Source: Pelotomaculum isophthalicicum JI
Lineage (GTDB): Bacteria; Bacillota; Desulfotomaculia; Desulfotomaculales; Pelotomaculaceae
Direction of reading: 5' to 3'
DNA length: 64,000 nucleotides
Assembly: GCF_029478095.1 (NCBI RefSeq)
Contig: NZ_JAKOAV010000002.1
Coordinates: 62,001 to 126,000, forward strand
Positions 1-64,000 of this stretch are shown piece by piece (position 1 is the first letter of the stretch; each line of letters begins with the position of its first letter). A program made the translations under genes and the position numbers. The notes beneath the pieces are model-generated. The model worked only from the letters and a program-made list of their open reading frames with translations. It was not told the DNA's origin and ran no database searches.

Positions 1-413
1 TCGCCACCGGTATCGCCCTGCACGATCTCCCCGAAGGGCTGGCTATTGCCGCCGGCTTCGCGACAGCCGAGAAACTTGGCCCGCTCCTGGTCCTGGCTAT
101 CGGCCTGCACAACATTCCGGAAGGAATGGCGACGTCGGCGCCGTTGCGTCACGGGGGCTTAGGAGCAGGGCGGGTACTGGCGATTAATATTATAATCAGC
201 TTAATTACACCTATCGGTACTTTCTTCGGGCTGGTCCTGGTTGAAAGCTCCCGCTCCTTCGTCGGCCCGCTGTTGGCTTTTGCCGCGGGTGCCATGACCT
301 ATATTGTGCTCGGGGAACTTGCCCCCGAATCCCGCCGCAACAACCGGACACTGTCATATCTAGGTATGCTTTTCGGGTTGAGCCTGATCATCCTGCTGAG
401 TTTTATTGTTTAA
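1..413 (+). CDS. ZIP family metal transporter, C-terminal part (5' end outside window)
   Basis: Open from the left edge (reading frame begins at base 3) to a stop at 413, about 136 visible residues. Two ZIP signature segments are visible, HDLPEGLA near the start and HNIPEGMA about 33 residues later; in this family the His and Glu of these helices form the binuclear metal site for Zn2+ or Fe2+ in the membrane. Further hydrophobic segments follow (INIIISLITPIGTFFGLVL and a last one ending LIILLSFIV). The gene ends tail to tail with the next one, overlapping by about 11 bases. Family call is firm; the metal is not decidable from this fragment. Confidence 0.9.
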   Translation, partial: ATGIALHDLPEGLAIAAGFATAEKLGPLLVLAIGLHNIPEGMATSAPLRHGGLGAGRVLAINIIISLITPIGTFFGLVLVESSRSFVGPLLAFAAGAMTYIVLGELAPESRRNNRTLSYLGMLFGLSLIILLSFIV

Positions 414-855
414 GGATAAGCCAGGCGCCCCCCGCCATTAATAGCGTCCCCAAAACATTCCATAGACTGAAAGGAATTTTTTCCATACCGAACAGGCCGA
501 AATGGTCAACCAAACCCGCCGTGAAAACCTGTCCGACAATAATCGCCGTGGTGGCCGGCGCCACACCGACCTTCGGCATGGTACTGACCACACCATACAC
601 AATAAGTACCCCCAATATACCACCAAGGTAAGTATACCAGGGAACATGAGAAATGTTTGCCAGGCAGCCGTCACCCAAGCGGCATACAAACAACAAAACC
701 GTAACAAGCAATAGCCCGACCACGTGAACGACCAAAGTAGCTTCCCAAAGCCCGATTACTTTGCCCAAGGCTGAATTAATAGACCCCTGGATAGCCATAA
801 TAATCCCTGCCAAAGCCGCTATAGCCAGGGGTAGAATCTCCGGTGTAATGTTCAT
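403..855 (-). CDS. DMT-superfamily permease of the YdcZ/DUF606 type
   Basis: About 150 residues, almost wholly hydrophobic with about five predicted membrane segments. The opening pattern (LAIAALAGIIMAIQGSINSALG) and the VGVAPATTAIIVGQVF segment are typical of the YdcZ/DUF606 half-size transporters, which often work as pairs; no second half lies beside it. I place the start at the ATG at 855 because a purine-rich stretch (GGAG, GAAGGGGA) lies just upstream; an in-frame ATG at 882 is possible but would put that stretch inside the gene. Substrate unknown. Confidence 0.75.
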   Translation of the reverse strand: MNITPEILPLAIAALAGIIMAIQGSINSALGKVIGLWEATLVVHVVGLLLVTVLLFVCRLGDGCLANISHVPWYTYLGGILGVLIVYGVVSTMPKVGVAPATTAIIVGQVFTAGLVDHFGLFGMEKIPFSLWNVLGTLLMAGGAWLILKQ

Positions 856-1048
856 TTCCCCTTCACCCGCTCCTTTTTCCATTGCATCTATTTATTTTCT
901 TCCGTCCGGGTGGGGATTATTCTTCCGGCGAGGTATTGCCAATGAGTCTGATTTCAGATCTTGAGCAGACACCAGATCTTGAGCGGAACTTGTAAATATT
1001 AGATGGTGCTAGTAAAATAATAGAAAGGTTGTACCAAAAGATGTTATT

Positions 1049-1267
1049 ATGATGAGAAACTACCTGGTCATAATTGAAAAGGCAAATGGTAACTTTTCCG
1101 CTTATCTGCCAGACGTTCCAGGAGTTATAGCAACAGGTAAAAACGTCGAAAAAACGCGCAAGGCGATTGAGACAGCATTAACAATGCATTTAAACGGGCT
1201 AAAAGAAGATGGTCTACCGATCCCCGAACCGGCTGCCCATGCCGACTATGTGGTTTCGGCAATATAA
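1049..1267 (+). CDS. Solo HicB-like antitoxin-type protein
   Basis: 72 residues with the HicB fold pattern: a first strand YLVIIEKANGNFSAYLPDVPG, a GVIATGKNVEKTRKAI helix, and a short tail IPEPAAHADYV. HicB proteins neutralise the HicA RNase toxin. No hicA-like reading frame lies on either side, and this protein lacks the C-terminal DNA-binding domain of longer HicB forms. It may therefore be an orphan antitoxin or a domesticated relative. It sits 44 bases before a long inverted repeat and the relic end of the CRISPR array. The ribosome site is weak (AAAGATG). Confidence 0.7.
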   Translation: MMRNYLVIIEKANGNFSAYLPDVPGVIATGKNVEKTRKAIETALTMHLNGLKEDGLPIPEPAAHADYVVSAI

Positions 1268-1310
1268 AATACACCAGTAATGTACTCTATTTTTACATGG
1301 GATAGATATA

Positions 1311-1366
1311 TTATTAGACTTATAACCTTAGAACAACCCAAGGTTATTAATTTTTGTGTCTAATAA
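1311..1366. repeat. Long imperfect inverted repeat at the old end of the CRISPR locus
   Basis: TTATTAGAC (1311-1319) pairs with GTCTAATAA (1358-1366), and inside it TAACCTT (1323-1329) pairs with AAGGTTA (1340-1346). The array is inferred to be transcribed leftward into this structure, so it could stop or trim the pre-crRNA; it could equally be the remnant of a small mobile element. Pairing is seen directly; function is a guess. Confidence 0.5.
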
Positions 1367-1370
1367 GCTT

Positions 1371-1654
1371 CTTTCAATACTACGCACCCCTGCGGCGAGC
1401 GACTGAAAGATAAGTTGACGCAGCTGGCGTTTCAAGTCACACTCCTATATGGGGAGCGACTAACAAAAATAATTTCCTCTATATCCGGGGTCATTGTTTC
1501 ATTCCATGCTCCCATATTGGGAGCGATGCGCTAATTCGTAAGGTTGTTCTCGGATTACTTTGTTTCAACCCACGTACCCGCACGGGGTGCGACCTGTTTA
1601 ACCTGTAGGAGGTGCGGCTGTATATCGGTGGTTTCAATCCACGCACCCGCACGG
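1371..1654 (-). CRISPR. Relic type I-C-like repeat array (five decayed units)
   Basis: Five units of about 32 bases begin at 1371, 1429, 1496, 1562 and 1631. The best preserved (1562-1593) starts GTTTCAACCCACG and ends CACGGGGTGCGAC, which on the minus strand is the well-known I-C pattern GTCGCACCCC...GTGGATTGAAAC type. Intervals of 25 to 37 bases separate them. Units decay leftward, and the last is cut to 24 bases just before the first I-B repeat at 1666. No I-C effector genes (cas5c, cas8c, cas7c) are in the window. The repeats share the ATTGAAAC-like end and the same orientation as the I-B array. Confidence 0.8.
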
Positions 1655-1665
1655 ATTTAATGAAA

Positions 1666-4600
1666 GTTTCAATTCCTCATAGGCAGGCTAAACACTTTCG
1701 GATAACAAAAGCACGACCTTTACTTACTCCGTGTTTCAATTCCTCATAGGCAGACTAAAAACGTTAAATATTTTTTCGCTTCTTTTGTTTGCTCTGGAGT
1801 GTTTCAATTCCTCATAGGCAGACTAAAAACCCGCCAAATAAACGCGCGTTACATAAGGATATGGGGTTTCAATTCCTCATAGGCAGACTAAAAACTCAGT
1901 TTGTTGGTTATGGTATCTCCTATTTATACCAGTTTCAATTCCTCATAGGCAGACTAAAAACTCAGAGCGGGAGAAGGAGGAATGGTAAATGTTTAGGTTT
2001 CAATTCCTCATAGGCAGACTAAAAACACTTACCATACAGGCTTTTCTATATTTATCTGTTTGAAGTTTCAATTCCTCATAGGCAGACTAAAAACCGTCGA
2101 CATTATCGACCGTCACCCCGGCCGTTACCCCAAGTTTCAATTCCTCATAGGCAGACTAAAAACCGCTGTCCAGCTCTCATCAGGCAGGTTATCTTTTTGC
2201 GTTTCAATTCCTCATAGGCAGACTAAAAACTCATGGGGTTGGACCTCCTTAAGATTTGGTTTTAGGGGTTTCAATTCCTCATAGGCAGACTAAAAACTTG
2301 GGAGCAAACTTTTTGAGATCGCTTCGGCATTGACGTTTCAATTCCTCATAGGCAGACTAAAAACGGACAATACCACGTACATTACGTACACCTGCACGAG
2401 TTTCAATTCCTCATAGGCAGACTAAAAACACATTGGAGTATAAACGACAATCAATTATCTATCAGTAGTTTCAATTCCTCATAGGCAGACTAAAAACTTA
2501 AATCTTAAATAGGAGCTGATATTTATGTATAGAAGTTTCAATTCCTCATAGGCAGACTAAAAACATCAAAAAATATTTATTATTTTTCTCGTTGACATAT
2601 CCGGTTTCAATTCCTCAAAGGCAGACTAAAAACTAAAATAAGCGGTTACTTTTGCTTTTAGCATTCCCGGTTTCAATTCCTCATAGGCAGACTAAAAACG
2701 GTGACTGTATCTAATTGACTTTGTTGCCTTTGGCGTTTCAATTCCTCATAGGCAGACTAAAAACAAACGAAAGGAAGTTATAAAAGATGAAACTAAATAG
2801 TTTCAATTCCTCATAGGCAGACTAAAAACTATGGCTACTTTCATTTTTTATTGACCTCCCGTCCCGTTTCAATTCCTCATAGGCAGACTAAAAACGTTGT
2901 TTTGGGTGCAGTAGGGTTTTATCATAGCGCGTGTTTCAATTCCTCATAGGCAGACTAAAAACCATATATGAAAATTTGAAGTTTATACCGGATGAAAAGT
3001 GTTTCAATTCCTCATAGGCAGACTAAAAACCAAACCAGTGCTGTTCCTCCCCATCGCTCTGAACGAGTTTCAATTCCTCATAGGCAGACTAAAAACCGAT
3101 ACCGCCGGCGTCATTAGTGGGCCAGGGAATTGGTTTCAATTCCTCATAGGCAGACTAAAAACTCAAGGCTTACCAGTATCTGCATAGGTTTTCACCAGGT
3201 TTCAATTCCTCATAGGCAGACTAAAAACACAGGCCGGGATATATGGTTGAATTTGTCCAAAAAAGTTTCAATTCCTCATAGGCAGACTAAAAACTCAAAG
3301 TGCTTTTGCCACTTCGGATCGCCGCAGCGGGGTTTCAATTCCTCATAGGCAGACTAAAAACTAGCCAGTGAAATAATTTCCGAGGCTTGTTTTTTGGGTT
3401 TCAATTCCTCATAGGCAGACTAAAAACAAAGGCGGCCATGACTGTCAAGATCCTGAAGCAGGGGTTTCAATTCCTCATAGGCAGACTAAAAACTCGATGT
3501 CCTCGTCTTCTCCCAAGTTCCAAACATCGTGTTTCAATTCCTCATAGGCAGACTAAAAACATAGTATATAATTGGGTGTAGTGTACCCAGAATAAGGTTT
3601 CAATTCCTCATAGGCAGACTAAAAACATTTCAATGCAGAGTGACGGCGGTCCTACCCGCCGGGTTTCAATTCCTCATAGGCAGACTAAAAACCAAGTCCG
3701 GGAAATAAAAAGGAGGAATTCAAAAATGAGTTTCAATTCCTCATAGGCAGACTAAAAACCTGCGCCTCCAAATGCGCTATAGCTGAGGGGATAGACGGGG
3801 TTTCAATTCCTCATAGGCAGACTAAAAACCAAAGCTTGACGCAAAAGCGCTAAATTTGAAATTAAGGTTTCAATTCCTCATAGGCAGACTAAAAACACGG
3901 TTCTTCATTATTCAACACTCCGATATTGTTTGTTTCAATTCCTCATAGGCAGACTAAAAACGGTGTAGTTTTCATTTCGTTTTCTCCTTTCCGCCCGGTT
4001 TCAATTCCTCATAGGCAGACTAAAAACAGACAACCCCCTACAAAATCGCTCAAAACCTGGTAGTTTCAATTCCTCATAGGCAGACTAAAAACGATATAAA
4101 ATCTCAAATATCTATCCTGGTGAGTGGGGTTTCAATTCCTCATAGGCAGACTAAAAACTCAAGATCGGCCTTGAGTCTGGTATTTTCGGCCTTGTTTCAA
4201 TTCCTCATAGGCAGACTAAAAACCAAGTATCGCACGGGCAAAAAATGCATTGAGCCAGGTTGGTTTCAATTCCTCATAGGCAGACTAAAAACTTGGAGAA
4301 TAGATCATGCAGGGAAATGCTTTTTTGACGTTTCAATTCCTCATAGGCAGACTAAAAACCAAGCAAAACTTATCTAAAGTAACTTTTAAAAGTGTGTTTC
4401 AATTCCTCATAGGCAGACTAAAAACAGGTTAAGCAGGAAAGACAAATACAGGCAGGCAATGCGTTTCAATTCCTCATAGGCAGACTAAAAACCAGCAGGA
4501 TGATCAAGATTCTTCTCCTGCTGCTAAGTTTCAATTCCTCATAGGCAGACTAAAAACTAAAAAGTCTCTCATTATGAGAGACTACAAACAGACGGGTTTC

Positions 4601-7600
4601 AATTCCTCATAGGCAGACTAAAAACGATATAACTATATAATATCGTTTTAACCATTCAATATTGTTTCAATTCCTCATAGGCAGACTAAAAACGAGGGAA
4701 AGGAAGGGAAAAAGAAATAGGAATAGTTATGTTTCAATTCCTCATAGGCAGACTAAAAACTAAAGCTATCACCATAGTCAGTGTTCTTTGCTATATAGTT
4801 TCAATTCCTCATAGGCAGACTAAAAACCCATTTATAGGGCTTTGCATATACGCGAGTCCGGGGTTTCAATTCCTCATAGGCAGACTAAAAACGCTGACTT
4901 CTTGGTTCGGGTAGGTCACTGCCGGACCAGGTTTCAATTCCTCATAGGCAGACTAAAAACATACCAGATTCTGCACTAATTTGGCGGGTCTGGTAGTTTC
5001 AATTCCTCATAGGCAGACTAAAAACAAAGCCTTGACGGCAGCCCTAGAAGAGGGGAAGTCATGTTTCAATTCCTCATAGGCAGACTAAAAACCGGTCCCG
5101 TACGCTGGCGGGCGCGCCTCCAGAAAGTGTTTCAATTCCTCATAGGCAGACTAAAAACCGCCGCGCTCAAAATAGCCTACGGCATCGAACCCGGGTTTCA
5201 ATTCCTCATAGGCAGACTAAAAACATAGAAAGGAATGATGCTACCATGCCCGAACAACCGTTTCAATTCCTCATAGGCAGACTAAAAACCAAGCCCGAGC
5301 CGGAGAAGTTGGCATCCAGCCAGCGTTTCAATTCCTCATAGGCAGACTAAAAACACGAATTGAGCTAATTGAAAGCCTGCCTGACGAGTCGGTTTCAATT
5401 CCTCATAGGCAGACTAAAAACGTACCAATCAGAAGTAGTTATTCCTAGTTACTTCCATAGTTTCAATTCCTCATAGGCAGACTAAAAACCCGACGAGGCA
5501 AGGCCAAAACCATATCCGAAAGGCGGGTTTCAATTCCTCATAGGCAGACTAAAAACGGGTGAAGCCGCTGCCGGCGCAAGTATGATCGACACGTTTCAAT
5601 TCCTCATAGGCAGACTAAAAACTCTTCCTTTCCCACGACACGCCAGCGTAATCACAAGTTTCAATTCCTCATAGGCAGACTAAAAACGCAATGACTTCTT
5701 CTGCTGGGATAGTTGAGAATCACGGTTTCAATTCCTCATAGGCAGACTAAAAACTTGGCTTTTTCGCCATGGCAACGCTTCCACAGTTTGGTTTCAATTC
5801 CTCATAGGCAGACTAAAAACGGGTATTCATGGGATAATAAAAGTATATACAATATTGTTTCAATTCCTCATAGGCAGACTAAAAACTTCTATACTTACCG
5901 AAATAGAGCAAGACATTAAGCTGTTTCAATTCCTCATAGGCAGACTAAAAACCCGGGAACCGGCGATTCTGGCCGATTGACGTAGGGTGTTTCAATTCCT
6001 CATAGGCAGACTAAAAACTGAAACAAGCCGAGGCCAAGTTTGCCGGTGGAGCTGAAGTTTCAATTCCTCATAGGCAGACTAAAAACAAATTAATGAATCA
6101 ATAAAGAAAATTGAACAATCTAGTTTCAATTCCTCATAGGCAGACTAAAAACCCAACCGTCAACATTTTGCATTAGGGTCTTACCTTCGGTTTCAATTCC
6201 TCATAGGCAGACTAAAAACTGTTGCCAATGTTGCCGATTCAAAAAAGCATATCGGGTTTCAATTCCTCATAGGCAGACTAAAAACCCGATAGATTTAACA
6301 AAATTCTATAAAAGAAGAATTTAGTTTCAATTCCTCATAGGCAGACTAAAAACCGGAGATATAGTAGCTTTTACAAGAGCAGGTTTGGGGTTTCAATTCC
6401 TCATAGGCAGACTAAAAACGTGATAAAATGTCTTTTTTGCGTAGTTAATTCAGCTTTGTTTCAATTCCTCATAGGCAGACTAAAAACTCTAATTAGTTGA
6501 GAAAGGACCACCGGTACACTGTCAGTTTCAATTCCTCATAGGCAGACTAAAAACAAAATAAACGGTCCTCAATAGAGCCCGCAGGTTTCTGTTTCAATTC
6601 CTCATAGGCAGACTAAAAACGAAGCCCTGGGGGCTGCTGTGGCCTGGGATGAAGCTACGTTTCAATTCCTCATAGGCAGACTAAAAACGGGTTTATCAAT
6701 ACGCCAGTATCGTTGATTTTTTGGTCGTTTCAATTCCTCATAGGCAGACTAAAAACCCGAATCAGTTGAATTTATCTCCGGCCTTTTGTCAGTGTTTCAA
6801 TTCCTCATAGGCAGACTAAAAACGAACTTACACGTTAGAAATTCGCTCAACTTCATAATGTTTCAATTCCTCATAGGCAGACTAAAAACTTCCGGTAACT
6901 TCTTCCCTCGCTTTTCCGCTCTTCGGTTTCAATTCCTCATAGGCAGACTAAAAACAAAGCAATAGCAAAATATTCAACCGCTGGAGCCATAGTTTCAATT
7001 CCTCATAGGCAGACTAAAAACTATTTTCATCTAATAACTCATTCGAAATACAAGCGGAGTTTCAATTCCTCATAGGCAGACTAAAAACTGATTAATTTAC
7101 GAAAAGATAAAGATTCTAATTCTGGTTTCAATTCCTCATAGGCAGACTAAAAACGGACAAAGTAGTGGTAACCAATGCCTGCCCAACCGTTGTGTTTCAA
7201 TTCCTCATAGGCAGACTAAAAACCTTCCCAGAATTTGAGCCCCCAGGTTGCGGTTTGAAGTTTCAATTCCTCATAGGCAGACTAAAAACGGTAAGACCCT
7301 AATGCAAAATGTTGACGGTTGGATGAGGTTTCAATTCCTCATAGGCAGACTAAAAACTCCAGGACTGCTCCTTCTGTTTCAGCGGTTATGATGGTTTCAA
7401 TTCCTCATAGGCAGACTAAAAACTTATTTTTAATGAATTGGGTGTAACTCATTTTTTTGTTTCAATTCCTCATAGGCAGACTAAAAACGGTACAACTCCG
7501 GAATGAAGAATTTGAAATGCTCCAGTTTCAATTCCTCATAGGCAGACTAAAAACGGGCAGTTTTTACACTGCCCACTCATTTCTGCTTAATCGTTTCAAT

Positions 7601-9612
7601 TCCTCATAGGCAGACTAAAAACGGAATGTGATTGGTTAAGCTCATTTATTTTTTCAACGTTTCAATTCCTCATAGGCAGACTAAAAACTAAGCTTAGCTA
7701 CAAAGATGAACATGGAAAGAAATAGTTTCAATTCCTCATAGGCAGACTAAAAACCAGTTTGGGAAAACGTTCCCGGAGCCCTCTCCAGCAAGTTTCAATT
7801 CCTCATAGGCAGACTAAAAACTGTAGTAGCTGACTTGGCTTCATCAGTATAGATTTGTTTCAATTCCTCATAGGCAGACTAAAAACGGTCAAGCTGAAGA
7901 TAATGTTTTAGTAATACATCTCGGTTTCAATTCCTCATAGGCAGACTAAAAACCCAGCGCTCTTGCTGCACATTCGGCCGATACTACGAGTTTCAATTCC
8001 TCATAGGCAGACTAAAAACATGGGTGCCCGGTGGGTTCGGGACTGGCGATGTGGGTTTCAATTCCTCATAGGCAGACTAAAAACGGTCCATCGTGTTAAC
8101 TTGCAATCGACTCACTCCTGTTTCAATTCCTCATAGGCAGACTAAAAACCCGTGATTGTACTTGCTGTAAGAATATTAAAGTTTGGAGTTTCAATTCCTC
8201 ATAGGCAGACTAAAAACGAATATTATCGAAGAGCAATATAACTGGTCTGGTGAGTGTTTCAATTCCTCATAGGCAGACTAAAAACCCAACGACTTATGAT
8301 TTTTTGTTGTCTTATGACATGTTTCAATTCCTCATAGGCAGACTAAAAACCGACAATGCACGATGCTAAAACAACGGCAACGGCCAAGTTTCAATTCCTC
8401 ATAGGCAGACTAAAAACTTCGATTACGTTTATCAGGCACAAAATACCGTTCTCTGGTTTCAATTCCTCATAGGCAGACTAAAAACATTGAGGGATACGCT
8501 GTTAAATGGGACCAGCCCTGGGAGTTTCAATTCCTCATAGGCAGACTAAAAACTTGCAAAGGGTAGACTCAAAAGTGGATGGGATCTAGTTTCAATTCCT
8601 CATAGGCAGACTAAAAACGGAAAAAAGAAGCGGTTCAAAGTGATGCAGCATTTCAGTTTCAATTCCTCATAGGCAGACTAAAAACATCTAAGAGGTTATC
8701 TTCATCATCGCCCACACTATGTTTCAATTCCTCATAGGCAGACTAAAAACAGAACTATAACGAGCATAGATTGCACCTTTAAGCATGTTTCAATTCCTCA
8801 TAGGCAGACTAAAAACTCATCCAGCCTGCGAACCAGGTCCTTGCGGGTGTTGGTGGTTTCAATTCCTCATAGGCAGACTAAAAACTCGAAAGCGCCGGCG
8901 GGAGGAGGGGAAACAATGAGTGTTTCAATTCCTCATAGGCAGACTAAAAACGGGGAGAACGCCTTAACCGAAATGTGGTTGTAGAAAGTGTTTCAATTCC
9001 TCATAGGCAGACTAAAAACTGCCGTTGCCTCCATGATCAACTTTGTTCCCTCAGGGTTTCAATTCCTCATAGGCAGACTAAAAACTTTGCTTCCGCCATG
9101 CAATTGATTTCCAGAATATCTTGTTTCAATTCCTCATAGGCAGACTAAAAACACTGCCCGGAATGTCGCCTGTTCCAAGGGCAATCCAAGTTTCAATTCC
9201 TCATAGGCAGACTAAAAACACGTTCTTGGGAGTAACTTTGACCTGATCTATCCGGTTTCAATTCCTCATAGGCAGACTAAAAACGGCCAAATGAGTTTTC
9301 CCAGTGCCGTTGGGTCCCAGTTTCAATTCCTCATAGGCAGACTAAAAACAGCCGTGCCATAGCGCTCAATAATTTCATGATCGTGTTTCAATTCCTCATA
9401 GGCAGACTAAAAACCCAAAGCGCACCTTCTCAAAGGCCCGCTCTCTCGCAGTTTCAATTCCTCATAGGCAGACTAAAAACGCATTAAATACTCGGAAACC
9501 GAGGACGGAATAAAAGGTTTCAATTCCTCATAGGCAGACTAAAAACCGGCCGGAGGAGCAATATCAGTGGCCGACCCCAGGTGTTTCAATTCCTCATAGG
9601 CAGACTAAAAAC
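1666..9612 (-). CRISPR. Type I-B CRISPR array, 120 repeats and 119 spacers (hand count)
   Basis: The 30-base repeat begins GTTTCAATTCC and ends AGACTAAAAAC on the plus strand, with spacers of about 34 to 40 bases (mean period 66.5). Transcription is inferred to be leftward: the minus-strand repeat then ends in ATTGAAAC, the usual 5' handle of I-B crRNAs; the degenerate terminal repeat (1666-1695, two changes) is at the left; and the leader plus cas2 are at the right. Apart from that end and one A-for-T variant at 2604-2633, every repeat read is identical. Spacers near 9600 should be the newest. The spacers at 6153-6189 and 7290-7327 are reverse complements over 33 bases. Confidence 0.97.
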
Positions 9613-9781
9613 CCGTCTAAAGCCGCAAAAAATAAGGCATTCATTTTTAAAATAATTTCGTAACTTCTATGCTAGATTTAACAAAAGCCTTTTTTCTTGC
9701 AAGTTTATCAGGCTGTAGTTGTCGTCAGTCCTTCAGCAATTATACTCTACCATGGATCGACGACATGATAGGTAGAGCAAC
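9613..9781 (-). promoter_or_regulatory. CRISPR leader and presumed array promoter
   Basis: A 169-base AT-rich stretch lies between the last repeat and the cas2 stop. On the minus strand it carries a TATAAT hexamer (plus strand 9739-9744) with no convincing -35, about 125 bases before the first repeat. Position and orientation fit a leader that drives leftward pre-crRNA transcription and directs new spacers to the right end. A 63-codon open frame here (9669-9860) runs into cas2 in antisense and is not credible. Confidence 0.7.
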
Positions 9782-10045
9782 TTATATAATATTTTCCTGG
9801 CCACCTTTTTCTAAACCAATTATTTCTCTGGAGGAGTATTTTGTAGTTCGTAAATTATAGAAAATCACTGAGTCCTCATCCTTCCTTATTATACGTTCCA
9901 ATTCCATCTTTAGCTTTTTAAGATTAGCTTCTGAGATTTCACCTTCAAGAACAGAGTTTTGAACCCAGTGTAAGTACTGGCGGCATTTTTTCAACACTTT
10001 GGCAACTCTCTTTTGATTGACATCATAGACTAATATTATAAACAT
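9782..10045 (-). CDS. cas2: CRISPR-associated endoribonuclease/integrase subunit Cas2
   Basis: About 87 residues beginning MFIILVYDVNQKR, the classic Cas2 first strand with its Asp, followed by KVLKKCRQYLHWVQNSVLEGE, the standard Cas2 helix and strand. Cas2 dimers bridge two Cas1 dimers in the spacer-integration complex. I prefer the ATG at 10045, since Cas2 proteins start directly with this strand; an upstream in-frame codon at 10057 adds only four residues. It is the last gene of the cas4-cas1-cas2 set, 24 bases after cas1, and abuts the leader. Confidence 0.95.
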   Translation of the reverse strand: MFIILVYDVNQKRVAKVLKKCRQYLHWVQNSVLEGEISEANLKKLKMELERIIRKDEDSVIFYNLRTTKYSSREIIGLEKGGQENII

Positions 10046-10069
10046 GTCAAACACCACACAATAAATATC

Positions 10070-11062
10070 TTACCACCTGGCTACAAACGCCTTGTAATCC
10101 TTTTCGCCTATCAGGTGTTTTTCAATTTTATAAAGCTCCAGTCGAATCAGCCTCCGGTAAGAGACGGGATGGCCGATCTCCCTGTGGCTAATTGTGGTTT
10201 TAAGCTTATTATCTAATTCTTCCACAAAGCACTTTTTAGCTTTTTCTTTTAGCATTATACCTTCAGTATCCCGGTCAAAATCTTTTTTGGTAACCATTTT
10301 TTTGCCTACCAAAGTGAAAATAATACGATCAATAATTATCGGCTTGAAGACTTCTGAAAGGTCCAAATTTAAGGTAAACCGGCGAAAGTTGGTGGCGTGC
10401 AGGTAGCCGATGCGTGGATCCATATGTGTTTTATAAATTTCACTGAGGCATATGGTATATAGCAAAGAATTGCCGAAACTAATTAGCGTATTGAGATAAT
10501 TCTTGGGTGGACGTCTGCTGCGCACTTGGAAAATAAAATCAGGATCTTCGATTATTTCGTCAAAGGCCTTATAATAATAGTCACGGATGTTACCCTCGAT
10601 GGCCATCAAAGATGGTATATCCGGGCAATCGTTAACCGTTTCCAAGAGTTTTTCCACAGATTGAAGAACTTCGGTTACATTTTTCCCCCGGCCTTGGTAA
10701 TATTTCAGAACTTGGCGGATGTTTTTAACTGCACCAAGAACTATTTCCCGGGCAATGGTAAGGCGTTTGTTCTCGTCCAGGTAGTGCTCAGCTTGCTTTA
10801 AGGTAACGTAGCCAGAGTTTAGATGTTCCCGGGGATAAAAGGAGCCCATGTAATAGCCATGGTGACTGAAAAAATGGAGGACTATTTCCCTCTGGGAAAG
10901 GAATTCAAGCAACTTTTTATTAACGGTAACCTCCCCGAATATCATTATTTCTCCAGTGTCCTCCACTGGTATGAACTTTTTGGCCTCTTCGTTTTCAAAG
11001 CATAGTGTATTATCTTTCCGTACCAGTTCCCCGCTGGAGAATATATAAAGCGTTTTTTTTAT
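10070..11062 (-). CDS. cas1: CRISPR-associated integrase Cas1, apparent AUA start
   Basis: Cas1 is the metal-dependent integrase of spacer acquisition. Visible family segments include EDTGEIMIFGEV, HHGYYMGSFYPRE, AIEGNIRDYYYKAF (catalytic Glu) and GYLHATNFRRFTLNLDLSEVFKP (catalytic His and Asp). The first usual start codon in frame is a GTG at 10966, but that would remove the N-terminal strands. The frame continues upstream as KKTLYIFSSGELVRKDN, exactly the usual Cas1 beginning, preceded by ATA at 11062 (ATT and ATA codons also lie at 11065 and 11068). AGGAG (11072-11076) lies 9 bases before 11062. From there the protein is 330 residues, the normal length. The cas4 stop TGA is in the same frame six codons earlier. 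Confidence 0.9.
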   Translation of the reverse strand: MKKTLYIFSSGELVRKDNTLCFENEEAKKFIPVEDTGEIMIFGEVTVNKKLLEFLSQREIVLHFFSHHGYYMGSFYPREHLNSGYVTLKQAEHYLDENKRLTIAREIVLGAVKNIRQVLKYYQGRGKNVTEVLQSVEKLLETVNDCPDIPSLMAIEGNIRDYYYKAFDEIIEDPDFIFQVRSRRPPKNYLNTLISFGNSLLYTICLSEIYKTHMDPRIGYLHATNFRRFTLNLDLSEVFKPIIIDRIIFTLVGKKMVTKKDFDRDTEGIMLKEKAKKCFVEELDNKLKTTISHREIGHPVSYRRLIRLELYKIEKHLIGEKDYKAFVARW

Positions 11063-11077
11063 AATTATCCGCTCCTC

Positions 11078-11584
11078 TCATGACCAGCAAAATTCTGCAT
11101 AAGCGCATTTTTTACAGAACTTAATTTTAGCAGGTGGTGGGGGTTGGGGCAGATAGAGGATATGCAATATCTCCCGCCTGGTACGATCCAGTTCTTTCTC
11201 CATATCTTCGTCCAGAATAACTTCTTCTCGTAATTTTTCACGGGGAAAACGTAATTCACCTCTGGCGTCTACACCACGTTGCTTCAGTTCTTCAAGATAA
11301 AAAGCCAGCTGCATCCGCGCGCTTTGACGGTACTTAGAGGTTTTTTTAACCTCCCCAATAATTAATTTGCCGTTATCCACCTTAAATACATCCATTTTGC
11401 TATGCCCTACGGAAAGTTCTTTACGTTCCCTGGGGTATGAATAGTCCTGGATAAAACGTCCAAGGGAGACATTGGAGTCGTCCTGATCGGGTGTTATTTG
11501 GTGGCTGATTAGCCAAACTTCCCGCGGACAGATATTGTAATACCATACAAGGGTTCCGCTTACGTGTAATTCTTTTTCTTCCAC
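11078..11584 (-). CDS. cas4: CRISPR-associated exonuclease Cas4
   Basis: 168 residues of the RecB-like nuclease family. The first iron-sulfur Cys is in YYNICPREVW (about residue 19), the nuclease core shows IIGEVKKTSKY (the E-x-K motif), then MQLAFYLEEL, and the last three Cys form FCKKCAYAEFC at the end. Cas4 trims prespacers and helps select the PAM and orientation in type I-B. The ATG follows a purine-poor leader that also contains the divergent toxin-antitoxin promoter. Its stop is in the same frame as cas1, separated only by five codons before the cas1 start. Confidence 0.93.
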   Translation of the reverse strand: MEEKELHVSGTLVWYYNICPREVWLISHQITPDQDDSNVSLGRFIQDYSYPRERKELSVGHSKMDVFKVDNGKLIIGEVKKTSKYRQSARMQLAFYLEELKQRGVDARGELRFPREKLREEVILDEDMEKELDRTRREILHILYLPQPPPPAKIKFCKKCAYAEFCWS

Positions 11585-11650
11585 TAGACATCACCGCTAT
11601 TTAAATTTTTAAAACAATAGGAATCATTTTATCTTTTTTAACATATCATT

Positions 11651-11669
11651 ATTCTGTACAGAATGTACA
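11651..11669. promoter_or_regulatory. Palindromic operator with two TGTACA hexamers
   Basis: ATTCTGTACAGAAT (11651-11664) is a perfect 14-base palindrome, and a second TGTACA follows at 11664-11669. YefM-type antitoxins are known to bind TGTACA-centred palindromes in their own promoters, which fits the Phd/YefM-like gene 35 bases downstream. The site also lies between divergent cas4 and the antitoxin gene, so it could influence cas4-cas1-cas2. Confidence 0.6.
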
Positions 11670-11703
11670 TTATGTGATAAAGTGGGGTGGAGGAGGTTTG
11701 ACC

Positions 11704-12123
11704 ATGCTTACAGAGATAAAATTTACGAATGCACGTAAAACTTTTACCGATATTTATGATAATGTCTGGCACCGGCATCTCCCCGTTATTATTAATCGCC
11801 ATCAAAACGAAGAGGTCTTATTGCTTAGGCGAGAATTACAACAGGATATACTAAAGGCTTACCATCTAAAACCGGAGATTTTACCGGAAAAAGATGGTTC
11901 TGTAACAGTTGCTTTAAATGAAATTGATATTGCCGTTAATGAACCGACCCTAAAAAAGGCTATTGATGAACTTATTAAAGAGATGAAAATATACGCACAA
12001 GATTATATTGACAGGAGTCAACTTTTTTTGAACGCTCCAAACCGTAAGGGGCATTTCCCTTATATACTACGAGTGTTGCTTTGCGACAATGACCAGGAAA
12101 TTAAATCCCTCCTGGAGTTGTAA
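11704..12123 (+). CDS. Phd/YefM-type antitoxin
   Basis: About 139 residues. The N-terminus (TEIKFTNARKTFTDIYDNVWHRHLPVIINRHQNEEVLLLRRE, split here only for description) has the Phd/YefM layout: a short strand, a helix, a turn, then a strand where the protein recognises DNA and dimerises; the C-terminal half should wrap the toxin. Start chosen at the ATG at 11704 because GGAGGAGG lies 8 bases upstream; an earlier in-frame ATG at 11674 would read through this site. The stop is two bases before the next ATG, so the pair is co-transcribed. The module lies on the opposite strand inside the cas operon. Confidence 0.75.
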   Translation: MLTEIKFTNARKTFTDIYDNVWHRHLPVIINRHQNEEVLLLRRELQQDILKAYHLKPEILPEKDGSVTVALNEIDIAVNEPTLKKAIDELIKEMKIYAQDYIDRSQLFLNAPNRKGHFPYILRVLLCDNDQEIKSLLEL

Positions 12124-12125
12124 CT

Positions 12126-12350
12126 ATGCCTCCGAAATTCGGCGACCTAAAAAGATACTGTGAAAAGAATGACTGGGTCATGATTAGGGACACAGACCAT
12201 TGGTATTATGAAAAAGTGTTGTCCAACGGCGATATCCTACGAACAAGAGTTAGTCATTCTGTAAGCAAGGAAATTCCCGCCAACTTGTGGCGAAAAATAT
12301 TGAAACAGCAACTTAAAATAACTGAAGAAGAGTTCTGGAAAAGGGTTTAG
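12126..12350 (+). CDS. Small toxin of the TA pair, HicA-like RNase candidate
   Basis: 74 residues: KFGDLKRYCEKNDWVMIR, then DTDHWYYEKVLSNGD, RTRVSHSV and a C-terminal basic helix region. The layout, with one His in a turn before a beta strand (DHWYYEK) and a final IPANLWRKILKQQLKI helix, resembles HicA/dsRBD-like mRNA-cleaving toxins. It follows the antitoxin with a two-base gap and ends 26 bases from the convergent cas3 stop. Toxin assignment rests on size, position and this pattern; the exact family is not certain. Confidence 0.55.
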   Translation: MPPKFGDLKRYCEKNDWVMIRDTDHWYYEKVLSNGDILRTRVSHSVSKEIPANLWRKILKQQLKITEEEFWKRV

Positions 12351-12376
12351 CACACATCATATTTGAAATATGATTA

Positions 12377-14875
12377 TCATAAGATAAATGCGTCTCCTGT
12401 TTCACTGATAAACCCAGTATCTTTATCATAAAAATCATAAAGTTGGCCGGGAGGAATCCAATACATGGAGGAAGGCACACCGCCACGCGATGAAAACTCA
12501 ATGGGCCTATTTTTTTTCAGTCTTGAAGTCCTGACCTGAATGACATAATCATTTAGTTTGGTTAATACCAAACGCACCAGCGCTTTTCTTTCAAAAACAC
12601 TAAGCTTTTGATTATACTCCGGGATAATAGACCGCTCAAAAACCTGTGTCAAGTCACAATTGAAATATTCCTTATTTCTCAGCAATTCCTCGTAAGCATC
12701 GGCTAAAAAAGCGGCCTGCGGACTGCCGTCCTCAACAAAAACGTCAACGACCTCTTCGGAATTTTCAATTAGCATAAACTCTTCCATCTTTTCAAAGTTT
12801 AGTTTAAGAATGCCTTCCTGCCAGAGTTCTCTCGAAATATCCGAAACGCCTCTCTTCAGCGCTAAAGCATAGTATTCCTCAGCAAGTCTGCCGAACTGAG
12901 GCTCTATGATTACCCCCTTATTCTTGATTAAATCCTGCGTGGATTTACGGTGCATTAATGTATAAACGTAGTGGTTATCCGATTCTAATTGAACTATGTA
13001 TACAGGCAGATATTCACCTTTTTTCCCCTCCCGGTTAACCCGCCCGGCTGTTTGAATCAAAGAATCTAGAGGGGCAAAGTCTCGAAAAGCCATATAAAAA
13101 TCCAAATCAACACCGGCTTCAATTGTTTGCGTGGAAACCAGAATAACGGGCTGTTCATTGTCAAGGAGGGTTTTAACCTGGGCAATAACTTCACTTCTTT
13201 TTTTAGGGATAATATTTGTGGAAAGGTAATAGACAGGGACTTCACATCCATTATTCTTAAGTATTTTTTTAATCTCACGATAAATTTCAACACTGCGCTT
13301 AATTGTGTTAACTACAACCAAAGTGGATTTTTTAACATCCCCTTTTTCCTGAAATAGTGAGATGAATTCTTTAGTATCCAATTTCCTATCCAGCAAGGGG
13401 ATAAATTTGGTTCTTTTCAGGTCTTTAAAGTACTCCGGGTAGTCCGGCAAAAGAGATATTACTTGTTTTTCAGGGTTTTTCTTATCGTTTAGTAATAAAT
13501 TTCCAAAGTCTAAAATTTTAGGCTGTGTTGCTGTCATTAATATAAACCGAGTACCCCAATATGTGCTTATTTTTTGCAATACTGCTCCAATTAAAGGCAT
13601 ATACTTTTCGGGGATGGCCTGTGCCTCGTCAAGTATAACGATGCTCCCCGCCAGTTTATTAATCTTTTTTAACAAACGGTTTTGACCGGTAAAGATAGAC
13701 TGGAAAAGCTGAACGAAAGTTGTTAAAATAATATCTCCTTCCCACGATTCAACTTCTAATAGGGCTTTGTCAATAGGTGTTTCTTCATTTGAACCTGCTT
13801 TTACTGAAAAGTCCCCTAGACGGTGGTGGACTACCAGGCGAAGCTTATTATTGAATACATTTTCATACTCCTTTTTGGTTTGTTCTATTATGTTAATAAA
13901 TGGAATTGCAGTAATGATGCGAGGAGTATAATTTTCAATTTCTTTTATCCTTTCTTGTAAGCGGAGTGCACACTGCAAGGAAGATAGTGTTTTGCCTATT
14001 CCCGTTGGGGCCGTGAGGGTAAAGAAGCGGACATTTTTGATATCGTCGTTGCTTAGGCCGTCTATTACACCCAGCATTGTCCTGCGGGCTTTTTCCCTGC
14101 GAACTGTTAGGGATTCATTCGGTTTGCGTATAGGTTTTCGGTCGAGGTAATCACTGACACATCCGTAAAAAATGCTTTTTACTCCTCCGGGCTTTAATCC
14201 ACCGGAATCAAGCTTATCGGAGTCAATCAGCAGTGAGAATAAATAAATCGTGAAAAGAAACCACTGGTCCTCACTTGCCCGGCCGCTGCTAAAATATTGA
14301 GGCATGAATATAAAGTGTTTTCTTTCTGCCAATAGTCGATCAATATGCAAATAATTTTTAAATTGATCTGGTGTAATACTGTTTGACAGTTCACTGTCTT
14401 TAAGAATATCTACTGCTTTTGCAGCAAGGTTGTTTTCAAATGCTTGTAATAATAGTCTCATTTCATTTTCCTGTGAGGTTTTAAACAGACCGTCCAGGTT
14501 TAGTGCGCCGTGATGTAGTCGGGCGCATAGATACGCTAGAAACGCAATAATTCTTTTTTGTGTACCATCTTGCAAATCACTCAGTCGATCCAATAAAAGC
14601 ATATACAAAAAACATGCTGATATATGCGCGTGGTTCTTTAAATGAGAATTAATGCTCCTCAGCAAATAATCCTGAAAATAATCAGTATATTTACCAAGAT
14701 CATGGCAGTAGCCTAGCCAGAAAACTATATCCCTCACTGTTGTGATTGAAATTTTTTTAAATCTTAAATTTGGTGGTACCTGCAGCAGAGCCGAAGCTGA
14801 TACAGAACTTAAATGCTCTTTTAATAATTGCTTGATGTTTCTATCTTTATCATAATGGGCAAAGTACTGTTTCAC
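12377..14875 (-). CDS. cas3: CRISPR-associated helicase/nuclease Cas3
   Basis: About 832 residues with an N-terminal HD nuclease domain (GYCHDLGKYTDYFQDYL, then LKNHAHISACF) fused to a superfamily 2 helicase: Walker A TAPTGIGKTLSS, Walker B ILDEAQAIP, motif III MTATQP, motif IV-V STQTIEAGVDLDF and motif VI QTAGRVNREGKKG. Cas3 is recruited by Cascade to unwind and degrade the target. I prefer the GTG at 14875, with GGTGGGGGA 7 bases upstream and the typical Cas3 opening KQYFAHYDKD; a TTG at 14935 is possible but leads into an atypical proline-rich extension. It follows cas5 by about 75 bases. Confidence 0.95.
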   Translation of the reverse strand: MKQYFAHYDKDRNIKQLLKEHLSSVSASALLQVPPNLRFKKISITTVRDIVFWLGYCHDLGKYTDYFQDYLLRSINSHLKNHAHISACFLYMLLLDRLSDLQDGTQKRIIAFLAYLCARLHHGALNLDGLFKTSQENEMRLLLQAFENNLAAKAVDILKDSELSNSITPDQFKNYLHIDRLLAERKHFIFMPQYFSSGRASEDQWFLFTIYLFSLLIDSDKLDSGGLKPGGVKSIFYGCVSDYLDRKPIRKPNESLTVRREKARRTMLGVIDGLSNDDIKNVRFFTLTAPTGIGKTLSSLQCALRLQERIKEIENYTPRIITAIPFINIIEQTKKEYENVFNNKLRLVVHHRLGDFSVKAGSNEETPIDKALLEVESWEGDIILTTFVQLFQSIFTGQNRLLKKINKLAGSIVILDEAQAIPEKYMPLIGAVLQKISTYWGTRFILMTATQPKILDFGNLLLNDKKNPEKQVISLLPDYPEYFKDLKRTKFIPLLDRKLDTKEFISLFQEKGDVKKSTLVVVNTIKRSVEIYREIKKILKNNGCEVPVYYLSTNIIPKKRSEVIAQVKTLLDNEQPVILVSTQTIEAGVDLDFYMAFRDFAPLDSLIQTAGRVNREGKKGEYLPVYIVQLESDNHYVYTLMHRKSTQDLIKNKGVIIEPQFGRLAEEYYALALKRGVSDISRELWQEGILKLNFEKMEEFMLIENSEEVVDVFVEDGSPQAAFLADAYEELLRNKEYFNCDLTQVFERSIIPEYNQKLSVFERKALVRLVLTKLNDYVIQVRTSRLKKNRPIEFSSRGGVPSSMYWIPPGQLYDFYDKDTGFISETGDAFIL

Positions 14876-14950
14876 TTTTATTCCCCCACCAGGAAAAGGT
14901 ATCGCGGCAAAAACCCGACTTGGATGATGCCACAATACCCTATCGGATTT

Positions 14951-15712
14951 TTATTCCATCCAGGTAATGATCTCGCCCTGATCCGTTACAACATATGAAT
15001 CCACCTTGACAGGTACTGGATTAGGGTTTAAGTTGATCACCATGTTTCCCAGTCCTCTTTCAGTAATACGTCTTTCATGGTCATACTCCAGCGGGATCTC
15101 TTCCTTGATTAACCTATATCCACCAGCACTTATTTGTTCTATTAAGAAGCCGTGCAATTTTCTTGTCGGTATAGCTGAAACGACCGACTGATTATTGCTC
15201 TCTTTTTTCTCTTCTCCTTCCATGACTTTGCCACACTCCAGCCATCCCAGGTTATAAGCAGTACCCAGGCCCAAAGAAATACCCAAACTTTTATAACCGG
15301 GACTTTCTACAACTAAGATTTCTTCCAACTCGTTCATAATGGCTCCGTCAAGATGGTGCAACCATATTTGGTAATCAATTATTCCGGTGCGAATATTCAA
15401 TGGTATGATCAACTCTGTGGCCGTTTGGCTGTGATACCCCGAAGAACCGTTGAGGTCATTCAGACTTTCCACTTTCAACAAGTTTAATTTTTGCATGCAC
15501 TTTTTGATTGGGGCACGGGAAGACACAGCGATACGGCACCTGTCCAAGGAAAAATCCAGGTAGTAATCATCCCGCTCCCGACCTAAAAGACCTGCCACAA
15601 TGCCAGTAATAGTGGTCCTGGGGGGAATCGTGTAGGATAAAGAAGATGAGTTTGAATAGAACCTCCTAAAATGAGCCATTTTCCCTCTCAGGTGAAATGA
15701 AATAATTTTCAT
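14951..15712 (-). CDS. cas5b: Cascade subunit Cas5 (type I-B)
   Basis: About 253 residues starting MKIISFHLRGKMAHFRRFYSNSS, followed by SYTIPPRTTITGIVAGLLG, the characteristic Cas5 N-terminal RAMP motif. Cas5 caps the 5' handle of the crRNA in Cascade. The start at 15712 has GAGGGA 6 bases upstream and begins one base after the cas7 stop, so translation is probably coupled; an earlier in-frame codon at 15757 would overlap cas7. The late GLGTAYNLGWLECG segment is the usual glycine-rich region. Confidence 0.93.
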   Translation of the reverse strand: MKIISFHLRGKMAHFRRFYSNSSSLSYTIPPRTTITGIVAGLLGRERDDYYLDFSLDRCRIAVSSRAPIKKCMQKLNLLKVESLNDLNGSSGYHSQTATELIIPLNIRTGIIDYQIWLHHLDGAIMNELEEILVVESPGYKSLGISLGLGTAYNLGWLECGKVMEGEEKKESNNQSVVSAIPTRKLHGFLIEQISAGGYRLIKEEIPLEYDHERRITERGLGNMVINLNPNPVPVKVDSYVVTDQGEIITWME

Positions 15713-15713
15713 T

Positions 15714-16814
15714 TTATTCCCTCGCTTTAATAGGCGCCCATAAATCGACCGGATCAAACTCAGGCATATTTATTAGCTGGTTACTTTTTATATAAGATGG
15801 ATGGAGCCAGCCCAGCATTTTTTCTACATAACCTTTATCCTTCATTTCTTGCACAGCGCTGGTTAGCTTATTAAAATCGACCTTTAAATCTTCCAGTTTT
15901 CGGATGGGTTTGTCCTCATCATAACCAACCTTTAAAAAGCGCCGCAAATCTCCCAAATAACCATCAAAATCCGGCCTGTAAACAATTTCCAAATAGAATA
16001 AGGGTTCCTGCCCCTGCTTACTGTCCGTTTGGTTACTCATTAAGCCCTGAACAAGGCATTTGCGCAACAAGTCCTGATCATTTTCGGTCATTCCTGTTAA
16101 CCTGGCGCTATATTTATTTATAGTGCCATAATGAGCGACCAGGGCATAGTATAATTTATGCTTTTTGCCGAATGTGGAGCTGTCCTCATTCATAATGGAT
16201 GTGATTGTATTTGATTTAACCAGTTCCACCGGGTGTAAAGAGTAGCCCCAGGTGATTTGTACCGGCCCTGTATAAGTGCGGCTTACACCTTCCACTGCCA
16301 TTGCGCTTCCAAACAGGCGAATATCAATAAGTGAACGTTTAATTATTTCAGTCAAAAAAAGGTTATTAAATTCGGGTAATCCCTTTAGAAAAATTTTTTC
16401 GGATTCGTTCAAGTCTTTTTTCGCCTTTTTCTTTATTCCATCATTTTTTTTATGATATATATCTTTGAAGTTATCTTTTGCTTCCCCGTACAATAGCTTC
16501 CATTTTTCAGCGAGATAAGAGTTTTCATTAAGAAGTTTTTCCATTTGACTATTATTTGCCAGCCAATAATCCCGGACATGTTCAAACATTACATCCATAG
16601 GAACCTTTTTATCGGCCAGGGTATCGACGAATACTGAATAACCTTTGTTTTTTAGAAAGTCTCGTATATCTCTTTTCCTCCTGGCATCGCTAACCAGTAA
16701 AGTGGACGTTTCGTAATCCATCCTGGGTTTGTTTTCCTGGTCAGGATCTCCGTTACAATTAGTCATACTGGCCTGAAAGCCGAATAAGAAATCACTATTT
16801 TGGTTTAAAAACAT
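15714..16814 (-). CDS. cas7b: Cascade backbone subunit Cas7 (Csh2 family, type I-B)
   Basis: 366 residues. The N-terminal FGFQASMTNCNGDPDQENKPRMD motif and VSDARRKRDIRDFLKNKG are diagnostic of the Csh2/Cas7b family, as is DIRLFGSAMAVEG in the middle and the ITWGYSLHPVE segment. Several Cas7 copies line the crRNA spacer. A Lys/Glu-rich insertion occupies about residues 110-150. Start is the ATG at 16814 with a GGAGGT ribosome site just upstream. It lies between cas8b (33-base gap) and cas5. Confidence 0.95.
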   Translation of the reverse strand: MFLNQNSDFLFGFQASMTNCNGDPDQENKPRMDYETSTLLVSDARRKRDIRDFLKNKGYSVFVDTLADKKVPMDVMFEHVRDYWLANNSQMEKLLNENSYLAEKWKLLYGEAKDNFKDIYHKKNDGIKKKAKKDLNESEKIFLKGLPEFNNLFLTEIIKRSLIDIRLFGSAMAVEGVSRTYTGPVQITWGYSLHPVELVKSNTITSIMNEDSSTFGKKHKLYYALVAHYGTINKYSARLTGMTENDQDLLRKCLVQGLMSNQTDSKQGQEPLFYLEIVYRPDFDGYLGDLRRFLKVGYDEDKPIRKLEDLKVDFNKLTSAVQEMKDKGYVEKMLGWLHPSYIKSNQLINMPEFDPVDLWAPIKARE

Positions 16815-16847
16815 GTTGCTGACCTCCCATATTAATATTAGATATTC

Positions 16848-18890
16848 TCATAGCTTGCTTTCTTCAATACTGCTTTCAAGGATCTCTTCTTCCTCTGCCG
16901 TTATGTCCGGAGCTTTTTTACCTACCATATAAGCATAACCAGACATGATATAAAACACGTTAGCCCGTTCGCTGAGCGGCCAGGTACGGTCGAGTGTACC
17001 ATAGTAATAGTGAAATCGGTTCATCACAGCCTCCGCAAAAAGCGTAAACTTACCGTATTGCCGCAGTTTTTCAATAACTTCTTCATATAAACGGTGTACA
17101 TCTTTATCTTTCATTCCCTGGAACTGGATCTTTTTTAAGATAGGCTTTGTTTTATGTTCTTTTTGAAGTTGAGCTATTGCAACGCGGTTGATTAGTACAC
17201 CTAAAAAATACAAAGCTTTCGCTTCTATGCTGAACCCCTGGTTTTCTAAAAACCTTTCCATGTCCTCAATAGATAAATTTACTTTCTTGGAAGCAGTATC
17301 TATAGTATCCAATTCCTTTTCACCCTTTCCCTTAAAAAAGCATACAGGCTGATTTAAAATGCACAATTGTTGACAAGTGCGAAACAACACAAGATAGCTC
17401 ATCACTATCCTCTTAATAAAAAAATCTTCATATCCTAAATAATACTGCAGGCCCATATTGTGATAATTATCAATTTTTTGTTTGTTTATCTGGCGCAAAC
17501 CCTTGTCCAGAGCCTCGTCGGCATAACCAAATAAAACTTCAGTGTTAATTTGTCCTCCGGATAGGATAGTCTTATATAAAGACAGTACCCTTCCAATATC
17601 CAGTTGCTCTCCACTTTTGTTGGTACGCACCGGTACTGCACGGTAAATCTGCCCAAGGGACATTCCTTTTAAATGGTTGTTTAAAATAGCTGCATTATCG
17701 CCCAGTGTTTTGATGACCTTTTGAAAGCGAATGGTCGGAATATCTTCGATGACTTCCAAAACTGTAACCGAGTTACCGTCCGTACGGTAGAATATAAAAT
17801 TGAGAGAATATAAGTTTATGTCATCAAATAATGCCGCGGCTTCAATATCTCTCAGCCATTCCTCCGCGCTGTTGCTTTTAAAAGCCAGGTCAACACTACC
17901 TTTTAATTTATAAGCGTGGTTATAATCAAAAAAGCCTAACAATCCTTCCGGAATGATAAACACATTCTCGCCGGCAATTTTGCTCCTATACTGTCTACTG
18001 ATGATTTTTTCACCGGCTAACAGCTTTTGATAACACCCGGTACACATGGAGTAGACATCATCGTAATTACTTTTGTTAAAAAAAGGGGAAGTATTGATAG
18101 TTGTGGTAGTAAACATTTTATTGATGCCTGTGCGTTCAAATTTTGTCGTGTATTCACTTAACACATCCGCCTTTTTTTCACCGCAAATATAACAAACTCT
18201 TTCAATACCTTTTCTGGCTTTAATATTATTGTCCAATTTATTTGCGCGCCTTACTAATTCAAGGTAGTCAGGATGAACAGAAAGAATTTCTTCCTCGTTG
18301 TTTTCGAACCGCACAGCCGGGACAACCAATACATACTTGTTGTTTTTATTATCATCGTTTAAAAACATACGAACAAAAGCGTCAAAACTGTATTCGCGAT
18401 CTTTGATTTTAATCTTCTTTTTATCAAGTGATAATGTAAGGCCTTTATCTTTAAATAAGGAAAACTTATCAAAATTTACTTTACCATTACCAATCTGTGG
18501 ACTTAATGAAACTAATTTTGAATCTTTCATCTTTACAATCAGAGACGCTAGATCACTATTCTCCATATCATATCTCTTTAGCATTAAATAAAGGTCATTC
18601 CAGATGCTACCTAACAGGTAATAAAGGGAACCGGTTTCTCTGGAAAGGTAATATTGAGAAGAAGCCGCTTTATTATTGCCGAAATAGTTATATTCCTTTG
18701 CAGAATTACTTGAGAATTGAGCCTGCAATTTAAAGTATATTTCTTCTGTTTTTAAATCAAAAACCAGTGCTATTACGTAGTTTTCCCCGTCTGACTGAAC
18801 CCCTCTTACCTGCTGGATTATTGAACTGAATACGTTCTGATTGTCTCCGGCGCTATCGCCAATATAAGCAGTCAGTTGAGGTAAATTCAT
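16848..18890 (-). CDS. cas8b: Cascade large subunit Cas8b (Csh1 family)
   Basis: 680 residues of a poorly conserved family recognised by size, place between cas6 and cas7, and a zinc-binding pair: RVCYICGEKKADVL (about residue 231) and SMCTGCYQKLL (about 279), typical of Csh1. Cas8b reads the PAM and recruits Cas3. The N-terminus starts MNLPQLTAYIGDSAGD, with AAGGAGG upstream. The C-terminal portion is helical and probably supplies the small-subunit function, since no separate cas11 gene is seen. Confidence 0.9.
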   Translation of the reverse strand: MNLPQLTAYIGDSAGDNQNVFSSIIQQVRGVQSDGENYVIALVFDLKTEEIYFKLQAQFSSNSAKEYNYFGNNKAASSQYYLSRETGSLYYLLGSIWNDLYLMLKRYDMENSDLASLIVKMKDSKLVSLSPQIGNGKVNFDKFSLFKDKGLTLSLDKKKIKIKDREYSFDAFVRMFLNDDNKNNKYVLVVPAVRFENNEEEILSVHPDYLELVRRANKLDNNIKARKGIERVCYICGEKKADVLSEYTTKFERTGINKMFTTTTINTSPFFNKSNYDDVYSMCTGCYQKLLAGEKIISRQYRSKIAGENVFIIPEGLLGFFDYNHAYKLKGSVDLAFKSNSAEEWLRDIEAAALFDDINLYSLNFIFYRTDGNSVTVLEVIEDIPTIRFQKVIKTLGDNAAILNNHLKGMSLGQIYRAVPVRTNKSGEQLDIGRVLSLYKTILSGGQINTEVLFGYADEALDKGLRQINKQKIDNYHNMGLQYYLGYEDFFIKRIVMSYLVLFRTCQQLCILNQPVCFFKGKGEKELDTIDTASKKVNLSIEDMERFLENQGFSIEAKALYFLGVLINRVAIAQLQKEHKTKPILKKIQFQGMKDKDVHRLYEEVIEKLRQYGKFTLFAEAVMNRFHYYYGTLDRTWPLSERANVFYIMSGYAYMVGKKAPDITAEEEEILESSIEESKL

Positions 18891-19008
18891 TCGCCCACCT
18901 CCTTAACTTTCCGTAATAATCAATAATAACAAATCTTTGTTCCCTCACCTCTTCTCTCGCATAATTATTTTAGAACCACCGGACAGCCAAAAGTCCATCA
19001 TCTCTTCC

Positions 19009-19776
19009 TTATCTCTTCCTTATCTCTTTCTTTTTTCTTGATTCCACCTTCTCCAAACAGCCGTACCCCTGCCCTCCCTTACTCCCAATCCCAGCATCAA
19101 GCCCTATCTGCAGCAGTTCGCGTGGACCTGTCAACTTCAGGCGGCAAGTGTATCCTTTAATAACCGTGCCTTTATAAGACATAACGTGCAGGCGGGGCCT
19201 GTCCAGCGGCCTTGCCTGGATTTCTCCTTCCGGAGGCTGTTTACCGTAAAAGGCCTCATATTTCTTGCGCAGGTTGGCATTAACCAGTTTATTGAACTCA
19301 CCTTCACCCGGTTGGTAATAACACGTATATTTACCTCCCCCGGGTCTTAGTAGAGTACTGTAAGCTACGACCGGCGATAAAGTACGTACTATTAAAACAT
19401 CACTATCCACTTTCAGTTCGTCAAAACGAACTTCATTGATATGTAAAATGGAGTCTCCAATTCGGACGTGGTTTTTGGTGAGCAGGTTATTGACCAGGGA
19501 AAGGAAAAATTTTATATCCGGTGATGAGATCACCAAATTGGCACCATCAGGAAATTTGATAGTACCTGCCGTGCTATCAATTAAGAACTTACCCATAATT
19601 CGAGAGAAGGAAAACATTTTAAAACGTCTGTTCCCGGCAGAGTAACCTTCGTCATGAATACGGGAGGCGACATCTTCGGGAAGCGCCGCGTAAATAGCTG
19701 ACTGAACTAAATAATTATATTGGATAGGGAGGGCGGGTGAGAACGGATCTATTTTCATATTTATGTAAGCATGCAA
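19009..19776 (-). CDS. cas6: crRNA-processing endoribonuclease Cas6
   Basis: 255 residues. The N-terminal LPIQYNYLVQSAIYAALPED matches the Cas6 ferredoxin fold opening, and the C-terminal GIGSKGGQGYGCLE is the glycine-rich loop of the family. Cas6 cuts the pre-crRNA in each repeat to leave the 8-base handle. The start is probably TTG at 19776: AGGAGG lies 7 bases before it. An ATG seven codons later is the alternative. It is the first gene of the effector operon; 118 bases separate it from cas8b. Confidence 0.92.
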   Translation of the reverse strand: MHAYINMKIDPFSPALPIQYNYLVQSAIYAALPEDVASRIHDEGYSAGNRRFKMFSFSRIMGKFLIDSTAGTIKFPDGANLVISSPDIKFFLSLVNNLLTKNHVRIGDSILHINEVRFDELKVDSDVLIVRTLSPVVAYSTLLRPGGGKYTCYYQPGEGEFNKLVNANLRKKYEAFYGKQPPEGEIQARPLDRPRLHVMSYKGTVIKGYTCRLKLTGPRELLQIGLDAGIGSKGGQGYGCLEKVESRKKKEIRKR

Positions 19777-20148
19777 AGCAAACCCTCCTGTAAAGCCTAA
19801 TTCTTAATCATTAGTTTAACATTTGGACATGACTAGTCTTTGTCACAAAGTAGAAAATTTTATTTTTAGATTCCAGAGAATTTATGTTAATTCATTATTT
19901 TATATTTGATTATACCACCATAATTTGCATATATCTACAAAATAGGACAATAAATAAGACTCTTTCCAATAACAACACGATAGTACACACAATAGTACTC
20001 TGGGAAGTGACGCATATAAGCGATCATATTGGAAACCTTATTTATCACAGCACCTCACCCATCCTTCGCCATTGTGTAACAGAATACCCCCAATAAACAT
20101 AAACTAAAATGACGACAACGCGGGAACCCAACCGACAAGAAAGGAGTT
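19777..20148. promoter_or_regulatory. AT-rich region upstream of cas6 with a palindromic site
   Basis: This 372-base gap separates divergent cas6 and the small gene at 20149. CTTTGTCACAAAG (19838-19850) is a perfect 13-base palindrome about 62 bases before cas6 and could be an operator. A TATAAT hexamer is present on the minus strand near 19910, and the rest is strongly AT-rich without a plausible reading frame. Presence of the cas promoter here is inferred from gene layout. Confidence 0.45.
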
Positions 20149-20415
20149 GTGAACAGCTTGTACCGCTTGCTCCCCCTATTGTTAATGCTCGCAGTCAGCC
20201 CAGAATCAGAAAAGAAACTAGAGAGTCTAAATTCCTTTATTCTAGCCACCAAAGATACTGTGTCGAGCATAAGAAATGGTATCGATACATTTCATGCTGC
20301 GATGATGCCCTTCATGACAGGACAGGGGACTAACAAACCCGGTTCTTCTTCACCCGCGCAACCACAATATAATGATATGCCGGGGCAAAAAGAAGCAGGC
20401 GATTCCGAGGTATAG
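20149..20415 (+). CDS. Small unassigned protein with hydrophobic N-terminus
   Basis: 88 residues if started at GTG 20149; AAGGAG is only two bases upstream, so TTG at 20158 (spacing 11) is a fair alternative. The start is hydrophobic (LYRLLPLLLMLAVSP) and the middle is an amphipathic helix (KKLESLNSFILATKDTVSSIRNGIDTF); the tail is rich in Pro, Gly, Ser and Gln. I do not recognise the family. It is followed by a good terminator at 20474. The C-terminal style resembles the neighbouring minus-strand unassigned gene, suggesting a shared context. Confidence 0.5.
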   Translation: MNSLYRLLPLLLMLAVSPESEKKLESLNSFILATKDTVSSIRNGIDTFHAAMMPFMTGQGTNKPGSSSPAQPQYNDMPGQKEAGDSEV

Positions 20416-20473
20416 TCATGCATCCTTTTGCCTGAACTAAGGCGGCTTCTTTTTAAACCGGAACTCTCCCCAC

Positions 20474-20506
20474 CGGGCTGTTATTATTTCAAGCCCGTTT
20501 TTTTTA
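20474..20506 (+). terminator. Rho-independent terminator for the 20149 gene
   Basis: CGGGCT (20474-20479) pairs with AGCCCG (20492-20497), followed directly by a run of eight T. Confidence 0.8.
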
Positions 20507-20513
20507 TGATTAC

Positions 20514-20559
20514 AGAAAAAACAAACCGCTTCCAGGCGGCACGAGCCACCTCCAAGCGG
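20514..20559 (-). terminator. Rho-independent terminator for the 20589-21588 genes
   Basis: On the minus strand CCGCTT and AAGCGG (plus 20526-20559) close a hairpin with further internal GAGG/CCT and GC pairs, followed by TTTGTTTTTT. It faces the opposite terminator at 20474, so the two convergent units are insulated. Confidence 0.75.
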
Positions 20560-20588
20560 CGACAAACGATCAAAAGTTCCCTTACAAC

Positions 20589-21251
20589 CTATTTGCTTTG
20601 CACTCTTTTGCGGTTATCCAGGCTATCCCACTTCATAATTTTCGGCACTTCCCGGACGGCTTGTTTTTCGCCGCTCCGGTCATTTTTCGCTGTTCCGGCT
20701 GCGTTTGACGCGTCATTGGCTGCAGCCGGCGTATCTTTTGATGAGTCTGACTTGGTGTTATTCTTCGCGCCTGTTCCCATTAACCCGGCCATCATGTTCA
20801 TAAGGTTGCTCAAATCCATATTCTGCCCCCCGAGGGCGCAAAGCAGGCTCGTCAGCATAGCTGGATTCAGTCCTTGCCCCTCCTTACCGCCGCCAAGACA
20901 TCCCAAAAGGTTCATTAACGCGGCAGGGTTGAATCCCTGCCCGCCGGTACCGCCTTGGTTGCCCAGCAAGCCTGCCAACATACCTATCAGGTCATTTAGT
21001 GACGGAGCCGTCCCGGTAGTACTGACCGGCGCAGGCGCCGGAACTGTCGCCGGCGCCGTGACCGGAGACTGTATGTATCCGCTGGAACTGCCGTGATAAC
21101 GGTTCCCGATCAGACTCAAGATACTGGTGAGGTTTACCGAACACATATAAATCAACATTGTTTCCTGGTCCATCCCATACTTTGACTGCAGTTCCAGCAC
21201 CCTCGCGACCGCTTCTTCCAACATGGCAGTTCCTTTGGCATCTTCAGCCAA
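20589..21251 (-). CDS. Unassigned Gly/Met/Leu-rich repeat protein
   Basis: 220 residues. The first 55 form a helical domain (EEAVARVLELQSKYGMDQETMLIYM). Residues about 65-160 contain low-complexity Pro/Ala/Thr followed by three related Gly/Leu/Met-rich units: LNDLIGMLAGLLGNQGG, ALMNLLGCLGGGKEGQG and LMNMMAGLMGTGAKN. The tail is Ala/Asp/Lys-rich. I do not recognise the family; such repeats are seen in uncharacterised Peptococcaceae proteins. It lies 34 bases after the YbaB-like gene, so the two are probably one operon ending at the terminator near 20530. Confidence 0.6.
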   Translation of the reverse strand: MAEDAKGTAMLEEAVARVLELQSKYGMDQETMLIYMCSVNLTSILSLIGNRYHGSSSGYIQSPVTAPATVPAPAPVSTTGTAPSLNDLIGMLAGLLGNQGGTGGQGFNPAALMNLLGCLGGGKEGQGLNPAMLTSLLCALGGQNMDLSNLMNMMAGLMGTGAKNNTKSDSSKDTPAAANDASNAAGTAKNDRSGEKQAVREVPKIMKWDSLDNRKRVQSK

Positions 21252-21285
21252 TCAAATCACCTCCCCGGTTAAATGTATGATATTG

Positions 21286-21588
21286 TTAAAACAATCCGGG
21301 TATATTGGGAATACTCATCCCACCGGTCAACTTGGCGATTTCGTTTTTAAACAAACTTTTTGATTCGGCGGTAGCTCTATTGAACGCACTCGCCACCATT
21401 ATTTCCAGTGCCTCGGCATTACCAGGTTTCAGAGCGCCCGGGCCGAATTTAACATTCAGCACCTGCTGCTGGCCGTCCATCACAATGCTGAACAATCCTT
21501 CACCCTCACTGATTTCCACGGTTTTGTTTTTAAGCTCCTGCTGCAACTTTTGCATCTCGGCAACTATCGCGCCCATATTATTCATCAT
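21286..21588 (-). CDS. Second YbaB/EbfC-family nucleoid-associated protein
   Basis: 100 residues with the YbaB layout: an N-terminal coiled helix (MGAIVAEMQKLQQELKNKTVEIS), a middle sheet (GEGLFSIVMDGQQQVLNVKFGPGAL) and a C-terminal helix ending EIAKLTGGMSIPNIPGLF, the family signature. YbaB dimers bind DNA. A canonical ybaB with the same ending lies at 55860 beside recR, so this is a paralogue outside the usual context. It is transcribed together with the unassigned gene at 20589. Confidence 0.88.
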   Translation of the reverse strand: MMNNMGAIVAEMQKLQQELKNKTVEISEGEGLFSIVMDGQQQVLNVKFGPGALKPGNAEALEIMVASAFNRATAESKSLFKNEIAKLTGGMSIPNIPGLF

Positions 21589-21681
21589 TCGATTCTTTTC
21601 CCCTTTCCATACACAGCGTCATGGCCGCTGCAACTCATTATTAAATATATTCGCCCGGCGCTAAAAAAGTTTATTAAAGGC

Positions 21682-21708
21682 AAAAAAAAAGCTGTTTTAC
21701 AACAGCTT
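21682..21708 (-). terminator. Rho-independent terminator after the SPOCS/His-rich gene
   Basis: AGCTGTT and AACAGCT pair around a short loop (21690-21707), with nine A before it on the plus strand giving a U run on the minus strand. The T-rich sequence on the other side makes it bidirectional. Confidence 0.8.
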
Positions 21709-21728
21709 TTTCTATTTTCATCCCGGGA

Positions 21729-22811
21729 TTAATAGTGCTTGCGCATGCATTCCAGCATAACATCGTCAATTTTGACAGTGTTGGTGTTCCCAGTGCTTGG
21801 GGTAAAGGTGAAGCGGACCATGATTGAATCAACGCTTGAATCTACTGCCGGTGTGGTAAACTGGACCTGGGTGTAGGCATTGTCCGGTATACCGGTGCTG
21901 GGCAGCGTTTGCGTGCCGATGCCGATCTGAGTGCCGAATTGATCATAGAATACTACTTCAGCGGTTAAGGAGAAAGCGCTGGTCGCGCCGAGCACATCTT
22001 CCCTGACCCAGAAGGTGAGGCGGTACTGGCGTTCGCCAACGATTTTTTTGCTGATCATCTGGAATAAAGCACCAGGCAGCGCCGTATTCAGCAGGCCGAT
22101 CTCCGCCGCGAATGACCCGGAATGAGCCGTAGTGGTCTGGGATACATTGCTCGCGCCCCAAAAGACCGGGGAATAGGGGCTGGCCCAGGCTTCGAGGCCG
22201 CCGTCCCTAAGCAGGTTGCCGACGGGAGCCTCTTCCGGTGACGGGCAGGTCTGCACATAGATTTTGCGGTCTTCCGTAACCCTGGCGGTAGCCTGAATGA
22301 CAGAAGTCTGGTGGACCCGGCAGCCGCGATGAATTTCAAAGTTCACATCAACATCAACATGACGGAACGTAATAGTAACATCATGCTTGTGGTGAACCTT
22401 CACAGGTTCAGCCAGTTCAACCAGCTTGGAAAACGGCAGATCCTCAGTCACGAATTTGACTTCGTTATTTTTATTTACATAGAATATTTTCTTGTGCAGA
22501 GTGCCGTTGACAACGATTTTCTTAAGAAACAAATCCCTAAACGGGTGCATGCTGTCGTGATGCACCATAACGAATTCTTCATCATGGTGGAAATGGTCGT
22601 CATGATGATGATGGGCTTCTTCAACAAACACCGGTGTGCCGGTCAGATCGCGAACATGAGCTTTAATTCTGTCGCAATTGTGGACCAATTCGGGCAAGGT
22701 GGCAATGTTGTCGACAACCACTTCCACATCTACAGACGCAATAACTAACGGCACTCTTATTTCAATGCATTTCACCGGCTGAACTTCCGTGTAGTAGAAT
22801 TGTTCAGGCAT
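21729..22811 (-). CDS. SPOCS (DUF3794)-like protein with His-rich insert and C-terminal beta-sandwich
   Basis: 360 residues. About residues 10-195 resemble a SPOCS/DUF3794 unit (KKIVVNGTLHKKIFYVNKNNEVKFVTEDLPFSKLVELAE), a domain found in spore coat and spore morphogenetic proteins. Residues 67-89 contain ten His, including four in a row, with several Asp and Glu, which suggests metal binding. Residues about 199-360 look like a carbohydrate-binding type beta-sandwich (NLLRDGGLEAW to VKIDDVMLECM). Start ATG 22811 has AGGAGG upstream. It lies 48 bases after the next SPOCS gene, probably in one operon. Spore surface location is inferred. Confidence 0.75.
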   Translation of the reverse strand: MPEQFYYTEVQPVKCIEIRVPLVIASVDVEVVVDNIATLPELVHNCDRIKAHVRDLTGTPVFVEEAHHHHDDHFHHDEEFVMVHHDSMHPFRDLFLKKIVVNGTLHKKIFYVNKNNEVKFVTEDLPFSKLVELAEPVKVHHKHDVTITFRHVDVDVNFEIHRGCRVHQTSVIQATARVTEDRKIYVQTCPSPEEAPVGNLLRDGGLEAWASPYSPVFWGASNVSQTTTAHSGSFAAEIGLLNTALPGALFQMISKKIVGERQYRLTFWVREDVLGATSAFSLTAEVVFYDQFGTQIGIGTQTLPSTGIPDNAYTQVQFTTPAVDSSVDSIMVRFTFTPSTGNTNTVKIDDVMLECMRKHY

Positions 22812-22859
22812 TCTTTTAGACCTCCTTAATTATTTTTTAATTGCATTCAACAAAAATTA

Positions 22860-24398
22860 TTAACCCATTGGCGCGCACGGAATCTTAATCACCTGTCCGA
22901 CGCTGAGGACATCCGGGTTGGTAATCTGCGGGTTTTCAGCCAGGATCAGGGCCACCGTCGTTCCATGCGCCGCGGCAATTTTACTGAGTGTGTCACCCGC
23001 CAGAACAGTATAATCAGTTGGCACACAGGTAATAGGCGTGGGAGTCGGTGTGACGGCGGGCACATAAACGTGCAGTTGGGACAGATCGGTCACTGTCGCC
23101 TTGACTTTTAAAACAGCTTCCGTGTGTAAATCACACCCTTGCTGATCCACACTTACATATTCCGGACTGATTTTAACTTTGGCTCTCATACCATGTTCTG
23201 CGCCGGGCACTGTCACAAACGTGCGGAAATTCAAACGCTGGTGCAGCGCGTGGACAGCCTGGTCGGGTTTTGTGCTGACATAAACCACTTCCACATCGGC
23301 ATGACCTCTGATCAACACTCTACCCTTTTGTATATCTGTTTCCGTAGCTTTTACCTTATCTACCCTTGACTCCAGCACTTTCATGACGGCGGGTTTTGTT
23401 TCAGGAACTTCAGTTGTTTCCCTGAGAACCACTTGAGTTTCTCCTGCGCCGATTTCCCGGTCAATCTTCAGTTTTACCTTGTCATAGCCCGCCTCATTTT
23501 GTAATTTGGTAGGAACATTTTTTAGCGTCCTGGTTTCGGAAACAAAGACGGTCAGCTTGACGATGACATCCGCTGTTAACCTCGGACAAGTTACCGTCGA
23601 AATTTCGGCGCTTTCCACTTCCGCCCGCACATGAACGTTCATGCCATGCTGGGCTTCAGGAACTTCCACAAAGTCACTGAATTTGATGACTTGGTGCAGG
23701 TCATGAACGGATTGCCCCGGGGTCAAGGACACATACAAAACTTCAAGTCTTACCTCACCGTCCACAATCACTTTGCCGGCAAGGACCCGTTTATCAGTAA
23801 TTTCTACTTCCGCTTTGGTATTCAGAACTTTTTCCACGCCCGGTTTTTCTTCTGGCACTTCGAACGTATCGCTGACAATAATTTGCTTGGTTTCCTTCTC
23901 ACCAATCATGTGTTCGACAGTGATATCCTGGGTTTCCAGAGCGACATTCCCGGCCGGAGTGGTCGTGAGCACTTCCATTTCTTCAACATCCATTATTTTT
24001 GCAAAAGTGCTGAGCACAGCGGCCACATCAAATGCACAAGCGTTGGTTTTACTTGGAGTCAAACTCACATCCTCCACAGTAAAATCGACAACATAATCCA
24101 TCCCGGGCTCGGCGCCTGGCACATCGACAAAGGTCGTAAAATTGACATCGCCGTGCATCGAGTGAACTGATTGATCAGGTTCAAAGGCGACATACATCAC
24201 TTGTACAGTCAGGGTCCCATTAATGATAATCTTGTCCGGGACAATGCTGATGTCTCTAACTTTGGCAGTTGTTTCTTTTGATAAAATCTTTTCCACGCTC
24301 GGCTTTGTTTCAGGAACTTCAATCTGACCTCTAACCACGGTCTGAACTCTATTTTCACCCTGGACCAAATTGACCTTAAGCATTTCGGTTCCAGCCAT
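22860..24398 (-). CDS. Triple SPOCS (DUF3794) domain protein with C-terminal LysM
   Basis: 512 residues. Three homologous SPOCS units are visible, each with VPE(T/E)KP(S/G/A)V.K(I/V)L, a GKVIVDG-like strand, VxYVSxxPxQ(S/A)VHxLH and FVxVPxAxxGM. After a Thr/Pro linker comes one LysM domain (about 463-507: YTVLAGDTLSKIAAAHGTTV to IKIPC), which binds peptidoglycan. The domain set is that of spore coat/cortex assembly proteins such as SafA/SpoVID relatives. AGGAGG precedes the ATG at 24398. The next gene downstream also has a SPOCS-like unit. Confidence 0.88.
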   Translation of the reverse strand: MAGTEMLKVNLVQGENRVQTVVRGQIEVPETKPSVEKILSKETTAKVRDISIVPDKIIINGTLTVQVMYVAFEPDQSVHSMHGDVNFTTFVDVPGAEPGMDYVVDFTVEDVSLTPSKTNACAFDVAAVLSTFAKIMDVEEMEVLTTTPAGNVALETQDITVEHMIGEKETKQIIVSDTFEVPEEKPGVEKVLNTKAEVEITDKRVLAGKVIVDGEVRLEVLYVSLTPGQSVHDLHQVIKFSDFVEVPEAQHGMNVHVRAEVESAEISTVTCPRLTADVIVKLTVFVSETRTLKNVPTKLQNEAGYDKVKLKIDREIGAGETQVVLRETTEVPETKPAVMKVLESRVDKVKATETDIQKGRVLIRGHADVEVVYVSTKPDQAVHALHQRLNFRTFVTVPGAEHGMRAKVKISPEYVSVDQQGCDLHTEAVLKVKATVTDLSQLHVYVPAVTPTPTPITCVPTDYTVLAGDTLSKIAAAHGTTVALILAENPQITNPDVLSVGQVIKIPCAPMG

Positions 24399-24488
24399 GA
24401 TGGTTTCCTCCTTTCAAAATTTTTCTATACTAATATATGAGAGAAACATACGAAAATGTGCAATAAAGGTAGTCCGCCTGCAAAAAAC

Positions 24489-24517
24489 GAAAAAAAAAAG
24501 AGGACCTGGGTCCTCTT
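24489..24517 (-). terminator. Rho-independent terminator after the CAP-domain gene
   Basis: AGAGGACC pairs with GGTCCTCT around two bases (24499-24516), with a nine-A run on the plus strand giving a U run on the minus strand. Confidence 0.8.
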
Positions 24518-24595
24518 CCTTATTTTAACATAATAAATATTTTTTATATTGTTTATATCTCGATCAGTTCTTCAATTTTTATGCTATACCGTTAA

Positions 24596-25579
24596 TCAAC
24601 CGATAAACATCTGCACGAACATTTTCCCGTATGGGCCGCCGCTGACAACACCAATGCCCACTTTAGTATAATTTGAATTTAATATGTTTGCCCGGTGTCC
24701 GGACGAGTTCATCAGATTGGTATGCGCAGAATCAACGGTTGGAGCCCCGGCTAGGTTTTCCCCGGCGTAGCGATACTGCACCCCGTATGTTTTCATCATA
24801 TCGAAGGGAGAACCGTAAGTTGGTGACGTATGGTCAAAATAATTTTTATCAATCATATCCTGCCCCTTCATTCTTGCCAACTTGACCAGGGTCAGATCGA
24901 TTTGCAGTGGTTGCAGGCCTGCCTTGCTCCTTTCCTGATTCACCAAATCGAACATCCGCTGCTCGTCGGCATTTAAACCGCTTACGGGTGTCGGCGTGGG
25001 TGTTGGTGTTGGCGTCGGTGTCGGTGTCGGTGTCGGTGTTGGCGTTGGCGTTGGCGTCGGCGTCGGTGTTGGTGTCGGTGTAATCACTTTTTGACCGCCT
25101 GTAAACAACAGGACGATAGTTTTATAGTTGTTTTTTGTGATTATTCCAACGCCAACCCGGTCATAAGATGAGCTGAGTATGCTCGAACGGCTGCCGCCGG
25201 CGCTTAGTCCCTGAAATGCCGAGTTAACAGTCATAGCCTTGCATAGGCTTTCCCCGGCGCTGCTATACTGCACACCGGCCGCCCTCAACATATCACAGGT
25301 AGATCCATACATTGGCGAGTTATGGCTGAAATAGCCGTTCGAAGCAATATCCTGGGCCTTAATCCGGGCCAGATTTGACAGAACAGGGTCGACAACCAGC
25401 GAGGCTTTATTCGCGTCATGGCGCGCCTGATTTATCAGGTCAGCCATAGACTGCTCATCAGCTGTGCAGGAAAGGCTGGCGTCAGCCGGCGCCGGAGCCG
25501 CCGCCCCAATCGAGAAAGCCAGCGCAAGAAGGAACAAGGTAGCAATCAAACCGAACTTCAGGTTTTTGGAAAACCGCAT
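24596..25579 (-). CDS. Secreted protein with two CAP (YkwD/SCP) domains
   Basis: 327 residues: a signal peptide (MRFSKNLKFGLIATLFLLALAFSIGAAA region), a first CAP domain (about 36-165), a linker of about 17 Thr-Pro pairs, and a second CAP domain (about 205-327). The second keeps the family residues HTSPTYGSPF, AGENLAG and GHRANILN. The first has HNSPMYGS and AGESLCKA but GSRSSILS in place of the GHR motif, so it may be inactive. CAP proteins of this type are secreted and wall-associated. A c-di-AMP riboswitch lies directly upstream and a terminator follows. Confidence 0.9.
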   Translation of the reverse strand: MRFSKNLKFGLIATLFLLALAFSIGAAAPAPADASLSCTADEQSMADLINQARHDANKASLVVDPVLSNLARIKAQDIASNGYFSHNSPMYGSTCDMLRAAGVQYSSAGESLCKAMTVNSAFQGLSAGGSRSSILSSSYDRVGVGIITKNNYKTIVLLFTGGQKVITPTPTPTPTPTPTPTPTPTPTPTPTPTPTPTPVSGLNADEQRMFDLVNQERSKAGLQPLQIDLTLVKLARMKGQDMIDKNYFDHTSPTYGSPFDMMKTYGVQYRYAGENLAGAPTVDSAHTNLMNSSGHRANILNSNYTKVGIGVVSGGPYGKMFVQMFIG

Positions 25580-25597
25580 AAAGTTACTCCTTTCTTT

Positions 25598-25790
25598 TGA
25601 GCCTCCGGGGTTAGCTGACGGGTTCGGTAAAAGACAAAACCCTACCCATTCGAGTCACAAGATAAAGGACATGGCATTATTATACAATAATACCGGTGCC
25701 TGGGTCTTAGCTAATGACTTTACCGGGATTCACCCCATAAACCGGTTCCCCCGTACCCTGATTTTTTGGGATTCGGCTGCTTGTATTTAA
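25598..25790 (-). ncRNA. c-di-AMP riboswitch (ydaO/yuaA type) upstream of the CAP-domain gene
   Basis: On the minus strand the leader contains, in order, GGGGGAACCGG, GGGGTGAATCCCGG, TTAGCTAAGACCC, and near the gene CCGAACCCGTCAGCTAACC followed by CCGGAGGC. These are the conserved blocks of the ydaO/yuaA riboswitch, which turns expression of wall hydrolases and osmolyte transporters off when c-di-AMP is high. It ends about 20 bases before the CAP gene start, leaving AAAGGAG for translation. No separate terminator hairpin is obvious to me, so the mechanism is open. Confidence 0.88.
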
Positions 25791-25846
25791 TTGGCATTGA
25801 CTTAACGTCTGACGTCTGACGTCCGCCAAAAGACGGCTGTTAAAGA

Positions 25847-25866
25847 AGCTCTTTATGAAAAGAGCT
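25847..25866 (-). terminator. Hairpin downstream of the GX3-repeat gene
   Basis: AGCTCTTT pairs with AAAGAGCT around four bases, followed on the minus strand by TCTTTAAC. It probably ends transcription of the genes at 26023-26833, but its U tract is weak. Upstream in the gap (25803-25826) are three copies of a GTCTGAC-like heptamer. Confidence 0.45.
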
Positions 25867-26022
25867 TGTACAAGTTTAATATATAAGCGAATGGGGTCTC
25901 ATGGCAAAACGGGCAATTAAAGACCAGCTATCGTAATGTTTACTTTTATGGGATTATTCTGCGGTGTTGTCAGATAGACTCCAAATTAGGGTTGATTGCT
26001 AAGATCCGGCAAAAAATAAAAG

Positions 26023-26394
26023 CTAACGGCAGTTGTCCAGGGCCTTGGTTACTACATGAACATCTACTAATAATAACTTAAACAAAGTTTCCGCTTCCCT
26101 GGCCGCGCAACCGGACAGAAAAATACTTAGCTGACCGCTATCGACAAGTTTTCGGATTACCTGGTAAACCCTGCCGTACGGTGGGTCGGCGCCTGGAGAC
26201 TCTTCGGCGCCAGACCCTTCACTAAGTCTCAGTGCCGCTAAAAACCCATTGTTGTAACCTAATGCGCTTCCTTCGGTATATCCTTTTTCAAACCCTGACT
26301 CAAAGCCCAAGTTGTATCCTAAATGATAACCAAGATCTTTCTGCCGACCATGGGTCCAACATTGCTCATTTTTCCCTTTTTTTTCTTCGCCCAT
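26023..26394 (-). CDS. Unassigned protein with eight consecutive GX3 repeats
   Basis: 123 residues. Gly recurs exactly every fourth residue at 22, 26, 30, 34, 38, 42, 46 and 50, mostly with an aromatic residue next (GYHLGYNLGFESGFEKG). This is the GX3 pattern seen in Yae1/LTO1-type helical proteins. The C-terminal 50 residues form a separate domain (YQVIRKLVDSGQLSIFLSGCAAREAETLF). I do not recognise a bacterial family. It follows the 26423 gene by 28 bases, probably co-transcribed. Confidence 0.6.
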   Translation of the reverse strand: MGEEKKGKNEQCWTHGRQKDLGYHLGYNLGFESGFEKGYTEGSALGYNNGFLAALRLSEGSGAEESPGADPPYGRVYQVIRKLVDSGQLSIFLSGCAAREAETLFKLLLVDVHVVTKALDNCR

Positions 26395-26422
26395 GTCTCC
26401 TGCCCTTCCAAGAGATTATACC

Positions 26423-26833
26423 CTAATATGTACCCATGGCATTAGGGGCGTAAAATACCGCCCCTAGACCTTCAGTAAGAACCAAACATTCCAGCCCATC
26501 AGCACCCGTTACAAAACAGGTTAAGATAAATAACTTTTTTTTCAAACCTTTACGAAACCGTTTCACGAGCAATTCATCAAGGTTATTCAAGGTGCTCACC
26601 ATTTGCTGTGAGCTATCCACTACGAGTGAATACCGGCCGTCCGCCTGTTTGTTCAGGACAATTTGAAACGGCGAGTTCTGGTCCTGCCCCGATAACTCGT
26701 TAATCTTTTCAAGATATTGTTGAGCCGCTTTCATGGCGTCTTCTCTGTTGTTAAAACTCGGACCGATTGCCGGGATATCTTCACCTAAAAAAGCCAGCGC
26801 TACATCACCGGACACAACTGCTTTCAGTACCAT
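26423..26833 (-). CDS. Unassigned 136-residue protein
   Basis: Start taken at the ATG at 26833, with GGGGAGG 7 bases upstream (26841-26848); an upstream frame to 26878 would read through this site. The sequence begins MVLKAVVSGDVALAFLGEDIPAIGPSFNN, has a helical stretch AMKAAQQYLEKINELSG and then a probable beta-rich core (FQIVLNKQADGRYSLVVDSS). No recognisable motif or membrane segment. It may form a two-gene unit with the GX3-repeat protein. Confidence 0.55.
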   Translation of the reverse strand: MVLKAVVSGDVALAFLGEDIPAIGPSFNNREDAMKAAQQYLEKINELSGQDQNSPFQIVLNKQADGRYSLVVDSSQQMVSTLNNLDELLVKRFRKGLKKKLFILTCFVTGADGLECLVLTEGLGAVFYAPNAMGTY

Positions 26834-26920
26834 AAGATAAGCCTCCCCGGTAATCAATATATGGCCCGGCTGAAACAAAGGTGAGGTGGATCAGCAAAAA
26901 TCAATAATTTACGGGGAAAG

Positions 26921-27493
26921 TTAAACGAACTCTATGCCAAGCCGCTCCACTATATTGCTGATCCGGTTAAATATGGTCAGCTTATCCGATCCGGCAAACA
27001 GCAAACCCACAACTTTATGGTTTTGATTCAAAATTATTGACCCGCTGTCTCCCGGTTGTGAAGCCATATCAGTCACTACCTGGTCGGAAAACCAGACTTT
27101 TTCGTCATCTTTCATTTCCACTTGCAGCGTAGTGCCGATGGATTTAACCACACCACTAGTCAGACCGGTAGTCCTGCCGCTCTTTTGCACCTTCTGACCG
27201 GGTTTAATATCAGCTATTCCTTTTATCTCGCCTATCTCCAGGATAGAGGGCTTGACAAGATCCGCTGAATCAAGTTTGGCCAATGCGCAATCCACGGTGT
27301 TTTCAGCCGCATAGTTTTTATAAAAGCGTATTTCATAATCCCGTTTAACCAGGTTAAGGATCTTGGTACTTCCGCTAGCTAAGGCCGACGCCACCGGGCA
27401 GTCGGATTTAGCCACATTTTTTTGCAGCGGCACATAGCGCTGCAGTACACCGATGCGATCTTTCAAGGTGCCCCCGTCATAAGGCCCGGGCTG
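26921..27493 (-). pseudogene. Trypsin-like serine protease, C-terminal half (split by insertion)
   Basis: Carries the catalytic Asp in ENTVDCALAKL and the catalytic Ser in SQPGDSGSI, but no His. Its first native codons are CAG CCC GGG CCT TAT (QPGPYDGG) at 27493; the reading frame extends into element sequence to a TTG at 27511 with no ribosome site. The missing N-terminal half lies 3.26 kb away at 30745-31187. Joining both at the shared core gives 1008 bases, exactly 336 codons, and a 335-residue protease with His125, Asp213 and Ser295. Neither half should be active alone. Cut by the serine-recombinase element. Confidence 0.88.
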
Positions 27494-27508
27494 TGCAACT
27501 ACATGGAA
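27486..27508. other. Attachment site, left junction
   Basis: Core CCGGGCTG (27486-27493) followed by TGCA and ACTACATGGAA, the element arm. Left of the core is protease sequence. Confidence 0.75.
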
Positions 27509-27577
27509 CAACTATACAAGCATTCAAAATTTAGCGGCAACCATTCTCTCATATAACTACTGACTACTGGCTACTGA

Positions 27578-29215
27578 CTACTTATATAGTATTATTAGTC
27601 TGATTTTCCTATGCGAAATTTTACCCAATTGCTCTCCGGTGAAAATTAAATCCAGGTTGTATTTTTCTTTTATGCTCTCACTAATCTCTTCACCGTTATC
27701 GATAATAATAATTTTCTTGATAAACTTTTCTAAAAACATTCTATCAATATCATTTATATTAATCTGAATTTGCCCGGAATTAGTTTTTTGAATACTTTCT
27801 TCCACCTGCCTTGTTTTGATTAATTCTTCTTTCAGCCTGAGAATACCGGCGTTTAAGACAGTAATTTCCTTCTCAATCTCAGCGGCGACCTCAATGTAAA
27901 GAGCCTCGTTGACATTTCCCTTGATTCTGTCAAAATACACCATCCGCTGCTGCCGTTTTTTTTCGATTATTTTATTTTCCAGCCGCTTTACTTCTTCGTC
28001 TATTTTTACAGTGGGTAGTCTGATACTTTTGTTATACGCATCTGCCAGCAGGTTTTGAACATTTGTCTCCCGGGCCATTTGTTCAATATCTTCGACGAGA
28101 TAATTGACCAATCTATCTTCCAGTATGTGATGAGTCGTACACCCCCCCCTTTTTCGGCCAAAATTATTATACCTGCCGCAAATGTAATGAGCGGGGCGGT
28201 TTTTTTTCTTTTTATGAACCAGATAAGCTCCACAAGCGGCGCAGATCAAAAAACCGGAGAAAAGATGCTGTTCTTTTGACTTATTCTTTTTTCTTCCTTC
28301 CCCCTCATGCCATCTTTTAACTCTGATCCTTTGCGCCAGTTCAAAGGTCTCTCTGGAAATTATCGCTTCATGAGTGTTTTCCACCACCACCCACTTCTCC
28401 GGTGGCAACCGCCGGGTCTTCCGCAATTTAAAAGATACCTTTTCGCTTACGCCTTGGATTGTATCGCCACAATAGACCCGGTTTGTGATGATCCGCCTGA
28501 TGTGCTGCTCATTCCAGCGGTCAGACTTCTTAGCGCCGGGGTAATTTTTATCCTGGCTGGGTGTCGGTATATTCATGTTTTGTATATACTCGGCCAGCGC
28601 CCGGTAGCCCCAGCCGTTGATATACATATCGAAAATCATCCGAATAATTTTTTGATACCGCCCGTCTACTACCAGCTTGTTTTTCTCACAGGTAGACTTT
28701 AAGTAACCGAAATGCGGCTTGCCTAAGTATTCGCCGTTCTGTATCTTCCTTTTTAAGTTCGCGCGCACTTTTTTGGAAATGTCCCTGCAGTAGTGTTCAT
28801 TAGCCCACGTTTTAATTCCGATAATCTCGTCATCGTCCGCGAAGCTGTCGTAATTATCGACAACCGAGATCAGGCGCACATTGTTATTGATCAGAAAATC
28901 GAGAAAAGTTAGCGTCTCGCCGTTGTTTCTTCCCAACCGGGACAGGTCTTTCACTATCACTGTGTCTACAAGGTTGTTTTTTATATCATGAATTAACTGA
29001 ATAAGGCCAGGCCGGTCGAAATATACGCCTGATTCGTCATTATCAACATACAGCTTGGATTTTCCAAATTTATTTTTTTGTACAAAACCATTTAATAAAT
29101 CGCACTGCGTCTCCAGGCTCTCGTCTCGTTCACCGTTTTCATTGACGCTAAGCCTTGCGTATACCGCCACCAGTTTTCCTCTTGTCCCGTCGCCGGTTTC
29201 GTGAATGGATGGCAT
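27578..29215 (-). CDS. Large serine recombinase (site-specific integrase/excisionase)
   Basis: About 545 residues from the ATG at 29215. The resolvase domain shows VAVYARLSVNENGERDESLETQ with the nucleophile Ser, and VIVKDLSRLGRNNGETLTFLDFL. A recombinase domain follows (GKPHFGYLKST, WNEQHIRRIITNRVYCGD), then a zinc ribbon (ICAACGAYLVHK and YICGRYNNFG...GGC) and a coiled coil (about 420-500). These bind and exchange the att sites. The N-terminus is uncertain: no strong ribosome site precedes 29215, and the frame is open further up. The stop TAG lies in a TGACTAC heptamer array. Nearest known function: skin-type or phage integrases. Confidence 0.93.
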   Translation of the reverse strand: MPSIHETGDGTRGKLVAVYARLSVNENGERDESLETQCDLLNGFVQKNKFGKSKLYVDNDESGVYFDRPGLIQLIHDIKNNLVDTVIVKDLSRLGRNNGETLTFLDFLINNNVRLISVVDNYDSFADDDEIIGIKTWANEHYCRDISKKVRANLKRKIQNGEYLGKPHFGYLKSTCEKNKLVVDGRYQKIIRMIFDMYINGWGYRALAEYIQNMNIPTPSQDKNYPGAKKSDRWNEQHIRRIITNRVYCGDTIQGVSEKVSFKLRKTRRLPPEKWVVVENTHEAIISRETFELAQRIRVKRWHEGEGRKKNKSKEQHLFSGFLICAACGAYLVHKKKKNRPAHYICGRYNNFGRKRGGCTTHHILEDRLVNYLVEDIEQMARETNVQNLLADAYNKSIRLPTVKIDEEVKRLENKIIEKKRQQRMVYFDRIKGNVNEALYIEVAAEIEKEITVLNAGILRLKEELIKTRQVEESIQKTNSGQIQININDIDRMFLEKFIKKIIIIDNGEEISESIKEKYNLDLIFTGEQLGKISHRKIRLIILYK

Positions 29216-29237
29216 GTTACACTCTCGGTTCAACAGA

Positions 29238-29408
29238 TCACTTCCCCTGAGCCTCTTTAATGCTTTTATACGCATATGCAGATGATGAGGCGGCAAGCGT
29301 TCTTACAAGCTTTCTGTACGCCAAAAAAACAATCATATCGTCAATCTTCTCCCTACCGCTCAGTACCGAAAGCCGCTCATGGTTCTCAATGATCAGTTTT
29401 TTCTCCAC
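29238..29408 (-). CDS. Small protein upstream of the recombinase, directionality-factor candidate
   Basis: 56 residues starting at GTG 29408, with AGGAGG 7 bases upstream; it begins VEKKLIIENHERLSVLSGREKIDD and continues as a helical, basic domain (YRKLVRTLAASSSAYAYKS). It ends 22 bases before the recombinase start, so the two are probably co-transcribed. I do not recognise the family. Size and place recall the small recombination directionality factors that make large serine integrases excise (for example SprB of phage SPbeta), but no sequence likeness is claimed. Confidence 0.55.
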   Translation of the reverse strand: MEKKLIIENHERLSVLSGREKIDDMIVFLAYRKLVRTLAASSSAYAYKSIKEAQGK

Positions 29409-29465
29409 TTTTACACCTCCTTTTCTTAATTTATTCAAACAGTGTTTTGTCCAAAAACAAGCGAA

Positions 29466-29512
29466 ACAATAAAAACCCCGGCATATTCAGACTACAACCT
29501 GAAAGAGTGCCG
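29466..29512 (-). terminator. Terminator after the alcohol dehydrogenase
   Basis: CCGGCA and TGCCGG (29476-29511) close a hairpin with an inner TTCAG/CTGAA pair; on the minus strand GGTTTTTATT follows. It separates the dehydrogenase from the recombinase unit. Confidence 0.7.
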
Positions 29513-29576
29513 GAGAAGTAATTTATGGAAAATAATCATCAAATATTGTAGGAATTTTGTTAAATGTATTGAATAA

Positions 29577-30566
29577 TTAACCGTCCACTACCAGCACGGC
29601 CGCGCCGCTGATTTTGCCGCCACGCAAGGCGTCGAGCGCTTCGTTGGCCGCACTGAGGGGGAAAGGCCGCACCTCGGTATGTACCGGAATCTTGGGGGCG
29701 ATGGCCAAAAACTCTTCTCCATCCCTGCGGGTCAGGTTCGCCACGGACCGCACGACTCGCTCGCCCCAGAGGATTTCATACGGAAACGTGGGAATGTCAC
29801 TCATGTGTATCCCACCGCAGACCACCACGCCACCCTTCGCCGTGGCACGCAGCGCGGCTGGGAGCAACGCGCCATCCGGAGCGAAAATAATAGCCGCGTC
29901 CAGTTCCTCCGGCGGCGCTTCCCTACAGTCCCCCGCCCAGACAGCTCCCATGTCGCGGGCAAACCGCTGGGCTTCGACGTCACCCGGCCGGGTGAAGGCA
30001 TAGACCTTCCGGCCCTGGTAGCGGGCTACTTGGGCTACGATGTGGGCGGCGGCGCCAAATCCATAAATGCCGAGGTGTCCGGCCTCACCCGTCATCATCA
30101 GAGAACGGTAGCCGATCAAGCCGGCGCAGAGCAAAGGCGCGGCCTGCAGATCGGGATAGCCTTCAGGTATGGGAAAGCAAAACCGGTAATCAGCCACGGT
30201 ATACTCTGCATAGCCGCCGTTAATCTGGTACCCGGTGAACCGCGCCTTATCGCACAGGTTTTCCCGTCCTGAGAGGCAGTAGCGGCAATGGTTGCAAGTA
30301 GAACCAAGCCATGGCACCCCTACCCGGTCACCCGCGGCAAATTGCCCGGCACGCTCGCCGGCCGCCACTACCGTACCCACGATCTGATGGCCGGGAATCA
30401 AGGGCAGCGCGGGCTCTTTTAATTCCCCGTCTACAATATGCAGGTCGGTCCGGCATAACCCGCAGGTATGTACTTTAATCAAAACCTGTTCCGGTCCGGG
30501 TTCGGGTACCGGCATCTCAATTTCGCGCAGAGGCCGGCCCGGCGCGTCCAGGATCATCGCGCGCAT
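29577..30566 (-). CDS. Zinc-dependent alcohol dehydrogenase (MDR family), element cargo
   Basis: About 329 residues. Catalytic zinc site: CGLCRTDLHIVDGE with GHQIVGTV; structural zinc site: CNHCRYCLSGRENLCDKA; Rossmann nucleotide site: LGIYGFGAAAHIVAQVA. It oxidises or reduces alcohols/aldehydes with NAD(P). The ATG at 30566 is preceded by TGAGGTGG at a good distance; an in-frame GTG at 30575 lies in that site. The coding sequence is visibly more GC-rich than its flanks. It lies inside the serine-recombinase element and is therefore a cargo gene; the substrate is not decidable. Confidence 0.9.
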   Translation of the reverse strand: MRAMILDAPGRPLREIEMPVPEPGPEQVLIKVHTCGLCRTDLHIVDGELKEPALPLIPGHQIVGTVVAAGERAGQFAAGDRVGVPWLGSTCNHCRYCLSGRENLCDKARFTGYQINGGYAEYTVADYRFCFPIPEGYPDLQAAPLLCAGLIGYRSLMMTGEAGHLGIYGFGAAAHIVAQVARYQGRKVYAFTRPGDVEAQRFARDMGAVWAGDCREAPPEELDAAIIFAPDGALLPAALRATAKGGVVVCGGIHMSDIPTFPYEILWGERVVRSVANLTRRDGEEFLAIAPKIPVHTEVRPFPLSAANEALDALRGGKISGAAVLVVDG

Positions 30567-30723
30567 TACTACCACCTCAATCCTTTTCCTCTTACTTTAT
30601 TATTTATTGACAATACTGTTGCAAAGTTGGAGTAGCGCTTGCCATTAGGGCGATTTTGAGCCCTAAACTTTATATTATATTATCAAAAATCTCATTCATT
30701 TGCATGCGAAATCCCTTTTCCTT

Positions 30724-30752
30724 TTCCATGTAGTGTCACAACCGCCGGGCTG
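30724..30752. other. Attachment site, right junction
   Basis: TTCCATGTAGT (30724-30734) is the inverted copy of the left arm, then GTCACAACCG and the core CCGGGCTG (30745-30752). Right of the core is protease sequence (codons for DPILQPG on the minus strand). Confidence 0.75.
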
Positions 30753-31187
30753 CAAAATGGGATCGCCCAACTTAGCCCTGGCCTCTTGAATACTGGAGCC
30801 ATTTGCCAGGACGTGATTATTGGACAACAACATCAATTCATTGGTCTTCTTGTCTTTAACCACCGCCCCGAAAGTACCCGCGGTGGACTGGTAATGGCCG
30901 ATGCTCATTCCCGGCTGGCATGGCCGCTCACGTGAAGTGCGCACTCCCAACATCCTGACAACGCCTATTTCGATTACATCGGTGTCCAAACCGTCAATTT
31001 GCCTTGGTACAATGTGACTGCGGGACAGATCTGACGGGTGCACTTTTTTTTCAACATAAACGATATAAGCCGGACTTCCGGTGTTATCCCCACCAGCATT
31101 CTTATAGCCAACTCCGACACCCACAACGTTTTTTAAGCCGAGCAATTTCCCGCGATATTTTTTAAATGCGTTAAAATATCTATCCAT
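30745..31187 (-). pseudogene. Trypsin-like serine protease, N-terminal half (split by insertion)
   Basis: 148 native residues from MDRYFNAFKKYRGKLLG through GVGVGYKN to the catalytic His in LLSNNHVLANGS (His125) and GDPILQPG at the core. The frame then reads 15 codons of element sequence to a stop at 30696, giving a tail GCDTTWKRKRDFACK. The Asp and Ser of the triad are in the C-terminal half at 26921-27493. Start is the ATG at 31187, with AGGGAGG upstream. It follows yabG by about 65 bases and was probably co-transcribed or co-regulated with it. Confidence 0.88.
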
Positions 31188-31252
31188 TTTCTTTAATCCC
31201 TCCTTTGGATCCTACAACATGATATGCAGGCTAATAATAAGAGGGCACTAAC

Positions 31253-32149
31253 TTAATAAGGTGACTTCGGAATCCCCATGCGATATTTCCCGCGTGTTTC
31301 CATCCCGCCGATCCCTTCAAAGCCGGTAACCGTTCCCGCAATGATATCCTTGATCGAAATCGGGTCATAAATAGACGTATAAGCGATTTTTTCCACGACA
31401 AAGACCGGATCGTACGCATGGATTAACACTCGTTGGGGAGAGCTGGCGAAGTTGGCTCCGGCAGTCAGGATCGCTTCGTAATGCGACTGGCAGGCTCCCG
31501 CGAAGATAACCAAATCATCCCTGCTCTTTTCATAGCGCCTGGCCGCCCTGATTGCTTCAACGAAATATTTGGATGAGTAATAGTTGTTTATATCCTTAAA
31601 ATCCACTTTGCCCTTGATAAAACCATCATGCCCGGTGAGCACAAGCAAATCCGGGCTGTGTTTTTTTAGCAATTCTTCCACTAAAGCAGGTTGTTTGTCT
31701 TCATCGATACAATAACCGTTGGCGGGGATGCTCAATTGCTTGTATGTTGTTAAACAAAGCTCCAGGTAATCATTGTCGCCGTCGATGTGCAAAACAGTTC
31801 CGGGAATATCATAACCGTCCATTTTACCCTGTTCCTGTTCCTTGCTCCGGTCCCCGGGAATAGCCCTGCCCAGAATGATTTCCCGTTCTTTTACCCGGCG
31901 GCTGAAAATGCGCTTCATGTGTTCGCTGTTTCTCTTTGTCTGTTCCATCAAATGCCTGGCCAGAACACCCGGTTCGACTTTGATCAGGTCATCCACCGGG
32001 GCATTCGCGAAGAGCCTGAGTTGAAGCCCTTTTAAATACGCGATTTTGGTCCCGTCCTCGCGCCTGTATAAATCTACCACCTTAAAAAAAACATCGGAAT
32101 TATAGGACCTTCTACCTACTATATCACCTTGCTTTATCTCTCCCATCAT
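31253..32149 (-). CDS. yabG: Sporulation-specific protease YabG
   Basis: About 298 residues. KQGDIVGRRSYNSDVFFKVVD at the start, VLHIDGDNDYLELCLTTYKQL, LLVLTGHDGFIKG and FAGACQSHYEAILTAGANFASSP are characteristic of the YabG family, a Cys-type protease that processes spore coat proteins (and germination proteins in clostridia). The ATG pair at 32149/32146 has GGGGAG upstream. A sigma-K-like promoter lies at 32186-32194. Gene order ksgA-yabG is as in B. subtilis, though here a glycosyltransferase and a ykuK-like gene lie between. Confidence 0.93.
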   Translation of the reverse strand: MMGEIKQGDIVGRRSYNSDVFFKVVDLYRREDGTKIAYLKGLQLRLFANAPVDDLIKVEPGVLARHLMEQTKRNSEHMKRIFSRRVKEREIILGRAIPGDRSKEQEQGKMDGYDIPGTVLHIDGDNDYLELCLTTYKQLSIPANGYCIDEDKQPALVEELLKKHSPDLLVLTGHDGFIKGKVDFKDINNYYSSKYFVEAIRAARRYEKSRDDLVIFAGACQSHYEAILTAGANFASSPQRVLIHAYDPVFVVEKIAYTSIYDPISIKDIIAGTVTGFEGIGGMETRGKYRMGIPKSPY

Positions 32150-32185
32150 ACCCGAACTCCCCAATATTCATTTGCTTCATTTTTA

Positions 32186-32213
32186 TATAATATGTCGGTT
32201 GCAACACGACTTG
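32186..32213 (-). promoter_or_regulatory. Candidate sigma-K promoter of yabG
   Basis: On the minus strand CATATTATA (plus 32186-32194) fits the -10 consensus CATAnnnTA, with AC dinucleotides near the -35 distance (about 17-18 bases upstream). yabG is known to be sigma-K dependent in B. subtilis. Confidence 0.45.
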
Positions 32214-32283
32214 TGTATTCCCCAAGCAACTTTCACCGGCTTTTTCCATATATTAGATCAAACAACATGAAAGGGAGTTATTA

Positions 32284-33081
32284 ATGCTTGCCGCAGTAGT
32301 GCCAGCCCGCAATGAAGAGAAGCGTATCATTAAAGCCATTGATACACTATTAGCCACACCTGTTGATCTGATTATCCCGGTGATTAACGGAAGCACTGAC
32401 GATTCCCCGTATTATGTCCGTCAGATCAAGTCTCCCCGGGTTTTACCGTTGTATTTTGCAGAACCCCTGGGTATAGACGTGCCTAGAGCGGTGGGCGCTA
32501 AAATTGCCTGTGACAAGGGTGCAGCCGCGATACTATTTCTGGATGGGGATATGGAAGGGGATATATCAAAAAACTTATGTGAATTGTTGGAAAACGTAAA
32601 CTCCTATAACCTTGACATGTCGTTAACTGACTGTTACCCGGATGAAGGCAAAGCAAGCCTGTCAACCCTGGCGTCCCACCTTCTTGAAGAGCGCCGGCGG
32701 TTAAACATGGAGCTCGGTCTGGAAGAAAAGGTCGGCGCCGCCTCCCCTTCCCATGGGCCACACGCTGTGTCCCGGCGTTTCCTTAGCTTAGTGCCGCTGA
32801 AGGAACTGGCAATTCCACCAGTCTCCCTGGCACTCGCGGCGAAGAATAATTTACGAATAAACATAGGTACGATAGTCGGTCATAAATACCTGGGCTCACC
32901 GGAAAAAAACGAAAACCATGCCAGACTGATTGCCGAAACGATCATTGGGGACTGCATCGAAGCTTCCTGCGCCTTTAAAAACAAAAAGCGCAGCAGGATC
33001 AGAGGAGGAATCGAATATATAGGATACCACCGGGAAAGGCGCTGGGACCTCCTGGAAAAATGTATCAGCGAAAAAACATAG
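32284..33081 (+). CDS. Family 2-like glycosyltransferase
   Basis: 265 residues of GT-A fold: the opening LAAVVPARNEEKRIIKAIDTLL is the standard nucleotide-sugar strand, INGSTDDSP follows, and FLDGDMEGD gives the metal-binding DxD-type motif. C-terminal residues AFKNKKRSRIRGGIEYIGYHRER are basic. No membrane segment. AAGGGAG lies 6 bases before the ATG. It is divergent from yabG; a tight GC hairpin follows the stop. Donor and acceptor are unknown; a role in spore or envelope glycan is only suggested by place. Confidence 0.8.
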   Translation: MLAAVVPARNEEKRIIKAIDTLLATPVDLIIPVINGSTDDSPYYVRQIKSPRVLPLYFAEPLGIDVPRAVGAKIACDKGAAAILFLDGDMEGDISKNLCELLENVNSYNLDMSLTDCYPDEGKASLSTLASHLLEERRRLNMELGLEEKVGAASPSHGPHAVSRRFLSLVPLKELAIPPVSLALAAKNNLRINIGTIVGHKYLGSPEKNENHARLIAETIIGDCIEASCAFKNKKRSRIRGGIEYIGYHRERRWDLLEKCISEKT

Positions 33082-33100
33082 AGGGGCGCAACGCCCCTCT
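33080..33100 (+). terminator. GC hairpin after the glycosyltransferase
   Basis: AGAGGGGCG pairs perfectly with CGCCCCTCT around three bases, starting at the stop codon. No U tract follows, so termination is likely but not certain. Confidence 0.5.
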
Positions 33101-33178
33101 CCATAAGTTGCTTTCACAATTCTTAAGTTTGCTCATTACAACATCAGATTTCAAAGACATCCACTTCTATCACGGAAA

Positions 33179-33229
33179 GGGGACATACCTCTCTTGGGAG
33201 CCTGACTTTGGGGTCAGAGGAATGTCCCC
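33179..33229. repeat. REP-like palindromic unit
   Basis: GGGGACAT (33179-33186) pairs with ATGTCCCC (33222-33229), with inner CCTCT/AGAGG and CTGAC/GTCAG pairs. Short dispersed palindromes of this form are common in Bacillota intergenic DNA. A TGACTCC heptamer run follows at 33246-33277. Confidence 0.55.
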
Positions 33230-33278
33230 AACTAATTCCTCTCATTCTGACTCCTGACTCCTGAATTCTGACTCCTAT

Positions 33279-33749
33279 TTATTTTGTATGTTTATCAGCC
33301 ACACTGGAAGCGCCATAAGCATCCGGTTTAATTTTTGCCTGGAAGCCGCTTCCCGTGACCATGCCAACCACTTCGCGGATCAGGCTTTTAGTCTCACCGT
33401 GGTTGCCTACGTCAATGTGGATTTCCACGTTTAATTCATCGAACCCGCTGCTGCTGAAATATTTATTGACCATTCCCCCCAGTTCCAGGCTTAGCGCTGT
33501 TTCATAAAAAATTTTCTGCCGGAGGCTTTTGATCTTCCGGTGTGTTTTTTTGCGGTAATAATAACGGGCGCCTTTACCCAGACGGTGCACAATCACGGCT
33601 GTAACAAAAGAAGTTTCTCTTTTAACCTGGGAGTCTGAACCGATAATGATCTTATACGATGAGGTGGGTATGCCTTTAATATAATTAATTATGTCGTTCA
33701 TCATTTCATCAAAATCCATACGACCCTTTGAAGGACTTATAAAATACAT
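33279..33749 (-). CDS. YkuK-family (DUF458) RNase H-like protein
   Basis: About 156 residues from the ATG at 33749 (GAGGTAGTG upstream). MYFISPSKGRMDFDEMMNDIINYIK at the start and KIIIGSDSQVKRETSFVTAVIVHR match the YkuK family, a RNase H-like fold with an Asp in GSDSQ; DVGNHGETKSLIREVVGMV is the later conserved block. Role unknown in B. subtilis, with suspected nucleic acid function. It is placed between the glycosyltransferase (convergent) and ksgA (same strand), flanked on both sides by heptamer repeats. Confidence 0.85.
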   Translation of the reverse strand: MYFISPSKGRMDFDEMMNDIINYIKGIPTSSYKIIIGSDSQVKRETSFVTAVIVHRLGKGARYYYRKKTHRKIKSLRQKIFYETALSLELGGMVNKYFSSSGFDELNVEIHIDVGNHGETKSLIREVVGMVTGSGFQAKIKPDAYGASSVADKHTK

Positions 33750-33774
33750 GGTCACTACCTCACCCGTCAAATTC

Positions 33775-33962
33775 AAGTAGTCAGTACACAGTAGTCAGTA
33801 TTCAGAATAATGACCCTTATTCCGGTTCCTGATCCTTGAGCAATTACGCTAGTTTATAATCGAAGCATTCAGAATAATTCAAGACGATAAACTGCTCACT
33901 CATTCTGACTACTAACTACTGGCTCCTGTCTACTGTCTACTGTCTACTGACTACTGACCCCG
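33775..33962. repeat. Heptamer-repeat bounded segment (AGTCAGT/TGACTAC)
   Basis: The left end has AGTAGTCAGT copies (33777-33805); the right end (33901-33957) has a run of CTGACTAC, CTGTCTACTGTCTAC and CTGACTACTGAC units in the opposite sense. The ends can pair, leaving a central ~100-base unique part. The gap holds no credible gene. Confidence 0.6.
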
Positions 33963-34041
33963 GAGCAGTACCCTAATTTTATAATAATCATATCTAAACA
34001 TATTGTTCCTAATTGCCGTAAGTGCTACTTCCCTGCTCATC

Positions 34042-34995
34042 TCAACAACCCTGGATTTCCCGCAAACAACCGGTTAAACGGGCAAATTCGGCCAGACACA
34101 AAGTTTCACCCCGCCGTCCCGGATCGATAGCGGAACTTTCCAGCACCGCCCTCCATACTTCCTTTTCTATACCAAACCCTGAATCCGTCAAAGAGTTCAG
34201 CAAGGTTTTACGGCGCTTGCCAAAAGCTGCCCGCACAACCTTGAAGAAGGTTTTCTCATCCTGCACCGGTTCAAGCGGCGGCCGTAATATAAGCCGCACA
34301 ACAGCGGAATCCACTGCCGGTGACGGATAGAAAACAGTTCTGGGAACCCGGAAAAGGACTTTTACATCAGTAAAATATTGCACGATCACGCTTAACACGC
34401 CATAATCCTTGGTGCCGGGCGCGGCACCGAGCCGGTCAGCCACTTCGGATTGAACCATCACAACCATCCGGGATAAATTATAGCGCTCTTGTAGAATATT
34501 TATGAGCAACGGGCTGGTAATATAATACGGCAAGTTGGCAACTAGTTTGTACTGCCCGCTCCCCCGGCCAAACCGTCCACCGGTTTTTATTAGAACAAGA
34601 TTGTCAAAATCAATCTCAAGAGCGTTGCCGTGGATAATCTCCACATCTCCGGCGCCTTCCACTACCTCCGCCAGCAGCGGCAACAAACCCCGGTCCACTT
34701 CTACCGCCAGCACCTTGCCGGCGCTGCGGGCAATTCTCGCAGTCAAGGCGCCAAGCCCGGGGCCGATTTCCACAACCAGATCGCCGGCCGACAAGTCTGC
34801 CGCTTCAATGATTTTATTGATTATATTAGAGTCAATCAAAAAATTCTGACCTAAACTCTTCCGGCAAGATAATTTATTGCGGCTGAGGAGATCCCGCACT
34901 ACCGCAGGCGACGCTACTTCTTTCAACCTGTGTCCTCCCGAGTAAACTTTCACCAAAACCGGCTCCGATAAATATTTTCGGCAAATTGCTCTCAT
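34042..34995 (-). CDS. rsmA: 16S rRNA A1518/A1519 dimethyltransferase
   Basis: 317 residues. KSLGQNFLIDSNIINKIIEAA, the SAM site VVEIGPGLGALTARIA, EVDRGLL, ANLPYYITSPLL (the catalytic NLPY motif) and the C-terminal helical domain (FFKVVRAAFGKRRKTLLNSL) define RsmA/KsgA, which dimethylates two adenines in helix 45 of 16S rRNA. The N-terminus is about 40 residues longer than usual; a start inside (such as the GTG for VKVYSGGHRLKEV) is likely. No rnmV gene lies between it and the yabE-like gene, unlike in B. subtilis. Confidence 0.95.
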   Translation of the reverse strand: MRAICRKYLSEPVLVKVYSGGHRLKEVASPAVVRDLLSRNKLSCRKSLGQNFLIDSNIINKIIEAADLSAGDLVVEIGPGLGALTARIARSAGKVLAVEVDRGLLPLLAEVVEGAGDVEIIHGNALEIDFDNLVLIKTGGRFGRGSGQYKLVANLPYYITSPLLINILQERYNLSRMVVMVQSEVADRLGAAPGTKDYGVLSVIVQYFTDVKVLFRVPRTVFYPSPAVDSAVVRLILRPPLEPVQDEKTFFKVVRAAFGKRRKTLLNSLTDSGFGIEKEVWRAVLESSAIDPGRRGETLCLAEFARLTGCLREIQGC

Positions 34996-35112
34996 TTCCT
35001 CTTTATTATTCCCAATTCTAATAAAACAAAAATAAAACTGAACAAATTATTCTTTGGCAACCCTCATTTATAAAACTTTTCGAAAAGCATAATTCCCTAA
35101 TCATAAAACAAA

Positions 35113-35130
35113 AAAGGCCTTTCGGCCTTT
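35113..35130 (-). terminator. Rho-independent terminator after the yabE-like gene
   Basis: AAAGGCC and GGCCTTT pair around four bases, with A/T runs on both sides; a bidirectional terminator. Confidence 0.85.
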
Positions 35131-35135
35131 TGTTT

Positions 35136-36119
35136 TTAATCTAACACATATACTTTTACCCACCTTAAGCCCCAACCCATAGCCTCACTATATGATCCGA
35201 AAAACAGGTCAATCCGGTTTCCTTGTATTGCGCTTCCCCGGTCAAGAGCAGTGGCATATCCATAACCGTCAACATATAATCTGGTTCCCATCGGAATCCT
35301 GCTGGTATCGACAGCCGCGACGCCATAACTCGGTGCGACACCTGAAGCGGTGTTATAACCAGTGTAAGTATAGGCTGATGCCAGCATATCCAGGACACGG
35401 GCATACCGGATATTATCGCCGCCACGGGATACGACCATGGTGCTCCCGTATAAGACTATCTTATCAGTCGGAGGTTCAATCACCTCCCGGGAGGCCAACT
35501 GCCGGTCAACTTCCTTCCCGTCTTTAAAAGTAACCTGCCAGGTCTGACGCTCCGTCCCTTCTTTGCCTTCTTGCGCTACACGGCTTTCCCCACCCGGCAG
35601 CTTAACCGTATACTGCTTTTTAGTCTCATAATCAATTGGAGCGTCGCATGTCAGGCTTTCAGTTTTAACCCTGGCCACCTTAACAGTCATCCCAGGGTTG
35701 ACCGGGCTGTCTTTAGCCGGTTCAACCTCATCTTCCGGACCTAGGCTAATTCCGTATTCTAAAAGCGCATCTTCAACTTTTCTTGTCATGGTTCTGGCGG
35801 GAATCTCACTGCCATCCACGGCAATAGTCAGATCCGTCGCCCTTTTTATTGTCACAATCATGCCTTTTTTCAACGTGGATGCAAGAGGCGGAGACACCTC
35901 ATCTTTTTCCAGCAAGGCGATTTTTTGCGACTTCAGCAAACCGCCAACCGTAAAGGAAAAAGTTTTCACTGTTGTCTGGCTGCCGTCAATATCCACAACT
36001 ACTGTTTTTTTTGCCCAGGCATAACAGCTTAATAAAATAACAACCGCCACAGCAATCAAAACAGGTCCCTTAAGCAAAGCCGCCCGGTCCCGGTGCACCG
36101 TTTTCTCTTTGCTACTCAT
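35136..36119 (-). CDS. yabE: YabE/Rpf2-like protein: DUF348, G5 and 3D domains
   Basis: 327 residues: one membrane anchor or signal segment (LKGPVLIAVAVVILLSCYAWA, about 15-35), two DUF348 units (about 40-150, each with DG and a GxLL.. or ALLEYGI helix), a G5 domain (about 155-235) and a C-terminal 3D domain with the three Asp (VAAVDTSRIPMGTRLYVDGYG, ALDRGSAIQGNRIDLFF). The 3D domain is a lytic-transglycosylase-like fold of stationary-phase wall proteins. A terminator follows. Place beside ksgA matches B. subtilis yabE. Confidence 0.92.
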   Translation of the reverse strand: MSSKEKTVHRDRAALLKGPVLIAVAVVILLSCYAWAKKTVVVDIDGSQTTVKTFSFTVGGLLKSQKIALLEKDEVSPPLASTLKKGMIVTIKRATDLTIAVDGSEIPARTMTRKVEDALLEYGISLGPEDEVEPAKDSPVNPGMTVKVARVKTESLTCDAPIDYETKKQYTVKLPGGESRVAQEGKEGTERQTWQVTFKDGKEVDRQLASREVIEPPTDKIVLYGSTMVVSRGGDNIRYARVLDMLASAYTYTGYNTASGVAPSYGVAAVDTSRIPMGTRLYVDGYGYATALDRGSAIQGNRIDLFFGSYSEAMGWGLRWVKVYVLD

Positions 36120-36318
36120 TTATTGCCCCCTTTTCATTTAGTATGGCAATAAAGCAAAATTATCAGCACTGGAAAAATTATCACTTTGCGGTATAACCGC
36201 AGCAGCAATGGTTATTTTTTTTATTATAAAATGATTTTGCCTTGTATTATTTTACTATATGCAGTATGCTCTGGATAGGTTTATTTTTTGTAAGATTATA
36301 GCTAATAATGACAAAAAA

Positions 36319-36337
36319 ACCGGGTTATCCACCCGGT
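36319..36337 (-). terminator. Rho-independent terminator after the UPF0158 gene
   Basis: ACCGGGT and ACCCGGT pair around five bases, with seven A before it on the plus strand giving a U run on the minus strand. Confidence 0.85.
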
Positions 36338-36341
36338 GGGT

Positions 36342-36806
36342 TTATTTCTTCTTTTTGTTATATTCTAGGTTGTTGACGGGCGGTTTGTCAATCAATTCTA
36401 TTCCCTTTTGTCGAAACCAGTCTAACAGAAATTCCTCATACTTGTCGTTTTCAAAACTATACCATCGCCGTCTCGCCTCTTCAAACTCCATTAGTATGTT
36501 CCGGTACTTTTGCTCTTCCTGTCCGTCTATAGCTTTTTCCAGCAATCCTTTCAAATAAGGATCCTCTACGATAGAAGCATATTCCTGCTTGACTTTTAAA
36601 CAGAAATCCATGTCCCTTTTTGGCAGTTTGATGAATCTGTCCGGCTGCTTATCAAGCTTTTCCATAACTGTAACATGTTCAGGAAAATCCATTGGAGAAA
36701 AAAACTTTACATCGCCAGTCTGCATGTCAAGATAGTATTCAGAATGCCCGCTGCTGTTTTCAAAAGCGTTAACAATCCAAGACATATTCACCAGTACCTG
36801 GCGCAT
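36342..36806 (-). CDS. UPF0158 family protein
   Basis: 154 residues. The opening MSWIVNAFENSSGHSEYYLDMQTGDV, then DRFIKLPKRD and the late FEEARRRWYSFENDKYEEFLLDWFRQKGIELID are the recognisable blocks of the UPF0158 family. Function is not known. Gene ends four bases after a terminator hairpin on the downstream side; it lies just 31 bases after cobO, so they may be co-transcribed. AGGAGG is near the ATG. Confidence 0.8.
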   Translation of the reverse strand: MRQVLVNMSWIVNAFENSSGHSEYYLDMQTGDVKFFSPMDFPEHVTVMEKLDKQPDRFIKLPKRDMDFCLKVKQEYASIVEDPYLKGLLEKAIDGQEEQKYRNILMEFEEARRRWYSFENDKYEEFLLDWFRQKGIELIDKPPVNNLEYNKKKK

Positions 36807-36837
36807 ATATAATCCTCCTTGACATCTATTCTATATT

Positions 36838-37371
36838 CTAATATTCAATACCCATCTGAGCGTAGACACCTTTTGTAAAGGGGTGCTTTATTTCTTTCAT
36901 TTCGGTAACCAGGTCCGCTTGTCTGATTATCTCGGGAGGCGCGTAACGTCCGGTAAGCATGAGGTGCAGCCGCTCCGGCTTCCCTGCGATTAAGGCCAGC
37001 ACGTCTTCGATGGAAACCAGGCCATAATGTAACGCGTATAATATTTCGTCCAGGATGATCAGGTCATATTTCCCGGAGTTCATTTCGTTCACCGCTACAT
37101 TCAATGCTTCCCGGGCGGCGCGGCTATGCCGGTCCGGAAATTCTTCACCGTTATTGTGAATAAACCCTTTACCCATCGGCCATATTTCAAAACCCGGCCC
37201 AAGCTTTTCCACTGCCCTGATCTCTCCTGACCGCCGGTCACCCTTGATAAACTGGAGTATCAGCACCTTCATGCCCTGACCCCAGGCTCGCAGGGCCATC
37301 CCAAGCGCGGCAGTTGTTTTGCCTTTGCCGTCGCCCGTGTTTACCAGAAGCAGCCCTTTCTCCCTGTCCAT
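36838..37371 (-). CDS. cobO: Cob(I)yrinic acid a,c-diamide adenosyltransferase CobO
   Basis: 177 residues. LLLVNTGDGKGKTTAALGMALRAWG has the CobO/BtuR P-loop GDGKGKTT; VLILQFIKGDRRSGE, LIILDEILYALHYGL and LMLTGRYAPPEIIRQADLVTEM are the remaining family blocks. It transfers adenosyl from ATP to cob(I)alamin-type corrinoids in salvage and synthesis. No cobalamin riboswitch is visible upstream. AGGAGG precedes the ATG at a fair distance. It lies between the UPF0158 gene and tatD, an arrangement not found in B. subtilis. Confidence 0.95.
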   Translation of the reverse strand: MDREKGLLLVNTGDGKGKTTAALGMALRAWGQGMKVLILQFIKGDRRSGEIRAVEKLGPGFEIWPMGKGFIHNNGEEFPDRHSRAAREALNVAVNEMNSGKYDLIILDEILYALHYGLVSIEDVLALIAGKPERLHLMLTGRYAPPEIIRQADLVTEMKEIKHPFTKGVYAQMGIEY

Positions 37372-37413
37372 CCATTAAAATCCTCCTCCGGCAATGGACC
37401 TTAATAAATAACA

Positions 37414-37445
37414 TTTCCCAGGGCATATACACTTCCCCTGGGAAA
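37414..37445 (-). terminator. Perfect 10-bp hairpin downstream of tatD
   Basis: TTTCCCAGGG (37414-37423) pairs exactly with CCCTGGGAAA (37436-37445). On the minus strand TGTTATTT follows; probably the tatD terminator. Confidence 0.6.
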
Positions 37446-37554
37446 ACATCAAGCTCATCAGGATTCTTTTACCCATATTCCTCTTTTTAATGAAATAATA
37501 ATATGAATGTCCATGCATTGTCAACTGCATGTGTTGAGGTAAGTTCGCCCGGAT

Positions 37555-38364
37555 TTATGAAGCAGCGTTTTCCTTGATGCCGGCGGTTTCCAAGCGGAAT
37601 AACTTTCTGCCGTTATCAGTGCAAATTTTTGCCAATTCATCAGCTGCTACCTTTCTGAGCGCAGCTATTTCAGTCAAAGTATGTCTTACGTTAGCAGGCT
37701 CGTTTCGCTTACCCCGGTTCGGCACGGGGGTAAGGTAAGGCGCGTCGGTCTCCACCACGAGGCGGTCCAGAGGCACGCGGGCAGCCACGTCTTTTAATCT
37801 GGCGGATTTGGGGAATGTCACCGGCCCGGCTATGGAGATGTAAAATCCCATTGCGATACATTCCTTGGCCATCTCCCAGCTACCGGAGTAACAATGGATT
37901 ACCCCACCCGCGGGGAAAGGGCCGTCGTTACGTAAAATATCCATCGTGTCACCGTGGGCCTCCCGGTCGTGAATGATCACGGGCAAGTCAAGCCTCTTGG
38001 CAAGAGACAGTTGCCCCCGGAACACCTTCTTTTGTTCCGGAACAGGGGAAAGGTTCCGGAAATAATCCAGACCCATTTCACCCAACGCCACGACTTTAGG
38101 GTGAATCGCCAGCTTTTCCAATTGCTCAAGGTAATCGGACGTTGTCTCACCGGCGACATGGGGGTGTACTCCCACCGCGGCGTAAACCAAATCATACTTT
38201 TCCGACATTTGCAGGGCTTTGCGGGAAGAATCAAGTTCAAAACCGACGTTGATTATATTTACAACTCCAGCGTCGCGAGCCCGCTCGATCATTTCATCGC
38301 GGTCGGCGTCGAAATCCTCAAAGTCCAAATGGGCGTGTGTATCAAACAAGATCACAAACATCAT
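37555..38364 (-). CDS. tatD: TatD family metal-dependent hydrolase (DNase)
   Basis: 269 residues. LFDTHAHLDFEDF (metal-binding HxH), AAVGVHPH, ALGEMGLDYF, PVIIHDREAHGD, GGVIHCYSGS and VVETDAPYLTP give all metal ligands of the TIM-barrel TatD family, involved in 3'-5' exonuclease activity on DNA. Its ATG overlaps the metG stop (ATGA), so the two are translationally coupled, as metS-yabD are in B. subtilis. Confidence 0.95.
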   Translation of the reverse strand: MMFVILFDTHAHLDFEDFDADRDEMIERARDAGVVNIINVGFELDSSRKALQMSEKYDLVYAAVGVHPHVAGETTSDYLEQLEKLAIHPKVVALGEMGLDYFRNLSPVPEQKKVFRGQLSLAKRLDLPVIIHDREAHGDTMDILRNDGPFPAGGVIHCYSGSWEMAKECIAMGFYISIAGPVTFPKSARLKDVAARVPLDRLVVETDAPYLTPVPNRGKRNEPANVRHTLTEIAALRKVAADELAKICTDNGRKLFRLETAGIKENAAS

Positions 38365-39911
38365 TCCTTTGTTTTTTTCACGTCGATGCGCGGGAATAAG
38401 GCCTGCCCCTTTTTCACTGTCGTACCTGCGGGCAGCTTACCCCAAACCAGTGACTCCCAAGTCGCGAGTTCAGGCCGGTCTTCAATGCCAAGTTGCGCCC
38501 AGACCTTGCCCGGCATCAACGGCATAAAAGGAGAAACCATGATGGCAATAAACCGCAGGCTTTCGGCGAGATTATATAACACCGTGGCAAGCCGCTCCTG
38601 CATGGCGGGATCCTTGGCCAATCCCCAAGGAGCTGTTTCATCCACGTACTTGTTGGCTCTGCCGACCAGACGCCAAATCGCGGCCAGCGCGTTGGACAGC
38701 TCCATTTTTTCCATAAGCTCTTCAACAATGGCGGGGGTCTGTTCGGCCAAATCAATTAGTTCCCTGTCTAGTTCTTCAGAAGCGACAGGCGCCTGAACTG
38801 TCCCCTGAAAATATTTTTCTACCATTGCCACCGACCGGCTGACCAGGTTGCCCAAGTCATTGGCCAAATCCTTGTTGATGCGCTCCACGAGCAAATCCTC
38901 ATTGTAGTACCCATCTGAACCGAACGGCAACTCGCGAAGCAGGTAATAACGGATGGCGTCGACACCGTATTTGTCGATTAGCGCCAGCGGATCAACCACA
39001 TTGCCCTTGGATTTAGACATTTTTCCACTGTCCAAAAGGATCCAGCCGTGGCCTACCACCTTTTTCGGCAGTTCGATCCCCAACGCCATTAGAATTGCCG
39101 GCCAGATAATACTGTGGAACCGGATGATGTCTTTAGCCATCAAGTGCACATTAGCCGGCCAATATTTTTTAAACAAGCTGTCATCCTCGCTCCCGTAGCC
39201 GAGGGCGGAAATGTAGTTGGTAAGAGCATCAATCCATACATAGATAACATTTTTCTGATCAAAAGGAACCGGTATACCCCAGTCAAAGGTGGTCCTGGAT
39301 ACACAAAGGTCTTCCAAGCCGCTTTTGATAAAGCTTACCATTTCGTTCCGCCGGGAGGTCGGCTGGATAAAATCGGGGTGTTCATCTATATATTGAAGCA
39401 ACCGGTCAGCGTATTTGGAAATCTGGAAAAAGTAATTCTCCTCACTGACCATTTCCACCGGACGGCCGCAGTCAGGACAATTTCCTTCAACCAGCCGCGC
39501 CTCTGTCCAGAATGTTTCGCACGGTGTGCAATACCACCCTTCATAGCCGGCCTTGTAAATATCACCCTGATCATAAAGCTTTTGAAATATTTCCGATACC
39601 ACCTTTTTATGGCGCGGCTCGGTGGTGCGGATAAAGTCGTTATTACTCACTTCCAGCCGGCTCCAGAGATTTTTAAAACCGGCTACAATCTTATCCACAT
39701 ACTCCTGCGGAGTCTCCCCTTTAGACTTGGCGGCCCGTTCAATTTTTTGACCGTGTTCGTCAGATCCTGTCAGGAACCAAGTGTCATAACCCGTCATTTT
39801 TTTAAAGCGTGTCATAGTGTCCGCGGCTACGGTGGTGTATGCGTGGCCGATGTGCAGATTATCGCTCGGGTAGTAAATTGGCGTGGTAATATAAAATGTT
39901 CCTTTTTCCAT
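38361..39911 (-). CDS. metG: Methionyl-tRNA synthetase
   Basis: About 516 residues. TFYITTPIYYPSDNLHIGHAYTTVAADTM has the HIGH motif, CTPCETFWTEARLVEGNCPDCG binds zinc, and GKMSKSKGNVVDPLALIDKYG has the KMSKS loop. It charges tRNA-Met. The start at 39911 (MEKGTFYIT) has GGAGGAAGG upstream; the frame is open to 39941. There is no C-terminal tRNA-binding (Trbp111) domain, so it is the short form. A candidate attenuator lies in the leader, and no T-box motif is visible. Confidence 0.97.
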   Translation of the reverse strand: MEKGTFYITTPIYYPSDNLHIGHAYTTVAADTMTRFKKMTGYDTWFLTGSDEHGQKIERAAKSKGETPQEYVDKIVAGFKNLWSRLEVSNNDFIRTTEPRHKKVVSEIFQKLYDQGDIYKAGYEGWYCTPCETFWTEARLVEGNCPDCGRPVEMVSEENYFFQISKYADRLLQYIDEHPDFIQPTSRRNEMVSFIKSGLEDLCVSRTTFDWGIPVPFDQKNVIYVWIDALTNYISALGYGSEDDSLFKKYWPANVHLMAKDIIRFHSIIWPAILMALGIELPKKVVGHGWILLDSGKMSKSKGNVVDPLALIDKYGVDAIRYYLLRELPFGSDGYYNEDLLVERINKDLANDLGNLVSRSVAMVEKYFQGTVQAPVASEELDRELIDLAEQTPAIVEELMEKMELSNALAAIWRLVGRANKYVDETAPWGLAKDPAMQERLATVLYNLAESLRFIAIMVSPFMPLMPGKVWAQLGIEDRPELATWESLVWGKLPAGTTVKKGQALFPRIDVKKTKE

Positions 39912-39955
39912 GATCCTTCCTCCCTGATTCTCCAAGAACAAATCAACAAAAAAAC

Positions 39956-39984
39956 CCGCACCCCGTTTTGCATGACAAGGGCGG
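39956..39984 (-). promoter_or_regulatory. Terminator-like hairpin in the metG leader (attenuator candidate)
   Basis: On the minus strand CCGC-CCTTGT pairs with ACGGGG-GCGG (one bulged U), closing a 10-bp stem with an 8-base loop, followed by GTTTTTTTG. It lies about 45 bases before the metG start and just downstream of the promoter, so it could limit metG transcription. Confidence 0.55.
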
Positions 39985-39997
39985 AATTTTTATACTG

Positions 39998-40027
39998 ATT
40001 TTAGCAGGATAAATAGCAACTTGTCAA
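39998..40027 (-). promoter_or_regulatory. Sigma-A type promoter of metG
   Basis: On the minus strand TTGACA (plus 40022-40027), an 18-base spacer and TAAAAT (plus 39998-40003). Transcription would start some 10 bases before the hairpin. Confidence 0.65.
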
Positions 40028-40170
40028 GTTTACTCAAATCTTGTTATCAAGCAAAAAAAATGTAAAAAATTATAAAATGCTGGTTGACTTTTAATGACAT
40101 CATTGGTACCATTTAGCTATGCAATCTTAAGGTTTTTGTTGCATTATATAGAAAAAAGGAGGAGGTAGCA

Positions 40171-40425
40171 ATGAAATCCACAGGTATTGTAAGGAAAGTT
40201 GACGAACTGGGACGGGTGGTTATTCCTATCGAATTAAGGCGGACTTTGGGAATTGATGAGAAGGACGCGCTGGAAATTTACGTCGACGCGGAAAAGATTA
40301 TCCTGAAGAAGTACGAGCCCGCCTGTGTTTTCTGCGGCAACGCATCCGACGTGCAGCATTACCGCGGCAAGCTGGTCTGCCGTGAATGCGCGGTAAGCAT
40401 GTTCGAAAATACCCAGGCTATCTAA
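40171..40425 (+). CDS. abrB: AbrB-family transition-state regulator
   Basis: 84 residues: the swapped-hairpin DNA-binding N-terminus MKSTGIVRKVDELGRVVIPIELRRTLG is almost the AbrB consensus. The C-terminal part has CVFCG and VCRECA, a Cys4 set as in clostridial AbrB proteins. AbrB represses post-exponential genes during growth. AGGAGGAGG precedes the ATG. It is alone on the plus strand between metG and rsmI, as in B. subtilis, and ends in a terminator that overlaps the rsmI end. Confidence 0.95.
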   Translation: MKSTGIVRKVDELGRVVIPIELRRTLGIDEKDALEIYVDAEKIILKKYEPACVFCGNASDVQHYRGKLVCRECAVSMFENTQAI

Positions 40426-40503
40426 GAATCAGGAAATGACACAATTACTGCTATCCATTTAAAAAGACAGTTGCGACGAGTTTTATAGTACAAGCTGTTA
40501 AAT

Positions 40504-40560
40504 AACTAAGTGACTGAAAAGTAAAACCAATATCTCTTCAGCTACTTAGTTTGTTTTTTT
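40504..40560 (+). terminator. Terminator of abrB, shared with the end of rsmI
   Basis: AACTAAGT (40504-40511) pairs with ACTTAGTT (40544-40551), extended by CTGAA/TTCAG, and a T-rich tract follows. The right arm lies in the last codons of the convergent rsmI. Confidence 0.7.
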
Positions 40561-41399
40561 GATACCACCGCCTGGTAAACCTCCCTCCTTGGCAAGCCAT
40601 GTATGCGGGCAACCTCGCGAATGGCTTCCTTTCGCCCGGCGCCCTCCGCTTCAAGCCGGGCGACATGCTCAGCCGGTTCCAGAGAAACCTGTATTGTTTC
40701 AGCCACCTCCAACCGCTCACCCGTGGCGCCGGCCAGAACAAGACAAAATTCTCCCCTGGGCTCTTTCCCCCGGAAATGTTCCAGCACCTCGTCCACCGTA
40801 CCCCTTACCACTTCTTCGTGCTGTTTGGTCAGTTCTCTTGCAGCCACCATCAGGCGGTTTCCAATAATCTCCCGAAAATCAATCAGAGTTGCCGTCAAAC
40901 GATGTGGCGCTTCATAAAAAATCAGTGTTCTCGGCTCACGCGACAAAGCGGCCAGCTTGTCCCGCCGCGCCTTCCGGGCTGCCGGCAAAAAGCCTTCAAA
41001 AGCAAAAGCGCCGGCAGGCAGTCCTGACACAACCAGCGCGGTGATGCCCGCGCTGGGACCGGGCACCGGAACCACCTTTTGGTTATTTTCCAGCGCCGAC
41101 GCCACCAATTCAGTGCCGGGGTCCGAGATACCCGGCATGCCGGCATCGGATACCAGGGCAATCTTTTTGCCCGCGGCAAGCAGATTTAGGAGATATTCTC
41201 CTTTTTTCTGGCGGTTATGCTCATGGTAGCTGGTCAGCGGGGTGTGGATATCGTAATGGCTCAGCAACTTGCGCGTGTGGCGCGTATCCTCGGCCGCGAT
41301 TAAATCAACTTCACGCAATACCCGTAAGGCTCTCAACGTGATATCCTCCAAATTGCCGATGGGAGTAGCGCAAAGATACAGCGTCCCTCTTTGTTCCAT
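40542..41399 (-). CDS. rsmI: 16S rRNA (cytidine-1402-2'-O)-methyltransferase
   Basis: 285 residues. GTLYLCATPIGNLEDITLRALRVL, IAAEDTRHTRKLLSHY, ALVSDAGMPGISDPG, VVPVPGPSAGITALVVSGLP and FYEAPHRL are the SAM-binding and catalytic blocks of RsmI. It modifies C1402 in the decoding centre. It follows yabA by 26 bases. C-terminal residues (EAIREVARIHGLPRREVYQAVV) form the small helical tail found in the family. Confidence 0.96.
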   Translation of the reverse strand: MEQRGTLYLCATPIGNLEDITLRALRVLREVDLIAAEDTRHTRKLLSHYDIHTPLTSYHEHNRQKKGEYLLNLLAAGKKIALVSDAGMPGISDPGTELVASALENNQKVVPVPGPSAGITALVVSGLPAGAFAFEGFLPAARKARRDKLAALSREPRTLIFYEAPHRLTATLIDFREIIGNRLMVAARELTKQHEEVVRGTVDEVLEHFRGKEPRGEFCLVLAGATGERLEVAETIQVSLEPAEHVARLEAEGAGRKEAIREVARIHGLPRREVYQAVVSKKQTK

Positions 41400-41425
41400 A
41401 GCCCAAAATTCACCTCTGCGACATT

Positions 41426-41767
41426 TTAACCTTCCGTTCGCTTCGCGCCCGGTTCATGCTCCTTTCTTAAAAAAGCCATACAAAAAAGACACCCCGCCGT
41501 TCGCCTGCCTCCGAAGTTTAAATTGCATACATGAAAACCTTGATCATAAAGCTCCAGAAGGTTAATAAAACCCTCGCCTGTTTTCTCCGCTTCACCCTGC
41601 TCCGCGCAAACAACGCCTCTTTCCCGGCAGGCGGCAGCCAGCCTCTTTCTCAGCTGGGCATTTTCCTCTTCCAACTCATGCGCTTTCTGTTTTATCTCTT
41701 GCATTTCCGCTAAAAGAGCATGCAGTTTGGTTTCCATATCTTTTATTATTTTAAAAAAAGATTGCAA
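41426..41767 (-). CDS. yabA: Replication initiation control protein YabA
   Basis: 113 residues at most: an N-terminal leucine-rich coiled coil (KLHALLAEMQEIKQKAHELEEENAQLRKRL) and a C-terminal zinc site (FHVCNLNFG, GCLFC). YabA bridges DnaA and the sliding clamp to limit initiation. Either the codon at 41767 or the ATG at 41737 (METKLHALL) may be the start. It is directly adjacent to ricT and near holB, as in B. subtilis. Confidence 0.9.
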   Translation of the reverse strand: MQSFFKIIKDMETKLHALLAEMQEIKQKAHELEEENAQLRKRLAAACRERGVVCAEQGEAEKTGEGFINLLELYDQGFHVCNLNFGGRRTAGCLFCMAFLRKEHEPGAKRTEG

Positions 41768-42643
41768 CTAAACACTCTCCCCATCCAGTGTTCCGGCGCA
41801 CTTCTTTTTTTCATCCGTCTGGCAGTTGCAGGCTGGACTGTTTTTCAAAGTTATTTCCCCGTTCTGGTATTCCTTCACGATTTTACTTTCCTTTAGCTCC
41901 ACGCTCAGGCCCTTTTTAAAGATATTAACACCCGCCACTTTTCCTTCTCCATCAGGCGTTATCACCCATGTCCCAATCTCCGGAAACTCCTCCTTGGCGT
42001 GTTCGTAACACTCATTTTCATATTTCAGGCAGCACATCAGCCTGCCGCAGATACCTGAAATTTTAGTCGGGTTTAAAGAAAGGTTTTGGTCCTTCGCCAT
42101 TCTGATCGACACCGACACAAAATCAGACAGCCAGGCTGAGCAGCAGAGTTCCCTGCCGCAGCAGCCAAGTCCGCCGACCATCTTTGCCTCGTCCCGCACG
42201 CCAATCTGTCTTAATTCAATCCTGGTCCGGAAAACAGAAGCCAAATCTTTAACCAGTTCCCGAAAGTCGATCCTTCCTTCGGCGGTAAAGTAAAAAATTA
42301 TTTTATTTCCATCAAAGGTTTGTTCAACACCGACAAGTTTCATCGGCAGCTTATGGGCTGATATTTTCTCCAGCCCGACCTGAAAAGCCCTGCATTCTTT
42401 TTCTTTGTTTACTGATACCTGGCGAAGATCAGTTTCATCAGCTTTGCGGATTACCATTTTCAGAGGAGCAACCATCTCATCTTCTTCCACCTCCATGGGA
42501 CCGGCCACCACCTGACCGTATTCAATACCTCTGGCGGTTTCGACTATTACTCCGTCACCTTGTGTCAACATATTTCCAGCGGGGTCAAAAAAGTATACTT
42601 TCCCAGCCTTTTTAAAACGCACCCCTACCACTAGCAGTCCCAT
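41768..42643 (-). CDS. ricT: PSP1-domain protein RicT (YaaT)
   Basis: About 291 residues starting MGLLVVGVRFKKAGKVYFFDP, with GGGAGG 7 bases upstream. RTRIELRQIGVRDEAKMVGGLGCCGRELCC and GICGRLMCCLKYENECYEH carry the Cys clusters by which RicT binds an iron-sulfur cluster in the RicAFT complex. That complex promotes Spo0A phosphorylation, competence and RNase Y mRNA processing. C-terminal CNCQTDEKKKC adds more Cys. It overlaps the holB end by 13 bases. Confidence 0.93.
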   Translation of the reverse strand: MGLLVVGVRFKKAGKVYFFDPAGNMLTQGDGVIVETARGIEYGQVVAGPMEVEEDEMVAPLKMVIRKADETDLRQVSVNKEKECRAFQVGLEKISAHKLPMKLVGVEQTFDGNKIIFYFTAEGRIDFRELVKDLASVFRTRIELRQIGVRDEAKMVGGLGCCGRELCCSAWLSDFVSVSIRMAKDQNLSLNPTKISGICGRLMCCLKYENECYEHAKEEFPEIGTWVITPDGEGKVAGVNIFKKGLSVELKESKIVKEYQNGEITLKNSPACNCQTDEKKKCAGTLDGESV

Positions 42644-43659
42644 TGGTAAACCTCCCAATCTGTTTGTGTGCCGCTAATCCCCCCGGCCAGGCGCAAAAAT
42701 AATGCCTCAAGAACCAGTCTTGTATTTGCGTTGCCCAGGACTTTAGTCTTTGCCTTTGTAATATCTTCTATTATTTCCACTAGACGCCCGGTTTCAAAAT
42801 AACCAGTCTCTTTTTCCAACGCAATAATCTGGTCGGGGTTAAATAAAAGTCTTGCTTCGCCTGTCTCTTTCCAAACTAAAAGATCCCGGAACCAACACGC
42901 CAGCATTTCCAATAAACCCAAAGCGTTGTCCCTGTTCTTGGACACTTTCTCCGCTTCTTCCAAAGCCTCCAGAGCACCCGCTTCCTTCAATAAAACAGTC
43001 AACCGGAGAGCGGCATCCCGCTCTTTTTGAAAGGAACCTGAAGCATAAGCAAGCGCCTTGCCCAGGCTGCCGCCGGATAGAGCGGCCAGCAGCCCGGCTT
43101 CATCCCGCGCCAGCCCATGCCGGTTGTATAAAAGCGAATTAAGTTGATTAAAAGGAATTAACTTGAAATTAAACTGCTGGCAGCGCGACAAAACGGTAGA
43201 AGGCAATATCTGCGGCAACGCTGTCAGCAGGATAAAAACTGTTTCGTCAGGCGGTTCCTCAAGTGTTTTTAACAGGCAGTTGGCAGCTTCGGAGGTCATT
43301 GCTTCAGCCTGCTCAATTATAATTACTTTTCGCCCGCCCTGATATGAGTGAAACATTACCTTGCGCTGTATTCCACGTATCTGTTCAATCTTTATTGATG
43401 AGCCTTCCGGCCGCACACAGTGAAGGTCCGGGTGATTGGCGTGCTCAAACTGCCGGCATGCCCGGCATGACCCGCAGGCGTCACCCTTGTCCGGACCGGC
43501 GCAGAGCAGTGACCGCGCAAACGCCAGGGCGGTTGTCGCCTTGCCTACTCCTTCCGGCCCCGCAAATAAATAGGCATGGCCCACCCTGTCATATAGAAGA
43601 GCGTTAAGCAAAGCCCGGATAATCTGTTCGTGCCCGGTTATTTCTCTCAGGAGAAGCAT
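42631..43659 (-). CDS. holB: DNA polymerase III delta' subunit
   Basis: 342 residues. HAYLFAGPEGVGKATTALAFARSLLC is a modified P-loop, ACGSCRACRQFEHANHPDLHCV is the zinc finger, and ALPQILPSTVLSRCQQFNF contains the SRC motif of clamp loaders. Delta' is the stator of the clamp loader and usually does not hydrolyse ATP. It overlaps ricT. Related to dnaX further on in the window. Confidence 0.93.
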   Translation of the reverse strand: MLLLREITGHEQIIRALLNALLYDRVGHAYLFAGPEGVGKATTALAFARSLLCAGPDKGDACGSCRACRQFEHANHPDLHCVRPEGSSIKIEQIRGIQRKVMFHSYQGGRKVIIIEQAEAMTSEAANCLLKTLEEPPDETVFILLTALPQILPSTVLSRCQQFNFKLIPFNQLNSLLYNRHGLARDEAGLLAALSGGSLGKALAYASGSFQKERDAALRLTVLLKEAGALEALEEAEKVSKNRDNALGLLEMLACWFRDLLVWKETGEARLLFNPDQIIALEKETGYFETGRLVEIIEDITKAKTKVLGNANTRLVLEALFLRLAGGISGTQTDWEVYQWDC

Positions 43660-43678
43660 TGCAAAACTCCTATCATAA

Positions 43679-43801
43679 TAAAGTAGTCAGGAGTCAGGAG
43701 TCAGGAGTCAGAATAATCTTAGGGTATAACTCAAGGGTTAAAAAACCTTAAAGGAATGCAAGAACCCTACTGAATTCTGACTACTGACTACTGACTACTT
43801 G
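43679..43801. repeat. Heptamer-bounded inverted segment between holB and tmk
   Basis: Left: AAGTAGTCAGGAGTCAGGAG continuing to 43711 in GTCAG-type heptamers. Right: ATTCTGACTACTGACTACTG to 43799 in the reverse sense. The two ends are inverted copies around about 60 unique bases, a MITE-like form. No gene in this 158-base gap. Confidence 0.65.
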
Positions 43802-43817
43802 AATAGTAACAACATTC

Positions 43818-44495
43818 CTAAACAAGAACAATATCCCTGACTACTTGATAGATTTCCTTGTGAATTTCCTCAATATCTCTTAGCCGCCCGCCGGCTACGC
43901 AATTAATCCGGCGCCATTTATGCCGCTCAGCGATTTTGCGGGCATTGTGGTACGATTTTACGATATATTCATAATTTCGTTCATGGATATCTTTTTCTTC
44001 TTCACCCAGCTTGTTAACCCTGCCGTTGATAAGCACTCTGCTATACTCCGGCGGCATATCCAAAAAAATGACTAAATCGGGTGCCGGGAGCTGAAATAAG
44101 GTGAACTCAAAATGCAACAACCAGTTGATATAATTTTCTCTTTCAATATCGTTAGTTATTTTCGCCGCTTGATGAACCATATTCGCCGTCGTATAGCGGT
44201 CGGCGATAATAATACCGCCCTTATTATAGAATTCTTCCCATTCTTTCTTATACGAGGCATACCGGTCAACAGTATAAAATGTGGACGCGATATAAGGATT
44301 CACTTCATTCGGATCACTGCCGAATTCACCGTTTAAGTACATTTTAATTAAGGCCGAAGAACCGCTCCCATAATTTGGAAACTCAACTTTTTTTGTATGA
44401 TAACCCTCCGCCGTCAACCGCTTGTACAGTTTTTCAGCCTGGGTACCCTTGCCGCTTCCGTCGCCCGCTTCTAAAGCTATGAGTTTCCCTTTCAT
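43818..44495 (-). CDS. tmk: Thymidylate kinase
   Basis: 225 residues. The P-loop is LEAGDGSGKGTQAEKL, in the family place but with KGT instead of the usual KTT; FYTVDRYASYKKE, IIADRYTTANMVHQA (the DRY region) and VIFLDMPPEYSRVLI follow. It phosphorylates dTMP to dTDP. Length and order match tmk between holB and the decarboxylase. The gap upstream to holB holds heptamer repeats rather than yaaQ-yaaR. Confidence 0.92.
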   Translation of the reverse strand: MKGKLIALEAGDGSGKGTQAEKLYKRLTAEGYHTKKVEFPNYGSGSSALIKMYLNGEFGSDPNEVNPYIASTFYTVDRYASYKKEWEEFYNKGGIIIADRYTTANMVHQAAKITNDIERENYINWLLHFEFTLFQLPAPDLVIFLDMPPEYSRVLINGRVNKLGEEEKDIHERNYEYIVKSYHNARKIAERHKWRRINCVAGGRLRDIEEIHKEIYQVVRDIVLV

Positions 44496-44532
44496 AATTG
44501 CTTCCGCACAGCCCCCTTGCTTTCCCTATATG

Positions 44533-45990
44533 TTATTCTACCACAACTTTAATACTTTTTAACGTCTGGTCGGACGGTCCCTGGCAAGGCAGTCCAAGTT
44601 TTCTTACCGCCTCCAGGTAATCATAGACTCCGGGAGTTATTTCTTCTCCCGGACACAGTACAGGAATACCCGGCGGGTAAACCGCCACCATCTCGGCGGA
44701 TATCCTGCCGCGGGCTTCTGCCGTCGCAATCCTTCGGACCGGAGCAAACCAGGCGTCCCTAGGCTTCATTCTGACGACCGGACAAGCCGGTATTTCGGGC
44801 AAGTTGACAGGCGCTGCGACAAGCTTGTCCCGCTGCGCTATCTCCGACAAAGCAAAGACCAGGGCGTCGCACTCCGCCGTCGCGCTGCCGGGTGACAAAA
44901 ATGCGACAATATTGACCTGGTCGGCCATTTCAATATAAATATTGTAGCGACTGGATAACAATTCGCCGACCTGATAACCGGTCAGGCCCAAACCTCTAAC
45001 CGATACGACCAGTTTAGTCGAATCAAGAGATTGACTGCCGCCGGCCAGGTACTCTTCTGATAAAACCTCCAGTCCGTTGATACCGGACAGTCGCTTTCTT
45101 GTTTTGTTCGCCAGTCTCAAGGTCCTTTCCAACAAGTCTTCGCCGGTTAAGGCCAGTTGCCGCCTGGTCAGGTCAAGTGAAGCCATCAGAAGATAAGACG
45201 GGCTGGTGGTCTGTAATAAATCCAGCGCGCCGGCCACCGCGCCGGCATCAAGAAGCCTGCCGCTCAGGTGCAACAGCGAACTCTGGGTTAACGAGCCGCC
45301 CATTTTGTGGGTGCTCTGCACGGAAGCATCGGCGCCCGACGCCATGGCGTCACCCGGCAACCCGCGGTGAAACCGCAGGTGGGCGCCATGCGCCTCATCA
45401 ACGAAAAGCGGTTTGCCGGCGGCGTGAGACACCCGGACCTGCCCGGCTAAGTCATCCGCAACCCCGTAATAGTTCGGGCGTACTGTCAGAACTGCCGCGG
45501 CGCCGGGGTTCGCTTCCAGCGCCTGATTTATTTGCCCGGGCGAAACGCCTGAAGCAATTCCAAACTCATTAATTATTCCGGGCATTACATACACCGGGTC
45601 GGCGCCGGACAAAATTAAACCGCCCATTACGGAGCGGTGGGCGTTCCTGGGAACAATTACGCTCCCCCGTTCTCCCACCGCCATTAGTAAAGCATGAATT
45701 CCCACCGTAGTGCCGTTTACCAGAAAAAAACTCTTAGCGGCTCCATAAGCCCGGGCCGCCAACTCCTGAGCCCGGGCAATCACTCCCCGCGGGTTATGCA
45801 AGTCGTCCAGCTCCGGTATCTCCGTCAAATCCAATGCGAACAAAGCCTGTCCTTCAAGAGATGACAGTTCCCCGGACAGACCCCGGCCTTGCTTGTGCCC
45901 AGGCATATGAAAATTTGCCGCTTGTTTCCCGGCATAGACTTGTAATGCTTCAAAAAGGGGAGCGTCACTTTGCCCGTTAATGGTTGACAA
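44533..45990 (-). CDS. Orn/Lys/Arg decarboxylase family PLP enzyme (YaaO-like)
   Basis: 485 residues at most. FHMPGHKQGRG, the VNGTTVGIHALL turn, FVDEAHGAHLRFH and SVQSTHKMGGSLTQSSLLHL with the PLP-binding Lys identify the aspartate-aminotransferase-fold decarboxylases that act on lysine, arginine or ornithine. It stands where yaaO stands in B. subtilis, 37 bases before tmk. The start is doubtful: TTG at 45990 directly abuts GGAGG, while ATT at 45981 lies 9 bases after it. The substrate is not decidable. Confidence 0.9.
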   Translation of the reverse strand: MSTINGQSDAPLFEALQVYAGKQAANFHMPGHKQGRGLSGELSSLEGQALFALDLTEIPELDDLHNPRGVIARAQELAARAYGAAKSFFLVNGTTVGIHALLMAVGERGSVIVPRNAHRSVMGGLILSGADPVYVMPGIINEFGIASGVSPGQINQALEANPGAAAVLTVRPNYYGVADDLAGQVRVSHAAGKPLFVDEAHGAHLRFHRGLPGDAMASGADASVQSTHKMGGSLTQSSLLHLSGRLLDAGAVAGALDLLQTTSPSYLLMASLDLTRRQLALTGEDLLERTLRLANKTRKRLSGINGLEVLSEEYLAGGSQSLDSTKLVVSVRGLGLTGYQVGELLSSRYNIYIEMADQVNIVAFLSPGSATAECDALVFALSEIAQRDKLVAAPVNLPEIPACPVVRMKPRDAWFAPVRRIATAEARGRISAEMVAVYPPGIPVLCPGEEITPGVYDYLEAVRKLGLPCQGPSDQTLKSIKVVVE

Positions 45991-46181
45991 CCTCCAAGCT
46001 AATTGATAACTGACAAATTTACCAAACCATTATTTCGCAGGAAAACACAAGTTATACTAATTAACTATTTTAGCATAACTGTCTCCGCCTTACCAAGTTT
46101 AGGCATAGTTATTCCCAATAGTTTTAGCTCATAGATAACTGATTCCTGGTCAAAATATTTTTAAACAACATTAAAGAAAGG
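45991..46181. promoter_or_regulatory. Divergent promoter region between the decarboxylase and an HTH gene
   Basis: 191 AT-rich bases with no reading frame of note. TATACT and TAACTAT-type hexamers occur on both strands but I could not fix a promoter with confidence. Confidence 0.3.
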
Positions 46182-46466
46182 GTGTGGACAGCCACGGCCG
46201 GGAATATTAAATCGAAAGTCGATGAAAAATCCCTGTCAAAAAAGTATCGCACCAATGTTGGCAGATTAATCAAGGCATTTAAACTCGGTCTTTCCGATCA
46301 AGAAATTGCTGACCGGACCGGTGTTAAGCTCTCCACTATCTATTTAATTAAACAAGACATCGAACTGCTTCACAGGAGGCTACGCCTTGCTAAAAAGAAA
46401 CAAGAGTTGGCAGAAGCTCAGACTTTAGGAAAACACCAAATTTTTTTTAACCCTTTGATAAAATAA
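46182..46466 (+). CDS. Small helix-turn-helix protein
   Basis: 94 residues from GTG 46182, just after AAAGAAAGG. Residues about 32-56 (GLSDQEIADRTGVKLSTIYLIKQDI) form a clear helix-turn-helix of the sigma-70 region 4/LuxR-like type, and a basic coiled helix follows (RRLRLAKKKQELAEAQ). Probably a DNA-binding regulator; target unknown. Its last 49 bases overlap the 3' end of the convergent gin gene. Confidence 0.65.
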   Translation: MWTATAGNIKSKVDEKSLSKKYRTNVGRLIKAFKLGLSDQEIADRTGVKLSTIYLIKQDIELLHRRLRLAKKKQELAEAQTLGKHQIFFNPLIK

Positions 46467-46609
46467 TCATAATCCGGGTTATCCGCGGATAAGGCCATGA
46501 TTTTATTTTCACAGTTGAAACAGATATTATGACCGGTGATAAAAAGCGACTGCTCACCCTCTTGCAGCGCTTGCCGGCAAATAATACATATTGGTGAAAT
46601 GTTGACCAT
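46418..46609 (-). CDS. gin: Anti-sigma-G inhibitor Gin (CsfB)
   Basis: 63 residues. The zinc pair ICIICRQALQEGEQ and GHNICFNCENKIM, and the tail NPDYDYFIKGLKKIW, agree closely with B. subtilis Gin/CsfB in spacing and ending. Gin binds sigma-G (and sigma-E) to prevent early or misplaced forespore transcription. Position near the yaaO-like gene and tmk also agrees. The overlap with a convergent HTH gene is unusual. Confidence 0.9.
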   Translation of the reverse strand: MVNISPICIICRQALQEGEQSLFITGHNICFNCENKIMALSADNPDYDYFIKGLKKIWCFPKV

Positions 46610-46740
46610 CTTTCCATCCCTTCTAAGTTTCCTCAGATAACGTAACGAATAAATAAAAATTATTTAATAAAATATGCATTTAATTATTCTTAGGTGACCT
46701 TTAAGCTTACATCGGATTGTTAATAAAATATTATAATTCA

Positions 46741-46776
46741 AAACCTGCCATCTCAATGGGGGTGGCAGGTTTTTGT
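46741..46776. terminator. Bidirectional terminator downstream of the kor operon
   Basis: AAACCTGCCA and TGGCAGGTTT pair around a C/G-rich loop. T runs follow on the plus strand and a shorter TTTT on the minus strand, where it ends the kor operon. Confidence 0.8.
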
Positions 46777-46813
46777 AATTTTTGTATAATAGTGGGCACC
46801 GTTGAATAAGGGT

Positions 46814-47062
46814 TTAATGCTTCACCTTTTTTTCTATATGTATGGCACAGTCCGGGCAAACGTTCTGGCAAATCCCACAGGCAATACAGTCGTTGTTTGC
46901 CCGGACCGACGGTGTGCCGTAAACACCTAGCACGTTGGACCAGTCCAGGGACTTTTTTGGGCATTTTTCAATGCATAACCCGCAGCCTTTGCATAAACCA
47001 GGGAAAAGTGTAAAAAATCCTTTTTCCGTTTCCTGAGTGCTCGGTTGAAATTCCATAGTCAT
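46814..47062 (-). CDS. korD: 2-oxoacid:ferredoxin oxidoreductase, delta (2x[4Fe-4S]) subunit
   Basis: 82 residues with two cluster motifs: LCKGCGLCIEKCPKKSL and DCIACGICQNVCPDCAIH. Such a ferredoxin subunit passes electrons from the TPP site to soluble ferredoxin. It ends the beta-gamma-delta set on the minus strand and precedes a terminator. An alpha subunit is 3.7 kb upstream. Confidence 0.92.
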   Translation of the reverse strand: MTMEFQPSTQETEKGFFTLFPGLCKGCGLCIEKCPKKSLDWSNVLGVYGTPSVRANNDCIACGICQNVCPDCAIHIEKKVKH

Positions 47063-47102
47063 GGTTAACTTCCTTTCCTTACAATCTTTCGATATCCGGC
47101 TT

Positions 47103-47666
47103 TCAAGCCTCGGCTACCAGTTCAACGCCCCGCTCCATTGCTTTAAAATTCAAATCACGCAATCTCGGCTGCTTTTCAAATTTATAACCCAGCTTTTTTT
47201 CGACGGCAGCTTTGGCCTGATCCAGGGATATTACACCAGTAGCGCCGATAACCGCTCCCATGATGATAATGTTGAACACCCTGGGGTGAAATTCGTTTTT
47301 AGCTACATCGATAGCCGGTATGGGCAAGATTCTGCCTGCTTTTTGGGGCAGTTCACCTTCAATACCCTCGATCCCGCGCTCATAGACAAAAGTGGTATCG
47401 GGGCCTGCATAATTAGCCGTGCGGCGCACGGCGCGGTCACTGAGAGCCACCACGATATCGCCGGTCTGAAATTTTGGCGCGCCGATATTGCCGTCACTAA
47501 TCTGAACATAGGCCACTGACACCCCGCCGCGCTGTTCCACACCGAAATTAGGAATATACAAGGCCTGTTTACCTTCCTCATTTGCCGCTTCCGCGATAAT
47601 CTCAGCTACTGACTGAACTCCCTGGCCACCTTCACCGGCCAGCACAATCTTCATAGTTTTATCCAT
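47103..47666 (-). CDS. korC: 2-oxoacid:ferredoxin oxidoreductase, gamma subunit
   Basis: 187 residues. KIVLAGEGGQGVQSVAEIIAEAA and NFGVEQRGGVSVAYVQISD are the hallmark blocks of the gamma domain of pyruvate/2-oxoglutarate/branched-chain oxoacid ferredoxin oxidoreductases. It overlaps the beta gene by 8 bases and is followed by the delta subunit. Subunit partners share coenzyme A and TPP binding. Confidence 0.93.
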   Translation of the reverse strand: MDKTMKIVLAGEGGQGVQSVAEIIAEAANEEGKQALYIPNFGVEQRGGVSVAYVQISDGNIGAPKFQTGDIVVALSDRAVRRTANYAGPDTTFVYERGIEGIEGELPQKAGRILPIPAIDVAKNEFHPRVFNIIIMGAVIGATGVISLDQAKAAVEKKLGYKFEKQPRLRDLNFKAMERGVELVAEA

Positions 47667-48444
47667 TTAGCCGAGCCCCCTCCTGACCGACTGCCGGCGT
47701 CTTCGTTTCACCCACCTTAAAATAAACCGGCATTTTCTCTTCGATAAAATCCCACGTTTCCGCGGCGTTGGTACGCCAGTTGGTAGGGCAGGCGGAAAGA
47801 GCCTCAACAAAAGAAAAACCAATCTCCATCATCTGATTTTCCAGCGCTTTTTTAATGAAGCTTTTCAACTGGCGGAGGTTGGCGATGCTGCCCCGCGCCA
47901 CATAAGCCCCTTCCCTGCTGACGGACGCGACCATTTCCTGGCCGTGCAGCGGGTATCCGGTAGTTTCAGGATCACGCCCGTAAGGGGTGGTTTCTGTTTT
48001 TTGCCCTGGCATGGTAGTTGGCGCCATTTGTCCGCCGGTCATCGCATACTGAGTGTTGTTGGCCAAAATGGCGGTGATTTTCTCATCGCGCGCGGCCGCG
48101 CTGATGAGGTGCTGCACGCCTATCGAGTAACCTCCCCCGTCACCCATGTAAGCTATGCAGATCAATTCCGGTCTGGCCCGCTTGATGCCGGTTACCACGG
48201 GTGTGGTTCGCCCGTGGTGAGTCTGGATGGAATCCAGGTTAAAAAAGTCCCATGACAGCAAAGAGCAGCCAATATCGCACCCGAACACCGTTCTCCCCTG
48301 GATACCCAGTTCATCAATAGCCTGTCCCAGGCATTTTAAAACCAGGCCGTGGCCGCAACCCGGGCAAAACTTGTGGGGTTTAGTATCTGCCCGCCAGCTT
48401 TGAGGCATGACGGGCTCTATAGCGCAAGAATTATTTACCGACAA
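47659..48444 (-). CDS. korB: 2-oxoacid:ferredoxin oxidoreductase, beta (TPP) subunit
   Basis: 261 residues. HKFCPGCGHGLVLKCLGQA, FGCDIGCSLLSWDFF, AYMGDGGGYSIGVQHLISAA (the GDG motif that holds TPP-Mg) and ILANNTQYAMTGGQMAPTT define the beta subunit. The usual alpha-beta adjacency is broken: alpha lies beyond a 2.35-kb insertion. Ribosome site near the start is weak. Which oxoacid is used (2-oxoglutarate or branched-chain) is not decidable. Confidence 0.92.
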   Translation of the reverse strand: MSVNNSCAIEPVMPQSWRADTKPHKFCPGCGHGLVLKCLGQAIDELGIQGRTVFGCDIGCSLLSWDFFNLDSIQTHHGRTTPVVTGIKRARPELICIAYMGDGGGYSIGVQHLISAAARDEKITAILANNTQYAMTGGQMAPTTMPGQKTETTPYGRDPETTGYPLHGQEMVASVSREGAYVARGSIANLRQLKSFIKKALENQMMEIGFSFVEALSACPTNWRTNAAETWDFIEEKMPVYFKVGETKTPAVGQEGARLNG

Positions 48445-48545
48445 TCCACAGCACCGCCCTCAAGTGGTATTATTACCGAATAATCATATTTTACCTGGCT
48501 GGCGGACAGCTTATACTGTGACTTGTGAAAGAATTTTGGAGAATT

Positions 48546-48572
48546 CAGAAGTCAGGTGTCAGAATTAAGATT
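48546..48572. repeat. GTCAG heptamer array, left edge of the kor insertion
   Basis: GAAGTCAGGTGTCAGAATT, the inverse of the TGACTCC run at 50766-50796. Confidence 0.5.
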
Positions 48573-48593
48573 TAAGAATTAATTTTACCATTA

Positions 48594-48775
48594 GAGACCT
48601 TTGGGTATATAACGCGCCTCATGTTCGGCCCCTATAAATGTACGAGCTCTATCGCCCTCAGGTTCGGTCAAACTCGGCGCTTTGCGCCTCAAACAGTTCC
48701 CTCACTTATCCTCGGGCTCGTCCGCTCTTTGAATAATGCCTCAAAATCGCCGCTTATATATACCCAAAAGTCACT
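48594..48775. repeat. MITE-like repeat, copy 1
   Basis: About 180 bases with imperfect terminal inverted repeats: GACCTTTGGGTATA at one end and, read on the other strand, GACTTTTGGGTATA at the other. An internal GGCGCTTTGCGCC hairpin and CCCCTATAAATGTACGA are shared with copy 2 in the same orientation; I estimate about 85 percent identity by eye. No coding capacity is credible. Confidence 0.75.
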
Positions 48776-49312
48776 TGTCCACAAATTGCAAGGAGCGTAA
48801 TTTCTTAAGCAATTAAAAAAAGCCAGGGACAACCCTAGCTTACCGCTATCGCGAATACCTTTTACTTTGGGTATTTATTTTTCAGAGATTTTTTAGCACA
48901 TTTACACGTCTGACAATTCTTTTTCATAATCTGGCTATCCTTTCTTTACTTCATAACCGTAATTGGTCCTTCACCAAATCACATACCAGCCCTTGCTACG
49001 TCTCGCACCGGTAACGTGGTAGTCTTGGCTTTCGGTAATGCAGCCGTGGAAGCATGTACTCCTTCAAGGTGCAGTTAGTCACATGGTACCAGCGCCGGTG
49101 CCAGTGAAAGTCGATCGGCTGAGATTAAGAATTATTTATAAAAATTTTCTGTATGAAGAAGGAATTATCTAATTAATGTCAAATAATTCATGTACGGCAG
49201 GTATCAAGACACCTTCTTTTTTACAATACAATAGTATATACTATAAATAGCGGACGCCTGCTCAGAGCTTTATCTGAGCGTCGACCTCCACCTTCGGGCG
49301 GGGGTTCGGCTT
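48776..49312. other. Gap between MITE-like copy 1 and the ParB-like gene
   Basis: 537 bases. A 21-codon frame (48862-48927, minus) is described separately. Around 49000-49120 the plus strand reads short coding-like pieces (GNAAVEACTPS then SHGTSAGASES in neighbouring frames) that recall transposase tails, but no intact gene is seen. The remainder is AT-rich. Confidence 0.35.
48862..48927 (-). CDS. Possible 21-residue Cys-rich peptide
   Basis: ATG 48927 to TAA 48862 encodes MKKNCQTCKCAKK plus eight more residues (SLKNKYPK). AAAGGA lies about 10 bases upstream. The CxxCxC motif could bind metal. Such a short frame can arise by chance. Confidence 0.25.
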   Translation of the reverse strand: MKKNCQTCKCAKKSLKNKYPK

Positions 49313-50345
49313 TTATGTCCGAAACAGCTTATTTATTTCATTATTTTTAGAAATAGATTCATTTTGCTGAATAGAACCTGCCTGTAAGTTTTGCTCGTCT
49401 TGAGTCCGTAGATTCTCTGTAATTTTAGGATTTTCGTTTTCAGATGAATCATCTAATGTTTTGTTTAAGCTCAACTTATAATTTGATAATTCTGGGTAAT
49501 TATTAAACAACTCTTCAGGTGTTGTCCTAGTATTTGCCCATGGTTTTCCAGTATCAGACAATGGAAGCAAAAATGCCTTAGTAATACATTTTATTAAATC
49601 ATCAAATATTTTTTTCGGAAGACCTGATTCTGGATATTCTCTTTCATTAAATGATAATTTTAATAATTCTTTAACACCAGACAACGTAAAAAAGCGGGTA
49701 TATGGGTTAACAGTTAATTTTTCATCTTTTAGTATGTCTATCTCTTCCTGTGTCCACCCAGGCAAATCTAAGGCATATTTAAGTAAATGATAATCGCGTA
49801 CATTTCGGCGTACATTCGGCTTTGATGCACCTAATCTCGATGCTATTTCGTTAATTGTTTCACCATGGTTAAACCATCTCGCAGCTCTCCTCATTTTGGC
49901 AATGGGAGACCATTTTTGGATTCCGGGTTCTGTATGACGCTTTGTTAGTACATTTTCTGCCATATTGCGATTTGGAGCCACATCAGCTTTTATTTGGCTG
50001 ATATTTAATATGAGTTCCTCGCTATCCGCTTTTGGAAAACGCTTCTTATACTCTAGAGGTACAAGTGTTGGATTGAGGAGCATTTGACAAGCACAAACAC
50101 GCCGGTTACCCTCTAAAACAACATGTTTTCCATCAATAATACATGTAATTATCCTATCGCCAGGTAGTAAACGTTTTTCACGAATAATATCACTCGCCAA
50201 ATCAACAACTTCTTCATATTTTAAAAGTTGCAACCTAATTTCTTCCTGGGAAGCATTAATACTAGCATCAATCCTAGGGTTTAATTGATCCAAAATAAAG
50301 ATCAAGTGTATTTAAAGTAGCTTCTGCCCAAGAAAAATCATCCAT
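49313..50345 (-). CDS. ParB/Srx-fold nucleoid-type protein with frame break near its start
   Basis: The long frame (from 50305) gives 330 residues: ILDQLNPRIDASIN, the ParB-like VVLEGNRRVCACQMLL motif (the box II-like region of the CTP/ATP fold), and a helix-turn-helix (NEIASRLGASKPNVRRNVRDYHLL). The tail is polar. A good ribosome site (TTGGAGG) and ATG at 50345 precede a 23-codon frame (MDDFSWAEATLNTLDLYFG) one base out of step with the long frame; the only start codon of the long frame is a TTG lacking a ribosome site. So the gene probably carries a +1 frameshift. No ParA partner is present. Confidence 0.65.
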
Positions 50346-50401
50346 AGAAAAACCTCCAAGAATAATAAACTTCCTTTATAATGGGTTAAATTCTTCGACA
50401 T

Positions 50402-50510
50402 TAAATAACAAATCCCTTCCAACTAAACCATATTAAGTCCACATAATTGTTAATAACATCATTTAAAGAATACTTTAATGTTTTAGCATCGGAACAAATT
50501 CGTAGTTGGC
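50402..50510 (-). pseudogene. Gene fragment truncated by MITE-like copy 2
   Basis: The minus strand reads RQLRICSDAKTLKYSLNDVI and ends about 15 residues later at 50402. Its upstream side runs straight into the repeat at 50511, so the 5' part was replaced or removed. It lies 56 bases before the ParB-like start and may have been its operon partner. Family unknown. Confidence 0.4.
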
Positions 50511-50690
50511 GACCTTTGGGTATACAATGCAACTCATATTCGGCCCCTATAAATGTACGATCTCTATCGCCCTCGGGTTCGGTCAAAACTCGGCGCTTTG
50601 CGCCTCAAACAGTTCCCTCACTTATCCTCGGGCTTCTTGCTCTTTGAATTAGGCCTCAAAATCGCCGCTTATGTATCCCCAAAGGTCACT
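50509..50690. repeat. MITE-like repeat, copy 2
   Basis: About 180 bases, same orientation as copy 1. Ends are GACCTTTGGGTATAC and, on the other strand, GACCTTTGGGGATAC. It shares the GGCGCTTTGCGCC hairpin. A shorter echo, GGCCTCAAAATAGCCG, lies at 56215-56230 upstream of ybaB, and GGCGATTTTGAGCCC at 30649-30663 near the split protease. Confidence 0.75.
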
Positions 50691-50761
50691 TATCCACAAT
50701 TCTCGAAAAGCATAATTTCTTATACAAATAAAAAAACAGGAGTCGTTAATCAGAAATTTTT

Positions 50762-50797
50762 ATTCTGACTCCTGACTCCTGAATTCTGACTCCTGTT
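50762..50797. repeat. TGACTCC heptamer array, right edge of the kor insertion
   Basis: Runs of CTGACTCCTGACTCCTGAAT and TTCTGACTCCTG end three bases before the korA stop. Confidence 0.6.
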
Positions 50798-50799
50798 TT

Positions 50800-51888
50800 T
50801 TATTTAAGGATCTCCATCGCCGCGGCTTCCACCTCTTCAGCGGTTATTCCCATACCTGGTTTGAAAAACGTATTAATCTTGGCAGGCGAACCATAAGCAA
50901 CATCTTTAAACAACCTGGAAAGTTGACCGTACGAGGATTCCATCAGCAATATCTGTTTATTGCTTGCCATCAATTCTTTAATTTGCGGAACAGGCAGCGG
51001 ACGCAAGGTCACCGGGCGGAAATAACCGACTCGCAAACCCTTTTCCCGCATGGCTTCCACGGCCGCTTTGATCGCGCGGTAGACAATGCCGTGCCCGACA
51101 ATCACCAGTTCAGCGTCTTCAATGCCGAAAGCATGGTACTCGGCCACCTCCGGACTGATCTTTTCATAGTCCTGTAGAGCGTCCATGACTAATTCGTAGA
51201 GTTCTTCCTCCATATTGTAGGTATTCCTGAAATGGGCGGGAGGCCTGTCCTTCCCGGGCACTCCTTCCTTGCCGACATAAGGCTCGGGGGGAATCAACTC
51301 GATGCCCCGTGCTTCCGGGTCATAAAGCGTCAGCGACTCGCGCATTTTGGCCTGGTAACCGTCCCCCAGCACGAAAGTGGGAAAGCGGTATTTCCACGCC
51401 GTATTAAAAGCCTTGATTGTATAATCATATAGCTCCTGGTGACTGGATGTAGAGTAAACAATGCGCATACCCTCTCCGTTACCGCCGATAGTGGTCATAG
51501 TCACTTCCTGCTGGGAGTAAATCACTGTGGCCGTGGACGGGCCGCCTCTCTGCTGGATAATCAATACAGTAGGCAAACGCATCATTTCAGCCATGGACAT
51601 CGGTTCCTGCATCAGGGTGTTGCCCGGCCCGGCGGTGGCTGTAAAAGCTTTGCGCCCGGCCATAACGCCGCCGATGGTGGTAAAACCGGCTGAAAGTTCA
51701 TCTTCCGTTTGTAAAAATTTTTTGTCATATTTGGGCGCCAGTCTTGTCCAATAGTGCATGATTTCGTTCTGCGGCGTAATCGGGTAGCCATACATGATGT
51801 CGGCCTTGGCGGCCAGCGCGGCCCAGGCAACCACCTCGTTGCCGGTCATAAACGCCTTTTTTTCCTGCTCAACTATTTTTTTCGACAC
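50800..51888 (-). CDS. korA: 2-oxoacid:ferredoxin oxidoreductase, alpha subunit (VorB/KorA)
   Basis: 362 residues. AFMTGNEVVAWAALAAKADIMYGYPITPQNEIMHYW is the alpha N-terminus, followed by FTATAGPGNTLMQEPMSMAEM and GGPSTATVIYSQQEVT, the oxoacid-binding loop. The size fits the VorB/KorA type alpha chain of four-subunit enzymes. Gap upstream to the P-loop gene is 35 bases, so they are likely co-transcribed. Beta lies across the insertion. Confidence 0.92.
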   Translation of the reverse strand: MSKKIVEQEKKAFMTGNEVVAWAALAAKADIMYGYPITPQNEIMHYWTRLAPKYDKKFLQTEDELSAGFTTIGGVMAGRKAFTATAGPGNTLMQEPMSMAEMMRLPTVLIIQQRGGPSTATVIYSQQEVTMTTIGGNGEGMRIVYSTSSHQELYDYTIKAFNTAWKYRFPTFVLGDGYQAKMRESLTLYDPEARGIELIPPEPYVGKEGVPGKDRPPAHFRNTYNMEEELYELVMDALQDYEKISPEVAEYHAFGIEDAELVIVGHGIVYRAIKAAVEAMREKGLRVGYFRPVTLRPLPVPQIKELMASNKQILLMESSYGQLSRLFKDVAYGSPAKINTFFKPGMGITAEEVEAAAMEILK

Positions 51889-51923
51889 TAGTGATCCCCC
51901 TTCGGTCAGTTTCCGTTAATAAA

Positions 51924-52601
51924 TCACCAAAACGCCTTCTGCATGTACCTTGTCAAAACGCGGACCGGATTGCCCATGCAGTCGACATCACCGATTTCTT
52001 CAGCTATACTTGTCACGGCGGCAGTCGCCACTACCGGCAGACCAAGATAGCTGGCAGCCTCCGCAACCACCCGCGCGCCTTTCTGAACCACCTCTGGCGT
52101 GGTTTCATCGGCGAGGTGGGTATTGTTCAGCAGCCCGTCGACCCTGCCCATCTCCCTGACATGCTCCACAATATCTTCGACTCCGGCCGTCATGGGGCGC
52201 GAGATATTGATCACGGCGATCACCTGCAAATCCGGGTCGGTCATGGCGCCCTCCAATAAATTCAGTGTCCTGGTGCCTTCCACACCGTAACCGATGTCCA
52301 GGATGATATCACCTTCATGCCGCAGCGCCCACCTGGCGCCCGGTTTTAAAGTTGTGCCGGCCTCACCAAGCCCGACGGTTTCCTTAGTCTTCCAAGCTAT
52401 AACATTGATGCCCAGGGCTTTTAATTCTTCCTGGATTGGCCGCAAGGTGTAAACCGGCTCGACGATATCCAGGTCGACCAGGGTAACCATCCTGCCCTGG
52501 CGGGCCAGCGCCAAAGCCCGGTTTAAAGCATTCTCACTTTTACCCCCGGCATACTCGCCGGTATACGCCTCCACTATTCGCCTCGACATTATTATGCTCA
52601 C
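51924..52601 (-). CDS. P-loop ATPase-like protein upstream of the kor genes
   Basis: 225 residues. VEAYTGEYAGGKSENALNRALALA gives a variant P-loop (GEYAGGKSE), then VTLVDLDIVEPVYTLRP and DIILDIGYGVEGTRTLNLLEG, as in the SIMIBI/MinD-CobQ class. It resembles proteins fused or linked to 2-oxoacid oxidoreductases in anaerobes; a chaperone or regulator role is a guess. It is 58 bases after ruvB and 35 before korA. The alternative start MSRRIVEAYTG (residue 5) is possible. Confidence 0.65.
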   Translation of the reverse strand: MSIIMSRRIVEAYTGEYAGGKSENALNRALALARQGRMVTLVDLDIVEPVYTLRPIQEELKALGINVIAWKTKETVGLGEAGTTLKPGARWALRHEGDIILDIGYGVEGTRTLNLLEGAMTDPDLQVIAVINISRPMTAGVEDIVEHVREMGRVDGLLNNTHLADETTPEVVQKGARVVAEAASYLGLPVVATAAVTSIAEEIGDVDCMGNPVRVLTRYMQKAFW

Positions 52602-52659
52602 CTGGCCTCAAATGCATCACTACCCCCAACCGCCCCTTGCCACCAGGTTTTCGCTCCTT

Positions 52660-53697
52660 TCAAATTTTAATTTGTCCACTACTTTGGATTAATATCCCGC
52701 TATCACCAAGATGCTGATAAGCTTTGTGAGTAACCCTGCGTCCGGACGGCGATCTGCTGATATACCCGGTTTTCAGCAAAAAAGGCTCTACCATATCCTG
52801 CAGGGTATCCACTTCCTCATTAAGCGTAGCGGCAATTGCCTCTATACCAACCGGACCGCCTTGATAATTCTCGATTATCGTTTTCAGGTATGATTTATCC
52901 ATTCCGTCAAGGCCTTCCGGGTCGATACCTTCCAACCCGAGAGATTTTATCGCTATTTCTTCATTTATCGAGCCGTCGCCGATTACTTCAGCATAATCCC
53001 TCACTCTTCTTAAGAGCCTGTTGGCAATCCTGGGCGTACCCCTGGAGCGCCTGGCGATTTCCAGAGCTCCTTTCTCATCAACAGGCACGTTGAGTATTGA
53101 ACTCGACCTTTTTACTATCTCGCCTAATTCTTCCGTTGAATAAAAATCGACATGATGCAGGATGCCAAAGCGGTCACGCAAAGGTGACGACAAAAGACCG
53201 GCCCTTGTAGTTGCTCCCACCAGGGTAAAATGTTTGATATTTACCTTGATGGTCTTGGCGAACGGCCCTTTATCCACGACAAAGTCTATTTTAAAGTCTT
53301 CCATCGCGGAGTATAAAAATTCTTCAACCGGCCGGGGCAGCCGGTGTATTTCATCAATAAACAAGACATCCGCGTACTGCAGGTTTGTCAGTATGCCCAT
53401 CAGGTCCCCGCTCCGCTCAATGGCCGGACCGGAGGTGCAAATAATATTGGATGACATTTCATTGCTGATAATATGAGCTAAGGTTGTTTTCCCCAAGCCC
53501 GGCGGGCCGTAAAGCAAAACATGGTCTATCGGTTCGCCCCTCTTTTTCGCCGCTTTTATCGAAATGCCCAGGCGGGTAAGCAAATCTTTCTGGCCTATGT
53601 AGTCGGATAATTTATCCGGTCTGAGCGACCACTGAAACTTTTCCTCGCCGGGCTGCTCATTAGTATCGATTAAACGGAGCCGCGTCAAAAAATTCAC
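52660..53697 (-). CDS. ruvB: Holliday junction branch migration ATPase RuvB
   Basis: 345 residues. LLYGPPGLGKTTLAHIIS (Walker A), VLFIDEIHRLPRPVEEFLYSAMEDF (Walker B), TLVGATTRAGLLSSPLRDRFG (sensor) and the C-terminal winged helix with ETLQDMVEPFL-like TLQDMVEPFLLKTGYISRSPSGR are all present. RuvB hexamers pull DNA through the RuvA-held junction. It follows ruvA by 5 bases. Confidence 0.97.
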   Translation of the reverse strand: MNFLTRLRLIDTNEQPGEEKFQWSLRPDKLSDYIGQKDLLTRLGISIKAAKKRGEPIDHVLLYGPPGLGKTTLAHIISNEMSSNIICTSGPAIERSGDLMGILTNLQYADVLFIDEIHRLPRPVEEFLYSAMEDFKIDFVVDKGPFAKTIKVNIKHFTLVGATTRAGLLSSPLRDRFGILHHVDFYSTEELGEIVKRSSSILNVPVDEKGALEIARRSRGTPRIANRLLRRVRDYAEVIGDGSINEEIAIKSLGLEGIDPEGLDGMDKSYLKTIIENYQGGPVGIEAIAATLNEEVDTLQDMVEPFLLKTGYISRSPSGRRVTHKAYQHLGDSGILIQSSGQIKI

Positions 53698-53702
53698 CTC
53701 TC

Positions 53703-54338
53703 CTAAAATGATTTGGCCTTGTTTCGATAAATCTCTTCTAACAGCTCTTCCGCTGTCAGAATATTATGATTCTTAGAAACAGTATCCTTAATCATCCTCT
53801 TTGCCTCGCCTAAATTGTATCCCAATTGAAGCAGCACCTGCAACGCTTCATTGCCAATGCCGGGATCAGGCCGGCCGACGTCGGCATCATCAGTTTCTCC
53901 GGAAGCTGTTGTGAAGCCGGCAACTTTGCCCCGGAGCGACGCTATTATTTTATTGGCTGTTCTTTCCCCAATTCCTTTAAGTTTTTTCAGAGTTTCGACA
54001 TCCGATTTTTCAATGGCCCCCGCAATTGCTGAAATTGGGATCGTTACGGCCGCCAGGGCGGTTTTCACCCCAACTTTGGCCACACTGGTAAACAACTGAA
54101 AAAATTCTTTATCGGCTTCATCTTCAAATCCAATCAAAGTTGGCGTTTGATGTCCGCCGGCGATGTTGCTTTCGATATAGTAAATTGTGTGCAGCGAAAT
54201 TCTTTCACCGATTTTTTGGGTTTGAAAACGTTCCCTGGAAAAACTCGTCAAGCATACCTCGTATGTAATGTTGTCAACGTCCAGCAATATCCCTTTTGGG
54301 CTTAGCCCGGCATAAGCGCCGCTAATTTTTACAATCAT
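53703..54338 (-). CDS. ruvA: Holliday junction DNA-binding protein RuvA
   Basis: 211 residues. The OB-fold begins MIVKISGAYAGLSPKGILLDVD; the helix-hairpin-helix region includes ALAAVTIPISAIAGAI and LKKLKGIGERTANKIIASLRGKV; the C-terminal domain (ALQVLLQLGYNLGEAKRMI) contacts RuvB. Gene abuts ruvC and ruvB, an intact ruvCAB operon. Confidence 0.96.
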   Translation of the reverse strand: MIVKISGAYAGLSPKGILLDVDNITYEVCLTSFSRERFQTQKIGERISLHTIYYIESNIAGGHQTPTLIGFEDEADKEFFQLFTSVAKVGVKTALAAVTIPISAIAGAIEKSDVETLKKLKGIGERTANKIIASLRGKVAGFTTASGETDDADVGRPDPGIGNEALQVLLQLGYNLGEAKRMIKDTVSKNHNILTAEELLEEIYRNKAKSF

Positions 54339-54854
54339 CTAACAGCCCTCCAGGTCATGGCCATGAAAAATGTGGCATAAAGCCACGGCAATGGCATCCG
54401 CGACGTGATCCGGACGAGGCAGCGTATCAAGCTTAAGCCTGGCCTGAACCATTTTCTGTACCTGGCCTTTAGTGGCGCCACCAGTGCCGGTGAGCGACTG
54501 CTTCACTTTTCTGGCCGGGTAATGGTAAACTTTTATGCCCGCCCGCCCTGCGGCCAACAGGCACACACCTCTCGCGTGCGCCATCAGCAAGGCGGTCTTT
54601 GGATTATTGTAATCTGAAAACAATTCTTCTATGGCAAAGACAGCTGGTTTGAACTCATCGATTATATCGTCTAAACCGGCATATATTTGTGTCAGCCTGT
54701 CCTCCAGGGGATGCCCGGCCTTCGTCTTAATTATTCCCCCTTCAATTAGTTGAATAACAAAACTATTTTCATAGTCCAAGACAGCATAGCCCGTCGCGGC
54801 CAATCCCGGGTCCACCGCCAAAACACGTAACATGTCCGACATGTTAAGCATCAC
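54339..54854 (-). CDS. ruvC: Holliday junction resolvase RuvC
   Basis: 171 residues. VLAVDPGLAATGYAVLDY carries the first catalytic Asp, FAIEELFSDYNNPKTALLMAHARGV the Glu, and RPDHVADAIAVALCH the last Asp pair. It cuts junctions resolved by RuvAB. AAAGAATGTG precedes the start; MLNMSDMLRVLAVDPG offers several start codons. A ruvC next to bofA (rather than yebC) is specific to this order. Confidence 0.95.
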   Translation of the reverse strand: MMLNMSDMLRVLAVDPGLAATGYAVLDYENSFVIQLIEGGIIKTKAGHPLEDRLTQIYAGLDDIIDEFKPAVFAIEELFSDYNNPKTALLMAHARGVCLLAAGRAGIKVYHYPARKVKQSLTGTGGATKGQVQKMVQARLKLDTLPRPDHVADAIAVALCHIFHGHDLEGC

Positions 54855-54943
54855 ATTCTTTAGAATTTCCTAAATTATAATATACAATAATAAAAATTCA
54901 AACCCGAAAGTTTGAATTTTTCCGACTCTATATTGTATACTTT

Positions 54944-55231
54944 TCAAATAATAAAGTAATGAACAAGCACCAACAGCGCCACCCCGGGCAGTTGGAGAAC
55001 CCCGGCGGTCAGGAGGGTAACCGGATTGATGGCGATATGCAAGCCCAGGTGCCCGAAGACAGCGTTTATCGCGAGCAGCAAGCCCCCTCCCAGCAGCATG
55101 CACGCGGCCAGGCGCACTAACAGCCGCAACGGCTGAAACAAAGCCGTGCCAATCAAATATAGCCCCAACAGACCTGCCAAACCGATAAAAACAAATTTCC
55201 CCTCCAATCCGGAGCACCCCCTTTGCACCAT
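54944..55231 (-). CDS. bofA: Pro-sigma-K processing inhibitor BofA
   Basis: Up to 95 residues; two membrane segments (FVFIGLAGLLGLYLIGTALF and LLLAINAVFG region) and the family block HIAINPVTLLTAGVLQLPGVALLVLVHYF at the end. BofA holds the SpoIVFB protease inactive until the forespore signal. The ATG at 55231 has no ribosome site; GGAGGGG (55199-55205) lies inside this frame, so the true start is probably a rare codon just after it (GTT at 55192 or ATC at 55186). Close to recR as in B. subtilis. Confidence 0.88.
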   Translation of the reverse strand: MVQRGCSGLEGKFVFIGLAGLLGLYLIGTALFQPLRLLVRLAACMLLGGGLLLAINAVFGHLGLHIAINPVTLLTAGVLQLPGVALLVLVHYFII

Positions 55232-55254
55232 TATATGGCCAGGGATGGAAAATA

Positions 55255-55857
55255 TTACTTCATTTCCCGCCTTCCTTCCAGGGACTTGCTCAAGGTTATT
55301 TGATCCGCATATTCCAGGTCGGCGCCCACGGGCAAACCATGCGCTATCCGCGTGACCTTCAGATTCAGGGGTTTAAGCAGTCCGGCCAGGTACAACGCGG
55401 TGGCGTCGCCTTCCACGTTCGGATTGGTTGCCAGGATTAATTCAAGCACTTCCCCGCCTTCGAGGCGCTTGAACAATTCTTTTATGCGCAGTTGCTCAGG
55501 CCCGACACCGTCCATTGGCGATATAGCCCCGTGCAGCACGTGATAAAGCCCTTTAAACGCCCTGGTCTTCTCCATTGCCACGACGTCCCTGGGACGTTCC
55601 ACCACACAGATCACATCCCGCCTGCGCCGCTCGTCGCGGCAGATAAAACACGGGTCATCGTCGGTAAAGTTGCCGCATACGGAGCAATAACTAATGGCGG
55701 TCCTGGCCTCCTCCAACGCGCGGGCCAGGCTCAAAGCCACGTCAGCCGGGGCGTTCAAAAGGTGAAAGGCCAGCCGCTGCGCCGTTTTAGGGCCAATGCC
55801 GGGCAGCTTGGATAGTTCATCAATCAGCCGGGCAACCGGCCTGGCATAAAAATGCAT
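55255..55857 (-). CDS. recR: Recombination mediator RecR
   Basis: 200 residues. [26 protein letters not shown] (helix-hairpin-helix), [21 protein letters not shown] (Cys4 zinc finger) and the Toprim domain with [22 protein letters not shown] and [19 protein letters not shown]. RecR with RecO loads RecA at gaps. It follows ybaB by two bases, the usual dnaX-ybaB-recR operon. Confidence 0.97.
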
Positions 55858-55859
55858 GG

Positions 55860-56177
55860 CTAAAACAACCCGGGGATATTCATCCCGCCGGTGAGCTTGC
55901 TCATTTCCTGGGACACCATTTCCTGCGCTTTTTTCAACGCATCGTTGACCGCGGCCAAAACCAGGTCCTGGAGCATTTCCACATCTTCCGGATCTACCGC
56001 CTCAGGTTTTATTTCTATTGACAGAATCTCATTATTTCCGTTGGCGATTACCTTGATCATGCCGCCCCCGGCCGTGCTCTCCACTGTCCGGCTTTTCAGT
56101 TCCTCCTGTAATTTTATCATGCCCTGCTGCATCTTCTGCACTTGTTTCATCATCTTGTTCATATTTCCGCCCATCAT
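55860..56177 (-). CDS. ybaB: Nucleoid-associated protein YbaB/EbfC
   Basis: 105 residues: [28 protein letters not shown] coiled helix, the central [25 protein letters not shown] sheet and the ending [18 protein letters not shown]-binding dimer encoded between dnaX and recR. A paralogue lies at 21286. Confidence 0.95.
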
Positions 56178-56262
56178 AATTTAAAAGCCCCCTTTATAAA
56201 ATAAGTTAAATCAGGCCTCAAAATAGCCGTTTATGCAGCCCACAGGTAGCACTAAACAAATG

Positions 56263-58029
56263 CTATTCGTCGTCAAATAATGAAGATAACTCTGTTTCGT
56301 CTTCAGGAATAATTTCCTTTCCGTTGAAACGGCGGCTGATATCATTAGCCGGCTCAGTACGGACAGCGGGCATGTGGATTTCCCCTTGATAAAACCTGTA
56401 ATTAACCTGCCATTCACCGCTAAAAAACTTGCCCAGCAGTTCCTCAAAATATTTCTTATTCTCAGGGCGCTCAGCCATCGCATAAGCCAATTCCGCGCCT
56501 TCCGGAAAACCCGCGATCAGGCTGTGCTCCTGCACCTGCAAGGGAACAGCTTTGATAAAATTAGGATAGATCGGCGGCCTTTCCTTACGCAACGCTTCCA
56601 TGATGTCCCCCCAGGCAGCCCGGACCTGCTCAAGGCTTACCCCCGGAACTGACTCCCTGCCGGCTTCACCATGCAATTCCCTTGATATAGTGTCTTCCGG
56701 CATAGTTTCTACCAGCCTCTGGACCTCTCCGGTTTGGTCCGGCTCATATTGCGCGCCGGTTTTGTCAGGAACACCTTCCGGCTGGCGCAACCGGCCCGTT
56801 GCCTCAGTGAAACTTTGGAGTGCCTTGTATGGTTCATTGGAAACGCTCCGGTCAACCAGAAGGTTACCGGACTTTTCCGGGACAAAATTTTTTAGCTTTT
56901 CCTCTAGAGCCGCTACTCTTGCCGCAAGGGAAGACAAATCGTAAGTAATTTCCGGACGGCAGGCTTTCACCAGGGCAAGCTCCAGAATGACACCTGGCAG
57001 ACTGCCCCACTTCATCTCCTGCTCGGCTTTGATCAATATGTCGACAGCGCGGATTAGCCTCTCCTCACTGAAATCCGCCGCACCGGGAACATTCTTTAAG
57101 GCGTCGCCCCATACTCCGCCCCCTGAATCACCCGGTGAAACTCTTTCCAGGATAATAGCCCGCAAAAAGGCAGCCATTTCCCTGGCGAAAAGCCGCAAGT
57201 CCTTCCCCGTGCCCGTCAACTCGCCAATCAGCCGCAGCGCCGGCCCGGTTTCGCCGGCAGCCAGGTACCCCGCCATCCTGCTCAGGATATCTAGACGCAC
57301 AGTTCCAAGAATGTTGTGAACGTCCTCGGCTGTTACCTTCATTTCCCCCAAGGCCGCCCCCTGGTCAAGAATACTAAGGGCATCCCGCATGCCGCCCTCC
57401 GCGGCCCTGGCGATCAACAGCAGGGCCTCCTCATCCGCCGCTATTCCCGCCCCGGCGGCGACTTCCCTCAGTCGCCCGGTAATTTCGTCCGGGGAAATGC
57501 GCCTGAAATCAAACCGTTGGCAGCGGGAAAGGATGGTCAGCGGCACTTTATGCGGTTCGGTTGTAGCCAAAATAAAAACAACGTGCCTGGGCGGTTCCTC
57601 CAGAGTTTTCAGCAAGGCGTTAAAAGCCTCGTTGGTGAGCATGTGCACCTCGTCGATGATATATACCCGGAACTGCCCGGTTGTAGGCGCAAACTTGACT
57701 TTTTCCCTTAAATCCCTGATCTCGTCGATACCACGGTTGGAAGCGGCGTCAACTTCAACTACGTCAACGGAATAGCCCTCGGTAATGGACTGACAATTAA
57801 CGCACCGGTTACAAGGCTCCGGTCCGTTCCGGTCAAGACAATTCAAAGCTTTCGCCAGCACCTTGGCGGTGGTCGTTTTGCCGGTGCCGCGGCTGCCGCA
57901 AAAAAGATAGGCGTGGCCGGTCCGGCCTGCCTCCACCGCGTTCCTCAATGTTCTTGTAACATGTTCTTGGCCGACAATATCCCTGAAGGTCTGAGGCCGC
58001 CACTCCCTGTAAAGCGCCAGATACGCCAT
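56263..58029 (-). CDS. dnaX: DNA polymerase III subunits gamma and tau
   Basis: 588 residues. YREWRPQTFRDIVGQEHVTRTL, Walker A CGSRGTGKTTTAKVLA, zinc module CLDRNGPEPCNRCVNC, IIDEVHMLTNEAFNALLKTLEEPP and the TTEPHKVPLTILSRCQRFDF SRC motif are clear. It is the ATP-driven motor of the clamp loader. The C-terminal ~230 residues (tau-type) are variable. No obvious slip site for frameshifting was identified. It heads the ybaB-recR operon. Confidence 0.97.
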   Translation of the reverse strand: MAYLALYREWRPQTFRDIVGQEHVTRTLRNAVEAGRTGHAYLFCGSRGTGKTTTAKVLAKALNCLDRNGPEPCNRCVNCQSITEGYSVDVVEVDAASNRGIDEIRDLREKVKFAPTTGQFRVYIIDEVHMLTNEAFNALLKTLEEPPRHVVFILATTEPHKVPLTILSRCQRFDFRRISPDEITGRLREVAAGAGIAADEEALLLIARAAEGGMRDALSILDQGAALGEMKVTAEDVHNILGTVRLDILSRMAGYLAAGETGPALRLIGELTGTGKDLRLFAREMAAFLRAIILERVSPGDSGGGVWGDALKNVPGAADFSEERLIRAVDILIKAEQEMKWGSLPGVILELALVKACRPEITYDLSSLAARVAALEEKLKNFVPEKSGNLLVDRSVSNEPYKALQSFTEATGRLRQPEGVPDKTGAQYEPDQTGEVQRLVETMPEDTISRELHGEAGRESVPGVSLEQVRAAWGDIMEALRKERPPIYPNFIKAVPLQVQEHSLIAGFPEGAELAYAMAERPENKKYFEELLGKFFSGEWQVNYRFYQGEIHMPAVRTEPANDISRRFNGKEIIPEDETELSSLFDDE

Positions 58030-58175
58030 CTTATTTCCTCACCTGACACATATTGGCTCAAACGCACCGCTTAAGCGACTTGAGCCAAGTTATATGCTAT
58101 CCCGGTTATTATTCGCTATATAATATTATTTTCCTGTTAAATGAGAATAAATCACTGAACGAGGAGAATTACTAT

Positions 58176-58228
58176 TTTTAAAAAACCTGGATGTGACACA
58201 GGCCGAATTTCTTGAATGGTATAAGTGA
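58176..58228 (+). pseudogene. Fragment of the hicA 3' end
   Basis: Bases 58185-58225 are identical over 41 bases to 63361-63401, the last codons of the hicA at the other side of the island (LDVTQAEFLEWYK, then a stop here). Everything upstream of this is missing. It marks one edge of the decayed island. Confidence 0.85.
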
Positions 58229-58236
58229 TCGAAGAC

Positions 58237-58276
58237 GGAAACGGATCGGGGTGCCAAAATGGCCCCGTCCGTTTCC
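58237..58276. repeat. GC-rich hairpin beside the hicA fragment
   Basis: GGAAACGGA pairs with TCCGTTTCC and an inner GGGG pairs with CCCC. No U tract on either side; could be an element end. Confidence 0.45.
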
Positions 58277-58321
58277 TCCCGGTAATGGATAGTAAAATTG
58301 CATGTTAGCCAAGGCAAGGCG

Positions 58322-59963
58322 TTACGGGTTTGCCTGCGTCGTAAAAGTCCACGTTATCGCATCGTTGGAAGCGCCGTTCGTACTATATATGCTTCCTGCC
58401 GGTATGGTCACCATATAATTTGTGCCGTATACCAGGCCCACGTAACCAACCGTTAGCTGATTACCGCTTGCAGTCCCGTAAAAAGTCTTTGATGTGCCGC
58501 CGGCGCTTAATATGATTTGTACACTTGAACTACTCTGGAGCGCGCAGTCAAAGGTTGCCGTAATCGTGCCGCTTATCGGCGCCCCGGTCCTGAGGTTATT
58601 GACCGGGCTGATCGTAAGAGTCTGGTCACTTACGTTTTTCGTCACACTTACGGGATTGTTTTGGTCATCAGTCAGGGTGATATTATTATAGCCCGGCCCC
58701 TGAATCACATTTTCGCTGAAGTTCACTGTAATCCCCGTATTCGCCGGCACGCCCGAGGCGTTGTTCACCGGGTTAGTGCTTGTAATTGCAGGCGACGTGG
58801 TGTCCAGCGTTGTAAAACTAAAACTATATGGTCGCACCGGCGGGCATATTCAATTTGTACGTTATGCCTTCATTCAGTGAAACGGAGGGCGTGACCACCA
58901 GTACATTCCCGCTGACGCTGCTACTGGTTGTCACAGGGTTATTGTGGTTATCCATCAACGTTATACCGTTAAAGTTGTTGCCTGCAGTAATGGTTCCACT
59001 GAAAGTGACTTTGATCACTTTGTTTAATACAACTCCCGTCGCGCCATCCGCCGGGTCGGACACCGGAGGCGCGGGATCTTCGAACACGGCACATATGGAA
59101 AAGTGCTGCACCGTGGCGGTTACCGTCCAGTTCACCGGATCAACGGTACTGTCCTGGTATTCCCAGTAGCCTGAGGATGTGTTGTAGTAGATCGCCACAT
59201 TTTGTTTGCCCTGCGCTGCCTTTTTTAACGGTCAGTTACCCGGTGAGGGGCGCATTACGGAGCGCAGGGCTGACAGTGTACAGGAAGGTCACGCTGCGGG
59301 CCAGATCGCCCCTGTGCAAGGGCAGGTCGGGGTAAAAGTTTTTGTCGGGTGAAAGCTGGGCCATGCCGGATTGAACGGCGGTTACTATTTGTCTGTAGGC
59401 CCAGTGGTCGCTTGGGACGTCCGCCATGGTTTCATCTTTGGCGGAAAGTGCTCCGCCGGACAGTCTTAAGAGCACTGAAACTGCCTCGGCCCTGGTAATG
59501 GTGGCGTCGGGGCCGAAGGTGCGGGGTATCCTTGGAATAATCCGCTTTTGGCGGCGGCTTCGATCTCGCGAAAGGCCCAGTGTTCAGCGGTCACGTCGCT
59601 GAAGGTGGGGGTTGTTTGTTCTGCAAGGGGTATACTTTTGGCCAGTACGAGCACTTTGGCCAATTGGGCGCGGGTGACGTCTCCGGCAGGTTGAAAGGTG
59701 CCGTCGGGGTATCCTTTGAGTATTCCTTTGGCAACCAGGTAGTGAACGTACGGCCAGAGCGGGTTGTCTGACGCTACGTCGGTGAAGGCTGTCTTTTCAG
59801 CCTGCTGCTCTTTTTCGGGCGTGGTACCGGCGGGCGCTGCGGCGGCCATGGCTACCTGGCCGCAGGTTAGCAGTAGGGCCAGGCATATTCCAAAAAGAAT
59901 CAGGGTCTTATTTTTTTTGCGTTTATTTGATCTGGAAGTCAATGGTGTAATCATCCTCTTCAT
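58322..59963 (-). pseudogene. Broken S-layer-type protein gene (SLH plus Ig-like domains)
   Basis: Reading from 59963: signal peptide (TLILFGICLALLLTCGQVAMA), SLH domains (AFTDVASDNPLWPYVHYLVAKGILKGYPDGTF, FSDVTAEHWAFREIE, ADVPSDHWAYRQIVTAVQSG), then two Big_5/Ig-like units (PVSDPADGATGVVLNKVIKVTFSGTI; STNPVNNASGVPANTGITVNFSENV). At least three lesions break it: a frameshift near 59510-59540 inside SLH 2, a stop and probable deletion near 59200-59240, and a frameshift near 58830. SLH domains anchor to wall polymers. As found, only a truncated SLH protein of 165 residues could be made. Confidence 0.8.
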
Positions 59964-60007
59964 CCTCTCTTATAGATATCATTTTCTAGCTTATATAATA
60001 TTTATCG

Positions 60008-61967
60008 CTACTGACCGGTATAGAAGTACAGGTCATAGTCGCCTGTTATAGGATTGCCGTTGGTGTCGGTGACCGCGTCTCTTGGTATGAATAAGTGGTA
60101 TTTGACCAGGGTTCCGGTCGGGGTTCCGTTTAACATGTGTGGTTTTGCTTGGTCAGTCTCTGATCCTCCGTTGCTGCTCGACATTCCAATTCTGAAGTTG
60201 GTCACGTCGTTGCCTTCTGTATCGCGTATAGGGTGTTGCCCTCTGGTGTAACTTAAGAAGCTGATTGCCGTTTCGTCGCTGATGGGTGTTTCGATTGTCA
60301 ATAACAGGCTGTTACCGCTGATTAAAACATATTGTATGTTTACTGAACTGCCGTTTGCCGAAATGGTAAAGTCCGTTGAAGCGGGTACAGATGTGTCATC
60401 GAGTTGTTCGTTAAACAATAAGGTGATCAGGCTGCCACTGATGGTTGCACTTTGTAATTGAGGTGGTGTACCAGATATGTAGGTAAATCTGTCCCCCGCA
60501 ACCAAGGAGCTATACCCGCCGGGATCGCAAACGTTTACGTCAACCGTGCCGCTGCCCGGCGGGGATACGGCAGTCATTGCTGTGTCTGTACCCAAGGTAA
60601 AGCCGGCTGCTGGAATGCTGCCGAAGAATACACCGGTGACCGTACTTAAGCCGGTGCCGGTGATTGTTATGGTTGTGCCGCCGGTGGCCGGGCCGCTGGA
60701 GGGGTTGATACTTGTCACTACAGGCGCGGGGGTGTTTTTGGTAAAGGTGGCCGTGGCAGGCGCGCTCCAGAGCCCGGTGCCGCTGTCGTATACAGCGGCC
60801 GTTACTGTAGTGGTCTGTGTTATGTTAAATGGTCCGTTGTAGAATATGCTTGTTATACCCGGCATTATCATGTTCAGATTATAATACACTGAACTGGTTA
60901 CGGTACTGTTAGGGTTGTTAATACTTACTTCTTGTGATGTGGTAAATGTCCCGCCACTGGGGGTAATGGCAGGCTCAAGACGTGCCTGTGGTTGGACATA
61001 AGTAAACTGGTCACTTATGCTTGTGGCACTCCACCCTCCCGGGCCGTACACTGCAACATCCACTGTGCCGCTGCCCGCAGGCGATATCGCGATCATTGAG
61101 GTATCGCTTTCCAGTGTGAAATTGATCGCGGCAGTGCTGCCGAACTTGACCGCACTAACAGCACTTAGGCCTGTGCCGCTGATTGTTACCGTTGTACCGC
61201 CTGATGCCGGACCAGTAATAGGGCTTATACCGTTTATCACCGGCGCAAGGAGTGCAACCCTGTTCACGGTGACGGTGTATGTATTAGTAATGCCATCTAG
61301 GGCACGCACCAAAATATTTACGGTATTCGGTCCTTCGCTCAGGTTGATGGGACTGCTGGCACTACCGCTTGACACCTGCACCCCGTTTACGTAAACCGCA
61401 GCGTTGACTGTATCTAAAGCTGTGGGGGTTACGGTGATACTTGTGATGCTGATGTCGATGTCGGTGCTGTAGCTGGTTACGCTAGAACTGAAAACGGGAC
61501 TTAAACTTTCTGTGCTTAAAACCAGGCTACTCAGGTCTGCACACGACCAAAAAGAACCTGATTCCAGTTCACGCCGTCGGCCGATGTCAAAATCGGACCC
61601 CCCACGGCTACAATAGTGCCGTTGCCGTAACTCAATGCCCAATAGAACCAAAACTCCCCACAGCCGCAAACGTACCGTTACCATAACTCACCGCAAAAAA
61701 GCCATTTAAAGTGCCCGATGTCTGGATAGTCCAGTTCGTGCCGTTACAGTTCACGCTATCGGTCGAGGTCAATATTGTACCATTAGACCCCACAGCAACA
61801 AATATACCGTTGCCATAGCTCACGCTATTAAGTCGATTCCCTTGAGGTAAAGGGTTTCTCCAGGCCCATTGGTCAAGCGGGTCGGCCATAGCGGTAGAGC
61901 ACATGGTTCCTGTCAGCAGGGCTATTGCAACTACTAGATAGTAAATCCATTTTTTAATGTACACCAT
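60008..61967 (-). pseudogene. Broken secreted protein with BNR-like, cadherin-like, TIG and SwmB domains
   Basis: From 61967: signal peptide (WIYYLVVAIALLTGTMCSTAMA), then kelch/BNR-like units (LNSVSYGNGIFVAVGSNGTILTSTD). The frame breaks near 61635, goes on in another frame as ALSYGNGTIVAVGGPILTSADGVNW, and breaks again near 61550 before LSSLVLSTESLSPVFSSSVTSY (cadherin-like), two IPT/TIG domains (INGISPITGPASGGTTVTISG; VTSINPSSGPATGGTTITITG), a chitobiase-C-like unit and a SwmB-type end (YHLFIPRDAVTDTNGNPITG). Two frameshifts make it non-functional unless corrected. AAGGGG precedes the start. Confidence 0.8.
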
Positions 61968-62020
61968 TTCTTCTAACCCCTTATTTAACGTAATTAACTT
62001 CAATGATATGAGATATATCG

Positions 62021-62124
62021 TTACCGACCTGTATAAAAGTATAGATTAATGTCTTCCGACAGGGGACTGCCGGATGTGTCAGTAACCGCGTCTTTTGGTA
62101 TGAACAGGTGGTTTTCCTTCTTTT
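62021..62124 (-). pseudogene. 3' fragment of a second SwmB-type surface protein
   Basis: Reads HLFIPKDAVTDTSGSPLSED and eight more residues to a stop, closely matching the last 30 residues of the 60008 gene (HLFIPRDAVTDTNGNPITGD...). The rest of the gene is absent; upstream lies unrelated sequence. A tandem paralogue was therefore lost. Confidence 0.75.
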
Positions 62125-62146
62125 AATCACCCTAATACCATTTCTT

Positions 62147-62273
62147 TACTAGAAATAACACACTTGAGCTTACAATGGGACAAATGGGGCGGGACTCACC
62201 GGACCCGCAAGCTAGATACCCATCAGAAGGACCCATGCACGGGGGTAAAAGAAAAAGAGCCTTGTGGCTCTGA
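62147..62273 (+). pseudogene. Possible transposase C-terminal remnant
   Basis: The plus strand reads LELTMGQMGRDSPDPQARYP and SEGPMHGGKRKRALWL to a TGA at 62273. The stretch reads like the polar tail of an IS605-type TnpB, but no zinc motif or catalytic part remains. A GAGCC/GGCTC hairpin (62256-62270) overlaps its end. Assignment is tentative. Confidence 0.3.
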
Positions 62274-62319
62274 CGATTCATAAATACTTTATAAAAACCC
62301 CTTGGCTTATACACATCTA

Positions 62320-62406
62320 ATGCGTATAATATATTCAAGAGGTGGACACAATGAAATAAACGAAGTCACGGCAAAGGCAATCCTCAAGCGAGCGGGGCTG
62401 AACTAA
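62320..62406 (+). pseudogene. C-terminal HicA-like fragment
   Basis: 28 codons: MRIIYSRGGHNEINEVTAKA followed by ILKRAGLN and a stop. The RGGHNEI...AKAILKRAGL pattern is the HicA end (toxin His plus final helix). No N-terminal half precedes it. It lies 33 bases before a HicB gene, as expected for a decayed hicA-hicB pair. Confidence 0.5.
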
Positions 62407-62439
62407 ACCCCGCCTCACAAGAAATGGAGTGATAAAGAA

Positions 62440-62838
62440 ATGAAAACTGCGTACCCTATCGTATTGACACCCACAGAAAAAATGTATGCCGTAACAGTCC
62501 CCGATTTGGCCATATCCACCCAAGGCGCTGATGTTGTGGAAGCGATGTATATGGCCCGTGACGCTATCGGAATGTGGATATGCTACGAACAGGACGAAGG
62601 CAGGCCAATTCCCGCGCCAAGCGATATAGCGGACGTGGAAACAAAGCCGGGCGAAATAAAAACCCTCGTGGATATTGATGTCGATGAGTATCGAAAGGCC
62701 CACGACAACCGCACTATTCGCAAAAATCTCACCTTGCCAAGCTGGTTAAACGAACGCGCGGAAAAGGCGGGAGTAAATTTCTCCCAGGTCCTTCAAGAAG
62801 GGTTGAAAAGCCGCCTTGGTATAAAGAAGCAACCATAA
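62440..62838 (+). CDS. hicB: HicB-type antitoxin with C-terminal DNA-binding domain
   Basis: 132 residues. N-terminal HicB domain: AYPIVLTPTEKMYAVTVPDL, then EAMYMARDAIGMWICYEQDEGRPIPAPSDI; C-terminal ribbon-helix-helix-like region NLTLPSWLNERAEKAGVNFSQVLQEGLKSRLG. It should bind both toxin and its own promoter. AAATGGAGTGATAAAG precedes the ATG. The toxin before it survives only as a 28-codon fragment, so it looks like a left-over antitoxin. Confidence 0.85.
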   Translation: MKTAYPIVLTPTEKMYAVTVPDLAISTQGADVVEAMYMARDAIGMWICYEQDEGRPIPAPSDIADVETKPGEIKTLVDIDVDEYRKAHDNRTIRKNLTLPSWLNERAEKAGVNFSQVLQEGLKSRLGIKKQP

Positions 62839-62968
62839 CGGCTGTTTTACATTTTGACTTATGGTAATAGGGAATTTATAAGTCAAGGAAGGAACTAACT
62901 ATTTATTCCAATGTTGCCACTGGAAAGCATCAACACCGTGGGGTATAATATCACCAGGGGGTGATTAC

Positions 62969-63175
62969 ATGAAAAAGGTAGAAGTTTTTTGCGTAATTGA
63001 AAAAGCTGATGGTGAATACCTTGCTTACTGTGACGAATTGCGGGCTACAGCAAGCGGTGACACAGAAGAAGAAGCATTAAATAATCTAAAAGCTGCCATA
63101 AAAGAATTAATCGATTACCAAGGACCACAAATCTTTGCCCCGAACAAAAAACGGATTCTGGTGGAGGTGGTCTGA
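62969..63175 (+). CDS. hicB: Short HicB antitoxin
   Basis: 68 residues: VEVFCVIEKADGEYLAYCDELRATASGDTEEEALNNLKAAIKELI, the minimal HicB fold without DNA-binding tail. GGGGGTGATTACATG gives start and ribosome site. It ends one base before the hicA start, so translation is coupled. Confidence 0.85.
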   Translation: MKKVEVFCVIEKADGEYLAYCDELRATASGDTEEEALNNLKAAIKELIDYQGPQIFAPNKKRILVEVV

Positions 63176-63176
63176 T

Positions 63177-63407
63177 ATAGCCAATCTTCCCCAACTTACT
63201 TATAAAGAGCTTCTATCAACGCTTAAACACTTTGGCCATATTTTACGCGGTGAGGGTTCACCAATTATCATCGGCATCAGCCGAAAAGGGAACTCTTTTA
63301 CAGTACACCACCACCAAAGTCGAAAAGTTACCCCCAGCAAGTTAGCCAAGATTTTAAAACACCTGGATGTGACACAGGCCGAATTTCTTGAATGGTATAA
63401 GAATTAA
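63177..63407 (+). CDS. hicA: HicA toxin, apparent AUA start
   Basis: 76 residues: (M)ANLPQLTYKELLSTLKHFGH, then GEGSPIIIGISRKGNSFTVHHHQSRKVTPSKLAKILKHL and the tail LDVTQAEFLEWYKN. HicA cleaves mRNA; the HHH region holds the catalytic His. The usual family start lies at ATA 63177, one base after the hicB stop, and GGAGGTGG (63163-63170) lies 6 bases before it. No ATG, GTG or TTG in this frame has such a site; a TTG at 63135 would add 14 residues out of hicB DNA. The last 41 bases of its coding end recur at 58185. Confidence 0.8.
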   Translation: MANLPQLTYKELLSTLKHFGHILRGEGSPIIIGISRKGNSFTVHHHQSRKVTPSKLAKILKHLDVTQAEFLEWYKN

Positions 63408-63487
63408 ATCGGTTTCCGGCGGCTATTACGTATGCGCGCGTGCGCATTATTCCTTCGCAGTGGTTGATTAGCATGATTATAAACGGA

Positions 63488-63514
63488 ACCGCCTTCTCCT
63501 GGCGAGAAGGCGGT
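63488..63514 (-). terminator. Strong hairpin after the SRP RNA
   Basis: ACCGCCTTCTC pairs with GAGAAGGCGGT around five bases. On the minus strand TCCGTTTAT follows; probably the end of the SRP RNA transcript. Confidence 0.65.
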
Positions 63515-63528
63515 CCCTCATATTTTAA

Positions 63529-63796
63529 GGCCGCGCACCTGCCTTTGAATATTAGTTTCCGGGCGATACACCCGCAGGTAGCTCGGACCAGGCGACCTCA
63601 CGGCACCCGGAGTATTTCTCTTAGTGCTGCTTCCGTCAGGACCTGACACGGTTCAAGAAGCTCCGTCGCGTGAGACCCGATCGTCCACACCCCTTGCAAA
63701 TGCCGGACCCCACAAGCTAAACCCTCGGGCAGGAATTCAACCCCGCTGCAGCGGATTGCGGGTATAGGGCACCGCTACCTCCCCGTCTAGCACGGC
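63529..63796 (-). ncRNA. ffs: Large bacterial SRP RNA (scRNA, about 268 nt)
   Basis: On the minus strand it begins GCCGTGCTAGACGGGGAGG, passes GGTGCCCTATACCCGCAAT, and contains the domain IV block GTCAGGTCCTGACGGAAGC and AGCAGCACTAAG. The 3' end GCGCGGC can pair with the 5' GCCGTGC. Length and blocks are those of the B. subtilis scr (about 271 nt) with an Alu domain. It binds Ffh to target membrane proteins. In B. subtilis dnaX follows directly; here 5.5 kb lie between. Confidence 0.95.
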
Positions 63797-63872
63797 CAAA
63801 GTCTTCCCTTTTCATCCAGCGCGGCGCCGGCCACCCTGCCTGACTGCCGCCTGTAGATACCGGACAATAAAA

Positions 63873-63962
63873 TGGCGGAGAGAGTGAGATTCGAACTCAC
63901 GAGACGGTTACCCGTCCACACGCTCTCCAGGCGTGCGCCTTCATCCACTCGGCCATCTCTCC
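63873..63962 (-). tRNA. tRNA-Ser (anticodon GGA)
   Basis: Acceptor GGAGAGA pairs with TCTCTCC; loop CTGGAGA gives anticodon GGA; a long variable arm (GGACGGGTAACCGTC) marks a class II tRNA; TTCGAAT in the T loop; CCA is encoded. Ninety bases. It lies 76 bases before the SRP RNA, with no tadA between. Confidence 0.97.
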
Positions 63963-64000
63963 GTGCACTACTCAGGGATTACTATTAATGATTAACTTGC

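Follow-up and report, generated by a model that had tools for sequence, protein, structure and literature searches.

A probable sporulation gene-intervening element in a trypsin-like protease gene beside yabG of Pelotomaculum isophthalicicum

The window, by which we mean the whole stretch of 64,000 nucleotides analysed from Pelotomaculum isophthalicicum JI, contains a trypsin-like protease gene that lies in two halves on the minus strand on either side of an intervening element (Table 1). The coding gene interrupted in this way is uninterrupted in relatives, and its frame is exactly restored by joining the halves at the core. The initial annotation had described a His-bearing and an Asp/Ser-bearing half, the core CAGCCCGG at both inner ends and yabG as the neighbour of the target, and all of this was recovered. 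The joined gene encodes 335 aa followed by a stop, with His125, Asp213 and Ser295. TTCCATGTAGT, also reported before, was found twice in 64 kb, in inverted orientation just inside the junctions, against an expectation of 0.02, and two copies were seen in 0 of 100 shuffles. The rebuilt 22-nt attP arms agreed at 17 of 22 positions, and the best of 2,000 shuffles reached 13.

Table 1. Features of the split protease locus (window positions).
Feature	Position	Strand	Remarks
3' half of protease gene	26921..27493	-	Asp213, Ser295
Core CAGCCCGG, 3'-half copy	27486-27493
Intervening element	27486..30744		3259 bp core to core
attP arm TTCCATGTAGT, integrase side	27498..27508	-
Large serine integrase	27578..29215	-	ATG at 29215 = likely start; open frame to 29296
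Small ORF	29238..29408	-	56 aa, GTG start; candidate recombination directionality factor (RDF), directly before integrase
GGACAA motif upstream of small ORF	29447..29452	-	SpoIIID-like core
Zinc-binding alcohol dehydrogenase, cargo	29577..30575	-
attP arm, inverted copy of TTCCATGTAGT, 5'-half side	30724..30734	+
5' half of trypsin-like protease gene	30745..31187	-	aa 1-147, His125; Pfam NAL1_N
Core CAGCCCGG, 5'-half copy	30745-30752		5' half ends in core
GCATATCATG, mother-cell-sigma-type -10-like site upstream of protease	31218..31227	-
yabG, sporulation-specific protease	31253..32164	-	upstream neighbour of split gene

The element is bounded by att sites and encodes a large serine recombinase. 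This integrase contains Resolvase, Recombinase and Zn-ribbon domains, and YokA, the integrase of SPbeta, was its best match in the PDB. The other contents are the dehydrogenase and the small ORF, both absent from the initial annotation, and nothing else; being without phage structural or replication genes, the window element was not assigned to the prophages. The dN/dS ratio of the dehydrogenase was 0.05-0.12 in three pairs.

The protease was present in 119 of the 150 genomes searched (our own included). It was split at the same codons, between LQPG and xYDGG, in 13 of the 150, from four families of one order (f1, f12, f16 and f18); fragments at contig ends or with a broken frame (G020, G074, G083, G102, G103 and others) were excluded from this count. 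At an identity of at least 50%, the integrase was found in exactly the 13 split genomes, in one copy each inside the element, and no copy was found outside the protease gene across the 150 genomes. Its Ser17, in the stretch YARLSVNE, is invariant in the 13 sequences, and we take it to be the catalytic serine. Within the order, 14 of 113 genomes held the integrase, one same-species genome included. Elements measured 2.0 to about 90 kb in the 10 of 13 genomes with both halves on one contig; the halves lie on different contigs in G001, G073 and G111, where one continuous element is presumed. The 2.0-kb element of G015 is formed by the pair of integrase and small ORF. Cargo of elements other than that of the window was judged by eye. 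Uninterrupted homologues of about 335-345 aa, a search for which had been proposed as a check, were common, so the reading of an interrupted gene withstood it; one list of relatives covers 80 of 111, G046 not among them, and is not exhaustive. In G010 the contig with the 3' half begins exactly at CAGCCCGG, the point from which attB and attL share their sequence, and neither a 5' half nor an integrase was found in this 84%-complete assembly.

Codons of 55 protease genomes (13 split, 42 intact) and of the 3' half of G010 were used to compare selection on the halves with that on intact genes. The His, Asp and Ser residues were kept in 13/13 split and 42/42 intact genes, and there were no stops. 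For both halves dN/dS was 0.037-0.227 in 7 split-split pairs, compared with 0.023-0.399 in 9 intact pairs and 0.049-0.225 in 4 mixed pairs; the pairs were of our own choice, ratios with dS above 1 are rough because of saturation, and a second method was used where the first failed. In neutral simulations at a distance of 0.5, the 3' half gained a mean of 5.4 stops and stayed without any in 0.6% of 500 runs, and the 5' half gained a mean of 4.1 and stayed without any in 1.2%. A decayed pseudogene was rejected on these simulations together with dN/dS. With the element in place, both halves experience purifying selection comparable to that on intact genes. In the comparison of the window with G001, its nearest relative, dS was 0.49 for the integrase, 0.42 for yabG and 0.59 for the protease, in an age comparison in which three dS values were not computable. 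The similarity of the integrase and yabG values indicates that the element was present throughout and that the split is old there. Upstream of the 3' half, the region covered by the search for starts, none with a ribosome site was found in any of the 13 genomes, and in 4 of the 13 there was no in-frame upstream start at all.

The upstream regions and the neighbourhood of the protease gene may point towards a mother-cell sporulation gene. CATANNATG was found within 160 nt upstream of 36 of the 42 intact protease genes and of 9 of the 12 split ones, compared with 17 of 204 control ORFs; the three split genes without it are those of G015, G019 and G073. In the window no AC precedes CATANNATG by 15-18 nt; the comparison with control ORFs covered CATANNATG alone. 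The yabG gene lies 55-175 bp upstream in all 12 split loci that hold that end and 60-274 bp upstream in 25 of 28 intact loci, the broken locus of G102 excluded; G081, whose contig starts inside the gene, has no upstream region and contributed no yabG to the trees or the Mantel test. Protease and yabG occurred together in 110 of the 150 genomes, yabG alone in 12, the protease alone in 9 and neither in 19, in a hand-compiled table (E <= 0.001) uncorrected for kinship. Among the 13 split genomes and G010, spoIVA was found in 14/14 and spoIIID in 13/14, the search for the latter being negative in G008. As promoter yardsticks, the regions upstream of these two genes were set aside: no clear motif was seen in the rows that could be read (1 of 13 for spoIIID, 12 of 14 for spoIVA). 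Our promoter calls use presumed sigma consensus sequences, and a literature search for these strings found no paper. Passages on the Moorella spore proteome (PMC8745062) gave nothing usable on a homologue of the protease.

Relatives of the small ORF were present in 13/13 elements, in 12 of them immediately before the integrase; the thirteenth (G111) is cut by a contig end and was left out of the alignment of 12/13, and the start in G107 was reset by hand. Homology to an RDF was sought through PHROGs and the PDB with no convincing result: half of the four small ORFs compared with PHROGs were without a match, the other two resembled families of unknown function only weakly (E 0.019-0.16), and no convincing match was found in the PDB. 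GGACAA, which we take to be a SpoIIID-like core, was found within 75 nt before the small ORF in 11 of 13 elements and before 1 of 206 control ORFs; it was missing in the other two elements. A -10-like site, GCATAT, preceded the small ORF in 8/8 elements outside family f1 and in 0/5 elements of f1, that of the window included. The elements are homologous, so such motif counts are non-independent samples, and the looser pattern CATANNNT[AG] preceded 40 of 206 control ORFs, which makes -10 matches of this kind cheap. Motifs that resemble promoters of the mother-cell type lie before the protease and, less uniformly, before the small ORF.

Three other explanations were weighed. The element might serve as a reversible on/off switch of the population, phase-variation-like or through strain-level excision, and not tied to sporulation. 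Close pairs in opposite states (G104/G107, G109/G065 and G009/G015) would suit such a switch, as would the contig start in G010, which a sample containing both forms would be expected to give, though this is a single case from an assembly without integrase; for yin of C. botulinum, PMC10747680 reports excision in a fraction of the cells at every time point. The mother-cell-type motifs and the position beside yabG and co-occurrence with it speak against this explanation, and we consider it unlikely. A plain site-specific mobile insertion, which would take a conserved codon stretch in a dispensable gene for its attB, with loss of the gene in carriers, seems to us somewhat more doubtful still. 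The cassette has indeed moved between lineages: dS between G038 and G073 was 0.31 for the integrase but 2.2 for yabG and 3.1 for the protease, G107, G065 and G015 have uninterrupted sisters, and the 55-row tree requires at least 9 state changes, compared with a mean of 11.9 after shuffling (as low in 3 of 500 shuffles), so that the split state clusters only slightly. However, a lost gene does not agree with halves that are selected like intact genes, free of stops and complete in their catalytic triad, nor a free insertion with an integrase that, at 50% identity or more, was confined to the protease gene in the 150 genomes. A phage or plasmid origin was also rejected, as no plasmid or phage record reached 60% identity, the eight best of each listed were at most 33% (about 32-33% at the top), and the only relative on a viral contig was at 29%. 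It is highly improbable that the halves are made as two polypeptides and form an active protease with the DNA left unexcised. Both halves are open frames under selection, which would suit this explanation, but separate translation was rejected because no start led by a ribosome site was found upstream of the 3' half, and the residues added at the break vary from genome to genome.

We consider it quite probable that the element is a sporulation gene-intervening element of the skin/SPbeta/gin type in a new target gene. The initial annotation had proposed developmental excision and had held a plain insertion equally possible; this is partly supported, in that the two no longer weigh equally, and the protease may be rebuilt only in sporulating cells. 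The balance now favours regulated excision because of the purifying selection on both halves while the element is present, the lack of any start led by a ribosome site upstream of the 3' half, the fixed pair of integrase and small ORF, and the promoter motifs of mother-cell type.

The nearest known counterparts are sporulation elements. SPbeta in spsM of B. subtilis likewise combines a large serine integrase with a factor of about 58 aa and has a mother-cell-type promoter with a poor -35, and its exact excision restores the frame, as is predicted here; recombinase sprA and the 58-aa sprB suffice for excision during sporulation, and SPbeta minimised to these two genes resembles the natural 2.0-kb element of G015 (PMC4191935). 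Unlike SPbeta, the window element is 3.3 kb long, has no phage genes and interrupts another gene, and its small ORF is not similar to a described RDF in PHROGs or the PDB. The yin element of C. botulinum V73 has a serine recombinase, inverted att arms and a target in the spore-coat protease module, but is prophage-like, lies inside yabG itself and, according to PMC10747680, is known from a single isolate, whereas here the neighbour of yabG is interrupted in 13 genomes of four families, in the window by an element without phage genes. The gin element in gerE of B. cereus ATCC 10987 is also a non-phage element with a serine recombinase and an extra factor, and several strains carry it, as the split recurs here; it differs in its 28.6 kb and three recombinases (PMC5595907), compared with one integrase and an adjoining small ORF. 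With skin in sigK of B. subtilis and C. difficile the element shares a recombinase and would share a small RDF under mother-cell control, the C. difficile RDF CD1234 being controlled by sigma-E and SpoIIID (PMC5025042); for B. subtilis, PMC6957869 mentions skr alongside spoIVCA. The target of skin is a sigma factor gene and here it is a protease gene.

We infer excision, its timing and the function of the protease product, as well as the role of the small ORF and the need for the protease. The cassette would consist of a large serine integrase and a directionality factor of about 55 aa, plus cargo collected by each lineage, and would sit between the His and the Asp/Ser codons of a mother-cell protease gene. 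During growth this gene would stay split and silent. Early regulators of the mother cell (sigma-E type, with the SpoIIID-like box) may turn on the small protein, which together with the integrase would recombine attL and attR across the CCCGG core to give a circle of the element and the restored 335-aa reading frame. The rebuilt gene could then be transcribed from a late sigma-K-type promoter common to the uninterrupted genes. The mother cell dies, and the split gene would be retained in the spore.

There is, in our view, about an even chance that the pair of integrase and small ORF is a self-keeping genetic parasite or partner, bound to a single gene in a single bacterial order. Such a pair would persist through selection on the rebuilt product, be scarlessly lost and regained many times, shrink to a two-gene minimum of 2.0 kb, and act as a landing platform for metabolic and other cargo of up to about 90 kb, which each mother cell would discard. 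The idea that selection for gene rebuilding maintains such units has already been published (PMC6957869).

No earlier printed report of this element was found in the open-licence literature. The recurrent split at the same site in 13 genomes would add a new example from nature of programmed DNA cutting, by an element that seems built for its own removal in sporulation. The intervening elements treated in the literature consulted each concern a single gene in one strain or in closely related ones, and several of them are prophages. In the present case a single cassette sits at the same codon position in four families of an order, and there are signs that it has been both inherited over long times and transferred. 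The natural two-gene minimum and the closely related uninterrupted sisters allow direct tests of why such elements persist. The system also opens tests of how an RDF gene acquires mother-cell control and of the role that the protease beside yabG plays in spores.

As shown by re-examination of the window sequence, the trypsin-like protease gene beside yabG is interrupted as the initial annotation had described, with respect to its two halves, the core copies and the joined frame. The halves joined at the core encode a product of 335 aa with His125, Asp213 and Ser295. Three uninterrupted homologues matched, mostly weakly, the Trypsin_2 and NARROW LEAF 1 domains in a domain scan, and PDB matches were also obtained. 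The inverted 11-mer TTCCATGTAGT, noticed earlier just inside the junctions, occurred beyond chance.

Features of the split protease locus and its surroundings
Feature	Position	Strand	Remark
yabG	31253-32164		Adjoined by the protease start
Protease 5' half	31187 (start) to 30745-30752 (core)	minus	Broken at core CAGCCCGG; adjoins yabG
Protease 3' half	27486-27493 (second core copy) to 26921 (end)	minus	Gene resumes here
Element	3,259 bp		Alcohol dehydrogenase, small ORF, large serine integrase
Region upstream of alcohol dehydrogenase	30603-30681		Matched elsewhere in the genome
Dispersed repeat	27539-27595		CTACTGACTACT units near element end
Two-domain CAP protein	24596-25579		Downstream of protease; long Thr-Pro repeat linker

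The dispersed repeat accounted for 16 of the 20 own-genome matches listed (83-96% over about 27-47 bases). The region upstream of the dehydrogenase matched three other places at 77-85%, which lie near nifH/glnB-like, lipoate-synthase-like and pth-like ORFs (named by eye).

The protease was found in 119 of 150 genomes, the window's own included, and in 13 of the 150 it lay in two pieces meeting at the same codons. These belong to families f1 (the window genome G000, G001, G008, G015 and G019), f12 (G046), f16 (G038, G065, G073, G081, G107 and G111) and f18 (G050); the pieces were on different contigs in G001, G073 and G111. G010, whose contig begins exactly at the core, had the 3' half alone and was kept out of this count; a search of its assembly found no integrase. 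At 50% identity or more the integrase occurred in the same 13 genomes and in none of the rest of the 150, always inside this element, and the next-best matches were at 31%. A wider scan of 84,980 species, non-exhaustive in that it missed G046, gave 111 relatives. Of these, 80 were kept, including 11 at 49% or more, all assigned to split genomes; the others reached at most 34%.

In 20 pairs that we selected, dN/dS of the protease halves was 0.037-0.227 in seven split-split pairs, compared with 0.023-0.399 in nine intact and 0.049-0.225 in four mixed pairs. At a simulated neutral distance of 0.5, stop-free halves were left in 0.6% and 1.2% of 500 runs. Integrase, yabG and protease were similarly diverged between the window genome and P. 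terephthalicicum JT (G001; dS 0.49, 0.42 and 0.59), indicating that the gene was already split when the two began to diverge and has stayed so. In none of the 13 split genomes did a start codon with a ribosome site lie upstream of the 3' half, and four of them had no in-frame upstream start of any kind, yet the 3' half is under selection, which points to a gene that would be rejoined.

The motif CATANNATG was found upstream of 36 of the 42 intact protease genes and 9 of the 12 split ones, compared with 17 of 204 control ORFs. In 32 intact and seven split genes, the window's not among them, AC stood 15-18 nt before it, an arrangement resembling the sigma-K pattern. The small ORF, a candidate recombination directionality factor, was preceded by GGACAA in 11 of 13 elements versus 1 of 206 control ORFs, and by GCATAT in 8 of 13 versus 8 of 206; all five f1 elements lacked GCATAT. 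Comparable control is described for C. difficile CD1234, which is under sigma-E and SpoIIID (PMC5025042), and for B. subtilis sprB, whose promoter has a perfect -10 and a poor -35 (PMC4191935). Among the 13 split genomes and G010, spoIVA was found in all 14 and spoIIID in 13, with no match in G008.

Integrase distances tracked yabG distances, though not in every pair (Mantel r 0.79, 0 of 5,000 permutations; 12 genomes, 66 pairs). The integrases of two f16 genomes, G038 and G073, were 86% identical versus 77% for yabG (dS 0.31 versus 2.2), which points to transfer of the cassette. Silent-site divergence between the window genome and G008 was lower for the integrase (0.53) than for the protease (1.08). 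The split state required four changes on a protease tree of 41 rows, and at least nine on one of 55 rows with extra intact f16, f18, f11 and f5 members, which is barely below chance (mean of shuffled states 11.9, with as low a count in 3 of 500). The element thus appears to have been inherited over long periods in some lineages and in others lost without a scar or gained.

Core-to-core length, measurable in the 10 split genomes with both halves on one contig, ranged from 2.0 kb in G015, with the small ORF and integrase and nothing else, to about 90 kb in G046. In 12 of 13 elements the integrase was immediately preceded by a short ORF on its own strand; G111 had a cut copy at the end of its 5'-half contig. 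Cargo, judged by eye, comprised a dehydrogenase in four f1 elements and metabolic-looking or mobile-looking ORFs elsewhere. The rebuilt attP arms of the 13 elements were inverted repeats matching at 12-18 of 22 positions, above all 2,000 shuffles in seven and at the maximum or within two of it in six. In G008 a base was changed on the element-owned side of the core and the proline codon was kept on the gene-owned side, as expected if crossover lies right of the changed base. The G046 locus (L044, L201-L204, L045), with YD-repeat and transposase-like ORFs (by eye) in its listed part (L202) and one tRNA-Ile gene in L203, is either an intervening element that cargo has enlarged to this size or a locus that has been rearranged.

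In G001, a gene judged by eye to be peptidoglycan-binding and transpeptidase-like was split beside a 554-aa serine integrase (L072/L206, contig C80), its 3' half being on contig C53 (L217). The 20-nt inverted repeat CCCACACATGAATTGGAACA was present at both break points, and the gene was uninterrupted (280-309 aa) in five genomes including the window genome. This is possibly a second, separate intervening element. The same 5' half, 100% identical over the 90-aa query, lay beside a 554-aa integrase in the metagenome-assembled genome G019 (L073/L207, contig C234), where no close 3' half was found (best match 43%); it reflects either binning contamination or recent transfer.

The protease element has the structural features of the skin, SPbeta, gin and yin elements. 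On this analysis it would work as they do, by a predicted excision, with the small ORF as candidate directionality factor and the protease gene as putative mother-cell target. Within the open-licence literature searched, this target gene and a natural two-gene minimum are new, as is one cassette recurring at one site across an order.
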